A stretch of 64,000 bases of DNA from Alphaproteobacteria bacterium (lineage in GTDB: Bacteria; Pseudomonadota; Alphaproteobacteria; UBA7887): NCBI GenBank assembly GCA_030739735.1, contig JASLYQ010000004.1:62001-126000 (forward strand), read 5' to 3'. The notes beneath the pieces are model-generated. The model made no database searches. It saw nothing but the letters and a program-made list of their open reading frames with translations, and was not told where the DNA came from. The position numbers were made by a program, and so were the translations under genes. Numbering within the stretch: position 1 is the first letter of the stretch; every line of letters starts with the position of its first letter. This document shows positions 1 to 64,000 of the stretch, piece by piece.

Positions 1-607
1 ACAACCAATCCGGCGTCTTCTCGTTGAAGGCGCCGAGGATGCGGGGCTTGTCGGGGTCGCCCGAGTGACGCTCTAGCATCTCTTCTGCCTCCTCGCGGCC
101 ATCGCGACCGAAATAGGCGTCAAGCAGATAGACCATGGCCCAGAGATGTCGCCCTTCCTCTACGTTCACCTGAAATAGGTTGCGCAGGTCGTAGAGCGAG
201 GGGCAGGTTTTGCCGAGCAGGCGCTGCTGCTCGACCGAGGCGGGCTCTGTATCGCCCTGAGTAACGATAAGCCGGCGAAGGGTGCTGCGATACTCACCTG
301 GTACTTCCTGCCAGGCCTCATCGTTCCTGTGGTCGCCGAAGGCGATGCGACGGTTCTTTTCCGGCGGGGCAAGGAAAATGCCCCAGCGGTAATCAGGCAT
401 CGTGACATGGTCGAAATGGGCCCAGCCGCCAGATTCGACACTGATCGCGGTACGTAAATAGACCTCGGCCTCCTGGTAGCCGTCCGGCCCGAGCTCGCGC
501 CACCAGTCGATATAGCGTGGTTGCCAGCTCTCCAGCGCTCGCTGGAGACGGCGATTGTCCGACAGATTGACGTTGTTGGGAATGCGCTCGTTGTAGTCGA
601 TGCTCAT
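1..607 (-). CDS. boxB: BoxB, benzoyl-CoA 2,3-epoxidase oxygenase subunit (partial, N-terminal 202 residues)
   Basis: Reverse-strand gene running off the left edge; only the first 202 residues are present. BoxB is the diiron oxygenase subunit that, with reductase BoxA, converts benzoyl-CoA to its 2,3-epoxide in the aerobic box pathway. The visible part has the family's N-terminal helical region and the EEGRHLW stretch (residues 150-156), which fits one Glu/His half of the diiron site. The ATG at 607 follows the boxC stop by only a few bases, so the two genes form a tight operon with boxC first. The length and the second half of the metal site cannot be judged here. The call rests on family recognition plus linkage to boxC. 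Confidence 0.88.
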   Translation of the reverse strand, partial: MSIDYNERIPNNVNLSDNRRLQRALESWQPRYIDWWRELGPDGYQEAEVYLRTAISVESGGWAHFDHVTMPDYRWGIFLAPPEKNRRIAFGDHRNDEAWQEVPGEYRSTLRRLIVTQGDTEPASVEQQRLLGKTCPSLYDLRNLFQVNVEEGRHLWAMVYLLDAYFGRDGREEAEEMLERHSGDPDKPRILGAFNEKTPDWL

Positions 608-610
608 GAT

Positions 611-2257
611 CTACACCCGTTTGATATCGAAGTCGCTGCGCTCGCCGCTGCCGAATAGGGTTAGCGCCCCCCGCTCGCCGACAGCGTTGGGGCGCTGGAA
701 GATCCAGTTCTGCCAAGCCGTGAGGCGGCCAAAAATCTTGGTCTCCATGGTCTCCGGCCCGGCAAAGCGCAGGTTCGCTTCCATGCCCGTGAGCGCGTCG
801 GGGGAGAAGCTAGTGCGCTCCTCGATGGCCAGCCGCACCTCATCCTCCCAGTCAATATCGTCCGGAATAAATGTCACCAGGCCAAGCTCTTCCGCAGCGA
901 TGGCGTAGAGGTCCTCGCCGATCACCTCGCGCGCTGTCACCACGGCGTCCGGGTCGCCGAGAAAGCGCGTCTCCAGCCGGCTCAGGCCGTTGCTCATGGG
1001 CAGGGCCCCGAAGTTCGCCTCGCTAAGGCGTAGGCTAGCGCTGCCGTCGCTGTCGAGCATGTAGGAGCGGTCGGCGGCGAGCACAATCTCGGCCAGGGTG
1101 CCAGCGAAACAGCTATCCGGCTCGACCACAGCGATGAGGCTGCGCGAAGACAAATCGAGACGCTTGAGCACACGCTTCCAGTACAGTCGAATCTCGCGCG
1201 CCAGCCAGTCGTCACCAAGATCGTCAAAGCTCTCGACCAAGGCGCCGTCGCCGCGCGATTGCAGCACCCAGGTGCCGATCTCTGGCCGGTTGGTGCGTAA
1301 ATGCAGAATGGCGTCGTCGAGCGCGCGCGCCAGAGCTAGGGGCCAGAAGTTCGCGCCTTGTTCGTGCATCGCCCCCACATCTGCAGCTCTGTCCGGGCCG
1401 AGCAAGGTGAAGCGCGCCGTGCGCGCCTCGCCATCAATGGTAATGTTGAGATGGGGATAGCCTATGGCCTCGGGCGTCAGCAAGCGCTCCACGCGAGGAA
1501 GCGCGATGCCTTGCGCCAGCGTCACGTCGCCGGCCAGCTCTTTGGCTCGTGCCAGAGCCGCTTCCAGCAGTTGAGTTGGTTTGACCAGCTCGTCGACCAA
1601 GCCCCAGTCGCGGGCGCGTTTGCCACGGATACCTTCCGCCGTGGTGCAGAGGAAATCGGCGCGGTCGCGGCGCACTTTGCGCTTATCCACCAGCCGCGTC
1701 AGCCCGCCGGTGCCGGGCAGCACAGCGAGCAACGGCAGCTCGGGCAGCGAGACCGCGCTGGCGCCATCATCCGCCAGCATGATGTGATCGCAGGCTAAGG
1801 CCAGCTCGTAGCCGCCACCGGATGCGGGCCCGTTGAGGGCGGCAATATAGACCTGGTGCGAGTTTTCGGTGGCATCCTCGATGGTGCAGCGCGTCTCGTT
1901 GGTGAACTTGCAAAAGTTCACTTTTGCGGCGTGACTCGACTGGCCGAGCATGCGGATATTAGCGCCGGCACAGAACACTTTGTCCTTGGCCGAGGTCAGC
2001 ACCACGGCGCCTACCTCCGGGTGTTCGAAGCGCAGCCGCTGCAGTGCGTCGTACAGCTCGATATCAACGCCGAGGTCGTAGGAGTTGAGCTTGAGCTCGT
2101 AGCCCGACGCCAGGCCGCCGTCCTCGTCCACATCGAGCGCCAGAACCGCTACCGCACCGTCGACCTCGAGCCGCCAATGGCGATAGCGCGTCGGACTGGT
2201 GCGAAAATCTATCTCGGCCGGCGCATTGGGCGGCGCCGATACCTGCTCTTCTGCCAT
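611..2257 (-). CDS. boxC: BoxC, benzoyl-CoA-dihydrodiol lyase
   Basis: A 548-residue crotonase-superfamily protein that opens the ring of 2,3-epoxy-2,3-dihydrobenzoyl-CoA, giving 3,4-dehydroadipyl-CoA semialdehyde and formate. Its length (about 550 residues) matches BoxC and is about twice a simple enoyl-CoA hydratase. The N-terminal crotonase half shows FCAGANIRMLG and the oxyanion-hole stretch NGPASGGGYELALAC. The ATG at 2257 has a GAGGG ribosome site just upstream; a TTG four codons earlier is less likely. It is co-transcribed with boxB downstream. The box route needs a benzoate-CoA ligase and BoxA; a CoA ligase lies at 3.6 kb but BoxA is not in the window. Confidence 0.92.
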   Translation of the reverse strand: MAEEQVSAPPNAPAEIDFRTSPTRYRHWRLEVDGAVAVLALDVDEDGGLASGYELKLNSYDLGVDIELYDALQRLRFEHPEVGAVVLTSAKDKVFCAGANIRMLGQSSHAAKVNFCKFTNETRCTIEDATENSHQVYIAALNGPASGGGYELALACDHIMLADDGASAVSLPELPLLAVLPGTGGLTRLVDKRKVRRDRADFLCTTAEGIRGKRARDWGLVDELVKPTQLLEAALARAKELAGDVTLAQGIALPRVERLLTPEAIGYPHLNITIDGEARTARFTLLGPDRAADVGAMHEQGANFWPLALARALDDAILHLRTNRPEIGTWVLQSRGDGALVESFDDLGDDWLAREIRLYWKRVLKRLDLSSRSLIAVVEPDSCFAGTLAEIVLAADRSYMLDSDGSASLRLSEANFGALPMSNGLSRLETRFLGDPDAVVTAREVIGEDLYAIAAEELGLVTFIPDDIDWEDEVRLAIEERTSFSPDALTGMEANLRFAGPETMETKIFGRLTAWQNWIFQRPNAVGERGALTLFGSGERSDFDIKRV

Positions 2258-2402
2258 CGTCCCTCGCAAGTCGGTATTTTAGTACTATTTTACCAGAAGA
2301 GTACCTTTGCGGTTCCTCGAGTCAAGCACACCGCCCCATCCAAAGCGCTTCCTTCCGGCCGGATAAGGCTCTAGTCTCCGCGCGTCGGGGAGAGTTGTCA
2401 CC

Positions 2403-3539
2403 ATGAGCAAACAAGCGGCTGCGCAAGGCAAAAGCAAGGGCTACATGCGCGCCACGGGCATTCTGCCCTACCAGGCGCTAGCAGCTGCCGTGCGCGCCGG
2501 TGAGGTCTCGGCCGTGCGCGAGATGGAGGCGGTTCAGATTCAGCCGAGCAGCCTCGATTTGCGTCTCGGTGCGGTCGCCTATCGCATCCGCGCGAGCTTT
2601 CTGCCCGGCCCCGACACCGCGGTGCTGGAGAAGCTCGCGCGTTACGGTATGCACGAGATCGACCTCACCGAAGGCGCCGTGCTGGAAAAGGGTTGCGCTT
2701 ACATGGTGCCGTTGCAGGAGCACTTGCGCCTGCCGAGCCGCATCGACGCCCTCGCCAACCCGAAGAGTTCGATCGGCCGGCTCGACGTGTTTACCCGCGT
2801 CATCGCTGACGGCGGCGTTGCCTTTGACCGGGTGCCGAAGGGGTACGGCGGCTCGCTCTTTGCCGAGATCGCACCCCGGACATTTTCGATCAAAGTGCGC
2901 GAGGGGTCTAGGCTTTGCCAGCTGCGTATGCGCCGTGGCCGGCCGAGCGTGCGTGGTAGCGCGTTGGAACAACTCAACCGGGACGCCAAGCTGGTCGACA
3001 CGCCGCCCAAGCACGCCATCATCCAGGATGATCTGATCGGCGTCACCCTTGACCTAGACGGCGAGGCTGGCGGTGTGGTTGGCTACCGTGCGCGCAAGCA
3101 CACCGACGTCATCGATCTTGACCGGGTTGGCGCCTACGAGGCAGCTGAGTTCTGGGAGCCGATCCGCCCCCACAAGGGCGGTGGCATCGTGCTCGATCCG
3201 GATGACTTCCATATCCTGGCAACGCGCGAGCGTGTGCGCGTGCCCCCCGACCATGCCGCCGAAATGGTCGCCTACGACACCATGGTGGGCGAGTTCCGTG
3301 TTCATTATGCCGGCTTTTTCGACCCCGGCTTTGGTTGGGGTGAGGGGCCGGGCTCAAAAGCCGTGTTGGAAGTGCGCTCGCATGACGTGCCCTTTGTGCT
3401 CGAGCACGGCCAGACTATCGGCTGGCTGCGTTACGAGCGCCTCGCTGGCACGCCGGACCGGATCTACGGTGCCGATCTTGGCTCTTCGTATCAGGGCCAG
3501 GGTCTCAAGCTCGGCAAGCACTTCCGCCCCTGGGCTTGA
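2403..3539 (+). CDS. dcd: dCTP deaminase, long alphaproteobacterial form
   Basis: 378 residues. It deaminates dCTP to dUTP for thymidylate synthesis, in the cytosol. It belongs to the long 2'-deoxycytidine 5'-triphosphate deaminase form found in Alphaproteobacteria, roughly double the usual ~190-residue Dcd and apparently with two dUTPase-like trimer folds in tandem. Visible dUTPase-like elements are the PSSLDLRLG stretch near residue 49, NPKSSIGRLDVFTRVI near residues 119-134, and a second copy-like SHDVPFVLEHGQTIGWLRYE near the end. ATG 2403 has a GGGAGAG ribosome site. It is transcribed divergently from boxC and is a housekeeping gene unrelated to its catabolic neighbours. Confidence 0.88.
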   Translation: MSKQAAAQGKSKGYMRATGILPYQALAAAVRAGEVSAVREMEAVQIQPSSLDLRLGAVAYRIRASFLPGPDTAVLEKLARYGMHEIDLTEGAVLEKGCAYMVPLQEHLRLPSRIDALANPKSSIGRLDVFTRVIADGGVAFDRVPKGYGGSLFAEIAPRTFSIKVREGSRLCQLRMRRGRPSVRGSALEQLNRDAKLVDTPPKHAIIQDDLIGVTLDLDGEAGGVVGYRARKHTDVIDLDRVGAYEAAEFWEPIRPHKGGGIVLDPDDFHILATRERVRVPPDHAAEMVAYDTMVGEFRVHYAGFFDPGFGWGEGPGSKAVLEVRSHDVPFVLEHGQTIGWLRYERLAGTPDRIYGADLGSSYQGQGLKLGKHFRPWA

Positions 3540-3594
3540 CCCTGCCGGCTGTGGTGGCTTAGCTAGCGCCGCACTGAATACAGGGGGGGTGAGC

Positions 3595-4839
3595 ATGGCG
3601 GCGCGCGAATTTTACGACGATCTCGAGACCCGCGATCCAGAAGGTCGCGAGGCGGCACAATTTGCAGCTCTGCGCGAGCAGATGGCGGCGGCTAAGGCGG
3701 CGAGTCCAGCCTGGGCCAAGCTACATGACGGCATTGAGCCTGGTGATGTGACTTCGCGCGAGGCACTGGCGGCGCTGCCGGTGATACGCAAGTCGGCGCT
3801 CACCGAGCGCCAAGCGGTCGAGCCACCGCTCGGTGGCCTGACGACGCTGAGCCCCGGAGAGCTCGACTGGATCTTCTGCTCTCCGGGGCCGATCTTCGAG
3901 CCCGGCGTGCGCAGCGGCGACTACTGGCGCATGGGCCGCGCCCTATTTTCCGCTGGCTTTCGCGGCGGTGATATAGTCTACAACACTTTCGCCTACCATC
4001 TGACGCCTGCTGGCCACATGATGGAGACTGGTGCCGAGGCCTGCGGCTGTGCCGTGGTGCCCGGTGGCGTCGGCAATACAGAGCAGCAGGTGCAGGCGCT
4101 GGTCGGCCTCAAGCCTAATGCCTATGTTGGCACGCCGTCCTTTCTGCGTATTTTGCTCGAGCGCGCGGCCGAGGCCGGCCATGATGTCTCCTGCCTGACC
4201 AAGGCAGCGGTTGGTGGTGAGGCTCTGCCGCCATCGGTGCGTGCCGAGTTCCAGGAGTGCGGCATTGCCACCACGCAGTCCTACGGCACCGCCGATGTTG
4301 GCCTGATCGCCTATGAGAGCCCGATCCCCGAAGGCATGATCATAGACGAAGGCGTGATCGTGGAGATTGTCGAACCGCTCGGCAGTGCGCCCGTCGCCGA
4401 AGGCGAGGTCGGGGAGGTGGTGGTCACGGCGCTCAACCCGGTCTATCCGCTGACCCGCTTCGCCACTGGCGACCTTTCGGCGATCCTGCCGGGGCACAGT
4501 GCATGCGGACGCACCAATTCGCGCATCAAGGGCTGGATGGGTCGTGCCGACCAGACCACCAAGGTGCGTGGCATGTTCGTGCATCCCATGCAAGTGGCCC
4601 AGGTCGTCGGCCGCCATCCCGAGATTTCTCGCGCCCGTCTGGTGCTGCAAAATCCGGACAACCGCGACTGCATGACATTGCATTGCGAGTCCGCCAGCGA
4701 CGGCGGCGAGCGTCTGTCCCAGGCTATCGCCGAGTCGATCCATGCCGTCTGCAAGCTACACGGTGACGTCATCTTCGTTAAGCCTGACAGTCTACCCGAC
4801 GACGGCAAGCTCATCGACGATGAGCGGACCTGGGATTAG
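3595..4839 (+). CDS. AMP-forming acyl/aryl-CoA ligase, phenylacetate-CoA ligase (PaaK-like) family
   Basis: A 414-residue member of the compact PaaK-like branch of adenylate-forming ligases, expected to activate a carboxylic acid (aromatic by context) to its CoA thioester. It has the A5-type motif YGTADVGLIAYE, the A7/A8 region RFATGDLSAILPG, and a C-terminal GRTNSRIKGWMGRADQTTKV hinge. The canonical SSGTTG phosphate loop is replaced by a CSPGPI stretch, which I believe is typical of this subfamily. The ATG at 3595 is preceded by a G-run ribosome site; the frame is open further upstream but that part is shadow. It could supply benzoyl-CoA to the box enzymes next door, but the substrate is inferred only. 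Confidence 0.8.
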   Translation: MAAREFYDDLETRDPEGREAAQFAALREQMAAAKAASPAWAKLHDGIEPGDVTSREALAALPVIRKSALTERQAVEPPLGGLTTLSPGELDWIFCSPGPIFEPGVRSGDYWRMGRALFSAGFRGGDIVYNTFAYHLTPAGHMMETGAEACGCAVVPGGVGNTEQQVQALVGLKPNAYVGTPSFLRILLERAAEAGHDVSCLTKAAVGGEALPPSVRAEFQECGIATTQSYGTADVGLIAYESPIPEGMIIDEGVIVEIVEPLGSAPVAEGEVGEVVVTALNPVYPLTRFATGDLSAILPGHSACGRTNSRIKGWMGRADQTTKVRGMFVHPMQVAQVVGRHPEISRARLVLQNPDNRDCMTLHCESASDGGERLSQAIAESIHAVCKLHGDVIFVKPDSLPDDGKLIDDERTWD

Positions 4840-4933
4840 GGGGCCTAAAGTGCCGCAACCCGCCAGTTTGACGCGGAGGCCGCTAAGGCCGTCACTGCTA
4901 TGCCGGACTCGCTCTGGCACCTCAGCTATCAGC

Positions 4934-5080
4934 ATACTATATCTTGCACCCGTGCCGGGCAGCGACTCTGTTGCCATGTTGCGAGAGACTGGCCATAGCG
5001 AAAGCAAAGTTGCCGCCTTGCTCAGGAGCGGAGCGGCTCGGATCGGCTGGTCTATTCTCAAGCATTACCTGCCGCGCTAA
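4934..5080 (+). pseudogene. Possible C-terminal scrap of a CaiB/BaiF family CoA-transferase
   Basis: Between the ligase and the dioxygenase a short open stretch reads GSDSVAMLRETGHSESKVAA and ends in a stop at 5080. This resembles the last 30-40 residues of family III CoA-transferases, where a Gly-x-x-Thr-x-x-Val-Leu element is followed by 'GYSEAEIAALxxSGA'. No upstream body and no plausible start belong to it, so if real it is a 3' remnant. The match is by eye over a short stretch and may be chance. The rest of 4840-5091 shows nothing else. Confidence 0.3.
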
Positions 5081-5091
5081 GGGGTCATATT

Positions 5092-6051
5092 ATGGAGCCA
5101 CTTCGCGATATTGCCCATCTCGGTCATGTCGAACTACTGACGCCGAAGCCGAGCGAAAGTGAATGGTTTTTCTGTGAGGTTCTCGGTATGGCGAAGGTCC
5201 ATGGCGAGGGCCAGTCGGTCTATCTGCGAGGCTACGGCGATTATGCAGCGACGACGCTGAAGTTGACTGAATCCGCTGCCGCCGGGCTCGGCCATGTTGC
5301 TTGGCGCACGCTCAGTCCGGAAGCGCTCGATCGGCGCGCTACCGCGATCGAGACGGCCGGTCTTGGCCTCGGCTGGTCGAACGGCGACTTCGGGCACGGC
5401 ATGTGCTACCGCTTCGGCGATCCCGACGGCCATGAGATGGAAATCTATTACGACGAGCAGAGATACGAGGCGCCCGAGGGGCTGCGCTCGGCGCTGCGCA
5501 ATCAGCCCATGCGCACCCCAAACCACGGCGTCGGTGTGCGCCGCAGCGACCATCTCGCCATCCTCTGCCGGGATGTTGGCGCCAACCGCGAGTTCGCGCA
5601 GGCTATGTTAGGTCTGCAACTGCGCGAGCAGGTGATCTACAACAACGGTGCCACCGAGATCGGCGCTTGGATGAGCTCATCGGCAACGCACCACGAGGTC
5701 GCCTATGTCACAGACGTCAAGGGTCTGAGAGGCCGGCTGCACCACTTCTCGCTCTGGGTGGATAGCCAGTCTGACGTGCTGCGCGCCGCCGACCTCTACA
5801 TGGAGCACGGCATCCAGATAGAGGCGGGCCCGTCGCGGCACAACAATTCGCAGGGCTTCTACCTCTATGCCTTCGAGCCCGGCGGCAATCGTGTCGAAGT
5901 CTATACCAGTGGCTTCTTCGTCTTTGCTCCGGATTTTGAGCCCGTGGTCTGGAACGAGGAGACCCGCGGTGACGGTGTCTACTGGGGTGAGTCACTGCCC
6001 GAGAGCTTCCTCAATTACGCGACTCCCAACGAGACAGACAACGACGGCTGA
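5092..6051 (+). CDS. Extradiol ring-cleavage dioxygenase (catechol 2,3-dioxygenase-like, two-domain VOC)
   Basis: A 319-residue two-domain vicinal-oxygen-chelate protein, the size of type I extradiol dioxygenases such as XylE. The Fe(II) ligand set is intact in the C-terminal domain: His154 (RRSDHLAIL), His217 or 218 (LHHFSLWV) and Glu269 (GGNRVEVYT). His250 and Tyr257 sit where XylE has its catalytic His246 and Tyr255. It should cleave a catecholic ring next to the hydroxyls; the substrate is unknown. It is followed after one base by a second VOC gene, so they are co-transcribed. ATG 5092 follows TAAGGGGTCATATT, a usable ribosome site. Confidence 0.85.
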   Translation: MEPLRDIAHLGHVELLTPKPSESEWFFCEVLGMAKVHGEGQSVYLRGYGDYAATTLKLTESAAAGLGHVAWRTLSPEALDRRATAIETAGLGLGWSNGDFGHGMCYRFGDPDGHEMEIYYDEQRYEAPEGLRSALRNQPMRTPNHGVGVRRSDHLAILCRDVGANREFAQAMLGLQLREQVIYNNGATEIGAWMSSSATHHEVAYVTDVKGLRGRLHHFSLWVDSQSDVLRAADLYMEHGIQIEAGPSRHNNSQGFYLYAFEPGGNRVEVYTSGFFVFAPDFEPVVWNEETRGDGVYWGESLPESFLNYATPNETDNDG

Positions 6052-6052
6052 T

Positions 6053-6475
6053 ATGCCTGTGCGCACCATCGACCACGTCGTCGTTATGGCAAGCGATATC
6101 GAGCGCTCGATCGCCTTCTATCGCGATACGCTCGGCGGCGAGACGCCGTTTGAGGTTGCCTTTCGCGCCGGCACCCTGAAGGTGATGCCAGTGCGCCTCG
6201 GTGGTGTCGTGGTCAATGTGCAAAGGCTCGACGAGCCCGCTTATATCGTTGCCAAGCGGCTGGAGGCTGGCACCGTCGACGTCTGCTTCCGCTGGGACGG
6301 TGACATTCAGAGCGCTATCGATTTCCTCGGCGAGCGCGGCGTCGCCATCATCGAAGGCCCCGTCCCCCGCCCCGCTGCCGACGGCACCTGGGGCACATCG
6401 GTCTACTTCCGTGACCCCGACGGCAACCTCCTTGAATTTCTCACTACCGACACGCCATCAGAAGCAATTTTCTGA
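6053..6475 (+). CDS. Single-domain VOC (glyoxalase/bleomycin-resistance fold) protein
   Basis: 140 residues, one glyoxalase-like domain with two beta-alpha-beta-beta-beta modules: first module IDHVVVMASDIERSIAFYRD, with possible metal His at residue 8, and last strand YFRDPDGNLLEFL carrying the usual metal Glu. The frame is open upstream, but ATG 6053 just after the stop of the dioxygenase gives the correct domain start. Translational coupling suggests work on the same pathway, perhaps as an accessory isomerase or dioxygenase. The function is not assignable. Confidence 0.75.
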   Translation: MPVRTIDHVVVMASDIERSIAFYRDTLGGETPFEVAFRAGTLKVMPVRLGGVVVNVQRLDEPAYIVAKRLEAGTVDVCFRWDGDIQSAIDFLGERGVAIIEGPVPRPAADGTWGTSVYFRDPDGNLLEFLTTDTPSEAIF

Positions 6476-6478
6476 AGC

Positions 6479-6504
6479 TTGGTCGCCCTCTTGTGGGCAA
6501 CCAA
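6479..6504 (+). terminator. Stem-loop after the VOC gene pair
   Basis: TTGGTCGCCC and GGGCAACCAA form a ten-base stem with one C-A mismatch and a six-base TCTTGT loop, starting four bases after the stop of the VOC gene. No T-run follows on either strand, so intrinsic termination is not certain. It sits between genes that converge toward it, so it may serve as an end signal or 3' stabiliser. Confidence 0.5.
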
Positions 6505-6592
6505 TGCCTCTATCGCCTTCCCCCCCTGCAAACCCCGCAAAGAGTTTGAGATAGAGGGCTTGGATCACCAATCACCCATGTTCACGAATCCA

Positions 6593-7570
6593 CTAGGCGG
6601 CGATTATGTCCTTAAGGCGCTGGCGTATAAGCGCCTCGGCCTCTGACATGATGGTGTCAATGAGCTCCTGACAGGTCGGAATATCGTTTATCAGGCCTGC
6701 AACCATGCCGCAGGACCAGACGCCGGCATCCATGTCGCCGTTCATCATGACCTTCGGGTAGACGCCTGCGACCTCGGCCATGATGTCTGGAAACTTGATA
6801 TCCTTGCCGAGTGCGGCTTCCTTTTCCAGTAGCCGCGTCGTGGCATCGCTCTTGAGTACGCGCTCGGTATTGCGCAGGGGGCGCATGACGAGCTCAGTAT
6901 CGGTCTCGGACGCGGCGACGATGGCTTGCTTCACGTTCTCATGCACGGGCGCCTCCTGGGTGGCGATGAAGCGCGTGCCCATATTCATGCCGTCGGCGCC
7001 GAGCGCTAGCGCCGCCACAAGGCTGCGCGCATCCGCCATGCCGCCCGAGGCGATAAACGGCACGGTTAGTTCCTCCGCTGCACGTGGCAACAGGATCATG
7101 TTTGGGATATCGTCCTCACCGGGATGACCGCCGCACTCGAAGCCGTCGACCGAGATGGCGTCGCAGCCAATGCTCTCCGCCTTCAGGGAATGGCGAACGG
7201 TGGTGCACTTGTGAATGATCTTGACTCCCGCATCCTTGAGCCGCGGCAGATGGTCTTGGGGATTGCGGCCGGCGGTCTCGACGATCGTCACGCCTCCGTC
7301 GATGATGGCGTCTATATAGCCCGGATAGTCCGGCGCCTCGATCACCGGCAGGATGGTGAGGTTGACGCCGAAAGGCTTATCGGTCATGTCGTGGCAACGG
7401 GCGATCTCGTTGGCCAGATCGGCTGGCGTCTTCTGGGTTAAGCCGGTGATGATGCCGAGGCCGCCGGCGTTGGATACCGCCGCCGCGAGCTCGGCGAAGC
7501 CTACGTAATGCATGCCGCCCTGGATGATCGGATGCTCGATGCCAAACAGCTCGGTGATGCGCGTCTTCAT
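6593..7570 (-). CDS. Nitronate monooxygenase / 2-nitropropane dioxygenase family flavoprotein
   Basis: A 325-residue FMN TIM-barrel protein. It opens with the family hallmark GIEHPIIQGGM, then has GGLGIITG, a flavin-phosphate loop FIASGGMADARSLVAALALG and ADGMNMGTRFIATQEAP. Family members oxidise alkyl nitronates to carbonyl compounds and nitrite; others are enoyl reductases or NAD(P)H:quinone reductases, so the substrate is open. It converges with the VOC pair and is followed by an AT-rich gap. ATG 7570 gives the canonical N-terminus. Confidence 0.85.
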   Translation of the reverse strand: MKTRITELFGIEHPIIQGGMHYVGFAELAAAVSNAGGLGIITGLTQKTPADLANEIARCHDMTDKPFGVNLTILPVIEAPDYPGYIDAIIDGGVTIVETAGRNPQDHLPRLKDAGVKIIHKCTTVRHSLKAESIGCDAISVDGFECGGHPGEDDIPNMILLPRAAEELTVPFIASGGMADARSLVAALALGADGMNMGTRFIATQEAPVHENVKQAIVAASETDTELVMRPLRNTERVLKSDATTRLLEKEAALGKDIKFPDIMAEVAGVYPKVMMNGDMDAGVWSCGMVAGLINDIPTCQELIDTIMSEAEALIRQRLKDIIAA

Positions 7571-7895
7571 GGCTTGAAATCCTAATTCTTGCGGTGGGTG
7601 CAGATGACGGCTCGTAGCATCTTCGTCGGGGGCCGGTCAATCAGCGTTAGGTTGACGTCAGGTAAGCCACGAAGTCCCCTGAGATAGGTTTTCTGGCTTG
7701 CCAGAGCGGGTTCTTCGCGCTGGGTGTCTTCGTATCAACTCTGCGGGCGGGGCTCGTTGCGGAGCTCTGACTCTTTGAATGGCCTGCAGGCTATTCTGAC
7801 CTTATCAAGATCATCTATAATATCTATATCTTGCTCTTAATTGTCTAGAATATTATTTCTTAGGTTATCACGTGCATCATTGAAGTCGTTTCAGA
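7571..7895. other. AT-rich gene-free gap upstream of the nitronate monooxygenase
   Basis: 325 bases with no supported gene. The part at 7800-7870 is markedly AT-rich compared with its surroundings. On the reverse strand it contains a TAGACA element followed 17 bases later by GATATT (or 19 bases later by TATTAT), which could be a sigma-70 promoter for the nitronate monooxygenase, though far from its start. This is weak evidence. Confidence 0.3.
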
Positions 7896-9428
7896 TTATG
7901 AATGCAGATCCTCGACCTTATGGCGGATAGTAATCTCAAGCGTCGGCTGCGTGAAATAGCGATAGACCAGCGTGCCGTCTTCCAAGTCGGCGCCTTCGAT
8001 CAGATCTTTCTCGGTGTAGTAATTCTGGCTGAACGTCCAGGGCTCGCGGTCGCCCTGCTTTGGCATGATGTGCATCTTGCGTGTCAGGTAGCCGGCATTG
8101 AAATTTTCGGGGTCGATGAAGGGCAGCGCTGACATGTCGTGGTCTTCCTCGCGCAGCTCGGCCGTGACGACATCGGCACCGATCGCGTCCATATGCTTTA
8201 GCAGGCGGCAGACGAAGCCGCAGACTAGGTCGGCGCGCATCGTCCAGTTGGTGCGCAGGTAGCCGAATACCCAGGCCATGTTTGGTACGCCGCTGAAGAG
8301 AATCCCGTGGTGGCCGAAGCACTGCGAGAAATCAAGCGGCTCGCCGTCGATGACGAAGGGAATGTCGCCCAGTGCCGAGAGATTGAAGCCGGTTGCGGTC
8401 ACGATGATGTCCGCTCGCAATTCCTTACCGGATTTCAGCAGAATGCCGCTTTCAGTAAAGGTCTCGATGTGGTCGGTCACGACTGAGGCCTTGCCGGCAC
8501 GAATCCCTTTGAAGAGGTCACCATCTGGTACAACCGCGAGGCGCTGGCGCCAAGGCCGATAACTCGGATTGAAATGGGTGTCGACGTCATAGTCGGGGCC
8601 GAGATAGGCGCGCACGCCGTCCATCAGTTCCTTGCGTAGTGCCTCTGGCTCTTCGAAAGAGCGACGGGTAGTAGTCCGCTGCTCCAGCAGTACGCTGCGC
8701 CGCACGATTTCATGTGTCCATTCCTCGGGGATGTCGAGTTGGCGCATCATTTCCGCGACTTCGTTGACGTTGGGCTTGGGGTAGAAATAGGTGGGCGAGC
8801 GCTGCAGCATGGTGACATGCGCAGCCTTCTCGGTCATCGCCGGAATGAGGGTCGCGGCGGTTGCGCCTGAGCCGATTACAACAACGGTCTTGTCTTCGTA
8901 ATCGAGGTCTTCTGGCCAGGTTTGCGGGTGCACGACCGGTCCCTGGAAGAGTTCTCTCCCGGGGAATTCTGGCGTATACCCTTCGTGGTGGTGATAGTAT
9001 CCCTGACACATCCAAAGGAAGTTGCAGGTAAACTGCGCGGTCTTGCCACCCTCACCATGCCGCACGTCGAGCGTCCAGCAGCGATCCCCACTCGACCAGA
9101 CTGCGGCGGTGACCGCATGCCGAAAGCGGATATGGCGGCGGATATCCTGCTCATCGAGCACCTCGTTGAGGTAGGCCAGGATCTCGGGCGCCGTGGCGAT
9201 GGGTGGGCCTGACCAGGGCTTCCATTTGTAGCCGAAGGTATAAAGATCGCTATCCGAGCGAATGCCCGGAAATTTATGCGTCAGCCAAGTACCGCCGAAG
9301 CTTTCCTGGCTCTCCAACAGGGTAAAACGCCGCGCTGGGAAATGCTGTTGCAGGTGATAGGCGGCATCGATGCCGGAGATCCCGGCGCCGACGATCAGAA
9401 TGTCGAAGTGTTCAGTAGAAGTCGTCAC
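7896..9428 (-). CDS. Flavin monooxygenase of Baeyer-Villiger type
   Basis: 510 residues. Two Rossmann motifs are present: GAGISG (residues 14-19, FAD) and GSGATA (186-191, NADPH). Between them is the Baeyer-Villiger signature FQGPVVHPQTWP (residues 161-172), a full match to FxGxxxHxxxWP. Such enzymes insert oxygen next to a ketone to give esters or lactones; some act on S or N atoms. ATG 9428 sets the FAD motif at the normal distance from the N-terminus. It stands alone on the reverse strand with gaps on both sides. With the nitronate monooxygenase it extends the oxidative catabolism theme of this end of the window; the substrate is unknown. Confidence 0.85.
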   Translation of the reverse strand: MTTSTEHFDILIVGAGISGIDAAYHLQQHFPARRFTLLESQESFGGTWLTHKFPGIRSDSDLYTFGYKWKPWSGPPIATAPEILAYLNEVLDEQDIRRHIRFRHAVTAAVWSSGDRCWTLDVRHGEGGKTAQFTCNFLWMCQGYYHHHEGYTPEFPGRELFQGPVVHPQTWPEDLDYEDKTVVVIGSGATAATLIPAMTEKAAHVTMLQRSPTYFYPKPNVNEVAEMMRQLDIPEEWTHEIVRRSVLLEQRTTTRRSFEEPEALRKELMDGVRAYLGPDYDVDTHFNPSYRPWRQRLAVVPDGDLFKGIRAGKASVVTDHIETFTESGILLKSGKELRADIIVTATGFNLSALGDIPFVIDGEPLDFSQCFGHHGILFSGVPNMAWVFGYLRTNWTMRADLVCGFVCRLLKHMDAIGADVVTAELREEDHDMSALPFIDPENFNAGYLTRKMHIMPKQGDREPWTFSQNYYTEKDLIEGADLEDGTLVYRYFTQPTLEITIRHKVEDLHS

Positions 9429-9861
9429 GGGTCTGCCTTTGGCTGCCTAGCTGACGCAAGCCTACACCATTGCAGAGGATGCGCATCATGTGGACTTGGA
9501 GCCCATCCCAATCGAATTGAATGCGCGTGCAGCCCCGTCGGTCCCTGTGGCGAGGTCCGGATTCCCCCGTGAAAACCAGGTTTAGAATGAGAGTTTACCG
9601 CAGTTTTGTGCGCTTTTTGAGCCAGAAGCTGCAAAATGTGCTTACCCTGTGCTAGCTTACGCGCTGGAGGAGACCTATCGGACGTCCGGGTGCTGGAAAC
9701 GCGGGGCAGAATAAAAACCTTGCCGGTGGCCCTGGAGGTGTGCGCGAATTCCGAAATCGGAGAGATTTGCGCCCGGTGCTGGCTCACGATTATTGCGCGT
9801 CCTTTGTGACGGCGGATCTCCGCCGTCATGGGCGGCACCGACCAATGGAGACGGAACAGGA
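9429..9861. other. gltB upstream region, no gene
   Basis: 433 bases between the divergent flavin monooxygenase and gltB. No coding stretch is convincing. The half nearest gltB should hold its promoter and leader, including an inverted repeat reported separately. No clear -35/-10 pair with proper spacing was found. Confidence 0.5.
9808..9827 (+). promoter_or_regulatory. Perfect inverted repeat in the gltB leader
   Basis: GACGGCGGA and TCCGCCGTC are exact inverted copies separated by two bases, 35 bases before the gltB start. It could be a dimeric operator or an mRNA hairpin in the leader. No T-run follows, so a plain terminator is unlikely. The role is inferred from position only. Confidence 0.4.
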
Positions 9862-14508
<4,647 letters not shown>

Positions 14509-14537
14509 TTCGCAGCGCCGGTCCGAAGGAATAGAAT

Positions 14538-15989
14538 ATGGGTAAGGTTACAGGATTCCTGGAATTCGAGCGCCACGATCGCGGCTACGAAGCGCTGGAA
14601 TTTCGTATCCAGAACTGGAACGAGTTCGTCAAGCCTCTTCCCGATGAGGAGTTGGGGCGACAAGCGGCACGCTGCATGTCCTGTGGTATTCCATATTGTC
14701 ATAATGGTTGCCCAGTCAATAATATGATTCCAGACTGGAACGATCTTGTCTATCGAGAGCAGCGAGCGACGGCGGTTACGGCGCTGCACTCGACAAATAA
14801 TTTTCCTGAGTTCACGGGACGTGTCTGCCCGGCACCGTGCGAAGCGGCGTGCACACTGAATATCGAAGACACGCCAGTCACCATCAAGACGATCGAATGC
14901 TCGATCGTTGACCATGGCTGGCGCGAGGGGTTGATCAAGCCGCAGGCGCCGGAGGCGAAGACCGGTAAGAAGATTGCAGTGGTTGGCTCCGGTCCGGCCG
15001 GACTTGCCTGTTCACAGCAACTCGCCCGCGTTGGGCACGGCGTTACCCTGTTCGAGAAGAACGATCGCATCGGTGGCTTGCTGCGCTACGGTATCCCCGA
15101 CTTCAAGCTGGAGAAGTGGCTGATCGACCGGCGCATCGAGCAGATGGCGGCCGAAGGTGTCACGTTTCGCACCGGTGTCGAAGTCGGTAAGGATGTTCCG
15201 ACCTACTCCTTATTAAGAGATTTTGATGCGGTCACCCTGACCAGTGGGTCCGAGCATCCGCGTGACCTGCAGGTCGAGGGGCGCGATCTAGACGGCATCC
15301 ATTTTGCTATGGAATTTCTCGTCCAGCAGAATAAGCGCGGCGCTGGAGACAGGGAGGACGTGGCGGCACCGAACGGCACACTGAGCGCCAAGGACAAGCA
15401 TGTCGTGGTGATCGGTGGCGGCGATACGGGATCCGACTGCATCGGTACTTCGCGGCGCCAGGGCGCGAAATCTATCATCCAACTCGAGATCATGCCGCGA
15501 CCACCGGAGAAGGAAGACAAGGCCATGACTTGGCCGGATTGGCCACTCAAGATGCGCACATCCTCGTCGCAGGAAGAGGGCGCTGAGCGCGACTGGTCCG
15601 TGGTCACCAAGCGCGCCGTTGGCACGAACGGTAAGGTCGAGGCGATAGAATGCGTGCGCGTTGAGTGGAGCAAGGATAACACCGGGCGCATGCAGATGGA
15701 CGAGGTCGAGGGCAGTCAGTTCCGCCTCGAGGCGGATCTGGTGTTGTTGGCCATGGGTTTTCTCGGCCCATGCCAAACAGGCATGGTCAGCCAGTCCGGT
15801 GTGGCGCTTGACCAGTGCGGTAATGTGCGAGCTGACACGGTTGACTATCGCACCTCGGTGGAGAAGGTGTTTGCTGCTGGCGACACGCGCCGCGGCCAGT
15901 CACTCGTCGTCTGGGCGATCCACGAAGGCCGTCAATGTGCGCGCGCTGTCGACGAGTATCTGATGGGCGCGAGCAGCCTGCCACGCTGA
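14538..15989 (+). CDS. gltD: Glutamate synthase (NADPH) small subunit
   Basis: 483 residues. It passes electrons from NADPH through FAD and [4Fe-4S] clusters to GltB. Near the N-terminus are the two cysteine clusters [15 protein letters not shown] and [11 protein letters not shown]. These are followed by the FAD Rossmann motif [16 protein letters not shown] and an NADPH motif [12 protein letters not shown], and the C-terminus has [24 protein letters not shown] upstream of ATG 14538 is the ribosome site. It is in an operon with gltB, and the next gene starts 15 bases later. Confidence 0.97.
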
Positions 15990-16004
15990 CCGGGGAGTGT
16001 CATC

Positions 16005-16874
16005 TTGGTGGCATGGTCGTTCGAGCCACTGCATAATGAGTTTGGCGCCCGTGTTTGGGGCATCGATCTCGGCGCGCCGCTCTCGGATGTGGCGGTGGCG
16101 AAGTTGCATGCGGCGGTCGACAAATACTCCTTCCTTTGCTTCTCGGGCCAGGACTTCGATGACGAGCGGCAGCTCGCGCTGACTCGGGCGCTGGGCGAAC
16201 CGGAGCCCAATCACCTTAAACTCGGTCAACTCGGCGTGGTCGATTATTTTGGCACCATCGGCAATGTCGAGGACGATGGCACGGCGCTCGACAATGACCA
16301 CATCAAGATAGTTCGCCTGACAGGCAACAATATGTGGCATTCGGATTCGTCATTCCGCTCCGTGCCTAGCTATGTCTCGATCATGGGCGTCTACGAAGTG
16401 CCATCCGAAGGCGGCGAGACGCTGTTCGTTAGCGCGCGGGCGGCCTACGCACGGCTCGGCGAGGACAAGAAGCGCGCTATCGACACGCTGCATGCGATCC
16501 ACGACTATGTCTTTTCGCGCAGCAAGGTTGGGCCCGACGCGGTAACTCCGTCGCATGCCGCTTCCGTACCGCCGGTGGAGCAGAAGCTGGTGCGCAGCAA
16601 TCCGCGCCACGGCCATAAGAATTACTATGTTGGCTCCCACGCCAAGACCATTGTTGGCTGGTCTGAGGCGAACAGTCGCGCCCTGCTCGATGATCTGCTG
16701 GCGCGGGCGACCGGAGAAGAGCACATCCTCACCCACGCCTGGCTACCCGGCGAAGTGGTCATCTGGGACAACCGTTGTCTGCTGCATCGCGGCAGCGGCT
16801 ATGACGCGGATACTCAGCGCCGTTTGATGCGCCAGACCCGTGTCACCGGCGCCTGCAACACCCTGAAAGAGTGA
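16005..16874 (+). CDS. Fe(II)/2-oxoglutarate dioxygenase, TauD/TfdA family
   Basis: 289 residues. The iron facial triad is visible: His112 and Asp114 in NNMWHSDSSF and His261 in LLHRGSGYDADT; a following Arg (about 272-273) would bind 2-oxoglutarate. Family members hydroxylate taurine, 2,4-D and related acids, releasing aldehyde or phenol; the substrate here is unknown. The start is TTG 16005 or GTG 16008, both after GGGGAG at 15992-15997; no ATG is available. It lies 15 bases after gltD and is probably co-transcribed, an unusual partner for glutamate synthase. It converges with plsY three bases away. Confidence 0.82.
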   Translation: MVAWSFEPLHNEFGARVWGIDLGAPLSDVAVAKLHAAVDKYSFLCFSGQDFDDERQLALTRALGEPEPNHLKLGQLGVVDYFGTIGNVEDDGTALDNDHIKIVRLTGNNMWHSDSSFRSVPSYVSIMGVYEVPSEGGETLFVSARAAYARLGEDKKRAIDTLHAIHDYVFSRSKVGPDAVTPSHAASVPPVEQKLVRSNPRHGHKNYYVGSHAKTIVGWSEANSRALLDDLLARATGEEHILTHAWLPGEVVIWDNRCLLHRGSGYDADTQRRLMRQTRVTGACNTLKE

Positions 16875-16877
16875 TCA

Positions 16878-17537
16878 TCAGTCCTTGTGCTGGCCGATGC
16901 GCGGCTCCTGGCCCGTGATGAGGCGGCGGATATTGCCATGGTGGCGTAGTAGTACCAGCACTGCGAGCATTGCAAAGAGTTCGATATGCTGGGGCTCGCC
17001 TGGCAGCCAATAGGGTAGGTCGCCATCGCGCTGTAACCAGAGCATGCCGGCGAGCAGCGGCGGGGTCGCGACGATCGAGACCATTGAGGCGAGCGAGGAG
17101 AAGCGGAACAAAGCGGCCATAGCTAGCCAGGCGAGCGCCGAGGCGAGGGCCACCGGCCAGGCCAGGGCAGCGATCACGCCCAGCACTGTCGCCACGCCCT
17201 TACCCCCACGAAAGCGAAGCCAAACCGGAAACATGTGGCCGAGCACGGCGAACAGTCCGGCCACGACCGCGGCATCCGGACCCCAATAACCTGCAGCGCG
17301 TGTGCTAAACCAGCCCTTGCCGGCATCAAGCAGCAGCGTTAGCGCGGCCAGGCGCTTGTTGCCCGTCCGCAACACGTTAGTAGCGCCGATATTGCCCGAA
17401 CCAATCTCACGGATGTCGCCGTGGCCGGCGAGGCGCGCCAGCAACATTCCGAAGGGTATAGAGCCGATCAGATAGGCGACAAGCGCAGTGATATAAAGCG
17501 GCCAGGTATAGGCTAAGCCTCCGAGTGGGTCAGGCAC
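16878..17537 (-). CDS. plsY: Acyl-phosphate:glycerol-3-phosphate acyltransferase PlsY
   Basis: 219 residues, an integral membrane protein that transfers acyl groups from acyl phosphate to glycerol-3-phosphate, the first step of phospholipid synthesis. Family signatures are YLIGSIPFG at the first helix, GSGNIGATNVLR and FRGGKGVATVLG, with several hydrophobic helices between. A GTG start at 17537 is required. It lies two bases downstream of pyrC in a reverse-strand run ruvX-(AEC)-pyrB-pyrC-plsY, a common alphaproteobacterial order. Confidence 0.93.
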   Translation of the reverse strand: MPDPLGGLAYTWPLYITALVAYLIGSIPFGMLLARLAGHGDIREIGSGNIGATNVLRTGNKRLAALTLLLDAGKGWFSTRAAGYWGPDAAVVAGLFAVLGHMFPVWLRFRGGKGVATVLGVIAALAWPVALASALAWLAMAALFRFSSLASMVSIVATPPLLAGMLWLQRDGDLPYWLPGEPQHIELFAMLAVLVLLRHHGNIRRLITGQEPRIGQHKD

Positions 17538-17539
17538 CC

Positions 17540-18859
17540 TCAGGTCTTCTCTGTCGCGTCGTAGACAGTGCGTCCGCGCACCATCGTGCGTAGCACTCGG
17601 CCCTGCACAGGGTGGTCGTCATAGGGCGCGTTGAGAGATTTGCTTCGCAGCCTGTCGACATCGATAGTCCAGGGCGTGTTGAGGTCGAACAGCACCAAAT
17701 CGGCTGGTGCGCTTGCCGAGAGTCTGCCTTGCTCGAGGCCCAAGAGTCGTGCGGGTGTAGCGCTTAGCCGTGTGAAGAGCGTCGGCAGCGTCATGTGGCC
17801 GCCATGCACTAGGGCAAGCGCCAGCGGCAGCATGGTCTCAAGCCCGATAATGCCGAATGCGGCCTGGGCAAAGGTGGTGCGCTTGGAATCCTGGTCGTGT
17901 GGTGCATGGTCACTGACGATGGCGTCGATGGTGCCGTCCGCCAGCCCTTCCACCATGGCAATGCGGTCGGCTTCAGAGCGCAGTGGCGGCTGCACCTTGG
18001 CGAATGTGCGGTAGTCCTCGCAAGCAGATTCGTTGAGCGTGAAATAGTGCGGCGCCGTGGCGCAGGTCACGGGCAGGCCGCGCGCCTTGGCCCGGCGCAC
18101 AGCGTCCACGGCGGCGGCGGTCGACAGATGGGCCACGTGATACGGCGCGCCGGTGTGTTCGACTAGGCACAGGTCGCGCTCGACGATAATCACCTCGGCC
18201 TCGGCCGGAATGCCGGTGAGGCCGAGGCGTGTCGCCAACTCGCCGTCGTTCATCACGCCGTCGGCGGTTAGCGTTATGTCCTCGGGGTGCTGCATCACGA
18301 GCTTGCCGAAGGGTTTGGCATAGGTCAGCGCGCGGCGCATGACGCGGCTGTTCATGACCGTGCGATGGGCATCACTGAAGCCCACTGCGCCGGCTTCTGC
18401 CAGCAGTCCGATCTCGGTTAGCTCCACACCTTCGAGGTCGCGGGTGATGGCGGCGATGGGGTAGATCTTGACGATCGAGGTCTCACGCGCCCGTCTGGCA
18501 ATGAACTCGATCAGGGCGATCTGGTCGATAACCGGCTCAGTGTTGGGCATGCAGGCAATACTGGTGACGCCGCCCGCTGCTGCTGCCCTGCTAGCGCTTG
18601 CCAGCGTCTCCTTGTGCTCGGCACCTGGCTCGCGCAGATGCGCGCGCATATCGACCAGCCCCGGCGCTAGGCACGCACCTGCGCAATCGACGACCGCCGC
18701 ATCCTCGGGCAGGCCGTCCGCGAATAGCTTTGGACCGACATCGGCGATGTGGCGGTCGTCAGTCAGAAGCTCGCCCGGTGCATTGAGCCCGCTTGCGCCA
18801 TCGATGAGGTGCGCGTTGATATAGGCGACGCGCCCGTGGCGCCGATCGTCGTCGCTCAC
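17540..18859 (-). CDS. pyrC: Dihydroorotase-like PyrC, class I, with an altered metal-site histidine
   Basis: 439 residues of the amidohydrolase fold. Active dihydroorotases open the barrel with a His-x-His pair before LREPG; here the sequence reads [10 protein letters not shown], so Arg72 replaces the first histidine while His74 remains. Other metal-site pieces ([18 protein letters not shown]) look intact. Some bacteria carry a catalytically silent PyrC-like partner (PyrC'/PyrX) beside pyrB that holds aspartate transcarbamoylase together, and this gene could be one; alternatively it is a variant active enzyme. The GTG start at 18859 overlaps the pyrB stop by four bases (GTGA), so the two are translationally coupled. 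Confidence 0.85.
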
Positions 18860-19821
18860 GTTTCGCCTCCGTGCACGAGGATATCGAGGCAGGCCATGCG
18901 CACTGCCACGCCAAGCTCCACCTGGTCGAGAATGACACTGTGAGTGAGGTCGTCGGCGAGCCGGCTGTCAATTTCCACCCCGCGGTTCATTGGTCCCGGA
19001 TGCATGACTAGGGCATCGGGCTTGGCGTGCGCCAGCTTGTCCTCGTCGAGTCCCCAGAAGTGGAAGTATTCGCGGATCGAGGGCACGTATGAGCCTTTCA
19101 TGCGCTCGGTCTGCAAGCGCAGCATCATCACGATATCGCAACCTTCCAGCCCCGCGCACATGTCGTGGAAGACCTCGACGCCGAGACGCTCGACCGCGGG
19201 TGGTAGCAGGGTCGGTGGCACGATTAGGCGCACTCGTGCGCCCATGATATCGAGCAGATGGATGTTGGAGCGGGCGACGCGGCTGTGGCGAATATCGCCG
19301 CAGATTGCCACCGTCAGGCCGCCGAGCTTGCCGCGCCGGCGGCGGATGGTCAGGGCGTCGAGCAGGGCCTGGGTAGGATGCTCGTGGCTGCCGTCGCCGG
19401 CATTGATGACAGCGCATTCGATCTTTTCCGACAACAGCTTGGCGGCGCCTGAATCGCCGTGGCGCACGACCAAGGCATCGGGATGCATGGCGTTCAGCGT
19501 CATCGCCGTGTCGAGCAACGTCTCGCCTTTTTTGATGGCGCTGGAATACGCTTGCATGTTGATGACATCAGCGCCGAGGCGCTTGCCGGCAAGCTCGAAA
19601 GAGGTGCGCGTGCGCGTCGAGCTTTCGAAAAACAGGTTGATCAGTGTACGTCCGTGCAGGCGGTCCAGCTTTTTGGCAGCTTTGCGATTGAGTGCAGCAT
19701 AGGATTCCGCAAGGTCGAGAATGTGCTCGATCTCTGCTGCGCTCATTCCGGCAATGCCGAGAAGATGCGACTGTACGCTAGCTATGGTACGATCCGATAG
19801 TGGCATCAAAACGCTGATCAT
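18856..19821 (-). CDS. pyrB: Aspartate carbamoyltransferase catalytic subunit
   Basis: About 316-321 residues. It condenses carbamoyl phosphate with aspartate, the committed step of pyrimidine synthesis. The carbamoyl-phosphate loop [15 protein letters not shown], the [12 protein letters not shown] stretch and the aspartate-loop region LRLQTERM are all present. The frame stays open far upstream, but that part is the ruined transporter described next. The start is ATG 19821 or ATG 19806; an AAGGG sits one base before the first, so neither has ideal spacing. It overlaps pyrC. Confidence 0.95.
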
Positions 19822-19859
19822 ACCCTTCGTTTGCGCGAGGGCAAGCCGGCAAACACGCT

Positions 19860-20285
19860 TTAGTCGAAAAGTTCCCGCCACATCTGCGGTGTGGTCGCGG
19901 TAAGCATGGTGATAACGCTGAGCATGATCCCCCATCAGCGGTGCGTTGCCGCTCATCTGCCGCGCCATCAGATAGGTTACAGGCGAACCGGGCGGCGCGG
20001 CGAAAAGCAGCAGGACGGTAGCGGCCTGCTGAAACCGAGTGCGCGGCCGACCCGGAGTCCGACGAGCGACAGCATCAGCACAGCGCCCACAATCGCCATG
20101 ATGGTCGGACCAAGGTCCAGCCTGCCGAACGGCGCGCGTGAGGCGGTCGTCCGGGAACAGCAGGAAATAAATCAGACGCTCGAGAGGATACCAGACACCG
20201 TCGCTGGGAAGTCGATGCGCAGTAATCCGGACCCAAACGGGGTCAGGGTGAAAATCGGCAGCAGCGCCGCCAGAGGCGGCATCAT
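19860..20285 (-). pseudogene. Ruined AEC (auxin efflux carrier) family transporter
   Basis: Pieces of one membrane transporter lie in different frames. The N-terminal piece reads [20 protein letters not shown], then [13 protein letters not shown], then in a shifted frame [20 protein letters not shown]. After a large internal gap the C-terminal piece [19 protein letters not shown] continues, after one more shift, as [17 protein letters not shown] up to a TAA at 19860-19862. AEC carriers are about 310 residues; here only about 140 codons survive, with at least three frame changes and a big deletion. The original ATG (20285) overlaps the ruvX stop as ATGA, so it was once coupled to ruvX. Confidence 0.78.
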
Positions 20286-20758
20286 GCCGTTCTTGGGGCG
20301 CTGGCGGCAAGCGCGTCGAGAGCGCCCTGCAGAATATAGGCGGCGGCCATCTTGTCGACGAGCTCGGCCCGGCGCCGCCGCGACAGGTCGGCATCGAGCA
20401 AGGTGCGGGTCACGGCCTGGGTCGATAGCCGCTCGTCCCACAACAATAGCGGAAGGGGCACCGGCTTTGCTACATTAGTGGCGAAGGCGCGGGTCGACTG
20501 TGCCCGCGGGCCTTCGCTGCCGTTCATGTTGAGGGGAAGTCCCAGCACCAGACCTACGATCTCGTACTCACGGCAAATTATGCGCAGTTGCTTCGTATCC
20601 TTGGTGAATTTGGTCCGCCTCAGGGTCTCCATCGGCGTAGCCACAACGCGCCCGTGATCGGATAGCGCCAAGCCCACTGTCTTGGCTCCCAGATCGAGCC
20701 CGAGCAGACGTCCCGCAGGGAGCGCGTCGTCAAATGACTTCAGGTTGCTGAAGATCAT
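20282..20758 (-). CDS. ruvX: RuvX/YqgF, putative pre-16S rRNA nuclease
   Basis: 158 residues of the RNase H-like YqgF family, which finishes 16S rRNA 5' ends and was earlier proposed as a Holliday junction resolvase. Hallmarks are [17 protein letters not shown] (first acidic residue), [19 protein letters not shown] and [16 protein letters not shown], and a conserved Asp near [14 protein letters not shown]. It heads the reverse-strand run that includes pyrB and pyrC; the next reading frame is the dead transporter. Confidence 0.93.
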
Positions 20759-20792
20759 GCCGCCCTTATGCCCAGCAGCGGCAAAGAAAGAA

Positions 20793-20816
20793 AGCCCCGC
20801 ACCTAGGTGCGAGGCT
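20793..20816 (-). terminator. 24-base near-palindrome with T-tracts on the reverse strand
   Basis: AGCCCCGCACCT/AGGTGCGAGGCT forms a 12-base arm palindrome with one mismatch and a perfect CTAG-centred core. On the reverse strand it is followed by a CTTTCTTTCTTTGC tract, which looks like a terminator, yet it lies upstream of ruvX with no reverse-strand gene before it. It could be a leader attenuator or an operator. This is low certainty. Confidence 0.35.
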
Positions 20817-20992
20817 CAAAGTCGGATGCGAGATTCGAGTGGAGTGGAGACTTGGTACAGAGGACACTATGGATTCCACTCTACCATGCCCTTAACATGG
20901 GTTAAGTTGGAGCTAGTTTCCGCCTCTATGGCGGGGGGAAAGGGGACAAAATAACGAAAATCAAACAAAAATATGATCGCCGTGGCTTCGCC

Positions 20993-22144
20993 TTGGACAT
21001 GGGTGTGCCATATGGCGGTGACGATGGCGACCGCCCGTTCCGCTTTTTCGACAATCGTGAGAAGTACCTGCTTTTCGTGACAACCTGCAACGAGAAGTGG
21101 GTGATCGCCGAGCGCGTCGGCATGGAACTTGAGAAACTGGCGCCGCGCCCACCGGCCCTGCGCCTGTTCGATGCCGGCATGGGCGACGCTACGGTGCTGA
21201 CCAGAGTCATGCGCTGCGTTCATTTCTATTTTCCCGCGGTACCGGTTCTGGCGGTGGCCAAGGAGATCAGTGTTGAGGACGTGCGTCTCGGCCTGGAAAA
21301 GATGCCCGATCGTTTCGTCGAGCATCCCGAGACGGTGTTGGTGGTAACCAACATGCGATATTCGGAGGCACCAATGCTGCGCCCCGACGCCAGCCACGCC
21401 GGCGCCCTCAATTGGCACGAGGTAGCGCTGAGCGGCGATTCGGCCTACGAGTTCGACGAGCAGATCAAGGGCCTGCAGTCATTTATCGCCGATGGCTGGC
21501 GAGCACGCACGAGCGAGTCGTCCGGCAACCCGGTCTATGTGGTGCCGTCGGTAATGGTGATCTATCGCGAGGATCGGCGCTTCGTGCTCGATTCGGTGAT
21601 CCCGCGGCGCGGTAGCGAGTTGCCGGGTTACGATTTGGTCGTGGCCTCGCAGCCCTATCGTGCGCGCATGCCGGCCGAGGGCAAGGTAGGTACGGTTCTG
21701 GCGCCGCTGTCACGGGCACTAGCGCCGGGTGGGCGCATGATCGCCATCCAGTCTACCGGGCGCGATCCAGGCATGGAGATCATCCGTACCGTCTGGCCAG
21801 AAGAGGATCCTTTCCAAGTGTCGCGCCAGAAGTTGGTGGCGGCTCTGCGCCAGAATCTCGGTGAGGCAGCGAACGAGTTCCGCTTTCACGATTACCCGGA
21901 CCACCGCTCGGAGTTCCGCTTCAATTTGCAGTGTCTGCCCGGTGAGGTTGGCAACAATATCGGCACTTCGACACTGCTAGCGGCGTGGAACGCTGCGGTC
22001 TATGTGGCACAGATTGAGGACGTACGCTTGGCTGAGGTGCTGCGCTCCGATGCCTATTTGCAAGCCACCTGGGACGTGCTGCAGACTTATGGTGGGCTCT
22101 GGTTTGTCGACGAGAGCTTCGTCGTGGAGCGTTTACAGGTCTAA
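20993..22144 (+). CDS. SAM-dependent methyltransferase-like conserved protein, start uncertain
   Basis: About 380 residues. A Rossmann-like beginning, LRLFDAGMGDATVLTRVM, resembles SAM motif I, and a later LSRALAPGGRMIAIQSTGRD matches the post-motif region of methyltransferases. The C-terminal 150 residues are not recognised. No good start exists: TTG 20993 and ATG 20999 lack ribosome sites, and the same frame stays open upstream as KGDKITKIKQKYDRRGFALD. An ATG at 20928 would join that stretch if the G6 run at 20933-20938 were one base longer, so a frameshift or base-call error is possible. It converges with the MetF-like gene. Confidence 0.65.
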   Translation: MDMGVPYGGDDGDRPFRFFDNREKYLLFVTTCNEKWVIAERVGMELEKLAPRPPALRLFDAGMGDATVLTRVMRCVHFYFPAVPVLAVAKEISVEDVRLGLEKMPDRFVEHPETVLVVTNMRYSEAPMLRPDASHAGALNWHEVALSGDSAYEFDEQIKGLQSFIADGWRARTSESSGNPVYVVPSVMVIYREDRRFVLDSVIPRRGSELPGYDLVVASQPYRARMPAEGKVGTVLAPLSRALAPGGRMIAIQSTGRDPGMEIIRTVWPEEDPFQVSRQKLVAALRQNLGEAANEFRFHDYPDHRSEFRFNLQCLPGEVGNNIGTSTLLAAWNAAVYVAQIEDVRLAEVLRSDAYLQATWDVLQTYGGLWFVDESFVVERLQV

Positions 22145-22148
22145 TTGG

Positions 22149-23093
22149 CTAAGCCGCGCGACGCTCGCGGATGCCGGCGTCGCGGATGGCTTCGGCGGCG
22201 GCGGCTTCGGCGCCAGGGCCCATGACATGGGCGCCCGAGACACCGGGGATATCGGGCAGCGCTTCCAGCAGCTCGACGCAGATGGCGAGACCTTCCTCGC
22301 GCGGATCGCTTGCGTCATCTAGGCGCGCAATGGTGGTCTCGGGGATGTGCACGCCGAACAGATTGTCGGTCATCCAGCGTGCGCTCTTGGCCGAGCGTAA
22401 GGCGCCGATGCCGATGAGGAACCAGGCGCGCTCGGTTATGCCTTCGTCTGCGAGCCGCGCCATATAGCGGCGCAGCATGTCCGCATCGAAGCAGAACTGG
22501 GTCTGGAAGAAGCTCGCCCCGGCTGCGAGCTTGCGCTCAAGCGCGACCGGCGACCAATCCGGTCCGGGTTCGCTGGGGGTGTCCGCAGCCCCCACCACCA
22601 GCGCCGGCGGCAAGGCAATCTCGCGCCCCGATGGCAACCGGCCTTCGTCGCGCATGGAGCAGGCCAGCGCGATCAGGCCCGCGCTGTCGAGGTCGTGCAC
22701 CATCTTGGCATCTGGCTGGTCGCCGCCAGCGACATCGTCGCCATGCAGGCACATGACGTTGGCAACGCCGAGCGCTGCCGCGCCCAGCAGATCGTTCTGC
22801 AAAGCCAGGCGGTTGCGGTCGCGCAGCGTGAGCTGCAGCACGGGCTCGATGCCCTCGCGCGCCAACAGCGCGGCGGCCGCGAGGCTTGACATATGCGAGC
22901 GTGCACCAGCGCCGTCGGTGACGTTAACGGCATCCGCTACGCCGCGCAGCGGTGCGACGTTGGCCAGCAACGTCGCCGGATCGGCCGAGAGTGGCGGCGT
23001 TGTTTCCGAGGTCACAACGAAGTGGCCGGCACGTAACAGCTTTTCGAGTGCGCCGCCGGAGAGACGCGCTTCGTCGGCAATATCCATGGTCAC
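22149..23093 (-). CDS. metF: Methylenetetrahydrofolate reductase (MetF-like)
   Basis: A 314-residue FAD TIM-barrel protein, the size of bacterial MetF. It reduces 5,10-methylene-THF to 5-methyl-THF for methionine synthesis or, run in reverse, C1 oxidation. Family features are VVTSETTPP at the start, DAVNVTDGAGARSHMSS, the repeated 'RDRNR' strand LQLTLRDRNRLALQNDLLGA, CLHGDD, and GASFFQTQFCFD. GTG 23093 has an AGGAAG site six bases upstream; ATG 23087 is the alternative. Its divergence from E. coli MetF suggests the branch seen in C1-using proteobacteria. Confidence 0.82.
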   Translation of the reverse strand: MTMDIADEARLSGGALEKLLRAGHFVVTSETTPPLSADPATLLANVAPLRGVADAVNVTDGAGARSHMSSLAAAALLAREGIEPVLQLTLRDRNRLALQNDLLGAAALGVANVMCLHGDDVAGGDQPDAKMVHDLDSAGLIALACSMRDEGRLPSGREIALPPALVVGAADTPSEPGPDWSPVALERKLAAGASFFQTQFCFDADMLRRYMARLADEGITERAWFLIGIGALRSAKSARWMTDNLFGVHIPETTIARLDDASDPREEGLAICVELLEALPDIPGVSGAHVMGPGAEAAAAEAIRDAGIRERRAA

Positions 23094-23242
23094 AGGCGGC
23101 TTCCTTTTCCGATAGACGCCAAAGATTAGGGCCCGCGGAATGGCCAGTCAAAGGCCAAACACGTCCTTGCGAGAAGGCCTTGTGCAAGGCGGAGGCGCAT
23201 CTTAGGTTCGCAAAAATGGCAACCTATTCCGGGAGTGGGGAG

Positions 23243-23625
23243 ATGTCCTCCAAGCTGCACATCCTATTGGCCACGGCGCTGCTCGCCGTCGGTATCGCCC
23301 CGCCCGTCGCAGCCGACAACCACGTCAACCCGACCTGGCAGGGCAATGCCATCGAAGGGCCCGATACGAGCATGAGTGGGAAGGCGCCTCCTGGGGTTTT
23401 ACCAGCGCCGAGAACCACGATTTGTTTGTCGCCGATCCGGTGGGATAAGCCCCAGCCTATGGCGCTTACTGCGCCTATGGTGTCAGCAAAGGTTTAAAGC
23501 CCGATATCGACCCGCAAGCGCGGCACATCGCCGATGGCTGGCACTATCTGAACCTCAATTCTAACGTCCAGGCACGCTGGGAAAAGGACATTCTCGGCCA
23601 TATCGCCAAGGCCGATGAGATCTGA
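23243..23625 (+). pseudogene. Broken YHS-domain secreted protein
   Basis: It starts at ATG 23243 after GGGGAG with a good signal peptide (KLHILLATALLAVGIAPP, then VAADNHV) and enters the YHS lead TWQGNAIEG. The DPVAYF core that should follow is missing. After a frameshift the domain continues as WEGASWGFTSAENHDLF, then APAYGAYCAYGVSKG, then HYLNLNSNVQARWEKDI, and ends at TGA 23623-23625. A TAA at 23446-23448 interrupts it as well. So it carries an internal deletion of roughly 20 codons, one frameshift and one stop. Intact relatives are periplasmic YHS proteins, possibly metal-binding. Confidence 0.82.
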
Positions 23626-23715
23626 CTGAATATCGAACACAACTAGATCATTTTCTCTGCCCCTATATACTGCGTCGCAATAAATAATGGTGCGGTGCAT
23701 TTAGGGGAAACCACG

Positions 23716-24186
23716 ATGACGACCGAGACAGAAACCGAGACTGAGGTGACACACGATCGCGAACTCGATGGTCACTATTTTGAAGATCTCGCGGTCGGTA
23801 TGAGCAATCTCTACAGCCGCACCATAACGGAAAGCGACATAGTGCTGTTCTGCGGCATTTCTGGCGATACCAATCCTGTGCATCTCGACCGCGAATACGC
23901 CTCGCGTACGCGCTTCCGCGGCCCCATCGCACACGGTATGCTCTCGGCTTCTCTGATCTCGACAGTGCTCGGCACGAAGCTGCCCGGCCCCGGCGTCATT
24001 TACGTCAGCCAGAACTGCCGCTTCTGCGCGCCGGTGCGTGCCGGCGACACGGTGGTGGCACGCGCTACGATCACTAGCCTCGACGCTGATAAATGTTTTG
24101 CCCGTTTGGAGACAACCTGCAGCGTCGGCCCGAAAGTGGTGATCGACGGCGAAGCCGTCGTCATGGTGCCAAGCCGGGCCGCATAA
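23716..24186 (+). CDS. MaoC-like (R)-specific enoyl-CoA hydratase
   Basis: 156 residues, one hot-dog fold. The hydratase-2 motif is present as SGDTNPVHLDREYAS, with the catalytic Asp and His, then RGPIAHGMLSASLIS. Such PhaJ-type enzymes add water to trans-2-enoyl-CoA to give (R)-3-hydroxyacyl-CoA, feeding PHA synthesis or other acyl pathways. ATG 23716 follows an AGGGGAAA ribosome site; the Thr/Glu-rich N-terminus (TETETETE) is unstructured. It stands alone between the dead YHS gene and ribF. Confidence 0.88.
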   Translation: MTTETETETEVTHDRELDGHYFEDLAVGMSNLYSRTITESDIVLFCGISGDTNPVHLDREYASRTRFRGPIAHGMLSASLISTVLGTKLPGPGVIYVSQNCRFCAPVRAGDTVVARATITSLDADKCFARLETTCSVGPKVVIDGEAVVMVPSRAA

Positions 24187-24318
24187 GATGCTTTCATTTC
24201 GTATGCGCCACCCGCTTACCATCGATTTAAGGCACCCGAAGCGAAACCTAATTAACTCCCAATGTATTCGTCACACCCGCTTGCCCAGACTTCGCATTTG
24301 CGGTAAAGCGCGCGGGCC

Positions 24319-25296
24319 ATGCGGATTTGCCGACAATATGGGCGAGTTCCGCCGGCGGCGCGCGGCGCAGCGGTCGCGCTCGGGAATTTCGACGGCGTTC
24401 ACTTGGGCCATCGCGGCGTTATTGGCCGCGCCGCCAACGTGGCGCGCGACGAGGGCCTGCCGCTCGGTGTGATGTCGTTTGAGCCCCACCCGGCGACGGT
24501 GTTGCGCGCCGACAGCGCGCCTTCGCGCCTGACTCCTTTTCGCGCTAAGACCCGGCGTTTACGCGAATGCGGTGTCGACTGGTTCTTCTGTATGCGTTTT
24601 ACGCGCGCTTTTGCCGAGATGAGCGTCGAGGCTTTCGTGGACGACGTGCTGGTCGATGGACTTGGCGTCAAGCACGTAACCATCGGCCACGACTACCGTT
24701 TTGGCCGCCACCGCATGGGCGACCACCAGTTGCTGGAAGACGCCGGTGCAGCGCAAGGCTTTGGCGTCACCAGCGTTGCCGCCATCGGCAATGCAGGCGA
24801 AGTCTATTCCTCGACCCGCGTGCGGCAATATCTGCAGCGCGGCGAGCCGCGGTTGGCGGCGGCGGTGCTCGGCCACCTCTGGGAGGTTGAGGCGCGGGTA
24901 GGGCGCGGCGATGCGCGCGGACGGAACCTCGGCTACCCGACCGCTAACCTCCGCCTTGACGAGCATGTCGAGCCCGCCTTCGGCATTTATGCTGTCTGGG
25001 CCGGCATCGTCGAGGGCAGCGAGACGCATTGGCATCCCGCCGTGGCAAGCTGCGGTGTGCGCCCCACTTTCGGCGGTAAGACCGTGTTGCTGGAAGTGCA
25101 CGTCTTCGATTACCAGGGGGATCTTTACGGCAAATATCTGCGCGTCGCCTTCGTTAACTGGATCCGGCCCGAAGAAAAATTCGACGATGTCGACGATCTG
25201 GTGCGCCACATGGACGAGGACTGCTATAACGCGCGCTTCATGTTGGCGGGTTCGGCGCCGCCGCCCGACAAGGGCCGCACCGCTTTCAATCCGTGA
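24319..25296 (+). CDS. ribF: Bifunctional riboflavin kinase / FAD synthetase
   Basis: 325 residues. It phosphorylates riboflavin to FMN and adenylylates FMN to FAD. The N-terminal nucleotidyltransferase half has VALGNFDGVHLGHRGVI and the ISSTxIR-like site YSSTRVRQYLQRG; the C-terminal kinase half has GRNLGYPTANLRLDEHVEPAFGIYAVW split by normal spacing. ATG 24319 gives the usual short lead before the GNFDGVH motif. ileS starts eight bases after its stop, so they are co-transcribed. Confidence 0.95.
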   Translation: MRICRQYGRVPPAARGAAVALGNFDGVHLGHRGVIGRAANVARDEGLPLGVMSFEPHPATVLRADSAPSRLTPFRAKTRRLRECGVDWFFCMRFTRAFAEMSVEAFVDDVLVDGLGVKHVTIGHDYRFGRHRMGDHQLLEDAGAAQGFGVTSVAAIGNAGEVYSSTRVRQYLQRGEPRLAAAVLGHLWEVEARVGRGDARGRNLGYPTANLRLDEHVEPAFGIYAVWAGIVEGSETHWHPAVASCGVRPTFGGKTVLLEVHVFDYQGDLYGKYLRVAFVNWIRPEEKFDDVDDLVRHMDEDCYNARFMLAGSAPPPDKGRTAFNP

Positions 25297-25303
25297 GGAT
25301 ACC

Positions 25304-28099
25304 GTGACCCGGAACTACAAAAGCACCTTGTTTTTGCCGCGCACCGACTTTCCCATGAAAGCCAGCCTGCCCAAGCGTGAGCCCGATATACTGGCACGCT
25401 GGCAACGCGTCAAACTCTGGGCCAAGCTGCGGGAAAGCGCGCGCGGACGCGAGAAGTTCATCCTGCATGATGGCCCGCCCTATGCGAACGGGCCGATACA
25501 CATGGGGACAGCGCTTAACAAGATTCTCAAGGACGTGGTCAATCGCACGCGCCAGATGAGCGGCCTCGATTCCCACTACATCCCAGGCTGGGACTGTCAT
25601 GGCCTACCCATCGAGTGGCAAATCGAGCAAGACTACCGCAAACAGGGCAAGAGCAAGGACGAGGTACCGGTCCAGCAGTTCCGCCGCGAATGTCGCGCCT
25701 ATGCCGAGAAGTGGATTGGCACCCAGATGGAGGAGTTCATTCGCCTCGGCGTACTCGCCGACTGGGGGCGCCGCTACCTCACTATGTCTTACAAGGCCGA
25801 GGCGCAGATCGTGCGCGAACTCGGTAAGTTTCTGCTTAATGGTGGGCTGTACAAGGGCGCTAAGCCGGTAATGTGGTCGCCGGTCGAGAAAACCGCGCTG
25901 GCCGAGGCCGAGGTCGAGTATCACGATGTCACTTCGCCGGCAATCTTCGTGCGCTTTCCCGTGACCGAGGTTGGCATGCCCGCGATCGCCGGTGCCGATA
26001 TTGTGATCTGGACGACGACGCCTTGGACTATGCCCGGCAACCGGGCCATTGCCTATGGTGAAGATGTGGAATACGCCGTCTACGAGGTAGTGGAGGCGCA
26101 AGACGGTGCCCAGGCTAAGCCCGGCGATCGCATCGTGCTGGCCACGGCGCTGGAGAGCGCGGTGGCTGAGAAGGCAAAACTGTACCTCCAGCGCAAGGAC
26201 GTTTTCGCCGGCCATGCGCTCGCCGGCACGCGGGCACGCCATCCGCTGGCGGGCGACCACTATACCTTCGACGTGCCGCTTCTGCCGGCTGACTTCGTTG
26301 CTATAGATCAGGGCTCTGGTTTTGTCCATATCGCCCCCGGCCACGGCGCCGACGATTACGAACTTGGCCGAGTGCATGACATTCCCGCCCCATCGACGGT
26401 GGACGATGACGGTTGCTTTCTCGACAGCGTGCCGCTGTTCGCCGGCAAGCATGTCTACAAGGTTAATCCGGAGATCATCGCCACGCTGGCCGACTATGGA
26501 ACCTTGCTCGGCGTGGAATCCTACCTCCACTCCTATCCCCATAGCTGGCGCTCCAAGAAGCCGGTGATCTTCCGCAACACGCCGCAGTGGTTCATCAGCA
26601 TGGAGACCAACAACTTGCGCGAGGTGGCGCTAGCCGCGATCGACGAGACGCACTGGGTGCCGGCGATAGGCCAGAACCGTATCCGCGCGATGATTGAGAC
26701 GCGGCCCGACTGGTGCGTCTCGCGCCAGCGTGAATGGGGCGTGCCGATTACGGTCTTCGTGCACAAGGAGACGGGCGAGCCCCTGCGCGACGGCGAGGTC
26801 ATCAAGCGTGTCGCGGCGGCGGTGGAAGAAGCGGGCGCTGACGTTTGGTTCACTGCCGATCCCGCCCAGTTCCTGGGCCCCGATCGCGACCCGGCAGACT
26901 ACGAGATGGTGAACGACATTCTCGACGTTTGGTTCGATTCAGGCTCAACCCATAGTTTCGTACTCGACTGTGACGAGACTCAACGCTGGCCGGCCGACCT
27001 CTATCTCGAAGGCTCGGACCAGCACCGTGGCTGGTTTCATTCCTCGCTTCTTGAATCCTGCGGCACCCGTGGCCGCGCGCCTTATAACGCGGTGCTGACC
27101 CACGGCTTCGTGCTCGACGCGGATGGCCGCAAGATGTCGAAGTCGCTCGGCAACGTGGTGGCGCCGCAGCAGCTCATTGCCGACAATGGCGCCGATATTC
27201 TGAGGCTCTGGTCGGTGCTCAGCGTCTACACCGACGATCTGCGTATCGGGCCTGAGATAATCAAGGGTCTAGTCGATTCTTATCGCCGTTTGCGCAATAC
27301 GCTACGCTACCTGCTCGGTAATCTCGCCGGCTTTGAGGAGAGCGAGCGTGCCGCGCCGGCCGACATGCCGGAGTTGGAGCGCTGGGTGCTGCACCGGCTG
27401 GTGGAGCTCGACGCGCTGCGCGTAGAGGCCTTCAAGGATTACGAGTTCCACCGCTTTTACGCGGCGCTTCACACCTTCTGCGGTAACGAGCTATCGGCCT
27501 TCTATTTCGACGTTCGCAAGGACTCACTCTATTGCGACGGCATTGGCAATGTTCGGCGCCGGGCCGCGCGCACGGTGCTCGACATCGTCTTTGAGCATCT
27601 GGTGACCTGGCTTGCTCCGGCGTGCGCATTCACGGCGGAGGAGGCATGGTTATCTCGCTATCCGTCCGATGACGACAGTGTCCATCTGCGTACTTTCCCG
27701 GAGACGCCTGAGGCTTGGCGCGACGACGCGCTGGCCGAGCGTTGGCGGCGCCTGCGCGCGATCCGCCGTGTGGTCACCGGCGCGCTTGAGGTCGAGCGCC
27801 GCGAGAAGCGCATCGGGTCCAGCCTGCAAGCCCATCCCGTCGTGCATGTCGGCGAGGTCGATGCGGTTTTACTGGCGGACGTCGATCTTGCCGAGCTTGC
27901 CATCACCTCGCAGATCACGGTGACCACGGATGCTGCACCGGCCGATGTCTTCACCATGGCAGAGGAGCCCGGTATTGCAGTCGTGGTTGGGGCGGCTGAC
28001 GGCGATAAGTGTGAGCGTTGTTGGCGCCAGCTTCACGAGGTCTCGTTTGAGACTGGGCTGTGCGGGCGTTGCGACGCGGTGGTCGCAGTCGCAGCATGA
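25304..28099 (+). CDS. ileS: Isoleucyl-tRNA synthetase
   Basis: 931 residues, class I synthetase. The HIGH-type motif appears as HMGT (66-69) within PYANGPIHMGTALNK, and KMSKS is exact (KMSKSLGN). The editing domain with TTPWTMPGNRAI lies between them. The C-terminal zinc knuckle CERCW...CGRCD shows the bacterial form. The start is GTG 25304 after GAGGAT, which gives the usual RNYKSTLFLPRTDFPM N-terminus; the long upstream open frame is shadow over ribF. Its stop overlaps the lspA start as ATGA. Confidence 0.97.
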   Translation: MTRNYKSTLFLPRTDFPMKASLPKREPDILARWQRVKLWAKLRESARGREKFILHDGPPYANGPIHMGTALNKILKDVVNRTRQMSGLDSHYIPGWDCHGLPIEWQIEQDYRKQGKSKDEVPVQQFRRECRAYAEKWIGTQMEEFIRLGVLADWGRRYLTMSYKAEAQIVRELGKFLLNGGLYKGAKPVMWSPVEKTALAEAEVEYHDVTSPAIFVRFPVTEVGMPAIAGADIVIWTTTPWTMPGNRAIAYGEDVEYAVYEVVEAQDGAQAKPGDRIVLATALESAVAEKAKLYLQRKDVFAGHALAGTRARHPLAGDHYTFDVPLLPADFVAIDQGSGFVHIAPGHGADDYELGRVHDIPAPSTVDDDGCFLDSVPLFAGKHVYKVNPEIIATLADYGTLLGVESYLHSYPHSWRSKKPVIFRNTPQWFISMETNNLREVALAAIDETHWVPAIGQNRIRAMIETRPDWCVSRQREWGVPITVFVHKETGEPLRDGEVIKRVAAAVEEAGADVWFTADPAQFLGPDRDPADYEMVNDILDVWFDSGSTHSFVLDCDETQRWPADLYLEGSDQHRGWFHSSLLESCGTRGRAPYNAVLTHGFVLDADGRKMSKSLGNVVAPQQLIADNGADILRLWSVLSVYTDDLRIGPEIIKGLVDSYRRLRNTLRYLLGNLAGFEESERAAPADMPELERWVLHRLVELDALRVEAFKDYEFHRFYAALHTFCGNELSAFYFDVRKDSLYCDGIGNVRRRAARTVLDIVFEHLVTWLAPACAFTAEEAWLSRYPSDDDSVHLRTFPETPEAWRDDALAERWRRLRAIRRVVTGALEVERREKRIGSSLQAHPVVHVGEVDAVLLADVDLAELAITSQITVTTDAAPADVFTMAEEPGIAVVVGAADGDKCERCWRQLHEVSFETGLCGRCDAVVAVAA

Positions 28100-28587
28100 G
28101 TTGGAGGCGGGCCTATCTGACGCTCGGCTTAGCGTTCGCCTTTGTCGTCGCTGTGCTCGATCAGATATCGAAACTAGTCACGCTTGGTGTCTTGCCCGAG
28201 CCCGGTATGTTCATCGCGGTGACTGGATTCTTCAACTTGGTGCACGTGCAGAATACGGGCGTCAGCTTCGGCCTCTTCCAATCGGTTCCGGTGTGGTTAA
28301 TTGCCACCATCGCGCTCGCCATCGCGGCAGGTCTCTGCATATGGATGGCGCGGGCCGAGTCGCGCTTGGTGGCGGTCTCGCTGGGGCTCGCCGTGGGTGG
28401 CGCCATCGGCAACGTCATAGACCGCGTGCGTCTCGGCTGGGTCTTCGACTTCCTCGACTTTCACGCTCTTGGCGAGCATTGGCCCGCCTTCAATGTTGCC
28501 GATTCCGCTATCACTCTAGGAGTGATCGGCCTGCTGGCGACAAGTTTGATCCCGCGGCTCGGTAACGGTAAGCTGTCAGGATCATGA
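28096..28587 (+). CDS. lspA: Lipoprotein signal peptidase (signal peptidase II)
   Basis: A 163-residue inner-membrane aspartyl protease with four hydrophobic segments. It cleaves the signal peptide of diacylglyceryl-modified prolipoproteins. The catalytic aspartates are Asp109 in GGAIGNVIDRVRLG and Asp136 in FNVADSAI; DQISKLV in the first segment is also conserved. It overlaps ileS by four bases and the next lipoprotein gene by four bases. That next product is itself a predicted substrate. Confidence 0.96.
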   Translation: MSWRRAYLTLGLAFAFVVAVLDQISKLVTLGVLPEPGMFIAVTGFFNLVHVQNTGVSFGLFQSVPVWLIATIALAIAAGLCIWMARAESRLVAVSLGLAVGGAIGNVIDRVRLGWVFDFLDFHALGEHWPAFNVADSAITLGVIGLLATSLIPRLGNGKLSGS

Positions 28588-29171
28588 CAAAGTATCTCAG
28601 AACTGCGCGTTTCATGTCCGTGGCGGCTATGGCGTTGGTGGTACTTGGCGGCTGCGGGGACAGCATCAAGGAGCAGTTCGGCGTTGGTCGTCAAGTACCT
28701 GACGAGTACCAGGTTGTCGAGGCGCAGCCGCTCGCCTTGCCGCCCGACTATCACCTACGCCCGCCGACTCCCGGCGCCCCGCGTCCGCAGGAGCAGGATG
28801 TGCGCCGCCAGGCAGAGAAAATCATTCTCGGCCCTAATGCTGAGCACACATCGGTCGGCGGTGCACCGCCGCCACGCAGCCCGGGTGAACTGGCGTTACT
28901 CAACATGGCCGGTGCCAACGAGGCCGATTCCGGAATCCGGCACCTTATCAACCGCGAAAACTCCGTGCTTGCCGCTGACGATGAGGGATGGGTAAACGAA
29001 CTGATGATTTGGCAGCAGGACGAGAAGGAAGGCTTGGCGCTGGACCCGGTTGCCGAGGCCCAGCGTCTGCGGGAGAATGCGGCGGCGGGTCGGGCCCCGA
29101 CCTATGGTGACACGCCGGTCATCATGCGCCGCGAGCAGGCGCCGCTCGAAGGCCTGCTGAGCTCGTTCTGA
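28584..29171 (+). CDS. DUF3035-type lipoprotein (BamF-like candidate)
   Basis: 195 residues. A signal peptide ends in a lipobox LGGC with Cys24 as the lipidation site, so an outer-membrane lipoprotein is likely. The conserved block is VPDEYQVVEAQPLALPPDY followed by HLRPPTPG. It is the alphaproteobacterial DUF3035 type that sits next to lspA; I recall a lipoprotein subunit of the BAM complex (BamF) described in Caulobacter, but I am not certain it is this family. It overlaps lspA by four bases, and the M16 protease genes follow. Confidence 0.7.
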   Translation: MTKYLRTARFMSVAAMALVVLGGCGDSIKEQFGVGRQVPDEYQVVEAQPLALPPDYHLRPPTPGAPRPQEQDVRRQAEKIILGPNAEHTSVGGAPPPRSPGELALLNMAGANEADSGIRHLINRENSVLAADDEGWVNELMIWQQDEKEGLALDPVAEAQRLRENAAAGRAPTYGDTPVIMRREQAPLEGLLSSF

Positions 29172-29202
29172 TCTGATCACGCTGGCAAGGCGCTGAGATC
29201 AG

Positions 29203-30558
29203 ATGATGTGGACGCGGCTCGTTGCGGCCTGTCTTGTGTTGGTCTTCGGCCTGACACCGATGGCAGAGGCCGCGCCGGGCAAGACCTTCGGTGCCGAGAC
29301 CTTCTTCCTCGACAATGGCATGCAGGTGGTGGTGATCGCCAATCATCGCGCACCCGTGGTGCACCATGCGATTTGGTACAAGATCGGCGCTGCTGACGAG
29401 CCACCGCGCGTCTCCGGCATTGCGCATATGCTTGAACACATGATGTTCAAAGGCACGCCAAGCGTGCCTGATGGTGACTTCTCACGTGTCGTTGCACGCA
29501 ACGGTGGCAACGATAATGCCTTCACCAATCACGACTACACCGGCTATTTTCAAAATATTGCCGTCGACCGCCTGGCGGTGGTGATGGAGATGGAGGCCGA
29601 CCGCATGGTCAACTTGGTCTTCGAGGACACCGACTTCGAGACCGAGCGCAACGTGGTGTTGGAGGAGCGGCGCATGCGCACGGACAATCGCGCCAACGCC
29701 CAGTTTGGCGAGCAGATGGCCGCGGCGCAATTCCTTTCCCATCCCTATGGCATGCCGGTCATCGGCTGGGAGCACGAGATCCACGCCTTTACCAGAGAGG
29801 ACGCGCTGGCTTTCTATCGGCGCCATTACGCACCCGGTAACGCTATTCTGATCGTTGCCGGCGATGTTACGGTCGAGGCATTGCGGCCGTTGGCCGAGTA
29901 CACCTATGGCCGCGTTCCCGCGCGACCTGTCGCAGAGCGTGTACGTCCCTCGGAACCCCCGCAGCGCGCCGCGAGGCGCTTAGTGATGAAGGATGAGCGG
30001 GTGGCGGTGCCAGAATGGATGCGCAGCTATCTTAGCCCCAGCTATCACGATGACCCAGACGGAATTGCCGTAGCACTCGACGTGCTCTCGGAGGTGCTTG
30101 GCGGCAGCACTACCAGCCGCCTGTACCAATCGCTGGTGGTGGAGCAGCAGCTCGCCAACAATGCCGGCGCCTATTACCAGGGCACCACGCTTGATCGCTC
30201 ACGCTTCGGTGTCTATGCGCGCCCCGCACTCGGTGTGACCATGGAAGCTGTCGAGGCGGCATTCGACGCGGAACTCGATCACCTGTTGCAAGATGGTGTC
30301 GGCGAGGAGGAGCTAACGCGGGCCAAGTTTGGCATTCGCTCGCTTGCGGTCTACTCGCGCGATAGCCTGTCGTCTTTGGCGCGCATCTTCGGCGTGGCGC
30401 TGACCGTGGGGCTTACCGTGGAGCAGGTTGAGAACTGGTCTGACGCGGTGGAAGCGGTAACCTCAGAAGATGTGCTCAAAGCGGCGCGGGCGGTGCTGCG
30501 GCCCGAGGCCTCCGTCACGGGCGCATTGCTGCCAAGCGGCGAGAGGCAAGGCTCGTGA
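29203..30558 (+). CDS. M16 zinc peptidase, catalytic subunit, secreted
   Basis: 451 residues with a signal peptide (LVAACLVLVFGLTPMAEA). The inverted zinc site HxxEH is present in GIAHMLEHMMFKGTP, with the distal glutamate in the ERNVVLEERRMRTDNR stretch. Processing-peptidase-like M16 proteins usually work as a pair, one active and one not; the next gene is the partner. It likely acts in the periplasm on unfolded peptides. The next gene starts inside its stop (GTGATG), so they are coupled. Confidence 0.92.
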   Translation: MMWTRLVAACLVLVFGLTPMAEAAPGKTFGAETFFLDNGMQVVVIANHRAPVVHHAIWYKIGAADEPPRVSGIAHMLEHMMFKGTPSVPDGDFSRVVARNGGNDNAFTNHDYTGYFQNIAVDRLAVVMEMEADRMVNLVFEDTDFETERNVVLEERRMRTDNRANAQFGEQMAAAQFLSHPYGMPVIGWEHEIHAFTREDALAFYRRHYAPGNAILIVAGDVTVEALRPLAEYTYGRVPARPVAERVRPSEPPQRAARRLVMKDERVAVPEWMRSYLSPSYHDDPDGIAVALDVLSEVLGGSTTSRLYQSLVVEQQLANNAGAYYQGTTLDRSRFGVYARPALGVTMEAVEAAFDAELDHLLQDGVGEEELTRAKFGIRSLAVYSRDSLSSLARIFGVALTVGLTVEQVENWSDAVEAVTSEDVLKAARAVLRPEASVTGALLPSGERQGS

Positions 30559-31877
30559 TGCCACGTATTCTCCTGGCTGCGCTCGCCCTTATGCTCGTGG
30601 TGCAGCGTCCCGCCGCCGCGGTGGAGGTCCAGCGCGTGGTTAGCCCTGGTGGCATCGAAGCCTGGCTGGTCGAGGAGCATACTGTACCCATCGTCAGCCT
30701 ACGCTTCGTTTTTCGTGGCGGCAGCGCGCTCGATCCCGACGGCAAGGAAGGTCTCGCCGAGCTGGCCTCGGGTCTGCTCAACGAGGGTGCCGGCGAGATG
30801 GATGCACTCGCCTTCCAGAAGGCCCTTGACGACAGCGCTGTGCGCATGGGCTTTAAGGCCGGCATTGACGAGTTCGGCGGCAGCCTCGCCACCCTTACCG
30901 AAACCGGTGACGTTGCCTATCACCTGTTGGCTATGGCTCTAAACGAGCCGCGCTTCGATTTGGATGCGCTCGAGCGGGTGCGCGCACAAGTCGTTGCCGG
31001 GCTTGAGCGTGCGGCCAGAGATGGCAACGAGGTGGCGCGACAACAATGGTATGTCACGGCCTTCGCCGGTCATCCCTATGCCCGCCCGCCGGGTGGCACT
31101 ATTGCCGGTGTCGAGGCCATAACCCGCGACGATTTACTTGCCTTCGTCCGTGATAGATTCGGGCGCGATGCTTTGATAATTGGTGTTGCGGGTGACATCA
31201 GCGCGCAAGATTTGGGGCGCATGCTTGACCTCGTTTTCGCGGATTTGCCGGGAGAGGCGCGACCCGGCGATATTCCCGAAACCTCTCCCGGGGCCGGTGG
31301 TATGGTACTTGTGGAGCGATTGCCGCAGCCGCAAAGCGCACTGCTGATGGGACAGGTCGGGCTCAAGCGCACCGACCCACGCTACTATACCGCCTATGTC
31401 ATGAATCACATATTCGGCGGCGGCGGTTTCTCAAGCCGACTGAACATGGAAGTGCGCGAAAAGCGTGGGCTGGCTTACGGAATTTTCAGCTATCTCGTGC
31501 CGTTAGATCACGCCGCCTCCTTCATGATTGGCACGGCGACACAGAATGCGCGTGTCTCGGAAACTCTGAGTGTGGTCCGGGACGAAGTGACCCGCCTGCA
31601 CGATGAGGGAGTCAGCGAGGAAGAACTGGCTGACGCCAAGACCTATCTCACGGGTTCGTTCCCGCTCAGGCTCGATAGTAACGGCGAGATCGCGTCCATA
31701 CTTGTGGGCATGCAGGTCGCCAAGCTTGGCATCGACTATCTGGACCGCCGTAACGGCCTTATCGAGGCGGTGACCAGAGAGGACATCGCGGCGCTCGCTG
31801 CCGAGCTGTTAGACCCCGATGGCTTCGCGGTGGTCGTAGTGGGCGAGCCCGAGGGCATTGACGCCACGTCCAAATAG
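30558..31877 (+). CDS. M16 peptidase-like, non-catalytic partner subunit, secreted
   Basis: 439 residues with a signal peptide (ILLAALALMLVVQRPAAA). It has the M16 fold (FVFRGGSALDPDGKEGLAEL, later FGGGGFSSRLNMEVREKRGL) but the HxxEH site is absent, the region reading GLAELASGLLNEG. The Arg/Tyr region near the end (RLNMEVREKRGLAYG) that helps substrate binding in the non-catalytic subunit is kept. It should form a heterodimer with the preceding gene product. Start ATG 30558, or GTG 30555 inside the preceding stop. Confidence 0.92.
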   Translation: MPRILLAALALMLVVQRPAAAVEVQRVVSPGGIEAWLVEEHTVPIVSLRFVFRGGSALDPDGKEGLAELASGLLNEGAGEMDALAFQKALDDSAVRMGFKAGIDEFGGSLATLTETGDVAYHLLAMALNEPRFDLDALERVRAQVVAGLERAARDGNEVARQQWYVTAFAGHPYARPPGGTIAGVEAITRDDLLAFVRDRFGRDALIIGVAGDISAQDLGRMLDLVFADLPGEARPGDIPETSPGAGGMVLVERLPQPQSALLMGQVGLKRTDPRYYTAYVMNHIFGGGGFSSRLNMEVREKRGLAYGIFSYLVPLDHAASFMIGTATQNARVSETLSVVRDEVTRLHDEGVSEEELADAKTYLTGSFPLRLDSNGEIASILVGMQVAKLGIDYLDRRNGLIEAVTREDIAALAAELLDPDGFAVVVVGEPEGIDATSK

Positions 31878-32043
31878 GGGACTTGAGCGAGAGACAATGT
31901 GGGGCTGATACTTGCCACGCGTGCCTATTTGACACCGAATCTAGAAGGCGTGATCGATGTCGCTTTGAGCCGTCGGTTGAACTTTCTCGCCTTTAACCAG
32001 GGCTGTAACTGCGTCGCCAGCGGGATACGGCGCGTCTCTATGC

Positions 32044-33129
32044 TCACGGCACCTGGCCAGTCTGGGCGCGATTTCGCAGCAGGTGGTCTGCGAGCACGCA
32101 GGCCATCATAGCTTCGCCGACGGGCACGGCGCGGATACCAACGCAAGGGTCGTGGCGGCCCTTGGTGAGTATGTCAATCTCATTGCCGGACACATCAATG
32201 CTACGACGGGGAATTGTGATAGAGCTCGTCGGCTTAACCGCAAAGCGCACTACCACATCCTGGCCGCTGGAGATACCGCCGAGCACGCCGCCGGCATTAT
32301 TGGAGAGAAATTTTGGGGCATGTGCGCCCTGGCCAGCGCGTATTTCGTCGGCACTGTCGACGCCGTTCTGCACTGCCGCGGCGAAGCCTTTACCGATCTC
32401 GACGCCCTTTACTGCGTTGATGCTCATCATCGCCTTGGCAAGGTCGGCATCGAGCTTGTCGTAGACCGGTTCACCGAGGCCAGCGGGTACGCCTTCGGCG
32501 ACTACCTCTATCACCGCGCCAGTGGAGTTTCCGTCTTTGCGCAAGGCGTTGAGTGTACCCTCCCAAACCGTTGCCATCTTGGCGTCGGGACACCAGAACG
32601 GATTGCGTTCTATCTCGTCCCAGTCCCAGCGATCACGATGGATGGCTTCACCACCCATCTCGATGAGTGCACCGCGGATACGGATACGCTCGCCTAGCAC
32701 CTTGCGGGCAACAGCGCCGGCGGCGACACGCATGGCGGTCTCGCGGGCACTGGCCCGGCCGCCGCCGCGATAGTCGCGGATACCGTATTTGCGCCAGTAG
32801 GTGAAATCCGCATGGGCTGGGCGGAACTGCTCGGCGGTGTTGCCGTAATCTCGGCTACGCTGGTCCACGTTCTCGATAACGAGCGCCAATGGCGTGCCCG
32901 TGGTCTGGCCTTCGAAGACACCGGAGACGATGCGTATTTTATCCGGCTCGCGGCGCTGGCTGGTGTGGCGCGACTGGCCCGGGCGGCGGCGGTCCAGATA
33001 GTACTGGATGTTTGCCTCCGAGAGCGGCAATCGCGGCGGCACGCCATCGATGACGCAGCCAATGGCAAAACCGTGGCTTTCGCCCCAGGTGGTGAAGCGG
33101 AAGCTTTTACCGAAACTATTGCCTGGCAT
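32044..33129 (-). CDS. aroC: Chorismate synthase
   Basis: 361 residues. It converts EPSP to chorismate with reduced FMN, the last shikimate step. It opens with [17 protein letters not shown] (signature 1, with the catalytic His), and has [20 protein letters not shown] and the late [20 protein letters not shown] region. It lies eight bases downstream of fabI on the same strand. Confidence 0.97.
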
Positions 33130-33137
33130 AACTGTTG

Positions 33138-33974
33138 TTAGACGATCGAGATGTCGGGCGCATCCACGGCCTTCATGCCGACCACATGATAGCCGGAATC
33201 GACATGCAACACCTCGCCGGTGACGCCTGAACCAAGATCGCTGAGCAGAAACAGCGCGGCGCCGCCGACATCGTCGATGGTGACATTGCGCTTGAGTGGG
33301 GCATTGTACTCATTCCACTTGAGAATATAACGGAAGTCGCCGATGCCGCTAGCGGCGAGTGTCTTGATGGGGCCGGCCGAGATCGCATTGACGCGGATGC
33401 CGCGGCCACCGAGGTCGACCGCGAGATAGCGCACGCTGGCTTCCAGCGCAGCCTTGGCTACGCCCATGACGTTGTAGTGCGGCACCACCCGCTCGGCCCC
33501 GGCATAGGTAAGCGTGATCAGGCTGCCGCCTTCGTTCAGCAGTGCGCTGGCGCGCCGGCAGATGGCGGTGAACGAATAGCAGGAGATATCTAAGGTATTG
33601 AGGAAGTTCTCCCGTGAGGTATCGAGATACTGCCCCTTGAGCTCTTCCTTGTCGGAATAGGCGATGGCGTGGATCACGAAGTCGAGACCACCCCACTGGT
33701 CGGCAACCGCGGCGAAGGTGGTTTCGACGCTGCTCTCATCCGTCACGTCGCAGGGTAAGACCAGTGACGAGCCGACCGATTCGGCCAGCGGTTGCACCCG
33801 CTTCTCCAAGGTTTCGCCCTGATAGGTAAAGGCGAGTTCCGCCCCATGGGCATTGGCCGCGCGGGCAATTCCCCAAGCCAGTGAGCGGTCGTTGGCCACG
33901 CCCATCACTAGGCCCTTACGGGCAGCGAGTAGGCCGGTTCGAGTTTCCGCGATATGCGGTGTCGGGACGGTCAT
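33138..33974 (-). CDS. fabI: Enoyl-[ACP] reductase (NADH), FabI
   Basis: 278 residues of the short-chain dehydrogenase fold. It reduces trans-2-enoyl-ACP in each round of fatty-acid elongation. It has [17 protein letters not shown] at the NAD site and the FabI-type Tyr-x6-Lys pair in [15 protein letters not shown] 33974 gives the usual N-terminus; an upstream in-frame TTG/ATG would add an unneeded tail. It is transcribed with aroC. Confidence 0.93.
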
Positions 33975-34078
33975 GGTTGGTCCGACCAGATGTTGTTGCT
34001 GAATCTCACTGGGTCCCCAATGGCGCATACGCAGCCTACAACATGGTACGGCAGCAGAAAACCCACACGGTGCAGCGC

Positions 34079-34462
34079 CTAAGGCGTGCGTCCGAACCAG
34101 TCGGTGAAGGAGAAGCCGAGTTCACCGCTGGCCGCCGGCGGTGCCGCGAGTGCGGGGTCTGATGCCCGCGGCGGCTCGATGGTGGTTGCCACGGGCTCGA
34201 CCTCGGCCACAGCCAACGACTCGCCTCCGATAGTCAGTACCGGCGGGGCCAGACGAGGATCGGCGAGCGGCTCGACGCCGAGACGGTAGTCACCGGGATC
34301 ACCCGCCTCGTAAGCGCTCTCTACGCGCGCCGTCGGTGTCGCTTCGACTGCAGCGGCCGAGGTCGAAACCGTATTGGTCTCCTTGTTCTGCTGCGCTGCG
34401 GCCGACGGTGTGCACAGCAACGTCGTGATCATGCTTGTGGCCAAAAGCCGCCTGGCGGCCAT
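34079..34462 (-). CDS. Small secreted proline/alanine-rich protein, unknown
   Basis: 127 residues. ATG 34462 has a perfect AGGGAG site and starts a signal peptide, RRLLATSMITTLLCTPSAAA. The mature part is low-complexity (Ala, Pro, Glu, Thr) with no recognised domain, ending SGELGFSFTDWFGRTP. An upstream in-frame extension would overlap the DnaJ-like gene and lacks a ribosome site, so it was rejected. It sits downstream of the DnaJ-like gene on the same strand. I do not recognise the family. Confidence 0.6.
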   Translation of the reverse strand: MAARRLLATSMITTLLCTPSAAAQQNKETNTVSTSAAAVEATPTARVESAYEAGDPGDYRLGVEPLADPRLAPPVLTIGGESLAVAEVEPVATTIEPPRASDPALAAPPAASGELGFSFTDWFGRTP

Positions 34463-34527
34463 CGTAGTCTCCCTATCCATTATGAGGCACGGTAGCGGGG
34501 ACGGCGCAACTGGGCAATGGTTCGTGC

Positions 34528-35403
34528 TCAGCGCACCGTATAGGAGTGGTTGCGCGACCACGCTTCGACCAGCTTGGTAAGCTCCGTGTCGGGCTCGCGC
34601 GGTAGCATTATCTTGAGGCGTACGAGTTGGTCCCCACGCTTGCCGCCACTGACGGAAATACCCTTGCCGCGCAGGCGCAGCGTGTCGCCGGTATTGGCGC
34701 TGGCCGGGACGTGCATGGCGACCGTACCGTCGAGGGTGGGCACGTCAATCTTGGCGCCGAGTACAGCCTCGCCGAGCGTGATTCCAAGATCCATACGCAC
34801 GTGCTCGCCGTCGCGGGTAAATTTTGGGTGCGGCTCAATCTCCACCTGAATCAAGACATCACCAGCGCTGGTCTGGCCCTTCTGGCCCTGGCCTTTCAGA
34901 CGAATCGTCTGGCCGTCGGTCATGCCTTCGGGAATAGCAACATCGAAGGAGCGACCACCCGCCATGGTCAAACGCTGCTTGCCGCCGCGGGCCGCTTCGG
35001 CGAAGCTGATATGGATGCTATATTTCTCATCGGCACCTTTGCCGCCGCGTCGTCCGGGCCGGAATCCGCCGGCGCCGCCGAACAGATCGCCGAGGATATC
35101 CTCGACGTTAAAGCCGCCGGCAAAGCCCTCGAACCCGCCGCCGGCACCACCGCCCCGCTGGTATTGGTATTGTTGCTGCTCCTGGCCGGACGCATTGATC
35201 TCGCCGCGGTCGTAGCGTTTGCGCATGGCCGGGTCGGAGAGGATGGCATAGGCTGCCGAGACCTGTTTGAAGCGTTCCTCGATGGCGCTGTCGTCAGGAT
35301 GGCGGTCGGGGTGAAGCTGCTTCGCCCGGCGCCGATAGGCCGCCTTGATATCTTCCTGGGATGCGCCGTGCTCTACCCCGAGAACTTGATAAAGCTCGCT
35401 CAT
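34528..35403 (-). CDS. DnaJ-like co-chaperone, CbpA type
   Basis: 291 residues. An N-terminal J domain carries HPD (QLHPDRHPDDS) for stimulating DnaK ATPase, followed by a Gly/Phe-rich linker (GGGAGGGFEGF) and two C-terminal substrate-binding domains. There is no zinc finger, so this is class II (CbpA-like) and not DnaJ itself. ATG 35403 starts with SELYQVLGVEHGA. A strong terminator lies just upstream, so it has its own promoter. Confidence 0.88.
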   Translation of the reverse strand: MSELYQVLGVEHGASQEDIKAAYRRRAKQLHPDRHPDDSAIEERFKQVSAAYAILSDPAMRKRYDRGEINASGQEQQQYQYQRGGGAGGGFEGFAGGFNVEDILGDLFGGAGGFRPGRRGGKGADEKYSIHISFAEAARGGKQRLTMAGGRSFDVAIPEGMTDGQTIRLKGQGQKGQTSAGDVLIQVEIEPHPKFTRDGEHVRMDLGITLGEAVLGAKIDVPTLDGTVAMHVPASANTGDTLRLRGKGISVSGGKRGDQLVRLKIMLPREPDTELTKLVEAWSRNHSYTVR

Positions 35404-35426
35404 GGCGCAGGTCCTGAAGCATGCAA

Positions 35427-35459
35427 AAGCCTCCCCGGCTATACGTGCCGGGGAGGCTT
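35427..35459 (-). terminator. Strong intrinsic terminator
   Basis: A perfect 13-base stem, AAGCCTCCCCGGC against GCCGGGGAGGCTT, with a seven-base loop. On the reverse strand it is followed by a short T-run (CTTTTGC). It lies 27 bases after the stop of the glycine-zipper gene and before the DnaJ-like gene, so it ends the former. Confidence 0.88.
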
Positions 35460-35485
35460 GTCGCGTGTGGCGCTAACGCGACCGC

Positions 35486-35992
35486 TCAATTGCTGGCGAT
35501 CTGCCAGACCCCGTCCGGCTGACGGCAGGCGGTGCCATACGCAGACTCGGTCTGTCCGCCGACCGTGATGGTCTGCTGGAACTCGCGGCAGTACTGGCCG
35601 TTGTTGGCCTGGTAGGTTTTGACCGGCGTGTAGCTGCCCTGATTGCCAGAATCTGGATTGACCCAGCTATTGGTCTGGCCGACCGGCGCGGTCTCCATCG
35701 TCTGCTGGTGGCTCTGAGCAGCATAGGCCTGGTCCGCCTTGTCCAATGAGCGGCCGATCTCGCTGCCGAGCAGGCCGCCGAGCAGCACACCGGCGCCGAC
35801 GGCTACTAGCTGGCCAGTACCGCTACCGATTTGCGAACCGAGCAGGCCGCCAGCTGCCGCACCCAAGAGGGTGCCCCCAACTTCTTTGTCGCCTTTGCCC
35901 TGCACGCAAGCGCCGAGCGAAACAATCGTACCCGCAACGACCAAAACCTTAAAGGCCTTGGCGAACTTGCTCGAAGTGGTGACGATACGCAT
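35486..35992 (-). CDS. Glycine-zipper (17 kDa antigen-like) surface lipoprotein
   Basis: 168 residues. The signal peptide ends in lipobox LGAC with Cys29 as the lipidation site. The body has a glycine-zipper pair, GGTLLGAAAGGLLGSQIG then GVLLGGLLGSEIG, typical of the Rickettsia 17 kDa surface antigen group. A C-terminal domain with YCREFQQTITVGG and YGTACRQPDGVWQI follows. Its start is inside a 21-base tandem duplication that supplies two ribosome sites and two ATGs; ATG 35992 is used here (GAGGAG upstream), the outer one at 36013 would add seven residues. Confidence 0.85.
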   Translation of the reverse strand: MRIVTTSSKFAKAFKVLVVAGTIVSLGACVQGKGDKEVGGTLLGAAAGGLLGSQIGSGTGQLVAVGAGVLLGGLLGSEIGRSLDKADQAYAAQSHQQTMETAPVGQTNSWVNPDSGNQGSYTPVKTYQANNGQYCREFQQTITVGGQTESAYGTACRQPDGVWQIASN

Positions 35993-36028
35993 GGTATTCT
36001 CCTCTCTACGCATGGTATTTTCCTCTCT
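35987..36028 (-). repeat. Tandem duplication of a ribosome site and start codon
   Basis: Two 21-base copies (35987-36007 and 36008-36028) differ at one base. Each carries GAGAGGA(G/A)AATACC and ATGCG, so the lipoprotein gene has two consecutive translation starts in frame, seven codons apart. The copy nearest the gene has the better Shine-Dalgarno (GAGGAG against GAGGAA). Confidence 0.85.
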
Positions 36029-36381
36029 ACGTTCTGGTACCGCCCCGTGCGGTGCCGTGTTGTCTTGACCAACCAGAAGCTATGCTGAACGGCGTGATGC
36101 AGGAGTGACGACTGTCACAAAGTAGTCTTATTAGGGCGCTAAGACGTCGATTTTCGCGACAGCCACGGCCATGATGGCGGCATCCATATCGACTCTCCCG
36201 GCGGTAGCTTCAAGCTTGGCGAAGATGGCAGTATCGCTCAACTCGCCCTAGCCACTGAGCGCCGAGCAGGCTCGCACAAAGCGCGCGGCATAAATGCCCT
36301 CGGAGCCTGATCCCGAGCTGACATTTATGGTGCTCAGACCCATACCTGACAAACGGGCGGCCACCCTGTAAAATTGGCAAA
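36029..36381. other. Intergenic gap with no supported gene
   Basis: About 350 bases between the divergent lipoprotein and TPP-enzyme genes. A forward stretch at 36139-36309 is open for 57 codons (for example GGIHIDSPGGSFKLGEDGS) and looks protein-like, but it has no start codon and follows a TAA; it may be a gene remnant. Nothing else was seen, and no clear promoter pair was found. Confidence 0.3.
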
Positions 36382-38049
36382 ATGACCAATCGCTATGAAG
36401 GCGGCGACCTTCTGGTCGAAGCGCTCAAGCATCTCGGAGTCCGGCAGATCTTCTCTGTCTCCGGTGGGGTCATCAACTCGATCTACTCCGCTGCGGCCAC
36501 CCACGGCATGTGCCTTGTGCACACCCGCCACGAGGCAGCTGCGGCGTTCATGGCCGAAGCGGTCGGGCGCCAAACCGGCGTGCCGGGCGTTGCGGCGGTG
36601 ACCGTGGGCGCCGGGGTCACCAATACCGTGACACCGGCCTTTGTGGCCAAACGCGCCGGGACGCCCTTGCTGATCATCGGCGGACAAGTGCCAACGCCGG
36701 TCTTCGACCGCGGTGCCGTTCTAGCCGCCGATCACCTGCCGATCATGGCATCGGTGACCAAGTGGTCGGCGCGGGTTCACTCGACCGAGCGCATACCCGA
36801 ATACGTCGAGGCGGCTTGGCGCCACATCTGGGCTGGCCGGCCCGGTCCGGTATTCCTCGAAATTCCGGTCGACGTGCTTGCAGCCGAGGCCGAGCGCGGC
36901 CCGCGACCGGATCACCGAATACCACGGCCGGGTTTGGACGCCTCCACCAGCGCGGCTCTCGCGCAAGCTCTTTCCAAAGCGGTGCAGCCTCTACTGATCG
37001 TGGGCGACGATACCCATTGGGATCCGCCGGCCGGGCTACAAGAAGTCATCGAACACCTGCACCTGCCATTCGTGACCGCGCGCCTGGGGCGCGGCGCGGT
37101 TGACGAGCGTCATCCTTTGTGGGTCGGCCCGGGCTACACGCCGGCCAACCGGACGCTCAGGACAGCGCTCGCCGAGGCCGACCTTGTGATCTTGCTTGGA
37201 CATCACTTCGAGGCCGAGCTCGGCTACGGTGAAAGCGTCGCGCAAGATGCCAAGGTCGTGCAGTGCTCTTTCGATCCCGCCTCGATTGGCCGCAATCGGC
37301 GCGCCACGCTCAACATCGTCGCGACACCCTCGGCGACGGTTGCGTTCATGAAAGGGCTAGCGCCTGGTCCTGTCGACCGAAGCTGGGTCGACACCACCGT
37401 CGCTTCCTGGCGGGATGAGCGCGAAGCTCAAGCGGGTGACGATGCAACCGTTCCACCAATCCATCCCGTGGTGGCGGTCGACGCGGTATTGGCGGCACTG
37501 CCGGAGGACAGCCTTATTGTCACCTCACACGGAAACGTTGACTTCTGGGCTGATGTCCGCATCCGGGTCAGAGCAGCCCGGCGTTACCTGCGCGCCGGCC
37601 AGGCGGGCGCTCTCGGTGCCGAGATTCCCTACGCCATCGGTGCTAAGTTTGCGGAACCAGAGCGCCCGGTTGTGGTCTTCGTGGGCGACGGTGGGATCGG
37701 CTACCATGTGGCGGAACTGGATACGGCGGCGCGCTACGACCGTCCGGTCGTGGTCGTGGTCCTCGACGACGAAAAGTGGACGGCGGTCGCCTTGCCGCAA
37801 CGCGAAGCCTACGGCGCGGAGTACGAGATGGATCTGCCAGCGCGCGATTGGCCCAGCCTCGCGATAGCCCTCGGCGGCACTGGTGCGCGGGCGGAGACGG
37901 TGGAAGAGATCGGCGCGGCAGTTGGCGCCGCTCTGACCGCCGGCAAGCCGGCGATCATACAGGTCCCAGTCCGCTCCGTCCTGAGTCCGTTCATGGACTA
38001 CGTTTCGAAATCGATAGCTGAGAAGACGCCCGCAAGGGGCTCACATTGA
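36382..38049 (+). CDS. Thiamine-pyrophosphate enzyme, acetolactate-synthase-like
   Basis: 555 residues with the three-domain TPP layout. Domain 1 has the catalytic Glu in HTRHEAAAAFMAEA; the middle domain is FAD/nucleotide-like; domain 3 has the TPP/Mg motif GDGGIGYHVAELDTAARYDR with a DD in place of the usual NN near residue 460. Family members include acetolactate synthase, oxalyl-CoA decarboxylase, benzoylformate decarboxylase and 2-hydroxyacyl-CoA lyase. Nothing here picks one, and no ilvH-type small subunit follows, so biosynthetic acetolactate synthase is unlikely. The ATG lacks a clear ribosome site. Confidence 0.8.
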   Translation: MTNRYEGGDLLVEALKHLGVRQIFSVSGGVINSIYSAAATHGMCLVHTRHEAAAAFMAEAVGRQTGVPGVAAVTVGAGVTNTVTPAFVAKRAGTPLLIIGGQVPTPVFDRGAVLAADHLPIMASVTKWSARVHSTERIPEYVEAAWRHIWAGRPGPVFLEIPVDVLAAEAERGPRPDHRIPRPGLDASTSAALAQALSKAVQPLLIVGDDTHWDPPAGLQEVIEHLHLPFVTARLGRGAVDERHPLWVGPGYTPANRTLRTALAEADLVILLGHHFEAELGYGESVAQDAKVVQCSFDPASIGRNRRATLNIVATPSATVAFMKGLAPGPVDRSWVDTTVASWRDEREAQAGDDATVPPIHPVVAVDAVLAALPEDSLIVTSHGNVDFWADVRIRVRAARRYLRAGQAGALGAEIPYAIGAKFAEPERPVVVFVGDGGIGYHVAELDTAARYDRPVVVVVLDDEKWTAVALPQREAYGAEYEMDLPARDWPSLAIALGGTGARAETVEEIGAAVGAALTAGKPAIIQVPVRSVLSPFMDYVSKSIAEKTPARGSH

Positions 38050-38096
38050 TGGCAACTTGGAAGAGACGCAGCATTGCGTTGACGGCCAGGGCGTGA

Positions 38097-38711
38097 TCAT
38101 GGATTTTCTACTGATCGATGGTGTGCTAACAGTCGCACAATGCGTTCCACTGACTTCGGGGATGACCAGGCATAGGCGCCGACCAGACGACCTACCTCCA
38201 CACCGTTCGGATCTATCAACACACTAGTTGGCAACAAAGTTTGCCCCAACGCGCGGCCAAGTTCCTGTTCATGATCAATGTAGATTTTCAGCGCACCGAT
38301 GTTGCGTGCGGCGTAAAAATCCGCAATTGCCTGGGCCGATCCGGACTCCTGTGAAATTGCCAGAACCGCCAGACGATCAACTCCTATCATCGATTGTAGG
38401 CGGTCCAATTCCGGCATTTCGACAATGCAGGCGGCACACCAGGTCGCCCACAAGTTGACAAGGACCACGCGGCCACGAAACTCAGAAATTCGGCGCTGCG
38501 CGCCGGCAGAATCGTAGAATAGTGTATCCGGTGCCACCACCGGTGGGGTGGTGACGATGAATGAACCCCATCCACTACTAGAAAGTTTTTCCGCTTCGCC
38601 TACCTGTGGCGCCACCAATATCAGAAAGGAACAAATAATGGCCAAGCGAAGCAAGCGGCCTGGTTCGAAGGTCGCTTGCCGTGCCCCGTCAGATGGTTTC
38701 AAGGTTCGCAC
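38097..38711 (-). CDS. TlpA-like periplasmic thiol-disulfide protein
   Basis: 204 residues. A hydrophobic N-terminal segment (RLAIICSFLILVAPQVG, about residues 22-38) acts as signal or anchor. A thioredoxin-like domain follows with the redox pair Cys92-x-x-Cys95 in NLWATWCAACIVEMPEL and a cis-Pro loop TLLPTSVLIDPNG. Such proteins reduce periplasmic disulfides, often for cytochrome c maturation. The chosen GTG start at 38711 is five bases past the cytochrome P460-like stop, avoiding a long overlap that the larger open frame would need. The two genes form an operon, so the neighbour's many cysteines are a candidate substrate. Confidence 0.78.
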   Translation of the reverse strand: MRTLKPSDGARQATFEPGRLLRLAIICSFLILVAPQVGEAEKLSSSGWGSFIVTTPPVVAPDTLFYDSAGAQRRISEFRGRVVLVNLWATWCAACIVEMPELDRLQSMIGVDRLAVLAISQESGSAQAIADFYAARNIGALKIYIDHEQELGRALGQTLLPTSVLIDPNGVEVGRLVGAYAWSSPKSVERIVRLLAHHRSVENP

Positions 38712-38715
38712 TTTC

Positions 38716-39495
38716 TCACCGATATTCCTCAGGCAAGAAATACAGGTGGTCCTGTTTGTCACCGACGGCGCCGTGGCAATCGGCGCAGAACTGCATCTTG
38801 GCTGAACCAGGACCGTCCGTCGTACCAAAGATTGAGCCGTCGGGCATGATCATGGTGTAGCGCCAGTCTCCGGTGGCTAGATTAAAACCAGTAACCATTT
38901 TCTCCATTATAAATAATGGCCCAGACTGCAAGTCAGAACCGGTCCCGGCGGAGCATGGATTAGTGGCACACGGATTAGCTACGCATGGATTTTCCGTCGC
39001 GCACGGGTTCGTCGGCACCACCCTAAAACTGTCCTTGGCCAGCACGGAGCCTTGCGGCATGACACCTGCCTCCTCGAATCCGGCATAGGCGGAGGCCGCA
39101 GTGTTGGCATAATTGTTTACGTAGCGCCTGCCATGGGTCTCAGATATATAGGGAGCCATGTTATATCGCTGCCAATTGAAGTAAACTGCGGCGACGGGAT
39201 CGCCGGATTTGACGTAGCCGGCATGCAACTGCTTGGCGATGCGATCGTAGGTGTCGGCCGCCGCGGTGTTGGAGAGCACGACTGCAGGTTGCGCCGCACA
39301 CGGGTTGGCAGCCCCACACGGATTTGCCGTACACGGGTTCGCCGCCCCACACGGATTTGCCGCACACGGATTTGCCGCACACGGGTTCGTAGCCAAGGCG
39401 GGAGACTCTTCAAAGCTAGCGGTTCCGAGAACGATTGCCGCGAAGACCATACATGCGGCAATTCGTCTTGCAGGCGATATCTTGTTCGACTCCAT
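38716..39495 (-). CDS. Cytochrome P460-like secreted heme protein with Asn-Pro-Cys repeats
   Basis: 259 residues. The signal peptide ends at about Ala35. Six NPC triplets follow (37-66, spaced 5-6 residues). A P460-type domain then reads THGRRYVNNYAN, AGVMPQGSVLAKDSF, GPLFIMEKM and GDWRYTMIMPDG, and ends with a heme site CADCH (237-241) and DHLYFLPEEYR. A second array of four NPC triplets (163-181) is inserted inside the domain. P460 proteins oxidise hydroxylamine and carry a lysine-crosslinked heme; Lys154 is a possible crosslink residue but this is inference. It is co-transcribed with the TlpA-like gene and divergent from the pentaheme gene. Confidence 0.78.
   Translation of the reverse strand: MESNKISPARRIAACMVFAAIVLGTASFEESPALATNPCAANPCAANPCGAANPCTANPCGAANPCAAQPAVVLSNTAAADTYDRIAKQLHAGYVKSGDPVAAVYFNWQRYNMAPYISETHGRRYVNNYANTAASAYAGFEEAGVMPQGSVLAKDSFRVVPTNPCATENPCVANPCATNPCSAGTGSDLQSGPLFIMEKMVTGFNLATGDWRYTMIMPDGSIFGTTDGPGSAKMQFCADCHGAVGDKQDHLYFLPEEYR
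38950..39012 (-). repeat. Internal Asn-Pro-Cys repeat array (four copies)
   Basis: Codes for residues 162-182 of the same protein: NPCATE, NPCVA, NPCAT, NPCSAG. It interrupts the P460 domain between the AKDSF strand and the GPLFIMEK strand, where relatives I can recall have a short glycine loop. It shares DNA similarity with the N-terminal array. Confidence 0.88.
39292..39390 (-). repeat. N-terminal Asn-Pro-Cys repeat array (six copies)
   Basis: Codes for residues 36-68 of the P460-like protein: units of NPCAA, NPCGAA and NPCTA. At DNA level the units are near-identical 15-18 base direct repeats, with variants of CACACGGATTTGCCG and CACGGGTTCGCCGCC on the forward strand. Such an array can change copy number by slippage. 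Confidence 0.9.
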
Positions 39496-39959
39496 TTGTA
39501 CTTGCCCTCCCTAGGGTTTTTGAGCGCTTTGACTGTGAAAGCAGAGCCATTGAAGTTTTGTGGCACGTGACCCGCATTTCACCCGTCATCACAGTATCCC
39601 ACTGTCCGTTTGAGATGTGATTCGCACTTGGTCTACGGTGTGATTCAAGTTGGCTATATGGATGCTAGCAACGCTCCGCTGCGCTAGATGCTAGAGCGGA
39701 ACTTCGGCTGAATGAGGCGATGGTGGCGGCCCCTGCGCTATTACGAGCAACGACGCGATGTTTCCGAGGCTATGATCCATGTTGCCATGGGAAGCCTTCT
39801 CCTTTGTAGGGCCGACCATTGATCCCCTTTTCAAACAGACTTTTACTCTGTGCTCAAGTTTCTTAGTAGTCATCCCATTTCGCAAAGATGTGAGTTTTCC
39901 ATATGCTAATTAGAAATGTGAGAAAATTTCTAAACTACACGGCTGAGATTCTTGTTACT
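39496..39959. other. Divergent intergenic region of the redox island
   Basis: No convincing gene. The 39590-39660 part has two similar words (TGTGATTCGCACTT and TGTGATTCAAGTT), resembling the ends of some insertion sequences, but no transposase is visible. From about 39890 the sequence becomes AT-rich and leads into the promoter of the pentaheme gene. Short open frames in both directions show no protein-like pattern. Confidence 0.4.
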
Positions 39960-39989
39960 TTGACCTTTGTTTCTTATGATTATTATAAT
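39960..39989 (+). promoter_or_regulatory. Sigma-70-type promoter for the pentaheme cytochrome gene
   Basis: TTGACC (39960-39965) and a consensus TATAAT (39984-39989) are separated by 18 bases in an AT-rich island, about 70 bases before the start codon. It is the best-looking promoter in the window. The motif match is direct; its use is inferred. Confidence 0.6.
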
Positions 39990-40056
39990 TTTAATTTATC
40001 CGTATTTTCCTTATGAACCATGATGCGAACGGTCCGTGTACGGGAAGGAAATCGTG

Positions 40057-41268
40057 ATGCGGCGTCGGCGATGGCCGTCTTCTGCACTCGCGGCAGTGAT
40101 GCTCGTCCTCACATTACTAGGCCTAGCCGGCCAAGCGCAAAATGCTCGAGGCGAGGATACGCCGGTCGCCAGCCTTCCTTCTGGATATTGGGATCGCCCG
40201 CTTGCCAAGCAGGGCGAGGCGCCGCAGGCGTGGATTGAGATCGAGCGCTCCCTTGCGCCGGGGGCCTGCGGTGAATGCCATATGCGCCAAGCTGACGAGT
40301 GGCGCACCTCGCTTCATGCTAAGGCATTTTCCCCCGGGCTGGTTGGCCAACTCCTCACCTTCGATGCCGCAGGTACGGCAAGATGCATGGACTGCCACGC
40401 GCCACTAGCTGAGCAGAAACAGGCCTTCGAGCAGGCCAGAGCCAAGGGCGTTGGCCACCTGACGGACGCCCAAGGACTGGCCGCCTCCGGCAACAGTTGC
40501 GCCGGCTGCCATGTGCGCCGACACCAGCGGTTTGGGCCGCCACAACGGGACACGGGGTTAACGGGACCGTCGAATGATGAAATGCCACACGGCGGTGTGA
40601 CACGAACCACTGATTTCGAAGAATCGTCTTTCTGTAGCACTTGCCATCAGTTCCCATTGTCCATGGCCGTCAACGGCAAACCGCTGGAAAATACTTTCGT
40701 CGAATGGCAGGCAAGCCCGCAAGCGGCCGCAGGCCAGACCTGCCAGACTTGCCACATGCCTAGCCGCCGTCACGAGTGGCGCGGCATTCACGATCCGGAA
40801 ATGGTGCGTGACGGTTTGACGGCAACCTTTGCCGCGGAGGTTGAAGCGGCGCGCTTTTCCATCGCCAATACCGGTGTCGGCCATGCCTTTCCCAGCTACG
40901 TGACGCCGAAGGTGATTTTGCAGGGCGTCGCGCTAGATGCGGCGGGACAGCCGGTTGGCAACACGGCAGCATCGTACGTCATTCAGAGAGTGGTGGCGTA
41001 TTCGGGTGGGCGGTGGATCGAGAGTTCTGACACCCGGTTGCTGCCCAATCAATCCGCGACCCTCTCCGTCCCGTGGAAGGGATACGACCGTGTGCGCTTC
41101 TGGCTGGAGGTCCATCCCGACGACTACTACGACCGGCGCATCTATGATTCTCTACTCGCCAGTTTCGATCAGGCCGGTCCGGCCACGACACTGATCGCCG
41201 AAGCAGATGCGTTAGCCGCCAAAAGCTCATTTCGGTTGTTTGAGATGGAGTTGACGCATCCGAGATAA
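40057..41268 (+). CDS. Secreted pentaheme cytochrome, c554 family-like
   Basis: 403 residues. The signal peptide (ALAAVMLVLTLLGLAGQA) is followed by five c-type heme sites: CGECH (71-75), CMDCH (110-114), CAGCH (148-152), CSTCH (193-197), CQTCH (229-233). The C-terminal 170 residues lack heme sites and look like a beta-rich domain (RFSIANTGVGHAFPSYVTP). The heme part resembles the cytochrome c554 group, electron acceptor of hydroxylamine oxidoreductase in nitrifiers, and related multiheme reductases. ATG 40057 has GGAAGGAA six bases upstream. It is divergent from the P460-like gene. Confidence 0.85.
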   Translation: MRRRRWPSSALAAVMLVLTLLGLAGQAQNARGEDTPVASLPSGYWDRPLAKQGEAPQAWIEIERSLAPGACGECHMRQADEWRTSLHAKAFSPGLVGQLLTFDAAGTARCMDCHAPLAEQKQAFEQARAKGVGHLTDAQGLAASGNSCAGCHVRRHQRFGPPQRDTGLTGPSNDEMPHGGVTRTTDFEESSFCSTCHQFPLSMAVNGKPLENTFVEWQASPQAAAGQTCQTCHMPSRRHEWRGIHDPEMVRDGLTATFAAEVEAARFSIANTGVGHAFPSYVTPKVILQGVALDAAGQPVGNTAASYVIQRVVAYSGGRWIESSDTRLLPNQSATLSVPWKGYDRVRFWLEVHPDDYYDRRIYDSLLASFDQAGPATTLIAEADALAAKSSFRLFEMELTHPR

Positions 41269-41413
41269 GGCAGATAACGCTGATCGATCTATTTCTGTAG
41301 GTCGTGGAGAACGCTGGATGAATGCCTGGAATCTCGTGAATACCACAAAATTAGCCTACTTTACAGGTAAGCAACTGCCCTGGGGGCAACTCATGTTCTC
41401 GTCGCCTGCGCGC

Positions 41414-43030
41414 CTACATCCTCGCCACGCCGAAGCTGCTGGGTCTCAGCGTCCTGACATCAGCCTCGGCGCAGGTAGCCAACAAGAACCCCAGTAGCCG
41501 GCGGCTGTCGCGGGGGTCGATGATGCCGTCGTCCCAGACGTGAGCGGTAGCGTATAGCGCGGTAGATTCGCGGTCGAACTGGGCGACGATGGCCTGCTCT
41601 CGCTTTGCCAAGGTCTTTGAATCCAGCGCCTTACCCTCGCGCCGCGCGCGGTCTTCGGCGATGATGGTCATGACGCCCGCAGCCTGTTCGCCACCCATTA
41701 CGGCGATGCGGCTGTTGGGCCAGGCGAAGAGAAAGCGCGGGTCGTAGGAGCGACCGCACATACCGTAATTGCCGGCTCCGAACGAGGCGCCAATGATCAG
41801 CGTGAGCTGCGGCACAGTGGCGTTAGCCACCGCCTGGATCATCTTCGAGCCGTGCTTGACGATACCGCGCGCCTCGGCCTCGGCACCAACCATGTAGCCG
41901 GTAGTGTTCTGCAGATAGACGATTGGCGTAGCCGATTGGCAGCACAACTGGATGAACTGCGCCGCCTTGGTGGCGCCGTCAGTATCGATGGGTCCGTTAT
42001 TGGCAATCAGGCCGACCCCATGGCCTTCGATCGCAGCGTGACCGCAAAGTGTGACAGCGCCGTAGTCGGGCTTGAAGTCCAGAAAATTGGAGCTATCAAC
42101 CAGCCGCGCGATGACCTCGCGTGCGTCATAGGGCTGCCGGTAGTCGGTCGGCACCAGGCCGAGTAACTCTTCCGCGTCGTATAGCGGCGCGGGAGCCACT
42201 GCGCGCGGCACTAACGGCTCCCAGCGCCGGGCCAGCATGGCGAGGATGTCACGGCCTATGCGGATGCCGTCAGCGTCGTCCTCGGCCAGATATTCGCCGG
42301 TGCCACTGACCGCCGCATGCATCTCCGCCCCGCCCAGCGTCTCGTCGTCGGCGACCTCACCCGTCGCTGCCTTGAGCAGCGGCGGACCAGCAAGAAAGAT
42401 CTTTGAGTGCCCACGCACCAGCACCACGTAATCGGAAAGCCCTGGCAAATAGGCACCACCCGCAGTCGACGAGCCGTGCACTACGGTGACCTGGGGAATG
42501 CCCGCCGCCGATAGCCGCGCCTGGTTGGCGAAGGTGCGCCCACCACGCACGAAAAGGCGCGACTGGTAGAGCAGGTCGGCACCGGCACTCTCGGCAAGGG
42601 TTACCAGCGGCAACTTGTTGCGGATCGCTATCTCCTGAGCCCGCAGCGCCTTGTCTAGGCCGTATGGCGTCATGGCGCCACCCTTGATGGCGCTATCGTG
42701 GGCAATGACGAGGACGCGCAGGTCCGACACGAAGCCGATGCCGATGACCAACCCGCCACCGGCCGCAGTGGCGTCGCCGTCGTCGTCGTCGAGACCGAGC
42801 CCGGCCAGCGACGAGAGCTCGACGAAAGGCCGGCCGCGATCGAGCAGCATGGAGACACGGTCGCGCGGCATCATCTTGCCTCGCTTTTCGAAACGAACCC
42901 GGCCGCGCTCAGAATACGCCCGCACCTTTGCTTCCGCCGAGCGAAACTCAGTGATCAGTGCCAGCATGCGCTCGCGGTTTGCGACGTAGTCTTCCGCCTT
43001 GGTATCAATATGGCTTTGCAGAATGCCCAT
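41414..43030 (-). CDS. Acyl-CoA carboxylase carboxyltransferase (beta) subunit
   Basis: 538 residues with the two crotonase-like halves of biotin-dependent carboxyltransferases. The sequence has GSSTAGGAYLPGLSDYVV, QNTTGYMVGAEAEARGIVKHGSKM and GASFGAGNYGMCGRSYDPRFLFAWPNSRI split over the C-half. It is closest in pattern to methylcrotonoyl-CoA and geranyl-CoA carboxylase beta subunits. No biotin carboxylase/carrier subunit is nearby, so it must pair with one elsewhere. ATG 43030 has GGAGG at six bases; an upstream extension of 45 codons lacks support. The family is sure, the substrate is not. Confidence 0.88.
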   Translation of the reverse strand: MGILQSHIDTKAEDYVANRERMLALITEFRSAEAKVRAYSERGRVRFEKRGKMMPRDRVSMLLDRGRPFVELSSLAGLGLDDDDGDATAAGGGLVIGIGFVSDLRVLVIAHDSAIKGGAMTPYGLDKALRAQEIAIRNKLPLVTLAESAGADLLYQSRLFVRGGRTFANQARLSAAGIPQVTVVHGSSTAGGAYLPGLSDYVVLVRGHSKIFLAGPPLLKAATGEVADDETLGGAEMHAAVSGTGEYLAEDDADGIRIGRDILAMLARRWEPLVPRAVAPAPLYDAEELLGLVPTDYRQPYDAREVIARLVDSSNFLDFKPDYGAVTLCGHAAIEGHGVGLIANNGPIDTDGATKAAQFIQLCCQSATPIVYLQNTTGYMVGAEAEARGIVKHGSKMIQAVANATVPQLTLIIGASFGAGNYGMCGRSYDPRFLFAWPNSRIAVMGGEQAAGVMTIIAEDRARREGKALDSKTLAKREQAIVAQFDRESTALYATAHVWDDGIIDPRDSRRLLGFLLATCAEADVRTLRPSSFGVARM

Positions 43031-43331
43031 CTCACGCCTCCGGATCCCGAGGGGCGCCATAATAGCGGCAGATTGGTCCGGGTGGGACTCGCACCTAAAT
43101 GGCAATTGACGCTCGGCCTCGTGCATACGCGCTACATGCAATTTAAAACTCGGCTGACTTGTCACGAGAGATAGTGAACGCTGCGGCCATAGGGGCTGAT
43201 TAGGGTACGTCTCTCACGCCGCAAATATAGCTCAGCATGGCTCGCAACTCCGAGGGAGTAAAGATGTCGATCCCTGGGGAATATCACCTTAAAATACATT
43301 ATCGACACCATCGCAGATATGGGAGGACAGC
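43031..43331. other. Intergenic gap, nothing recognised
   Basis: Divergent region between the carboxyltransferase and the VOC gene. Frames here show no family pattern. A GGGAGGA ribosome site for the VOC gene marks the right end. Promoters for both genes must lie here but no clear pair was found. Confidence 0.35.
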
Positions 43332-43787
43332 ATGGCCAGCTTCGCGATTCTCGCGACCAACCACACCAGTTTTACGGTTTCGGACCTCGATCGGTCGGTG
43401 GCGTTTTTCACCGAGGCACTCGGCTTTAGTCTGGTCCATCGCGGCGGCCGTGACCCGGCATTAATCGAGAAGGTAGTCGGTGTGCCAGGCGCCGATATCG
43501 AGGCCGCCTACATTCAGGGCCCCGGTCACCGGCTCGAGCTGATCCAGTACAAGGGCCCGGCGGACCGCAAGCGGGTCGAGAGCCGCCCCTGCGATACGGG
43601 CTTCGCCCATGTTGCCTATGACGTGGATGACATCGATGCCGCGCTTGCCGCCGCCGCACCCTTCGGCTTCAAGCCCCTGAACCAGCCCCAGGACCTCCAC
43701 CACGGCCCCAATGCTGGTGGCCGCGTCGTCTATACACGCGATGATGACGGGGTGACGGTGGAATATATTCAACCGTCGAAACGCTAG
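43332..43787 (+). CDS. VOC/glyoxalase family protein
   Basis: 151 residues, one VOC domain. The first module has NHTSFTVSDLDRSVAFFTEA (possible metal His at about 12) and the second FAHVAYDVDDIDAALAAAA and DDDGVTVEYIQPS with the terminal Glu. The size and pattern match lactoylglutathione lyase or methylmalonyl-CoA epimerase-like members; the substrate is unknown. A GGGAGGA ribosome site precedes the ATG. It lies close to the carboxyltransferase gene, so an acyl-CoA epimerase role is possible but unproven. Confidence 0.75.
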   Translation: MASFAILATNHTSFTVSDLDRSVAFFTEALGFSLVHRGGRDPALIEKVVGVPGADIEAAYIQGPGHRLELIQYKGPADRKRVESRPCDTGFAHVAYDVDDIDAALAAAAPFGFKPLNQPQDLHHGPNAGGRVVYTRDDDGVTVEYIQPSKR

Positions 43788-43991
43788 TACCGTGTCCAGT
43801 TAGAGCATCCCGTTCCTGAACCGTTAATCCTGGCCGGGAGACGCAGGGATGAAGTTGTAGCCAATGCGCCAGCGCGTGGCGCAGACACACTTTAACGGGC
43901 TTGCGGCCGGAGGGTCAGGGGTCAGCCGTTGACGATCAGGTGCTCGCCGGAGCGCGGCCGTTGCTGAACCTCGACGACGAAACGTGGGTGT

Positions 43992-44795
43992 CTAACCCCT
44001 CCCCGAGGCATAGCTGCGAGCCAAACCGACGCCCGGGTCCATATGAGCGCCGTATGGCGGGATGGGATAGCGCAGGCCGTTCTTGGCGATGCCCTCCAGG
44101 CCCTCGATGCCGCGACCGAATTCGTCGGGCGGCATAGCGAGCAGCATCTCGTCATCGGCGACGCCGCCGTAGCGGCGCTCGGCATAGCAAGGAATCGAGA
44201 TAGAGGTTTCGCCCGTCGCCAGCGCCCTGCCCCAGGCATCGGAACAGGCGCTTTCGCCAGTAATCGACATGTCGTAGCGCTTGTAACGCTTCCACTGCAG
44301 GCCGTTAACGAACAGGATTGTCTGGGCCGGGTTGGCGTAGAACAGAACGATGTCCGGCGGATTGAGACGGGCACCGCGAAGCGGGGACGCGCAGACACCG
44401 TGATAACGCCCGGGCTCAACGCGCGTCATGCCATCCTGATGACCACGCGCCGCCTCGCGGTTCTCGAACCACACGCCGTCCATCTGTTCACCAGACAAGT
44501 AGCTCTCGCTCGGAGCATTCAAACCGAAGACGCCACCACAATTGCTATCGGGGCGAACATTGTCGTGCACGATACCCAACGTGAAGCCGGCAATGCGAGC
44601 CTGGGTGACAAGCTGACAGCCGGTAAAGTTATAGCCTTCGGTTGGCGTGCGGATGCCGCGCACCTGCATCATCTCGTCGATGTTTTCAAACAGCTTGATA
44701 CCGATTGGCAAAGTGCGAATAGCGAGCAGACCGTTCAGCTTTTCGGCCAAAATTTTGAGAGTCTCGGCCGAGATGTCATGGGCAGTATCGGACAT
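43992..44795 (-). CDS. DUF169 family protein
   Basis: 267 residues. The DUF169 pattern is seen in PIGIKLFENIDEM, FTGCQLVTQARIAGFTLG, a Cys/Gly stretch DNCGG-like (RPDSNCGGVFGLN), IVLFYANPAQTILFVNGLQW and AWGRALATGETSISIPCYAERR. The function is unknown; several conserved cysteines suggest a cofactor or thiol role. The final residues may be altered: a different frame continues downstream for about 23 codons to a stop at 43922. It converges with the VOC gene. Confidence 0.78.
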   Translation of the reverse strand: MSDTAHDISAETLKILAEKLNGLLAIRTLPIGIKLFENIDEMMQVRGIRTPTEGYNFTGCQLVTQARIAGFTLGIVHDNVRPDSNCGGVFGLNAPSESYLSGEQMDGVWFENREAARGHQDGMTRVEPGRYHGVCASPLRGARLNPPDIVLFYANPAQTILFVNGLQWKRYKRYDMSITGESACSDAWGRALATGETSISIPCYAERRYGGVADDEMLLAMPPDEFGRGIEGLEGIAKNGLRYPIPPYGAHMDPGVGLARSYASGRG

Positions 44796-44883
44796 GTGAC
44801 TTAGGGCTCCGTGTGGGATTCCAACTGGTTAATACGCTTGGTTACTTGATTTATCTGGCGCCGCAAGAGGTGAATTTTCTTGT

Positions 44884-45054
44884 TCAGGCGACGAGACCAA
44901 AGGTCTTGACGACATCGCACTCGCTGTCCTCGCCGGGCTGACTTTTGACCCGAAGCTCGTCTTTCGCATTGGCATCTGCAAACTACGCCACGGCCGCGGA
45001 CGCAATGAGTAGACTTACCACAAGCACGGCGCAGATCTCTTCGGTTTCCCTCAT
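44884..45054 (-). pseudogene. Small secreted protein with an internal TAG
   Basis: A 57-codon frame from ATG 45054 to TGA 44884-44886. Residues 1-23 form a signal peptide (CAVLVVSLLIASAAVA). Codon 24 is TAG, and the same frame then runs on as FADANAKDELRVKSQPGEDS and CDVVKTFGLVA. The clean frame after the stop suggests one recent nonsense mutation. The family is not recognised; no stop-readthrough signal was found. The rest of 44796-45123 holds nothing else. Confidence 0.5.
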
Positions 45055-45123
45055 GATTGCCTATCTATCTATTGAGCCATTCCCCATGGCTCACGAGAGG
45101 GCAATCGGCATTGTACGCCAACA

Positions 45124-47133
45124 TCACGGAAGTAGGGTCCGCAGTTCCTCGATGATGCGATCCTGCGACGGTATCACCGCGCGCTCGAGTTCATCGTTAT
45201 AGGGCATGGGTGTGTCCAGCGCGCCGATACGGGCGATAGGCGCATCAAGATCATCGAAACCTTTTTCTGCCACCATGGCCGCCACCTCGGCGCCGAAGCC
45301 GCCCGAGCGCCAGGCCTCATGTACGATGAGCAGGCGGTTGGTTTTGGCGACCGAGGCGAGGATGGTCTCCTCGTCGAGGGGCTTGAGAGTGCGCGGATCG
45401 ACAATCTCAATCTCGATGCCTTCACGGGCCAGCATCTCCGCCGCCGCAAGGGCGCGCGGCACCATCGAACTGGTGGCTACAACAGTAGCGTCAGTGCCTT
45501 TGCGCTTGATATCGGCCTTGCCGAGCGGAATGGCGTAGGGCTGCTCGGGCACGGGGCCGGAGGCGCCCAGATAGAGCAGCTTGGATTCGAGAAAGATCAC
45601 CGGATTATCGTCGCGGATCGCCGACATCAGTAGACCCTTGGCGTCATAGGGCGTCGACGGCGCCACCACGACCAGACCTGGCACATGGGTAAACCAGGCC
45701 TCCAGGCTCTGGCTGTGCTGCGCAGCAAGCCGGATACCACCTCCTTGGGGGCCACGCACCACTAGTGGCACAGTGGGCTTGCCCCCAAGCATGAAGCGAA
45801 ACTTGGCGGCCTGGTTGACCAGCATGTCCATGGTCAGGGCAACGAAATCGAAGATCTGGATCTCGACGATGGGACGCATACCAGCGATGGCGGCGCCGAC
45901 GCCGCAGCCGACGAAGCTCGCCTCCGAGATCGGCGTATCGCGCACGCGGTCGGCACCGAAACGCTCGTACAGCCCCTTGCTGACAGTGAAAATACCGCCG
46001 GTCTCGCCCACATCCTCGCCCATCAGAAAGACACTTTCGTCGCGCTCCATCTCTTGTGTCAGCGCCTCGTTCAAGGCCTCGGGAAAGGACAACTCGCGGC
46101 TACCCTCTGGCCCCGGCTCGACGACATTGGCGTGGGGCGCGTAGACCGCTGCCTGCATGACCTCGACGACTGGCTCGGGACCGGCCTTGCCGTAGCTCTC
46201 AGCACCGGCCAGCTCTTCGGCAAGGGTGTCGTTGATCTCCTTCATGCGCTTCTTAGTGATCACACTGTTCGACGTGATGGCGTCCTCGAGACGCGCCAGG
46301 GGATCGCGATTGGTCGTCCAATCCTCGCGCTCGGCCTCGGGGCGCGGGTCACGAATATTGACGCGCATGGAATGTTGGCCCCAGCGATAGGTCATCGCCT
46401 CGATCAGCGTCGGACCCTCCCCGGCACGGGCACGCTCGATCGCCTCGGCTGCGACCAGATGCACCTCGGCGACATCGTTACCGTCTATCGTGACCCCGGG
46501 GATACTGTAGCCTGCGGCACGCGTAGCCACCTGCTCCACCGACGTGGTGTTGCGATAGGATGTGCTCAGCGCGTATTGATTGTTCTCGCAAATAAAGATG
46601 ACCGGCAGCTTCCACACCGAGGCGAGATTTAGGGATTCGTGGAAAGTGCCCTGATTGTTGGCACCGTCGCCGAAAAAAGCGATGGAAACCTGGCCTTTTC
46701 CTCGCAGCTTGGCAGCAAGGCCAGCTCCCACCGCAAGCGGCATGGAGGCGCCGACGATACCGTTCGCGCCGAGGATGCCAAGATCGAGGTCCGCAATGTG
46801 CATGGAGCCGCCAAGGCCGCGGCAATAGCCGGTATCGCGGCCCATCAGCTCGGCCATCATGCGGTCGAGGTTGGCGCCCTTTGCGATACAATGGCCGTGG
46901 CCGCGATGGTTGCTGGCCAGATAGTCGTCGTCGCGCAACGCCGCGCAGACACCGGCTGCCACCGCTTCCTCGCCGACATAGCTGTGCGCAGTGCCCTTGA
47001 CCACGCCCTCGTCGAACAGTTCCTGCGCACGCTGGTCGAAAGTGCGGATACGGCGCATGGTAGTGTAAAGCGTTTCAACCAGCTTGCGCGGAAGCTGCTT
47101 ATTGCCAAGATCAATCGGTTGCATCGTCGTCAT
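45124..47133 (-). CDS. 2-oxoacid dehydrogenase E1, fused alpha and beta subunits
   Basis: 669 residues. Residues 1-330 are an E1 alpha: [20 protein letters not shown] and the TPP/Mg motif [20 protein letters not shown] ending in CENNQ. Residues 345-669 are an E1 beta: [27 protein letters not shown], then [16 protein letters not shown] and [13 protein letters not shown]. Relatives act on pyruvate, branched-chain 2-oxoacids or acetoin. No E2 or E3 gene is next to it, so partners must be elsewhere. Linker about 330-345 ([16 protein letters not shown]). Confidence 0.88.
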
Positions 47134-47163
47134 GGCGCAGTTCTAATCCTCCCGGGTCTCGCG

Positions 47164-47430
47164 TTATGGCAGACGCTTGAATTTCAGGACATCTTTGCTA
47201 TTAAACAGACGTGCATCATCGGATCAGCCAAGATAGGTTGCCACAGCACCGCCATCGTTATGAATAGTCACCTCGTCCTTGCCGGCAAAGCTCTAGCGTA
47301 CGGCTCCGGCCTTCTCCGCCACGACCATGGCATCGTCGATGCCCTCCGTGTCGGAGCCCAGAGGAAGCTTACGACAGTTGCTGCGCAGGTACCAGTAACT
47401 GCAAACTAGACAGAAGAGCTGATCAAGAAG
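47164..47430 (-). pseudogene. Decayed coding stretch, family unknown
   Basis: One reverse frame reads protein-like over about 85 codons but is cut by TAG and TGA: SYWYLRSNCRKLPLGSDTEG, IDDAMVVAEKAGAVR, stop, SFAGKDEVTIHNDGGAVATY, LG, stop, SDDARLFNSKDVLKFKRLP, then TAA at 47164-47166. There is no clear start at the upstream end. It lies just upstream of the fused E1 gene. I do not recognise the family, and it could be chance in one frame. Confidence 0.35.
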
Positions 47431-47610
47431 AGGCTTGCCATAGCATTCCTCTCAGTCTTGACGTTCAGCGCGGCGCCGGTTTCTGCCGAAGACATCCTTG
47501 CCCCCTCGGACGACTATGTGGTCATCGCCATTCGCGGCGACGGCGCCTATACCTTCGCTAATGTGGAGATCACCGAAAACTTTCAGGACGGCTTAGGTTT
47601 CCTCGACTAA
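47419..47610 (+). pseudogene. Small secreted protein reading frame lacking a start codon
   Basis: A 63-codon forward frame begins KKRLAIAFLSVLTFSAAPVS, a textbook signal peptide with cleavage after SA, then EDILAPSDDYVVIAIRGDG and AYTFANVEITENFQDGLGF, with a stop at 47608-47610. Only CTG/ATC stand where the start should be, right after a TAG, so the start codon seems lost. It overlaps the end of the ABC ATPase gene by 18 bases in the opposite direction. The function is unknown. Confidence 0.4.
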
Positions 47611-48648
47611 CAGCCGCATGTCGGCAGCGTCCCAGCAAAGCCAAACAGTCTCGCCGATGGCGGGAGCTGTCGCCGCCGTCATCACCACGGGCCCAGCTGC
47701 GGTATTGAGCGTGACCCGGGTGTGATCTCCGCGGTAATTGGTTTCGCGGACCTGGCCCTGCAATCGGGGGCCAGAGGCCGGCGCCGCATCAGCGAGAAGC
47801 AGCTTTTCCGGCCGCAGCACCAAGGTTATCCTACCAGAGGCGTCGCCCGCATGCGGTACGGCAAGACACCCGAGCCCAGCGACCTCGATCATGACGGCAT
47901 CGCCCTCGCGCCCAACGATTTGCCCTTCAAACATATTAGTGGTGCCGAGAAAGGCCGCGACGAAGCGACTTGCCGGCCTCTCGTAAAGCTCGCGCGGTGG
48001 GGCGACCTGGCATATGCGTCCGTGATCCATGACCGCCACACGGTCGGCCATCGACAAAGCTTCGTCCTGGTCGTGGGTAACCAGCACAAAGGCGATACCA
48101 AGCGTCTTTTGGAGACGCACCAACTCCTGCCCCATCTCGTCGCGCAGCTTTGCGTCAAGCGCTGACAGGGGCTCGTCCAGCAACAGCACTTTTGGCCGCT
48201 TGACCAGGGCGCGAGCCAAGGCGACGCGCTGGCGCTGCCCGCCCGACAGCGTGTCTGGGCGGCGGTATTCCAGGCCGCCAAGGCGCACCAGCGACAGGGC
48301 CTCAGCGACCCGTGCCGCAACCTCGTTTCGCGCCATGCCGAGGACGCGCAAGCCATATGAGACGTTATCGGCGACGCTCATATATGGAAACAGCGCATAG
48401 CTTTGAAAAACCATGTTGATGGGCCGCTCATTGACAGCAACGCCCACCATTTCTGCACCCCCAACGAGAATGCTGCCGGAATCCGGCTCTTCCAGCCCAG
48501 CGATTAGCCGTAGCAACGTGGTCTTGCCGCAAGCTGATGGCCCGAGCAGCGCGAACAGCTCTCCTTCTGCCACCGTCAAGTTGACATCAACAGCAGCTCT
48601 GGTATTGCCAAAGCGCTTCGAGACATGACGCACCGTTAGCGAACTCAT
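47593..48648 (-). CDS. ABC transporter ATP-binding protein, polyamine type (PotA-like)
   Basis: 351 residues. The Walker A is GPSACGKTTLLRL (Ala in place of the usual second Gly), Q-loop FQSYALFPYM, signature LSGGQRQRVALARAL, Walker B VLLLDEPLSALD, H-loop VLVTHDQDEA. The C-terminal TOBE domain (about 280-351) is typical of spermidine/putrescine importers. ATG 48648 overlaps the upstream permease stop as ATGA. It is the last gene of a four-gene importer run: binding protein, two permeases, ATPase. Confidence 0.9.
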   Translation of the reverse strand: MSSLTVRHVSKRFGNTRAAVDVNLTVAEGELFALLGPSACGKTTLLRLIAGLEEPDSGSILVGGAEMVGVAVNERPINMVFQSYALFPYMSVADNVSYGLRVLGMARNEVAARVAEALSLVRLGGLEYRRPDTLSGGQRQRVALARALVKRPKVLLLDEPLSALDAKLRDEMGQELVRLQKTLGIAFVLVTHDQDEALSMADRVAVMDHGRICQVAPPRELYERPASRFVAAFLGTTNMFEGQIVGREGDAVMIEVAGLGCLAVPHAGDASGRITLVLRPEKLLLADAAPASGPRLQGQVRETNYRGDHTRVTLNTAAGPVVMTAATAPAIGETVWLCWDAADMRLLVEET

Positions 48649-49433
48649 CGACGCCACCGGGTTTGTATTGCCACAGCACCGAGGACCAACATTACCGTCA
48701 GGGCCATCAATACCGTTGAGGCGGCATTAATCTCTGGCGTGACGCTGAATCGCGCCATGGAGTAGATCTTGAGCGGCAAGGTCGTCGCACCCGGACCAGA
48801 TGTAAAGAAGGTGATGACAAAATCGTCCAGAGATAGGGTTGCAACCAGCAGCGCCGAAGCAACGATGCCCACCATCAAGTGCGGCAGGGTGACATGGCGA
48901 AAGCTCTGCCAGCGGCTGGCGCCTAGGTCGTGGGCGGCCTCCTCGAGCGCCGGGTCGAAGCTCGCCATACGAGCGCGGATGACCACGGCGACGAAGGGGA
49001 TAGAAAAGGCTATGTGACTTAGGATCACCGTCGTCAGGCCAAGCGGCAGACGGATAGCGGCAAAAAAAACCATTAGAGCGACGCCAAAACAAACCTCTGG
49101 CACGACAATAGGTAGATGAACCCAACTCTCGAAGACACCTTTCCCGCGAAATCGATAGCGCTGCAATGACAGACCTAGCATAGTACCGATAACGGTCGCC
49201 ACGACGGTTGTCCAACCCGCAATCAGAAGACTGTTAGAAAGAGCCTGATGCAGGGATTCGTTAGCCAGAGCCTTTTCGTAATAAGCAAGGGTAAACCCAC
49301 GCCAAGTAACATTACGCTTGCTGTCGTTGAAGCTGAAGACGATTAGCGACAAGATTGGGAAATAAAGGAAAATGAAACCGGCGACCAGCATCAGCCTCAC
49401 CCAGCCGCGGCGGCCATAGTCGACGGCGCTCAT
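48645..49433 (-). CDS. ABC permease, PotC-like
   Basis: 262 residues, six hydrophobic segments. The EAA loop (ATPase contact) reads EEAAHDLGASRWQSFRHVTLP. The second permease of the polyamine-type importer, it overlaps both neighbours by four bases. It starts MSAVDYGRRGWVRLMLVAGF. Confidence 0.9.
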   Translation of the reverse strand: MSAVDYGRRGWVRLMLVAGFIFLYFPILSLIVFSFNDSKRNVTWRGFTLAYYEKALANESLHQALSNSLLIAGWTTVVATVIGTMLGLSLQRYRFRGKGVFESWVHLPIVVPEVCFGVALMVFFAAIRLPLGLTTVILSHIAFSIPFVAVVIRARMASFDPALEEAAHDLGASRWQSFRHVTLPHLMVGIVASALLVATLSLDDFVITFFTSGPGATTLPLKIYSMARFSVTPEINAASTVLMALTVMLVLGAVAIQTRWRR

Positions 49434-50299
49434 GCGCGGCCTCCACCGAGGCTGGCACGCAGCCAGAGCGCGGCAAAGGCAGCGTAGACCAACAGAAACG
49501 ACAGCGCCGCACCGAATGGCCAGTCCCGGGCACCGCCGAACTCGCGTGCGATGAGGTTACCGATCATCATGCTATCGGTGCCACCGAGAAGATCTGGCGT
49601 GAGGAAGCTGCCGAGGGCAAGCACGAAAACCAGCAAGCAACCGGTTACCAGTCCCGGCATGACCAGTGGCAACAGCACCGAGCGCAACGTTCGCCACTGG
49701 TTGGCACCCAGATCTAGGCTTGCCTCGAGAAGCTGCCAGTCAAGCCGCGCCATAGCGGCGTAAAGCGGCAAGACCAAGAATGGCAGATGTACATGCACCA
49801 GCCCGATCATCACCGCGGTCTGGTTATAGAGCAAGGGTAGCGGCTCGAATGCCTCGGGCGCCCCACCGAGCAAACCGTGCAACCACTCCAACACGCCGTT
49901 AATATGGCCACGATCGCGCAGCACCGCCACCCAGGCATAGGTCCGCACCAGCAGATTGGTCCAGAACGGCAGCATCACCAGGACCAGGAGCGGCGTGCGC
50001 CAGCGCGGCGCGGCGAAGGCGATGCCGAGAGCCATTGGGAAACCGAGCACCAGACAAATCAGCATCACCACGACGGCGATCATCAGAGATTTCCAAATCA
50101 CGCCGAGATGGATCCATTCGAGCGCTCGGATATAATTAGCGAGCGAAACGGTAAACTCTGTCTGGCCATGCGGGCCACGCTCGCCAAAGCTATAGACCCA
50201 GACCAGCGTCAAGGGCAGAGTAAAAAAGAGAAGTAGCCAGACGCTCGCCGGCAAAGTCAGAATCGTGAACCCCGCCTTGTCTCGCCGCCAGCTCTCCAT
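49430..50299 (-). CDS. ABC permease, PotB-like
   Basis: 289 residues, six hydrophobic segments. The EAA loop reads EASLDLGANQWRTLRSVLLP. It forms the membrane channel with the following permease. Start ATG 50299, ten bases after the binding-protein stop. Confidence 0.9.
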   Translation of the reverse strand: MESWRRDKAGFTILTLPASVWLLLFFTLPLTLVWVYSFGERGPHGQTEFTVSLANYIRALEWIHLGVIWKSLMIAVVVMLICLVLGFPMALGIAFAAPRWRTPLLVLVMLPFWTNLLVRTYAWVAVLRDRGHINGVLEWLHGLLGGAPEAFEPLPLLYNQTAVMIGLVHVHLPFLVLPLYAAMARLDWQLLEASLDLGANQWRTLRSVLLPLVMPGLVTGCLLVFVLALGSFLTPDLLGGTDSMMIGNLIAREFGGARDWPFGAALSFLLVYAAFAALWLRASLGGGRA

Positions 50300-50309
50300 C
50301 GCGGGCGTG

Positions 50310-51377
50310 TCAGGCGGCCTGGATCACGGTCCAGGCCTCATCGTAGAGGCGCGCCGCATCGCCTACATCGATGAGCGTTTCGCTGGTGGCGATGACCTCC
50401 GCCGGTGGATAGATTGCTGGATTATCGCGATCAGCCACATCGATCAGCGCCTTAGCCGCCAGATTTGGTGTCGGATAGCGCGTGATCCTAGCGATTTCCG
50501 CATTCACCGCCGGATCGTAGATGTGATTGATGAAGGCATGGGCATTCTCAAGATGCGGCGCGCCCTTGGGGATGGCCAGCGTATCCATCCAGACACTGCC
50601 GCCCTGGCTCGGGATGACGTAGTCGAGGTCCGGGTCTTCCTGCATGACCTGGACGATATCGCCAGACCATTCGACGGCCAAGTCGACGTCACCGGCGAGC
50701 AGCATGTCCTGGCCCGAATCCGGCGCAAAGGTCTTGATGCGCGGCTTGGCCGCAATGATGACATCGCGCGCAGCGGCGATCTGAGCCGCGTCGATACTGT
50801 TCATGCTGTAGCCAAGATATTTGAGCGCCATGCCCAGCATCGCCCGCGGGTCGTCGAGCAGCGCAATGCGCCCAGCATAAGCATCCGACTCGAACACCGT
50901 CGCCCAGCTGTCGGGCCGGGGACCCGCCGACTTGCGATAGCCAATCCCCATTGTGCCCCAGAGATAGGGCACGGCAAAACGGTTGCCGGGATTAAAGGCC
51001 GGATCGGAGAAATTAGGATCGGGATCGAGATGGCGTAGGTTAGGCAGCTGCGCATGGTCAAGCGGCACTAGCATGTCGAGCGCGATCATCGACTCGATCA
51101 TGTAATCGCTCGGCACGATGACGTCATAGCCCGGGTTTCCGGCCTGTAACTTGGCGAACAGCTCCTCGTTCGAGGCGAAGAGGTCGTATTGCACCGAAAC
51201 ACCGGTCGCGGCCGCAAAAGTTTCGAGCGTCGTCGCGCCAATATAGGTATCCCAATTGTAGACGTTGAGCCGAGCTTCCTCGGCCTGTGCGCGCCAGGGT
51301 AGCAGCGTGACACCTAGCGCCGCCCCAGCGCCTGCCAGAAGCTGCCGCCGGCTCGAAATAGCCTGCCCAAAACTCAT
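50310..51377 (-). CDS. Polyamine-type periplasmic binding protein (PotD/PotF-like), Tat-type signal
   Basis: 355 residues. The N-terminus has a twin-arginine-like signal, SSRRQLLAGAGAALGVTLLP, cleaved after AQA. The mature part starts EEARLNVYNWDTYIG, the classic PotD/PotF opening, and contains YDVIVPSDYMIESMI and LDYVIPSQGGSVWMDTLAIP (acid residues that bind amines). ATG 51377 has GGGAGG nine bases upstream; ATG 51386 sits right on the site and is rejected. Substrate polyamine or related amine by family. Confidence 0.88.
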   Translation of the reverse strand: MSFGQAISSRRQLLAGAGAALGVTLLPWRAQAEEARLNVYNWDTYIGATTLETFAAATGVSVQYDLFASNEELFAKLQAGNPGYDVIVPSDYMIESMIALDMLVPLDHAQLPNLRHLDPDPNFSDPAFNPGNRFAVPYLWGTMGIGYRKSAGPRPDSWATVFESDAYAGRIALLDDPRAMLGMALKYLGYSMNSIDAAQIAAARDVIIAAKPRIKTFAPDSGQDMLLAGDVDLAVEWSGDIVQVMQEDPDLDYVIPSQGGSVWMDTLAIPKGAPHLENAHAFINHIYDPAVNAEIARITRYPTPNLAAKALIDVADRDNPAIYPPAEVIATSETLIDVGDAARLYDEAWTVIQAA

Positions 51378-51661
51378 AACGTTCATCCTCCCTGATCGAT
51401 GGCGCGTTTATGCCATTGCCGTGACACGCCAGCAATCATTGCGCGCTCACCGAGCTGACCTTGCCGGCCGATCCGGCGTCACCCAGCAATATCGTGGACT
51501 ATAATGCACTGCATCCTGCGCGAGACACGTTCTTGGCCAGGATCACTCGTGGGTGCTAGCCCTGCTTCCCAAAAGTCTGGATCGGCCCTAGTCTAGTTGG
51601 AAACTAGGCGCAATGCTCGTGCACCATTCTGCTGGCCAGTGAATCAAATTGGGAGGAACAC

Positions 51662-52750
51662 ATGTCAACAGTCCGGGTTGCTCGTCTCGCCCTTGTGGCG
51701 ACGATGGGGCTAAGCTTGGCGGTGACCACCGCCGAAGCACAGATGTTTTACGAAGGTGTGGATTCCGGTTTCCCGGCGCCGAGCGGCGATACGAGCGTGT
51801 TGCCCGTCGGCTCGAAGCTGATGCGCCTTTGGGATGGCGGTTGCGCTCTTACCGAGGGGGTCGCTGCCGGGCATGACGGCTACATGTATTTCAGCGATAT
51901 CACCTTCACCAAGTTTTGCAAGGATCCCACCAACACCTACCTTCAGGCCGGCAATATCTGGCGATACGATCCCCGGTCTGGCAATACAACCATCTACCGT
52001 TCACCGTCTGGCATGTCGAACGGAATCAAATTCGATACCGACGGCAACATGATCGCCGCACTAGGGGCGGATTACGGTGGGCGCATGCTGATCAAGACTG
52101 AAATGGCCACCGGCCGGACTTTTATCCTGAGCGGCCTGTTCCGAGGCCGGCCCTACAACGCCTTGAACGACATCACCATCGATGAGCAGGGCCGCATCTA
52201 TTTCAGCGACCCCCGCTATCTGGGCCATGAGCCGGTCGAGCAGCCGGGCTTCGCGATCTATCGCCTGGACACTGACGGCTCGGTCCATCGAATCGTGACC
52301 GCTGCCGGCAAGACCAATGGCGTCCTTGTGTCGCCCGATCAGAAGACCTTTTACGTGGTCAGCAACGACAACGGTTTTCTGGGCTTCATGCAACTAGACG
52401 AAGGCGAGGGGACCCTGAAGGGGCACCATCTGCTCCAGGCGTTCGATCTTGCCGCCGACGGCACCGTCAGCAACCGGCGGGTCCTGATCGATTATGCACC
52501 CGACAGCGGCCCAGACGGGCTAGTCGCCGATATCGACGGCAATATCTATGTTGCCGAACGCTCCGAGAGCCGGCCGGGCATCGCGGTCCGTACGGTAACT
52601 GGCAAGGAACTGGCCTTTATTTCGACCGGCCAGGAAATGCCGACCAATGTTGGGTTCGGCCGGGGCGCCGAAGCGGATGTTCTGTACGTGACGTCCGGCA
52701 AGAGCCTCTACAAGATCAAGATGGCCAAGAAGGGCTACGAACTACCGTAG
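51662..52750 (+). CDS. Secreted SMP-30/gluconolactonase-like beta-propeller
   Basis: 362 residues. A signal peptide (LALVATMGLSLAVTTAEA) starts at ATG 51662 after GGGAGGAA. The six-bladed SMP-30/LRE pattern includes LTEGVAAGHDGYMYFSDI, YNALNDITIDEQGRIYFSDP, TNGVLVSPDQKTFYVVSND and DSGPDGLVADIDGNIYVAE, with the usual Glu, Asn and Asp metal residues. Family members are lactonases acting on sugar lactones or esters. The periplasmic location fits sugar oxidation by PQQ enzymes, whose cofactor operon is 2 kb away, but linkage is only suggestive. Confidence 0.82.
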   Translation: MSTVRVARLALVATMGLSLAVTTAEAQMFYEGVDSGFPAPSGDTSVLPVGSKLMRLWDGGCALTEGVAAGHDGYMYFSDITFTKFCKDPTNTYLQAGNIWRYDPRSGNTTIYRSPSGMSNGIKFDTDGNMIAALGADYGGRMLIKTEMATGRTFILSGLFRGRPYNALNDITIDEQGRIYFSDPRYLGHEPVEQPGFAIYRLDTDGSVHRIVTAAGKTNGVLVSPDQKTFYVVSNDNGFLGFMQLDEGEGTLKGHHLLQAFDLAADGTVSNRRVLIDYAPDSGPDGLVADIDGNIYVAERSESRPGIAVRTVTGKELAFISTGQEMPTNVGFGRGAEADVLYVTSGKSLYKIKMAKKGYELP

Positions 52751-52885
52751 CCGCTCAGGGTACGGATTTCGCCGTTCGCGGGGTCAGTGCGATATACCGT
52801 GCCGGCCCCGCCGGACCGGCGAAAGTTGACAAGCGGGCAATCAGTCCATCCTTCCAAAAGCCCTTGGTCTAGAGCCTAGCACGTT

Positions 52886-53326
52886 TCAGAGCAGACCGAG
52901 TTCTCTCAGCTCCTCAGCCATTTCGACTGGCATGGCAGCTGCCTCCGCCGCGGCACCCGGACTCAGGTCGGCGGGCACGTCCTCAGGCTCAAAATAGCGC
53001 CAACCCTGCATCGGCCGCCTCGGCTGCAATACCGTCTCGATCAAATCGGCATCGAGGATGATGGCGCAGCGCTTGCCTGTGCCCTCCGCCTTCAGGCAAT
53101 CTAGCGAAGTGATGCGTTGGCGCACGCGAACCTGGCCCCTGATGATCCAATAGAGCGAGCCGCCGTCGAGAATTTGCGCTGCGCGACGGGGAAAATTGCG
53201 TGTCCAGTGGGCGAGCCGCGCCGGCTGTCCGGCAGCCTCGAGCCGGCCTAGGCGCTCACCCTGGCGCTCCCGCAACTGGGCTACACTGTTGATGCCAACG
53301 CACATTTTGAGCATATGCAAAGCCAT
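52886..53326 (-). CDS. DUF1489 family protein
   Basis: 146 residues. It has the DUF1489 beginning LHMLKMCVGINSVAQL, and HWTRNFPRRAAQILDGGSLY, WIIRGQVRVRQRITSLD and FEPEDVPADL. This family is found in Alphaproteobacteria, with no known function. ATG 53326 gives the family start; an upstream extension is shadow. It is divergent from the DapA-like gene. Confidence 0.8.
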   Translation of the reverse strand: MALHMLKMCVGINSVAQLRERQGERLGRLEAAGQPARLAHWTRNFPRRAAQILDGGSLYWIIRGQVRVRQRITSLDCLKAEGTGKRCAIILDADLIETVLQPRRPMQGWRYFEPEDVPADLSPGAAAEAAAMPVEMAEELRELGLL

Positions 53327-53421
53327 AGTTTCAGTATTAGCGCGATTCGCTCTTTGCCAAGGACGATTGAAATCGCATGTCGTTGCAGTAGTCTCCACCC
53401 GCCTGTTACAAGAGATCAGAC

Positions 53422-54333
53422 ATGATCGAGACCACACTGTTTTCCGGCGTCCTGCCGCCAGTACTCACGCCGTTCGATGCCGACTTAGCGCCCGACGCGG
53501 CCCGCTTTGTCGGCCATTGCCGCTGGCTCCTGGAACAGGGCGCGACGGGTCTTGCGCCCTTTGGCACCACCGGTGAAGGCAATTCGCTCTCAGTCGACGA
53601 ACGCTTGCGTCTGCTCGAAGCAGCTGTCAGTGGCGGTATCGACGCGGCGCTGATGATGCCGGGCACTGGCTGCACGGCGCTCCCCGACAGCGTGCGGCTG
53701 ACCCGCGGCGCTGTCGAGACGGGCTGTGGCGGCGTGCTCATGCTACCACCGTTCTATTACAAGGGCGTGAGTGACGACGCGCTGTTTCGCTCTTTCGCCG
53801 AGGTCATCGAGCAGGTCGGTGACGCGCGCCTCAAGATCTATCTGTACCATATCCCGCCGCAGGCCCAGATCGGCTTTTCACTCGCCCTCATCGAGCGACT
53901 CCTCAAGGCCTATCCGGACACCGTGGTAGGGCTCAAGGACAGCTCGGGCGACTGGTTGAACACCAAGGCCATTATCGACGCCTTCCCAGACTTAGCGACG
54001 TTCTCGGGCTCCGAAACCTTCCTGCTCGACAATCTGCGTACCGGCGGCGTCGGTTGCATCACTGCGAGCGGCAATGTGAATGTCGCCGCCATCCGTGCGC
54101 TCTGTGAGCATTGGCAAGACGATGGCGCCGACGAACGCCAAGCGACGATCACCAAGACGCGCGAAGCCATCCAGGCCTATCCAATGATCCCTGCCCTCAA
54201 GACCATCATTGCCAAGCATCGCGAGGATGCCGCTTGGACCCGCACCCGCCCGCCACTCCTCGACCTGCCGGAAGAGACCGCACAAGCACTGTTGGCAGAC
54301 CTACGTAGCCAGAATTTCGCGATAGCCGGCTAA
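53422..54333 (+). CDS. DapA/NAL-superfamily aldolase (dihydrodipicolinate synthase-like)
   Basis: 303-residue TIM barrel. The Schiff-base Lys172 is in VVGLKDSSGD, and the catalytic Tyr142 in YLYHIPPQ, with the carboxylate loop FGTTGEGNSL. It may be a dihydrodipicolinate synthase, or another member such as N-acetylneuraminate lyase or a keto-sugar aldolase; the FPDLATFSGSET context is closer to the catabolic group. It is not in a lysine operon. Confidence 0.85.
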   Translation: MIETTLFSGVLPPVLTPFDADLAPDAARFVGHCRWLLEQGATGLAPFGTTGEGNSLSVDERLRLLEAAVSGGIDAALMMPGTGCTALPDSVRLTRGAVETGCGGVLMLPPFYYKGVSDDALFRSFAEVIEQVGDARLKIYLYHIPPQAQIGFSLALIERLLKAYPDTVVGLKDSSGDWLNTKAIIDAFPDLATFSGSETFLLDNLRTGGVGCITASGNVNVAAIRALCEHWQDDGADERQATITKTREAIQAYPMIPALKTIIAKHREDAAWTRTRPPLLDLPEETAQALLADLRSQNFAIAG

Positions 54334-54388
54334 CCTATCATCTGATGACGTCAGGGAGGCCGAGGCCCGCAAGAAGGAGGTTATCCGA

Positions 54389-54484
54389 GTGCTCCAAGAG
54401 GGCACCCTCAGCTTCACTCTACAGGACGACTGGAACAACCAGCCAATAGAGCTCAACGCCACCCGCACCGTCGCCAAGGATTAA
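54389..54484 (+). CDS. Possible 31-residue peptide or gene remnant
   Basis: GTG 54389 is preceded eight bases away by a full AAGGAGG ribosome site. The frame reads LQEGTLSFTLQDDWNNQPIE then LNATRTVAKD and stops at 54482-54484, overlapping the end of the methyltransferase gene on the other strand. The frame is open back to about 54340 and also looks protein-like (VREAEARKKEVIR), so it may instead be the 3' scrap of a lost gene. Confidence 0.35.
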   Translation: MLQEGTLSFTLQDDWNNQPIELNATRTVAKD

Positions 54485-55329
54485 GCCCGTACACCCCTGC
54501 CAATCCGTACATGCGCCTTAATGCGGTAGCGGTCGCTAACAAGAAACGCAGCGAAGGCCTCTTCAACGCGGGCGTCGAGTGCTACGCGGTCGGCGTCTGA
54601 CAGCTTGGTCAAATCAGCGCCAAATGACATTTCCACATTGGCCTCCCAGAAGCGCGAACCGGCAGGCGGTGCCGCATCGAAAGCCAAATCCTGCTCGGTG
54701 ACGTCAGCCAAGCCACCGCCACGCATCATATCCGCCAGCATGTCCGGCGAGGCGAAGCGAAACTGGGCCAAGTCCGAATCCGGTGCCAGCCCGAGAAAGT
54801 CCCGCACCTCGCGCTGGATAACGGCGAACAGCGTGGTATTCTCGAGTGGCCCCCAAACCATCCAGGCAGTGTGCCCGCCCGGCACTAGCACGCGACACGT
54901 CTCGCGCATGGCCCGCATGGGATCCGGCGCGAACATGATGCCGAAACGGCAAGTGACACGGTCGAAGCTCGCGTCGTCGAAGGGCAAGGCCTCCATATCG
55001 GCAATACGCGTCTCGAGCTGGCCCAGCCCCGCCTCGGCGGCACGGCGCGTGGTGCCGGCCAGCATCTCCTCGACCATATCGGTGGCAACGACACGCCCCT
55101 CCTCACCGACCGTGCGCGCAATGGTCAACGCTGGCTCGCCGGTGCCAGAGGCAAGATCGAGCACGTGCATGCCCGGGCCTATACCCGCCGCCTCGACCAA
55201 AGGCTCGTTGAAGCGATGTGCCATGCGCTCGATCTGGCTGGCCCAGCGATTCCATGCCGGCGCGCGCAGCTTCCAGTTCTGCCGCACCTCGTCCTTGTCG
55301 AGTGGCGTTATGTTCCGCTCCCGCCTCAT
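54481..55329 (-). CDS. Class I SAM-dependent methyltransferase (UbiE-like)
   Basis: 282 residues. SAM motifs: VLDLASGTGEPALTIA (I), VVATDMVEEML (II), FDDASFDRVTCRFGIMF (III region), RVLVPGGHTAWMVWG (post). The N-terminus WKLRAPAWNRWASQIERMA is typical of the UbiE/COQ5-like group. It lies 30 bases downstream of pqqE on the same strand and seems part of that transcription unit; not a known PQQ gene. ATG 55329 is chosen over GTG 55341. Confidence 0.8.
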   Translation of the reverse strand: MRRERNITPLDKDEVRQNWKLRAPAWNRWASQIERMAHRFNEPLVEAAGIGPGMHVLDLASGTGEPALTIARTVGEEGRVVATDMVEEMLAGTTRRAAEAGLGQLETRIADMEALPFDDASFDRVTCRFGIMFAPDPMRAMRETCRVLVPGGHTAWMVWGPLENTTLFAVIQREVRDFLGLAPDSDLAQFRFASPDMLADMMRGGGLADVTEQDLAFDAAPPAGSRFWEANVEMSFGADLTKLSDADRVALDARVEEAFAAFLVSDRYRIKAHVRIGRGVRA

Positions 55330-55359
55330 CCACTGCCGCACAAGCGCAGCCGCCTTGCA

Positions 55360-56487
55360 TCATCCGCCATAGCGGCGATAGATGAAGTCTGGTGACTCGC
55401 CACCAACGGCGGCAAGCGGTTCGTCAAGCACAGCGCGATCGGGAGACAATGCGCAGGTAGGGTCGGTGACGGCAGCGTTACCAGTCAGCATGTAGGCCTG
55501 ACAGCGGCAACCGCCCCAGTCGATCTCCTTGCGATCGCAGCTCTGGCAGGGCTCCGGCATCCAGGCGCTACCACGGAAATGCTCGAAGGCTTCCGAGTTC
55601 TCCCAGATCCAGCCGAGCGGCTTCTGATGCACGGAGTCGAACTCGAGATCGGGAAGAACTTCGGCGGCATGGCAGGGCAGCACCTTGCCCGAGGGTGAGA
55701 TATTGATGAACTGCCGCCCCCAGCCACCCATGCACGACTTCGGCCGCTGGGCGTAATAGTCCGGCACCACGAAGTCGAAAGCGAGCACACCCTTGAGGCG
55801 CTCGCGTGCTTCCCCGACAATCTCCACAGCCTTATCGAGCTGCTTTCGGGTCGGCAGGAAGGCGATGCGGTTACGGAAGGCCCAAGCATAGTACTGCACC
55901 TGCGCCACCTCGATGCGCTCGGCGTCGAGGTCGACCGCCATCTGGATCATCTCCTCCAGATGGTGCAGGTTATGCCGGTGCATCACCGCATTAACGGTGA
56001 GCGGCATCCCGGCTTCGCGCACCCAGCGCGCGACCTGCTGCTTCTTCTCATGGGCACCGTCGTAACCGGCCACCCAGTCGCCAACCTCAGACGTGGTATC
56101 CTGGAAGCTGATCTGCACATGATCGAGCCCAAGCTCGGCAAAGCACTGCACGCGCGCCTTATTGAGCAGCACGCCGGACGTGATCAGGTTGCTGTACAGT
56201 CCGAGCTTTGCGGCGTGCTCTATGAGTTCCTCGAGATCCTTGCGCACCGTCGGCTCACCGCCTGAGTAATGGACGTGCAGGACGCCCATGTCCACCGCCT
56301 CGTCCATCACCCGCTTCCACTCCTCGGTGGTTAGCTCTCCCGAGGCCCGCTCGAGATCGATCGGGTTAGTACAATAGGGGCATTGCAGCGGACAGCGATG
56401 GCTAAGCTCCATCAGAACCGCATAGGGCACTACCTTGTTCGGCGTGGCCTCTGTGGACACCGCCGTCTGTCCTGCCACTTCGCTCAT
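55360..56487 (-). CDS. pqqE: PqqE, radical SAM PQQ synthase
   Basis: 375 residues. The radical SAM cysteines are C32-x3-C36-x2-C39 (CPLQCPYC); the SPASM domain cysteines include CHAAEVL, CQSCDRKEIDWGGCRCQ and a late DPTCALSPDR. It crosslinks Glu and Tyr in PqqA, held by PqqD. It overlaps pqqD by four bases (ATGA). Confidence 0.95.
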   Translation of the reverse strand: MSEVAGQTAVSTEATPNKVVPYAVLMELSHRCPLQCPYCTNPIDLERASGELTTEEWKRVMDEAVDMGVLHVHYSGGEPTVRKDLEELIEHAAKLGLYSNLITSGVLLNKARVQCFAELGLDHVQISFQDTTSEVGDWVAGYDGAHEKKQQVARWVREAGMPLTVNAVMHRHNLHHLEEMIQMAVDLDAERIEVAQVQYYAWAFRNRIAFLPTRKQLDKAVEIVGEARERLKGVLAFDFVVPDYYAQRPKSCMGGWGRQFINISPSGKVLPCHAAEVLPDLEFDSVHQKPLGWIWENSEAFEHFRGSAWMPEPCQSCDRKEIDWGGCRCQAYMLTGNAAVTDPTCALSPDRAVLDEPLAAVGGESPDFIYRRYGG

Positions 56488-56771
56488 ATCACCACGAATC
56501 CCTTATCCGCCAGATCCTGCAGCATGGCCGTCGCATCTTCGGCGATGACCTCTCGCGGGGCATCGAACTTTTCCGTCAAGGCGTCGACAACCTGCGTCAG
56601 CGTGCGTACGCCGTCGCACAGAGAGACCACCTCGTGGGCAATCTCATCAAGCTCGAATACCCGCTCAGGCGCCAAGATGATCCACTTGTCGCGCGGCTTG
56701 TCGAAGCGCAGCTTGGCGTGTCGCGGCAGCTTCGGCACAGACCCCTCATCCAGGGTCAACCGCTCGCTCAT
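56484..56771 (-). CDS. pqqD: PqqD, peptide chaperone for PQQ synthesis
   Basis: 95 residues, the normal size. The winged-helix pattern LRFDKPRDKWIILAPERVFE and LDEIAHEVVSLCDGVRTL is visible. It delivers PqqA to PqqE. It starts three bases after the pqqC stop. Confidence 0.94.
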   Translation of the reverse strand: MSERLTLDEGSVPKLPRHAKLRFDKPRDKWIILAPERVFELDEIAHEVVSLCDGVRTLTQVVDALTEKFDAPREVIAEDATAMLQDLADKGFVVI

Positions 56772-56774
56772 GTC

Positions 56775-57575
56775 CTACCCGCTCGGTGCGGGCACGAAAG
56801 CACCCGGTGGGATCATCCCCGGCTCGACATAGGCTAGGTAGAGGGCATCGAGCTGGGCCCAGAGCACATCGGTCTTGAAGCGGACAGCGTTCAATACCGC
56901 CTCCTGCTGCTCGCGCGTTTTGGCATTGCGTATTACATAGTCTTGGCCGAATTCGGAGTCGCGCGGCGCCTCGCCGAGGCGCTTCTGGAAGTAGGCCAAC
57001 GCGTATTCGTCCGCCCAGTCGTAATGCTTCGACAACCCAGCAATACGCTCGCGGTGGATCGACGGCGCGAATAGCTCGGTTAGCGAGGAGGCCACGGCTT
57101 CGAGTTCGCTGCGCCTGCCGACATATTCCACATAGGCATCAACCGCAAAGCGCGTGCCCGGTAGGATGCCGACGGTTGAGAGCACATAGTCCTCGTCAAG
57201 CCCCAGGCGTTCGGTGAGCTGCAGGTAGCGGCGGATGCCGCCGGTCTCGACGTCAACGCCGTCGTGATCAAGCACACGCGAGCGCCAAGTGCGACGCAAC
57301 TCGGCGCTCGGCAAACGCGCCATCAGGGTCAAGTCCTTGAGCGGGATACAGGCCTGGTAATAGTAGCGGTTCAGCGCCCATGCTTGCACTTGTCCAAAAT
57401 CGAGCTCGCCACCGTGCAGCATTTTATGAAACGGATGCAGGTTGTGATAGCGCTCCCGCCCGATCTGTTTCATCGCCTCAGCAAAATCGTCCGAACTCAT
57501 CAGTTCATCGTGATCGACGTCCAGATTATACCAGTGCGTCGGCTTGACGTCGGCGACTATCGGGGCAGCAGTCAT
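56775..57575 (-). CDS. pqqC: PqqC, pyrroloquinoline quinone synthase
   Basis: 266 residues. It carries out the final cofactor-free oxidation and ring closure. It has YHNLHPFHKMLHGGELD, QVQAWALNRYYYQACIPLKD and RLGLDEDYVLS with conserved His/Tyr/Arg sites. ATG 57575 overlaps the pqqB stop as ATGA; the longer upstream frame is rejected. Confidence 0.95.
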   Translation of the reverse strand: MTAAPIVADVKPTHWYNLDVDHDELMSSDDFAEAMKQIGRERYHNLHPFHKMLHGGELDFGQVQAWALNRYYYQACIPLKDLTLMARLPSAELRRTWRSRVLDHDGVDVETGGIRRYLQLTERLGLDEDYVLSTVGILPGTRFAVDAYVEYVGRRSELEAVASSLTELFAPSIHRERIAGLSKHYDWADEYALAYFQKRLGEAPRDSEFGQDYVIRNAKTREQQEAVLNAVRFKTDVLWAQLDALYLAYVEPGMIPPGAFVPAPSG

Positions 57576-58498
57576 AGGGTAATCTCCATGCCGTCGTGGG
57601 ATACCTCCCAACCCGCCGCCAGAACCTCGGCCCGCTGCGGGCTGTCGTCGAGCAGAATGGGGTTGGTGGTATTGATGTGGATAAAAATCTTGCGCTTCAC
57701 GTCGAGGTCGGCAAAAGCGGCGATGGTACCTTGCGGCCCGGAGACGCTCATATGGCCCATGCGGTCACCGGTCTTGGCGCCGACACCATCGCGAATCATC
57801 TCATCGTCAACCCACAGGGTACCATCGAAAAGCACCAAGGGCGCGCCGCGCAGGCGTTCAGCAAGCTCAGGCGGCATGGAGGCGCAGCCCGGAACATAGA
57901 AGGCACGGGTCGCGCCCTCGGCATCGCGAATCTCCAGCGCGATGGTGTCCTCCGCCACCGAGCCAAAATTCGCTTGGCTCGCATCCTCGAGCCATAGCGC
58001 GATCTTGCCCGGCACCGAGAACGGCACCACAGTAACGCCAGACTCGGCACCACCCGGGCAGATCAGCGCGTTGGGCTGGTCCATGGTCAGCATCTCGCGC
58101 GCCACGAATTGCGGGTTGAGAATGTTAAAAATCTTATTCGCGGCCAGCACCCCGAGCACGCGCTGGGTGGCGTAGACACGCAGCGGGTGGGATTCGCGCA
58201 GCGTAATCAGGCCGGCTGTGTGATCAACATCGGCATTGGTCAACACCACACCCTGGATGGGGCTGTGGCGCAGACCGTCGCTCGGATGCATGACATCGTT
58301 GTGCAGAATCTGCGCCCGCAGATCCGGCGACGCATTGCAGAGAAACCAGCGCTTGCCGTCGGCGCTTACCGCGATCGAGGACTGGGTGCGCTGCTGCGCG
58401 GCCGCATCCCCTTCGCGGGCGCGTCGACTATTTGGGTGATTGCAGTTCCACTGTGGAAATCCTCCGCCGGCGGCGGAGCCGAGGACGCGTATTTGCAT
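57572..58498 (-). CDS. pqqB: PqqB, metallo-hydrolase-fold PQQ biosynthesis protein
   Basis: 308 residues. It has the opening RVLGSAAGGGFPQWNCNH and VVLTNADVDHTAGLITLRE with the metallo-beta-lactamase-like Asp/His residues. It is proposed to hydroxylate a processed PqqA intermediate. It is 75 bases downstream of pqqA. Confidence 0.95.
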   Translation of the reverse strand: MQIRVLGSAAGGGFPQWNCNHPNSRRAREGDAAAQQRTQSSIAVSADGKRWFLCNASPDLRAQILHNDVMHPSDGLRHSPIQGVVLTNADVDHTAGLITLRESHPLRVYATQRVLGVLAANKIFNILNPQFVAREMLTMDQPNALICPGGAESGVTVVPFSVPGKIALWLEDASQANFGSVAEDTIALEIRDAEGATRAFYVPGCASMPPELAERLRGAPLVLFDGTLWVDDEMIRDGVGAKTGDRMGHMSVSGPQGTIAAFADLDVKRKIFIHINTTNPILLDDSPQRAEVLAAGWEVSHDGMEITL

Positions 58499-58573
58499 CG
58501 CGATTCCTTATGACCGTTGGTGACGGCCGTGCCGCCGACGGAGGATCATCACAAAAGTCCCTTGCGACCCGGC

Positions 58574-58648
58574 TTAGAGGTCCGCGCAGGCGTAGCAGTT
58601 GATCTCGAGACCAACAGCAATCTCACGAACCACTGGTGTACTCCACAT
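58574..58648 (-). CDS. pqqA: PqqA, PQQ precursor peptide
   Basis: A 24-residue peptide starting at ATG 58648, with GGAGGG seven bases upstream; an ATG at 58654 sits too close to that site. The sequence starts MWSTPVVREI and has the conserved Glu-x3-Tyr (LEINCYACADL), Glu15 and Tyr19, the two residues joined into PQQ. It is directly upstream of pqqB and heads the pqqABCDE operon. Its small size means annotation software often misses it. Confidence 0.93.
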   Translation of the reverse strand: MWSTPVVREIAVGLEINCYACADL

Positions 58649-58902
58649 GGTCATACCCTCCACTTTAATCTAGGGTTTCTCACAAGCTCACCCGTGTATC
58701 GAGCGAGCCGGGGCAAGATAGGCGAGGGCTTAGGTAGACGTAAGCTATAAGGCGGATCGCGATTCCCTATAACCCGGCTTTGCCGGCACCATCTCGGCCG
58801 GCTACTCGCGCCGCAAATCCTGGTCCACGTGCCCTACACAGCCCGGGCATGACCCCGGCCAATCGCCCCGCTGACGCTAGCTGGGCGATACGCACCGAGA
58901 AT

Positions 58903-59856
58903 TCAGAAATCACCTTCGATCCGGTGCCCGTCAGGATAGATCCATACTGCCTTTCCTACGGGTTTACCGGCTTCGTATGAAACTTCGAACCTGGTGCCGT
59001 CCTGGTAGGTCAAGACACCGGCACCGGCTTTAAGGTCGTCCTCAAAGCTACCTTCAAAACGGTCGCCATTCGTATAAACAATGACGCCCGCCCCTTGGCG
59101 CTTGTCGGCAGCATATTCGCCCTCGTAGCGCACTCCGTCGGCCTGCGTGAACGTACCTTTGCCGTGCCGCTTGCCCTCAACGAACATGCCGGCATAGGTA
59201 TCGCCATTGGCGGCAGTGAAGCTGCCCTGTCCGTGCCGGTGACCGTCCGAAAACTCACCGTCGTAGACATGTCCGTTAGCATAGGTCAGACGGCCGCGGC
59301 CATGCATCTCACCGCCGCGGAAGGCGCCGACGTACCGGTCGCCGCCGGGAAAACGCAACTCGCCGTCGCCCTCGCGGCGGCCGCCGACGAATTCGCCTTC
59401 ATAGACGGCGCCAGAGGTAAATATCAGGCGACCGCGGCCGCTCATCTCACCGTTCGCGAAGTTGCCTTTGTATTCACTGCCGTTACCGAACCAGAAATTG
59501 CCGTCACCGTGACGCTGGCCATCAACGAAGCTGCCCTCGTAGCGGTCACCATTGGGATAAACGAAACTGCCGACGCCCGTGATTTTGTCCTCAAAGAAGG
59601 CACCCTCGTAGATGCCGCCTTTAGCATAGGTGATTTTGCCTTGACCGTGCATGCGTCCGTTCTTCAACTCGCCGTCGTAAACGCTGCCAGTCGGGAAAGT
59701 GATCTTGCCCTGTGTCAAGGTGTCCGGCGACACCGTCGCCGACTCCTGAGCCGAAACCGCACTGACATCGAACGACAACACCAAAAGAGTGCCTGCGCTG
59801 ATTGCCCGCAATACGGCTGTTACGGATTTTCCCGTCCCTGTCCACACGATGATCAC
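58903..59856 (-). CDS. Secreted MORN-repeat protein (11 repeats)
   Basis: 317 residues. GTG 59856 has AGGGAGG eight bases upstream and begins a signal peptide (AVLRAISAGTLLVLSFDVSA). The rest is eleven tandem MORN units of 23 residues with pattern YxGxFxxGxxxGxGxxxxxxG (for example YEGSFVDGQRHGDGNFWFGN), from about residue 55 to the end. Longer upstream starts (TTG 59952) are rejected. MORN proteins often scaffold membranes or enzymes; here the signal suggests a periplasmic or surface role. It lies between the pqq operon and a sugar dehydrogenase. Confidence 0.85.
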   Translation of the reverse strand: MIIVWTGTGKSVTAVLRAISAGTLLVLSFDVSAVSAQESATVSPDTLTQGKITFPTGSVYDGELKNGRMHGQGKITYAKGGIYEGAFFEDKITGVGSFVYPNGDRYEGSFVDGQRHGDGNFWFGNGSEYKGNFANGEMSGRGRLIFTSGAVYEGEFVGGRREGDGELRFPGGDRYVGAFRGGEMHGRGRLTYANGHVYDGEFSDGHRHGQGSFTAANGDTYAGMFVEGKRHGKGTFTQADGVRYEGEYAADKRQGAGVIVYTNGDRFEGSFEDDLKAGAGVLTYQDGTRFEVSYEAGKPVGKAVWIYPDGHRIEGDF

Positions 59857-59939
59857 CGCTTCGTCCTCCCTTACTTCTGTGCCAGTCTTGTGGGGCGCAT
59901 ATTCCCTGCCAGATGTCCTAGCCTTATACCAAGCTGACG

Positions 59940-61211
59940 TCACAGACGCCAACGCGTGATCGATGGCGAGAACTTTCGCCTACGCCAAGTGCCCCGTACG
60001 TCGGCGACCAAACCTGGCTCAGCCAACAGCGACTCGATCATCTCCGTACCCCAAGCAGCATAGTCGCTGTGCCCAACCGTCAGCACAATCGCCCCATAAC
60101 GTCCGCTGGGTTGCGCCACAAGCTGAAAGCCGTACACCGCACGCACTTCGTCAGGGTCGGCACGCGGATCATGAAGGTCAACTGTCAGGCCAAAATTTAC
60201 TAGCTCGCGCACCACGCCCGCGCTTCCGGAATTACGGATATCGGGAACGTTCTCCTTAAAAGTGATACCAAGAACCAGCACCCGTGGTGCCAGCCCTCCG
60301 CCATGCACCCGCCGCGCGACCTCGCCCCCGACATGCCGGCCCATGCTGTCGTTGATGCGGCGGCCGGCGAGCACCACTTCGGGGTGGTAGCCGTGGCGCC
60401 CGGCGGCATAGGTCAGGTAATAAGGATCGACACCGATGCAGTGGCCGCCAACCAGACCAGGGCGGAAATCGAGAAAGTTCCACTTGGTCGACGCCGCCTC
60501 CAGCACCGCTTCCGTGTCGAGGCCGAGCCGGCTAAAGATCAAGGCAAGCTCGTTGACGAAGGCGATGTTGATGTCACGTTGCGCGTTCTCGATGACCTTG
60601 GCCGCCTCGGCGGTGCGAATGTCGGCGGCCTCGAAGACCGGGCTGATAGCACCGTATAGCTCGGCCAGCGCCGCTGTCGTCTCGGGCCCCTGCCCCGCCA
60701 CGACCTTGACGATGTTGCCGAGCCCACGCTCCGGATCGCCGGGATTGATGCGTTCGGGCGAGTAGCCGAGATGAAAGTCTCGTCCCGCAGCGAGTCCCGA
60801 GCCGCGTTCGAGAATCGGCCCGCAAATTTCTTCGACGACGCCCGGATAAACCGTCGATTCGAGTACCACGACCGCGCCCTGCCGCATCACCTTAGCCACC
60901 GCCTCACAGGCGACCTCGACCGCCGCCAGGTCCGGCATATTGGCGGTATCGACCGGCGTTGGCACGGTAATCAGATAGGCGTCGTACCCAGACACGGCCT
61001 CGAGCGTGTCGACGAATGTCACACCGACCTCCGCCAGGGTGCGGTCGTCGATCTCGCCGCAGCGATCGTGCCCGGCGCGCAATTCGATCAGGCGGCGGTT
61101 ATCGTGGTCGTAACCGGCGACCGTGCGGCCAGCCTCAGCCAAAGCGACTGCCAGCGGCAGGCCAACATAGCCAAGCCCGATGACGGCAACGCGTTCTAGT
61201 GGGTTCGCCAA
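59940..61211 (-). CDS. UDP-sugar 6-dehydrogenase (TviB/WbpO-like)
   Basis: About 423 residues. NAD site VAVIGLGYVGLPLAVALAE, TVPTPVD, catalytic Cys in GGHCIGVDPYYLTYAA, and YSPERINPGD. It oxidises the C6 of a UDP-N-acetylhexosamine to a uronic acid for capsule or O-antigen. No ATG exists at the N-terminus; TTG 61211 is the best fit, GTG 61286 would add an odd 25-residue lead over the apt promoter. A dead rfbD lies just past apt, so this is a leftover of a polysaccharide locus. Confidence 0.85.
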   Translation of the reverse strand: MANPLERVAVIGLGYVGLPLAVALAEAGRTVAGYDHDNRRLIELRAGHDRCGEIDDRTLAEVGVTFVDTLEAVSGYDAYLITVPTPVDTANMPDLAAVEVACEAVAKVMRQGAVVVLESTVYPGVVEEICGPILERGSGLAAGRDFHLGYSPERINPGDPERGLGNIVKVVAGQGPETTAALAELYGAISPVFEAADIRTAEAAKVIENAQRDINIAFVNELALIFSRLGLDTEAVLEAASTKWNFLDFRPGLVGGHCIGVDPYYLTYAAGRHGYHPEVVLAGRRINDSMGRHVGGEVARRVHGGGLAPRVLVLGITFKENVPDIRNSGSAGVVRELVNFGLTVDLHDPRADPDEVRAVYGFQLVAQPSGRYGAIVLTVGHSDYAAWGTEMIESLLAEPGLVADVRGTWRRRKFSPSITRWRL

Positions 61212-61297
61212 GGGAGAAATCCAGAATGCGATAACTGAAGCTACTATTGTAGACTGTACGGCGCCAGCAACAAGCCCGGCGAACACCGGAGAGAACT

Positions 61298-61825
61298 ATG
61301 CCCTTCAAGAGCCTTATCCGCACCATCCCCGATTACCCGAAGGCGGGAATCATGTTTCGAGATATTACTACGCTGCTCGGTGATGCGCAGGGCTTTCGTA
61401 CCGCCGTGAATACCTTGGTCAACCGCTATACGGGCAACAACATCGACAAGGTCGCTGGCATCGAGGCGCGTGGCTTTATTCTCGGCGCGCCGTTGGCGCA
61501 TCAGCTGGGAGTCGGCTTTGTTCCCGTGCGCAAGCAGGGCAAGCTTCCCGGCGATACCATCGGGCATCACTATGATCTGGAATACGGCACCGATACGGTC
61601 GAGATGCATACCGACGCCATCGCCAAAGACGAGCGGGTGCTGCTGGTCGACGATCTGATCGCGACCGGAGGCACGGCCGAGGCCGCAGCAAACTTGATAG
61701 CCAAGTCGGGCGGCACGATCGTGGAATGCTGCTTCATTGTCGATCTGCCCGATGTCGGCGGTCGCGCGCGCCTGGAAGAGCTTGGTCACACCGTGCACGC
61801 GCTCTGCGAATACGAGGGTGACTGA
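61298..61825 (+). CDS. apt: Adenine phosphoribosyltransferase
   Basis: 175 residues. It salvages adenine to AMP with PRPP. It has [34 protein letters not shown] and the PRPP loop [20 protein letters not shown] 61298 follows CGGAGAGA. Its stop overlaps the start of the dead rfbD. Confidence 0.97.
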
Positions 61826-62619
61826 CCTCGTCGTCTTCGGCGCCGACGGCCAAGTCGGCCGCGCCCTGTGCGAGGCAGCTGACGCTAACGTCGCGGGTTA
61901 CGATCGCAAGGCCACAGCAGACATCACAAATGCAGAGAGCGTCACGCGTACGGTGGCTGGCACCGGCACAGTGGTCAACGCTGCCGCCTTCACCAATGTC
62001 GATGGCGCGGAAAACATCGCGCGCGCCTGCGCCAAGACGGACAAGCCGCTCATCCACATCTCGATAAACTAGGTGTTTGATGGATCGATCGAGCGTGCCT
62101 ACCGCCAGGACGACCCGACCGGGCCGCTCTCGGCATCTACGGACGATCTAAGCTCGCCGGCGAGCGGAGCGTTGCGAGCGCGCCGTTATCCTGCGTACCG
62201 CCTGGGTCTATGCCACGACCGGAAGCAATTTCGTGCGCACCATGTTGTGCTTGGCGAACGAACGCGACTCGCTCCGCGTCGTCGACGACCAGCGCAACTC
62301 GCCGACCTAGGCACACGATATCGCGGTGGCCATCCTCGCTATTGCAGCCGACGGCGTTACCAAACCCGGCGTCTTTCACTTTTGCAGCAGCGGCACGACG
62401 ACGTGGCATGGATTCGCGCACCCCATATTCGATCTAGCCGGCGAGCGCAGCGTGCCCCGCGTCGGTGAGCTTAGTCCGATCCCCAGCAGAGAGTATCCGA
62501 CTCCGGCGCCACGCCCCGCCAACTCAGCGCTAGACTGCAGCCGTATTGCCAAGGCCTACGGCATCACCGCCCCACCCTGGCGGAAGAGCCCAACCCGTTG
62601 CCTAGACGAGCTGCGCTAA
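61818..62619 (+). pseudogene. rfbD: Dead dTDP-4-dehydrorhamnose reductase (RfbD/RmlD)
   Basis: GTG 61818 starts a good NAD-binding N-terminus, LVVFGADGQVGRALCEAADA, and NAAAFTNVDGAENIARACA. TAG 62070-62072 replaces the Tyr of the 'YVFDG' motif, then VFDGSIERAYRQDDPTGPLS follows. After a one-base shift [12 protein letters not shown] appears; another shift gives [20 protein letters not shown] and [19 protein letters not shown], then TAG, AHDIAVAILAIAADGVTKPG, and the C-terminus to TAA 62617-62619. All parts of a full-length gene remain, broken by two stops and at least two shifts. Confidence 0.88.
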
Positions 62620-64000
62620 CGGCTTTTGGCAGCGATCTTGGCCCAAGTGTCACGTAGCGCAACAGTACGGTTAAACACGAGTGCCTCGAGCGTGCCGTCG
62701 GGATCGGGGCAGAAGTAGCCCGTGCGCTCAAATTGCACCACCTCGCCAACCACCAACGCTGCCAGGCTGGGCTCAAGCTTGCAGTCGTGCAGCACTTCCA
62801 GTGAGGCCGGGTCTATAGCTTCGTCCGAGCTCGGATCGGGCTCGGTAAAAAGTGGGCCGTATAGCCGCACCTCTGCGCTCAGGGCGTGGGCCACGGAAAC
62901 CCAGTGGATAGTTCCTCTTACCTTGCGACCGTCGGGCGCATTGCCACCGCGGGTCTCAGGATCGTAGGTGCAACGCAGCTCGACAACCGTGCCGTCAGCG
63001 TCCTTCACAACCTCCTCGCACGTGATAAAATAGGCGAAGCGCAGGCGCACCTCTCCGCCAGGCTTTAGGCGGTGAAATTTGCGCGGTGGATCCTCCATGA
63101 AATCTTCACGCTCGACATAGATCTCGCGACCGAAGGGCAACTGGCGCGTGCCGGTGCCCGCATCTCCCGGATTGTTGACAGCCTCGAGTATCTCGCTCCC
63201 GCCTTCGGGATAGTTCTCGATCACCACCTTGAGCGGGCGCAACACGGCGAAGCGGCGCTCGGCCACCACATTGAGATATTCGCGAGCGCAATGGTCGAGC
63301 GCCCCCAGCTCCACCGTACTGTCGCGCTTGGCGACGCCAATGCGAGCCGCGAAGTCGCGAATCGCAGCGGGCGGGAAGCCACGCCGGCGCATGCCAACCA
63401 GCGTTGGCATGCGGGGATCGTCCCAACCTTGTACCAACCTATCGCGCACCAGCGAGATTAGCTTGCGCTTGGACAGCACCGTATGGCCGAGATTGAGGCG
63501 AGCGAACTCATATTGTTGTGGCCGCGCAGGAACCGACAGGTTCTGTAGCAGCCAATCGTACAGTGGCCGGTGATCCTCGAATTCGAGGGTACAGATGGAG
63601 TGGCTGATGCCTTCAATCGCATCCGACTGACCGTGGGCGAAATCGTATGTGGGATAGATGCACCAGTCGTTGCCGGTGCGCGGGTGCTCAACGTGGAGGA
63701 TGCGATAGAGCACCGGGTCGCGCAGGTTTATATTACCCGCCGCCATATCGATGCGTGCCCGCAGCACCCGCGCGCCGTCGCCAAACTCGCCGGCGCGCAT
63801 GCGGCGGAACAGGTTGAGGTTCTCTTCTGGGCTGCGATCGCGATGGGGGCTGTCCGTGCCAGACTCGGTTAGCGTGCCGCGCGCCTCGCGGATCTCGTCA
63901 GCCGACTGATCGTCGACATAGGCCTTACCGGCGTCGATGAGCTGTTCGGCCCAATCGTAGAGCTGGGCGAAATAGTCGGAAGCGAAATAGCGGTGCTCAC
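62616..64000 (-). CDS. glnS: Glutaminyl-tRNA synthetase (partial, C-terminal part)
   Basis: Reverse-strand gene entering from the right edge; about 461 residues are visible. Class I synthetase features: the KMSKS-type motif [46 protein letters not shown], then the two beta-barrel anticodon domains ([35 protein letters not shown]). The N-terminal HIGH motif lies outside. The stop overlaps the dead rfbD stop tail by-to-tail. The frame is clean up to 64000. Confidence 0.96.

Follow-up and report, generated by a model that had tools for sequence, protein, structure and literature searches.

An NPC-repeat cytochrome P460-like protein between a thioredoxin gene and a divergent pentahaem cytochrome gene in an alphaproteobacterium

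The central gene of a three-gene redox cluster in the window (the whole 64,000-nucleotide stretch of DNA that was analysed) encodes a member of the cytochrome P460/c'-beta superfamily that carries ten Asn-Pro-Cys (NPC) triplets in total, along with a lysine (Lys154) and a glutamate (Glu198) that align with functional haem-site residues of known cytochromes P460. We consider the chances about even that it is a periplasmic haem protein of an NPC-bearing subfamily, crosslinked through Lys154, that oxidises hydroxylamine or turns over NO-related species with the help of accessory modules. A first-pass annotation had described the three genes from sequence; the set is genuine, and every feature claimed for it was found in its place (Table 1).

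Table 1. Features of the locus, in positions of the window
Feature	Position	Strand	Evidence
TlpA/ResA-like thioredoxin, putatively periplasmic, WCAAC	38097..38711	-	sequence, Pfam, NCBIfam; hydrophobic N-terminal anchor/signal
NPC-repeat cytochrome P460-like protein, 259 aa	38716..39495	-	sequence, alignment, profile, AlphaFold model, structure comparison
CADCH haem-binding motif, residues 237-241 of P460-like protein	38773..38787	-	sequence
Glu198 codon of P460-like protein	38902..38904	-	alignment with Glu96 (NeP460) / Asp102 (McP460)
Second NPC array, residues 163-182, four Cys	38950..39009	-	alignment, model; loop between Lys154 and Glu198 strands
Lys154 codon of P460-like protein	39034..39036	-	alignment with Lys70 (NeP460) / Lys78 (McP460)
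N-terminal NPC array, residues 37-67, six Cys, tandem-repeat DNA	39295..39387	-	sequence; low model confidence
Putative signal peptide, residues 1-35 of P460-like protein	39391..39495	-	sequence inspection
Sigma-70-type promoter-like site, TTGACC-18-TATAAT	39960..39989	+	motif scan
Pentahaem c-type cytochrome, five CxxCH, C-terminal beta-sandwich domain, 403 aa	40057..41268	+	sequence, profile, model

Locus layout and the P460 fold

The thioredoxin gene has a probable GTG start at 38711, four bases past the stop of the P460-like gene, as judged from the sequence. The divergent intergenic region (39496-40056) has a GC content of 45.6%. The TATAAT box reported ahead of the divergent gene is confirmed there as the downstream half of a site that matches 11 of 12 promoter consensus positions and is the top of five promoter-like matches (1.7 expected). 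An Rfam search of the window gave no match.

The P460 fold proposed earlier for the central product is borne out by profile matches and by the predicted structure. A phmmer search of the PDB with the window protein alone returned spurious matches only, so a family profile was required. The profile of 33 relatives matched NeCP-beta at 1.6e-6, NeP460 at 0.003-0.0065, McP460 at 0.01 and TtCP-beta at 0.012. With Pfam PF16694 (cut-off 27 bits), the window protein by itself falls short at 22.5 bits, and three relatives exceed the cut-off (39.0 bits for L067, 35.2 for L072 and 31.1 for L089). Foldseek and VIA-align ranked P460/c'-beta structures first for the AlphaFold model (core pLDDT >90), with Z of 8.1-12.8 versus 4.9 for the runner-up fold. 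The one CxxCH, near the C-terminus, is invariant across the 33-row alignment.

The cytochromes P460 of Nitrosomonas europaea (NeP460; 2je2, 2je3, 8gar) and Methylococcus capsulatus (McP460; 6hiu, 9hrk) have in common with the window protein the fold, the single C-terminal CxxCH, a Lys at the crosslink position and a carboxylate at the distal position. They differ from it in sequence (16%-17% structure-aligned identity), in gene neighbourhood, and in lacking its NPC repeats, which it bears N-terminally and within the beta3-beta4 loop. The fold is also that of the cytochromes c'-beta of N. europaea (7s5o, the best profile score), M. capsulatus (6hih) and T. thermophilus (7ead, the best Foldseek score).

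The haem site and its hydroxylamine context

Both a crosslink-type lysine and a distal carboxylate were found by alignment. Lys154 falls in the profile alignment on Lys70 of NeP460 and Lys78 of McP460, both of which crosslink the haem (PMC11928373). At this position NeCP-beta has Met and TtCP-beta has Phe, in agreement with Table 2 of that paper. The cytochromes c'-beta named above carry Met or Phe here and lack a catalytic carboxylate (PMC11928373); the window protein, with its Lys, departs from the c'-beta pattern. Glu198 aligns with the catalytic distal carboxylate (Glu96 in NeP460, Asp102 in McP460) and with Gly82 in TtCP-beta. This assignment is less secure than that of the Lys, because the alignment places Asp103 of NeCP-beta there although the structurally equivalent residue is Ala109. 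Among relatives, the first position is Lys in all 86 that bear NPC repeats, and the second is Glu in 22 of 24 that were not selected by motif; same-family relatives without NPC repeats have Met at the Lys154 site.

On this alignment, the single c-haem is most likely crosslinked to Lys154 (the AlphaFold model is haem-free), and Glu198 would be the proton-relaying carboxylate. The reaction would be hydroxylamine oxidation or a turnover of NO-related species, by which the protein may contribute to reactive nitrogen detoxification. Possession of Lys and a carboxylate is no guarantee of activity, since a Glu96Asp change abolishes that of NeP460 (PMC11928373). Alternatively, the protein could be a c'-beta-like or "halfway house" binder of NO or CO that captures or buffers NO and does not oxidise hydroxylamine, which we think rather unlikely. 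Its best sequence match is indeed a c'-beta (7s5o), but characterised c'-beta proteins lack the Lys that every NPC-bearing relative keeps. The top structural match, TtCP-beta (VIA Z 12.8), is tied with McP460 (12.6). NsP460 has the Lys crosslink yet is inactive (PMC11928373), although it also lacks an equivalent of the Glu198 conserved here; and while the Met of NPC-free family relatives would suit a gas binder, the host genome already holds a second, separate NeCP-beta-like protein.

For a P460-type activity on hydroxylamine the genome offers a context, and to that extent the earlier suggestion of hydroxylamine handling is supported. A Nitrosomonas-type HAO is encoded (632-639 bits to N. europaea HAO) that keeps the equivalent of the crosslinking Tyr467 in GGWAYSEGW, and its gene adjoins cytochrome b genes. 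Given this HAO and the second c'-beta-like protein, hydroxylamine/NO handling in the host organism is plausible.

Relatives and the NPC arrays

Of the 9 family genomes, 7 encode relatives of the P460-like protein, as do 60 of the 385 class genomes. A database scan returned a further set of 298 stretches with relatives, in GTDB genomes with titles naming Alphaproteobacteria or unresolved Proteobacteria. The gene is therefore not a chance feature, and NPC-bearing P460 proteins form a widespread, apparently undescribed subfamily in Alphaproteobacteria. Literature searches, with limited reach into subscription journals, turned up nothing on NPC repeats with P460, on NPCAAKNPC, on DUF6969 or on cysteine-rich alphaproteobacterial P460.

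The N-terminal array is modelled with low confidence and is probably disordered. The second array fills the P460 loop in the window protein and in five related loci; the equivalent loop in known P460s extends to the haem of the partner subunit. The largest load is carried by one relative (L123) with 44 NPC triplets and 71 Cys, and small secreted NPC-only proteins adjoin the NPC-P460 genes at three loci (L072, L075 and L169). Both observations would fit arrays that are themselves the main function, as a Cys-rich periplasmic copper or zinc binder or thiol buffer with the P460 domain serving as sensor or redox control. However, the haem domain is much better conserved than the arrays, array-free relatives exist that keep the haem site, and an informal look at the neighbours noticed no recurrent metal-transport or metallophore gene, so that such a role appears distinctly unlikely. 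We prefer to see the NPC cysteines as probably an accessory module of the haem protein, for thiol or metal binding.

The commoner neighbours of NPC-P460 genes encode DUF6969, an FGE-like protein and a small cytochrome c, and a DsbD/thioredoxin pair sits after one other NPC-P460 gene (L078/L105). True FGEs carry a Cys pair. The FGE-like copy at L072 has GSWDDKGCGVCRP in its place, which speaks against a canonical formylglycine-generating enzyme that modifies the NPC cysteines. A bolder proposal, to which we assign a low probability, is that the arrays are a new type of module coupling thiol or metal-thiolate chemistry to the P460 haem: from the loop that extends to the partner subunit's haem, their cysteines would capture NO, HNO or electrons produced at the haem or pass them on, a thioredoxin or DsbD-type reductase would recycle them, and the DUF6969 and FGE-like neighbours would have a part in maturation, in a thiol-linked hydroxylamine/NO pathway of many Alphaproteobacteria outside the classical nitrifiers.

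The flanking genes and what the locus may mean

The thioredoxin (Pfam Redoxin 9e-13, AhpC-TSA 3e-11) resembles TlpA/ResA thiol-disulfide oxidoreductases in its thioredoxin domain, in a WCxxC motif (WCAAC, residues 90-94 of the printed translation) and in a hydrophobic N-terminus, which points to a periplasmic location. It differs from them in the WCAAC form of the motif and in adjoining a P460 gene, as it does in the window only. Its best NCBIfam match is TlpA, at 109.7 bits versus an equivalog cut-off of 230, and it lies below every equivalog cut-off. It may hold the many cysteines of its neighbour reduced, those of haem attachment included. The idea that the trio is conserved together fails, as a TlpA-like gene lies within 6 kb of the P460 gene in 0 of 80 other loci; a conserved three-gene operon is thereby ruled out.

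The divergent gene had been likened to cytochrome c554. That protein consists of four haem motifs without any additional domain, whereas this product has five CxxCH and an extra C-terminal beta domain. The label is dropped, although PF13435 scores 27.2 versus 20.8: the nearest solved relatives are Thermochromatium tepidum penta-haem cytochrome c552 (5ze8) and MccSep (9wt8), which are similar to it in multihaem sequence pattern (profile E 1.6e-7 and 3.9e-5, respectively). The likeness to 5ze8 extends to the beta domain at the C-terminus, with a Z of 10.5 across 141 residues, at about 18%-21% identity; the haem region is poorly modelled (pLDDT 50.5 overall). Intact orthologues beyond the window number just 2 among the 385 class genomes; orthologues are 56%-61% identical, with all five haem motifs present. 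The matches in family genomes proved to be other, larger five-CxxCH cytochromes.

The proposed link between the P460-like and pentahaem genes stands in part. Another genome (L089) has the divergent pair too, and a third (L169) has a remnant of it, whereas in G024 both genes are present but unlinked, and in G349 the pentahaem gene occurs with no P460 match. That the three are separate redox genes, neighbours by chance in a cluster with no joint function, is a real possibility, though on balance we doubt it. It would agree with the solitary thioredoxin, the rarity of the pentahaem gene and its unlinked position in G024, but not with the pair kept in L089 and its remnant in L169; moreover, the P460 proteins of the genomes with both genes (the window's, G024 and L089) lie near one another in the tree, in a weakly resolved region. 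In our preferred reading, the pentahaem cytochrome is a likely but non-obligate electron partner of the P460-like protein.

Most work on cytochromes P460 has concerned oxidisers of ammonia and methane, in which these proteins can produce NO and N2O. With a widespread alphaproteobacterial subfamily that retains the crosslink Lys and the catalytic carboxylate, a wider range of organisms may turn over hydroxylamine. The arrays pose a directly testable question, namely why as many as 71 Cys should be present in a P460-type protein, and hydroxylamine metabolism becomes testable in the host lineage through the HAO that the genome encodes.

The haem domain and its active-site residues

The three genes that the first-pass annotation had read as a periplasmic redox island, encoding a thioredoxin, a P460-like protein and a pentahaem cytochrome, are all present in the window (see table). 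The genome that contains them (2.64 Mb in 69 contigs, 98.8% complete) comes from an order for which there are nine genomes, every one from a single family. Against Pfam the P460-like protein scores marginally (22.5 bits, cut-off 27), and single-sequence PDB searches with it missed the P460 relationship; the cut-off is exceeded by relatives at three other loci (L067, L072 and L089). A profile built from 33 relatives matches in the PDB the cytochrome c'-beta of Nitrosomonas europaea (NeCP-beta, 1.6e-6), the cytochromes P460 of N. europaea (NeP460, 0.003–0.0065) and Methylococcus capsulatus (McP460, 0.01), and the cytochrome c'-beta of T. thermophilus (TtCP-beta, 0.012), with P460/c'-beta structures outranking all other matches. 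The AlphaFold model is confident in its core (151 residues with pLDDT of at least 90) and not in the parts made of NPC (Asn-Pro-Cys) repeats. Foldseek and VIA-align 2 place P460/c'-beta proteins in the top ranks (Z 8.1–12.8; next unrelated fold 4.9), bearing out the fold first suggested for this product. The superfamily to which the haem domain belongs has been described before.

NH2OH oxidation requires a Lys–haem crosslink (Lys70 in NeP460, Lys78 in McP460) and also a distal carboxylate (Glu96 and Asp102, respectively), and c'-beta proteins have Met or Phe at the crosslink site and Ala or Gly at the carboxylate site (PMC11928373). In HMM alignments, with residue numbers counted by hand, Lys154 of the window protein shares a column with Lys70, Lys78, Met79 of NeCP-beta and Phe61 of TtCP-beta, in agreement with the table in that paper. 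Glu198 aligns with Glu96, Asp102 and Gly82 of TtCP-beta; this assignment is somewhat less firm, because NeCP-beta is shifted at the column (Asp103, not Ala109). Counting the window protein itself, 110 haem-bearing relatives were compared at the Lys154 site. All 86 with NPC have Lys there, as do 18 of the 24 that lack NPC; the remainder have Met (four family relatives) or Arg (two). At the Glu198 site, Glu is found in 22 of the 24 NPC-bearing relatives from unbiased searches; the other 62 were picked by a pattern containing that Glu and so give no evidence on it.

The NPC arrays

In the NPC-bearing proteins an array follows the putative signal peptide, and a second lies in the loop between the Lys154 and Glu198 strands in the window protein and at five other loci (L032, L033, L067, L084 and L089). 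Judged by strand order, we read the loop holding this second array as the beta3–beta4 loop, which in known P460s extends to the haem of the second monomer (PMC11928373). Six relatives without NPC have one or two Cys in the same loop. Array cysteines are mostly preceded by Asn-Pro and usually spaced 3, 6 or 5 residues apart, and the underlying DNA consists of tandem repeats. NPC is a clustered trait with a few gains or losses, since it requires seven changes on the tree versus 22 in shuffles. Small secreted NPC-only proteins are encoded next to NPC-P460 genes at L072, L075 and L169; a Pfam search of two such NPC/SPC proteins gave no family above the cut-off.

Features of the P460 locus, its relatives and the hydroxylamine context
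Feature	Position	Strand	Remarks
P460-like protein, 259 aa	window 38716-39495	-	one CxxCH, ten NPC triplets
WCAAC thioredoxin-like (TlpA-like) gene	window 38097-38711	-	four bases 3' of P460-like gene; putative GTG start
Five-CxxCH (pentahaem) protein, 403 aa	window 40057-41268	+	behind TTGACC-18-TATAAT
pqqE-, pqqC-, pqqB-looking genes	window 55360-58498		~15 kb from P460 gene
Small secreted proteins, nearly all NPC or SPC repeats	L072:4056-4340, L169:8234-8578, L172:7068-7409		beside NPC-P460 or DUF6969 genes
Recurrent neighbours of NPC-P460: DUF6969 (PF22308), FGE-sulfatase-like (PF03781), small cytochrome c	L072, L073, L075, L077, L081, L082, others
P460-like proteins without CxxCH	L035:2338-3474, L066:4763-5884, L064:14283-15356
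Pentahaem remnant (G318:C2)	L169:7595-7903		C-terminal domain only
Nitrosomonas-type hydroxylamine oxidoreductase (HAO) with eight CxxCH, window genome	G000:C28; L186 8863-10743		outside window
NeCP-beta-like protein, window genome	G000:C2:118362-118736 (L028:5273-5797)

Distribution and neighbours

Relatives of the P460-like protein occur in 7 of the 9 genomes of the family and, across the class, in 60 of 385. A GTDB scan confirmed 298 stretches with relatives, and the 80 loci kept are titled Alphaproteobacteria or unresolved Proteobacteria. Within 6 kb of the P460 gene these 80 loci have DUF6969 (26), a small cytochrome c (20), an FGE-like protein (18) or a second P460-like gene (11), counts that are lower bounds, as many contigs are short. 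Of the 60 class genomes with a P460 relative, 45 also have DUF6969, versus 45 of the 325 others (odds ratio 18.7, ignoring relatedness). Three P460-like proteins lack CxxCH, two of them containing no Cys whatsoever; their genes lie among or next to PQQ-synthesis genes and NPC-P460 loci, and they are possibly haem-free paralogues. PQQ genes also seem close to P460-like genes at L064, L066 and L067.

A conserved trio does not emerge: by the same lower-bound count within 6 kb, a TlpA-like gene is found in none of the 80 loci and the pentahaem gene in one. At one locus (L078/L105) the genes after the P460 gene include one for a thioredoxin and one that is DsbD-like. The proposed P460–pentahaem linkage is real but not general. 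Intact pentahaem orthologues occur in genomes G024 and G349 and at L089, where the pair is divergent as in the window. The G318 remnant, its haem part gone, sits beside genes for DUF6969 and for an NPC-only protein, and beside the start of a probable NPC-P460 gene where the contig stops. In G024, however, the two genes lie apart, and G349 has no P460 match. The nearest solved relatives of the pentahaem protein are the T. tepidum penta-haem cytochrome c552 (5ze8) and MccSep. Other large five-CxxCH cytochromes (about 600–690 aa; L029, L030, L031 and L187) stand in cytochrome/flavoprotein gene rows of family genomes.

Hydroxylamine context and a possible role

Tyr467 is the crosslink Tyr of HAO. 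The HAO of the window genome matches that of N. europaea at 632–639 bits and keeps this residue (GGWAYSEGW here, GGWTYTEGW in N. europaea; placed by counting in the 4fas alignment). Its gene adjoins those for a cytochrome b/b6 and a one-CxxCH membrane protein, a row that possibly provides a direct HAO-to-quinone or bc-type link. The NeCP-beta-like protein of the same genome matches N. europaea c'-beta (7s5o) at 5e-24 and has Met at the Lys crosslink position. Because this genome has both proteins, a hydroxylamine/NO-handling role for the P460-like protein, as first suggested, is plausible.

The analysis establishes the fold, residues, distribution and genomic context of the P460-like protein. 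Going beyond these by inference, it would most likely be a Lys-crosslinked haem enzyme of the periplasm that acts on hydroxylamine or NO. The pentahaem protein may be one of its electron acceptors, the thioredoxin-like protein may maintain the cysteines reduced, and the NPC arrays could form an accessory thiol or metal module. We found no description of the NPC-bearing subfamily and its recurrent neighbours in the open-access literature searched; these would be what is new here, within a haem-domain superfamily that is already known.
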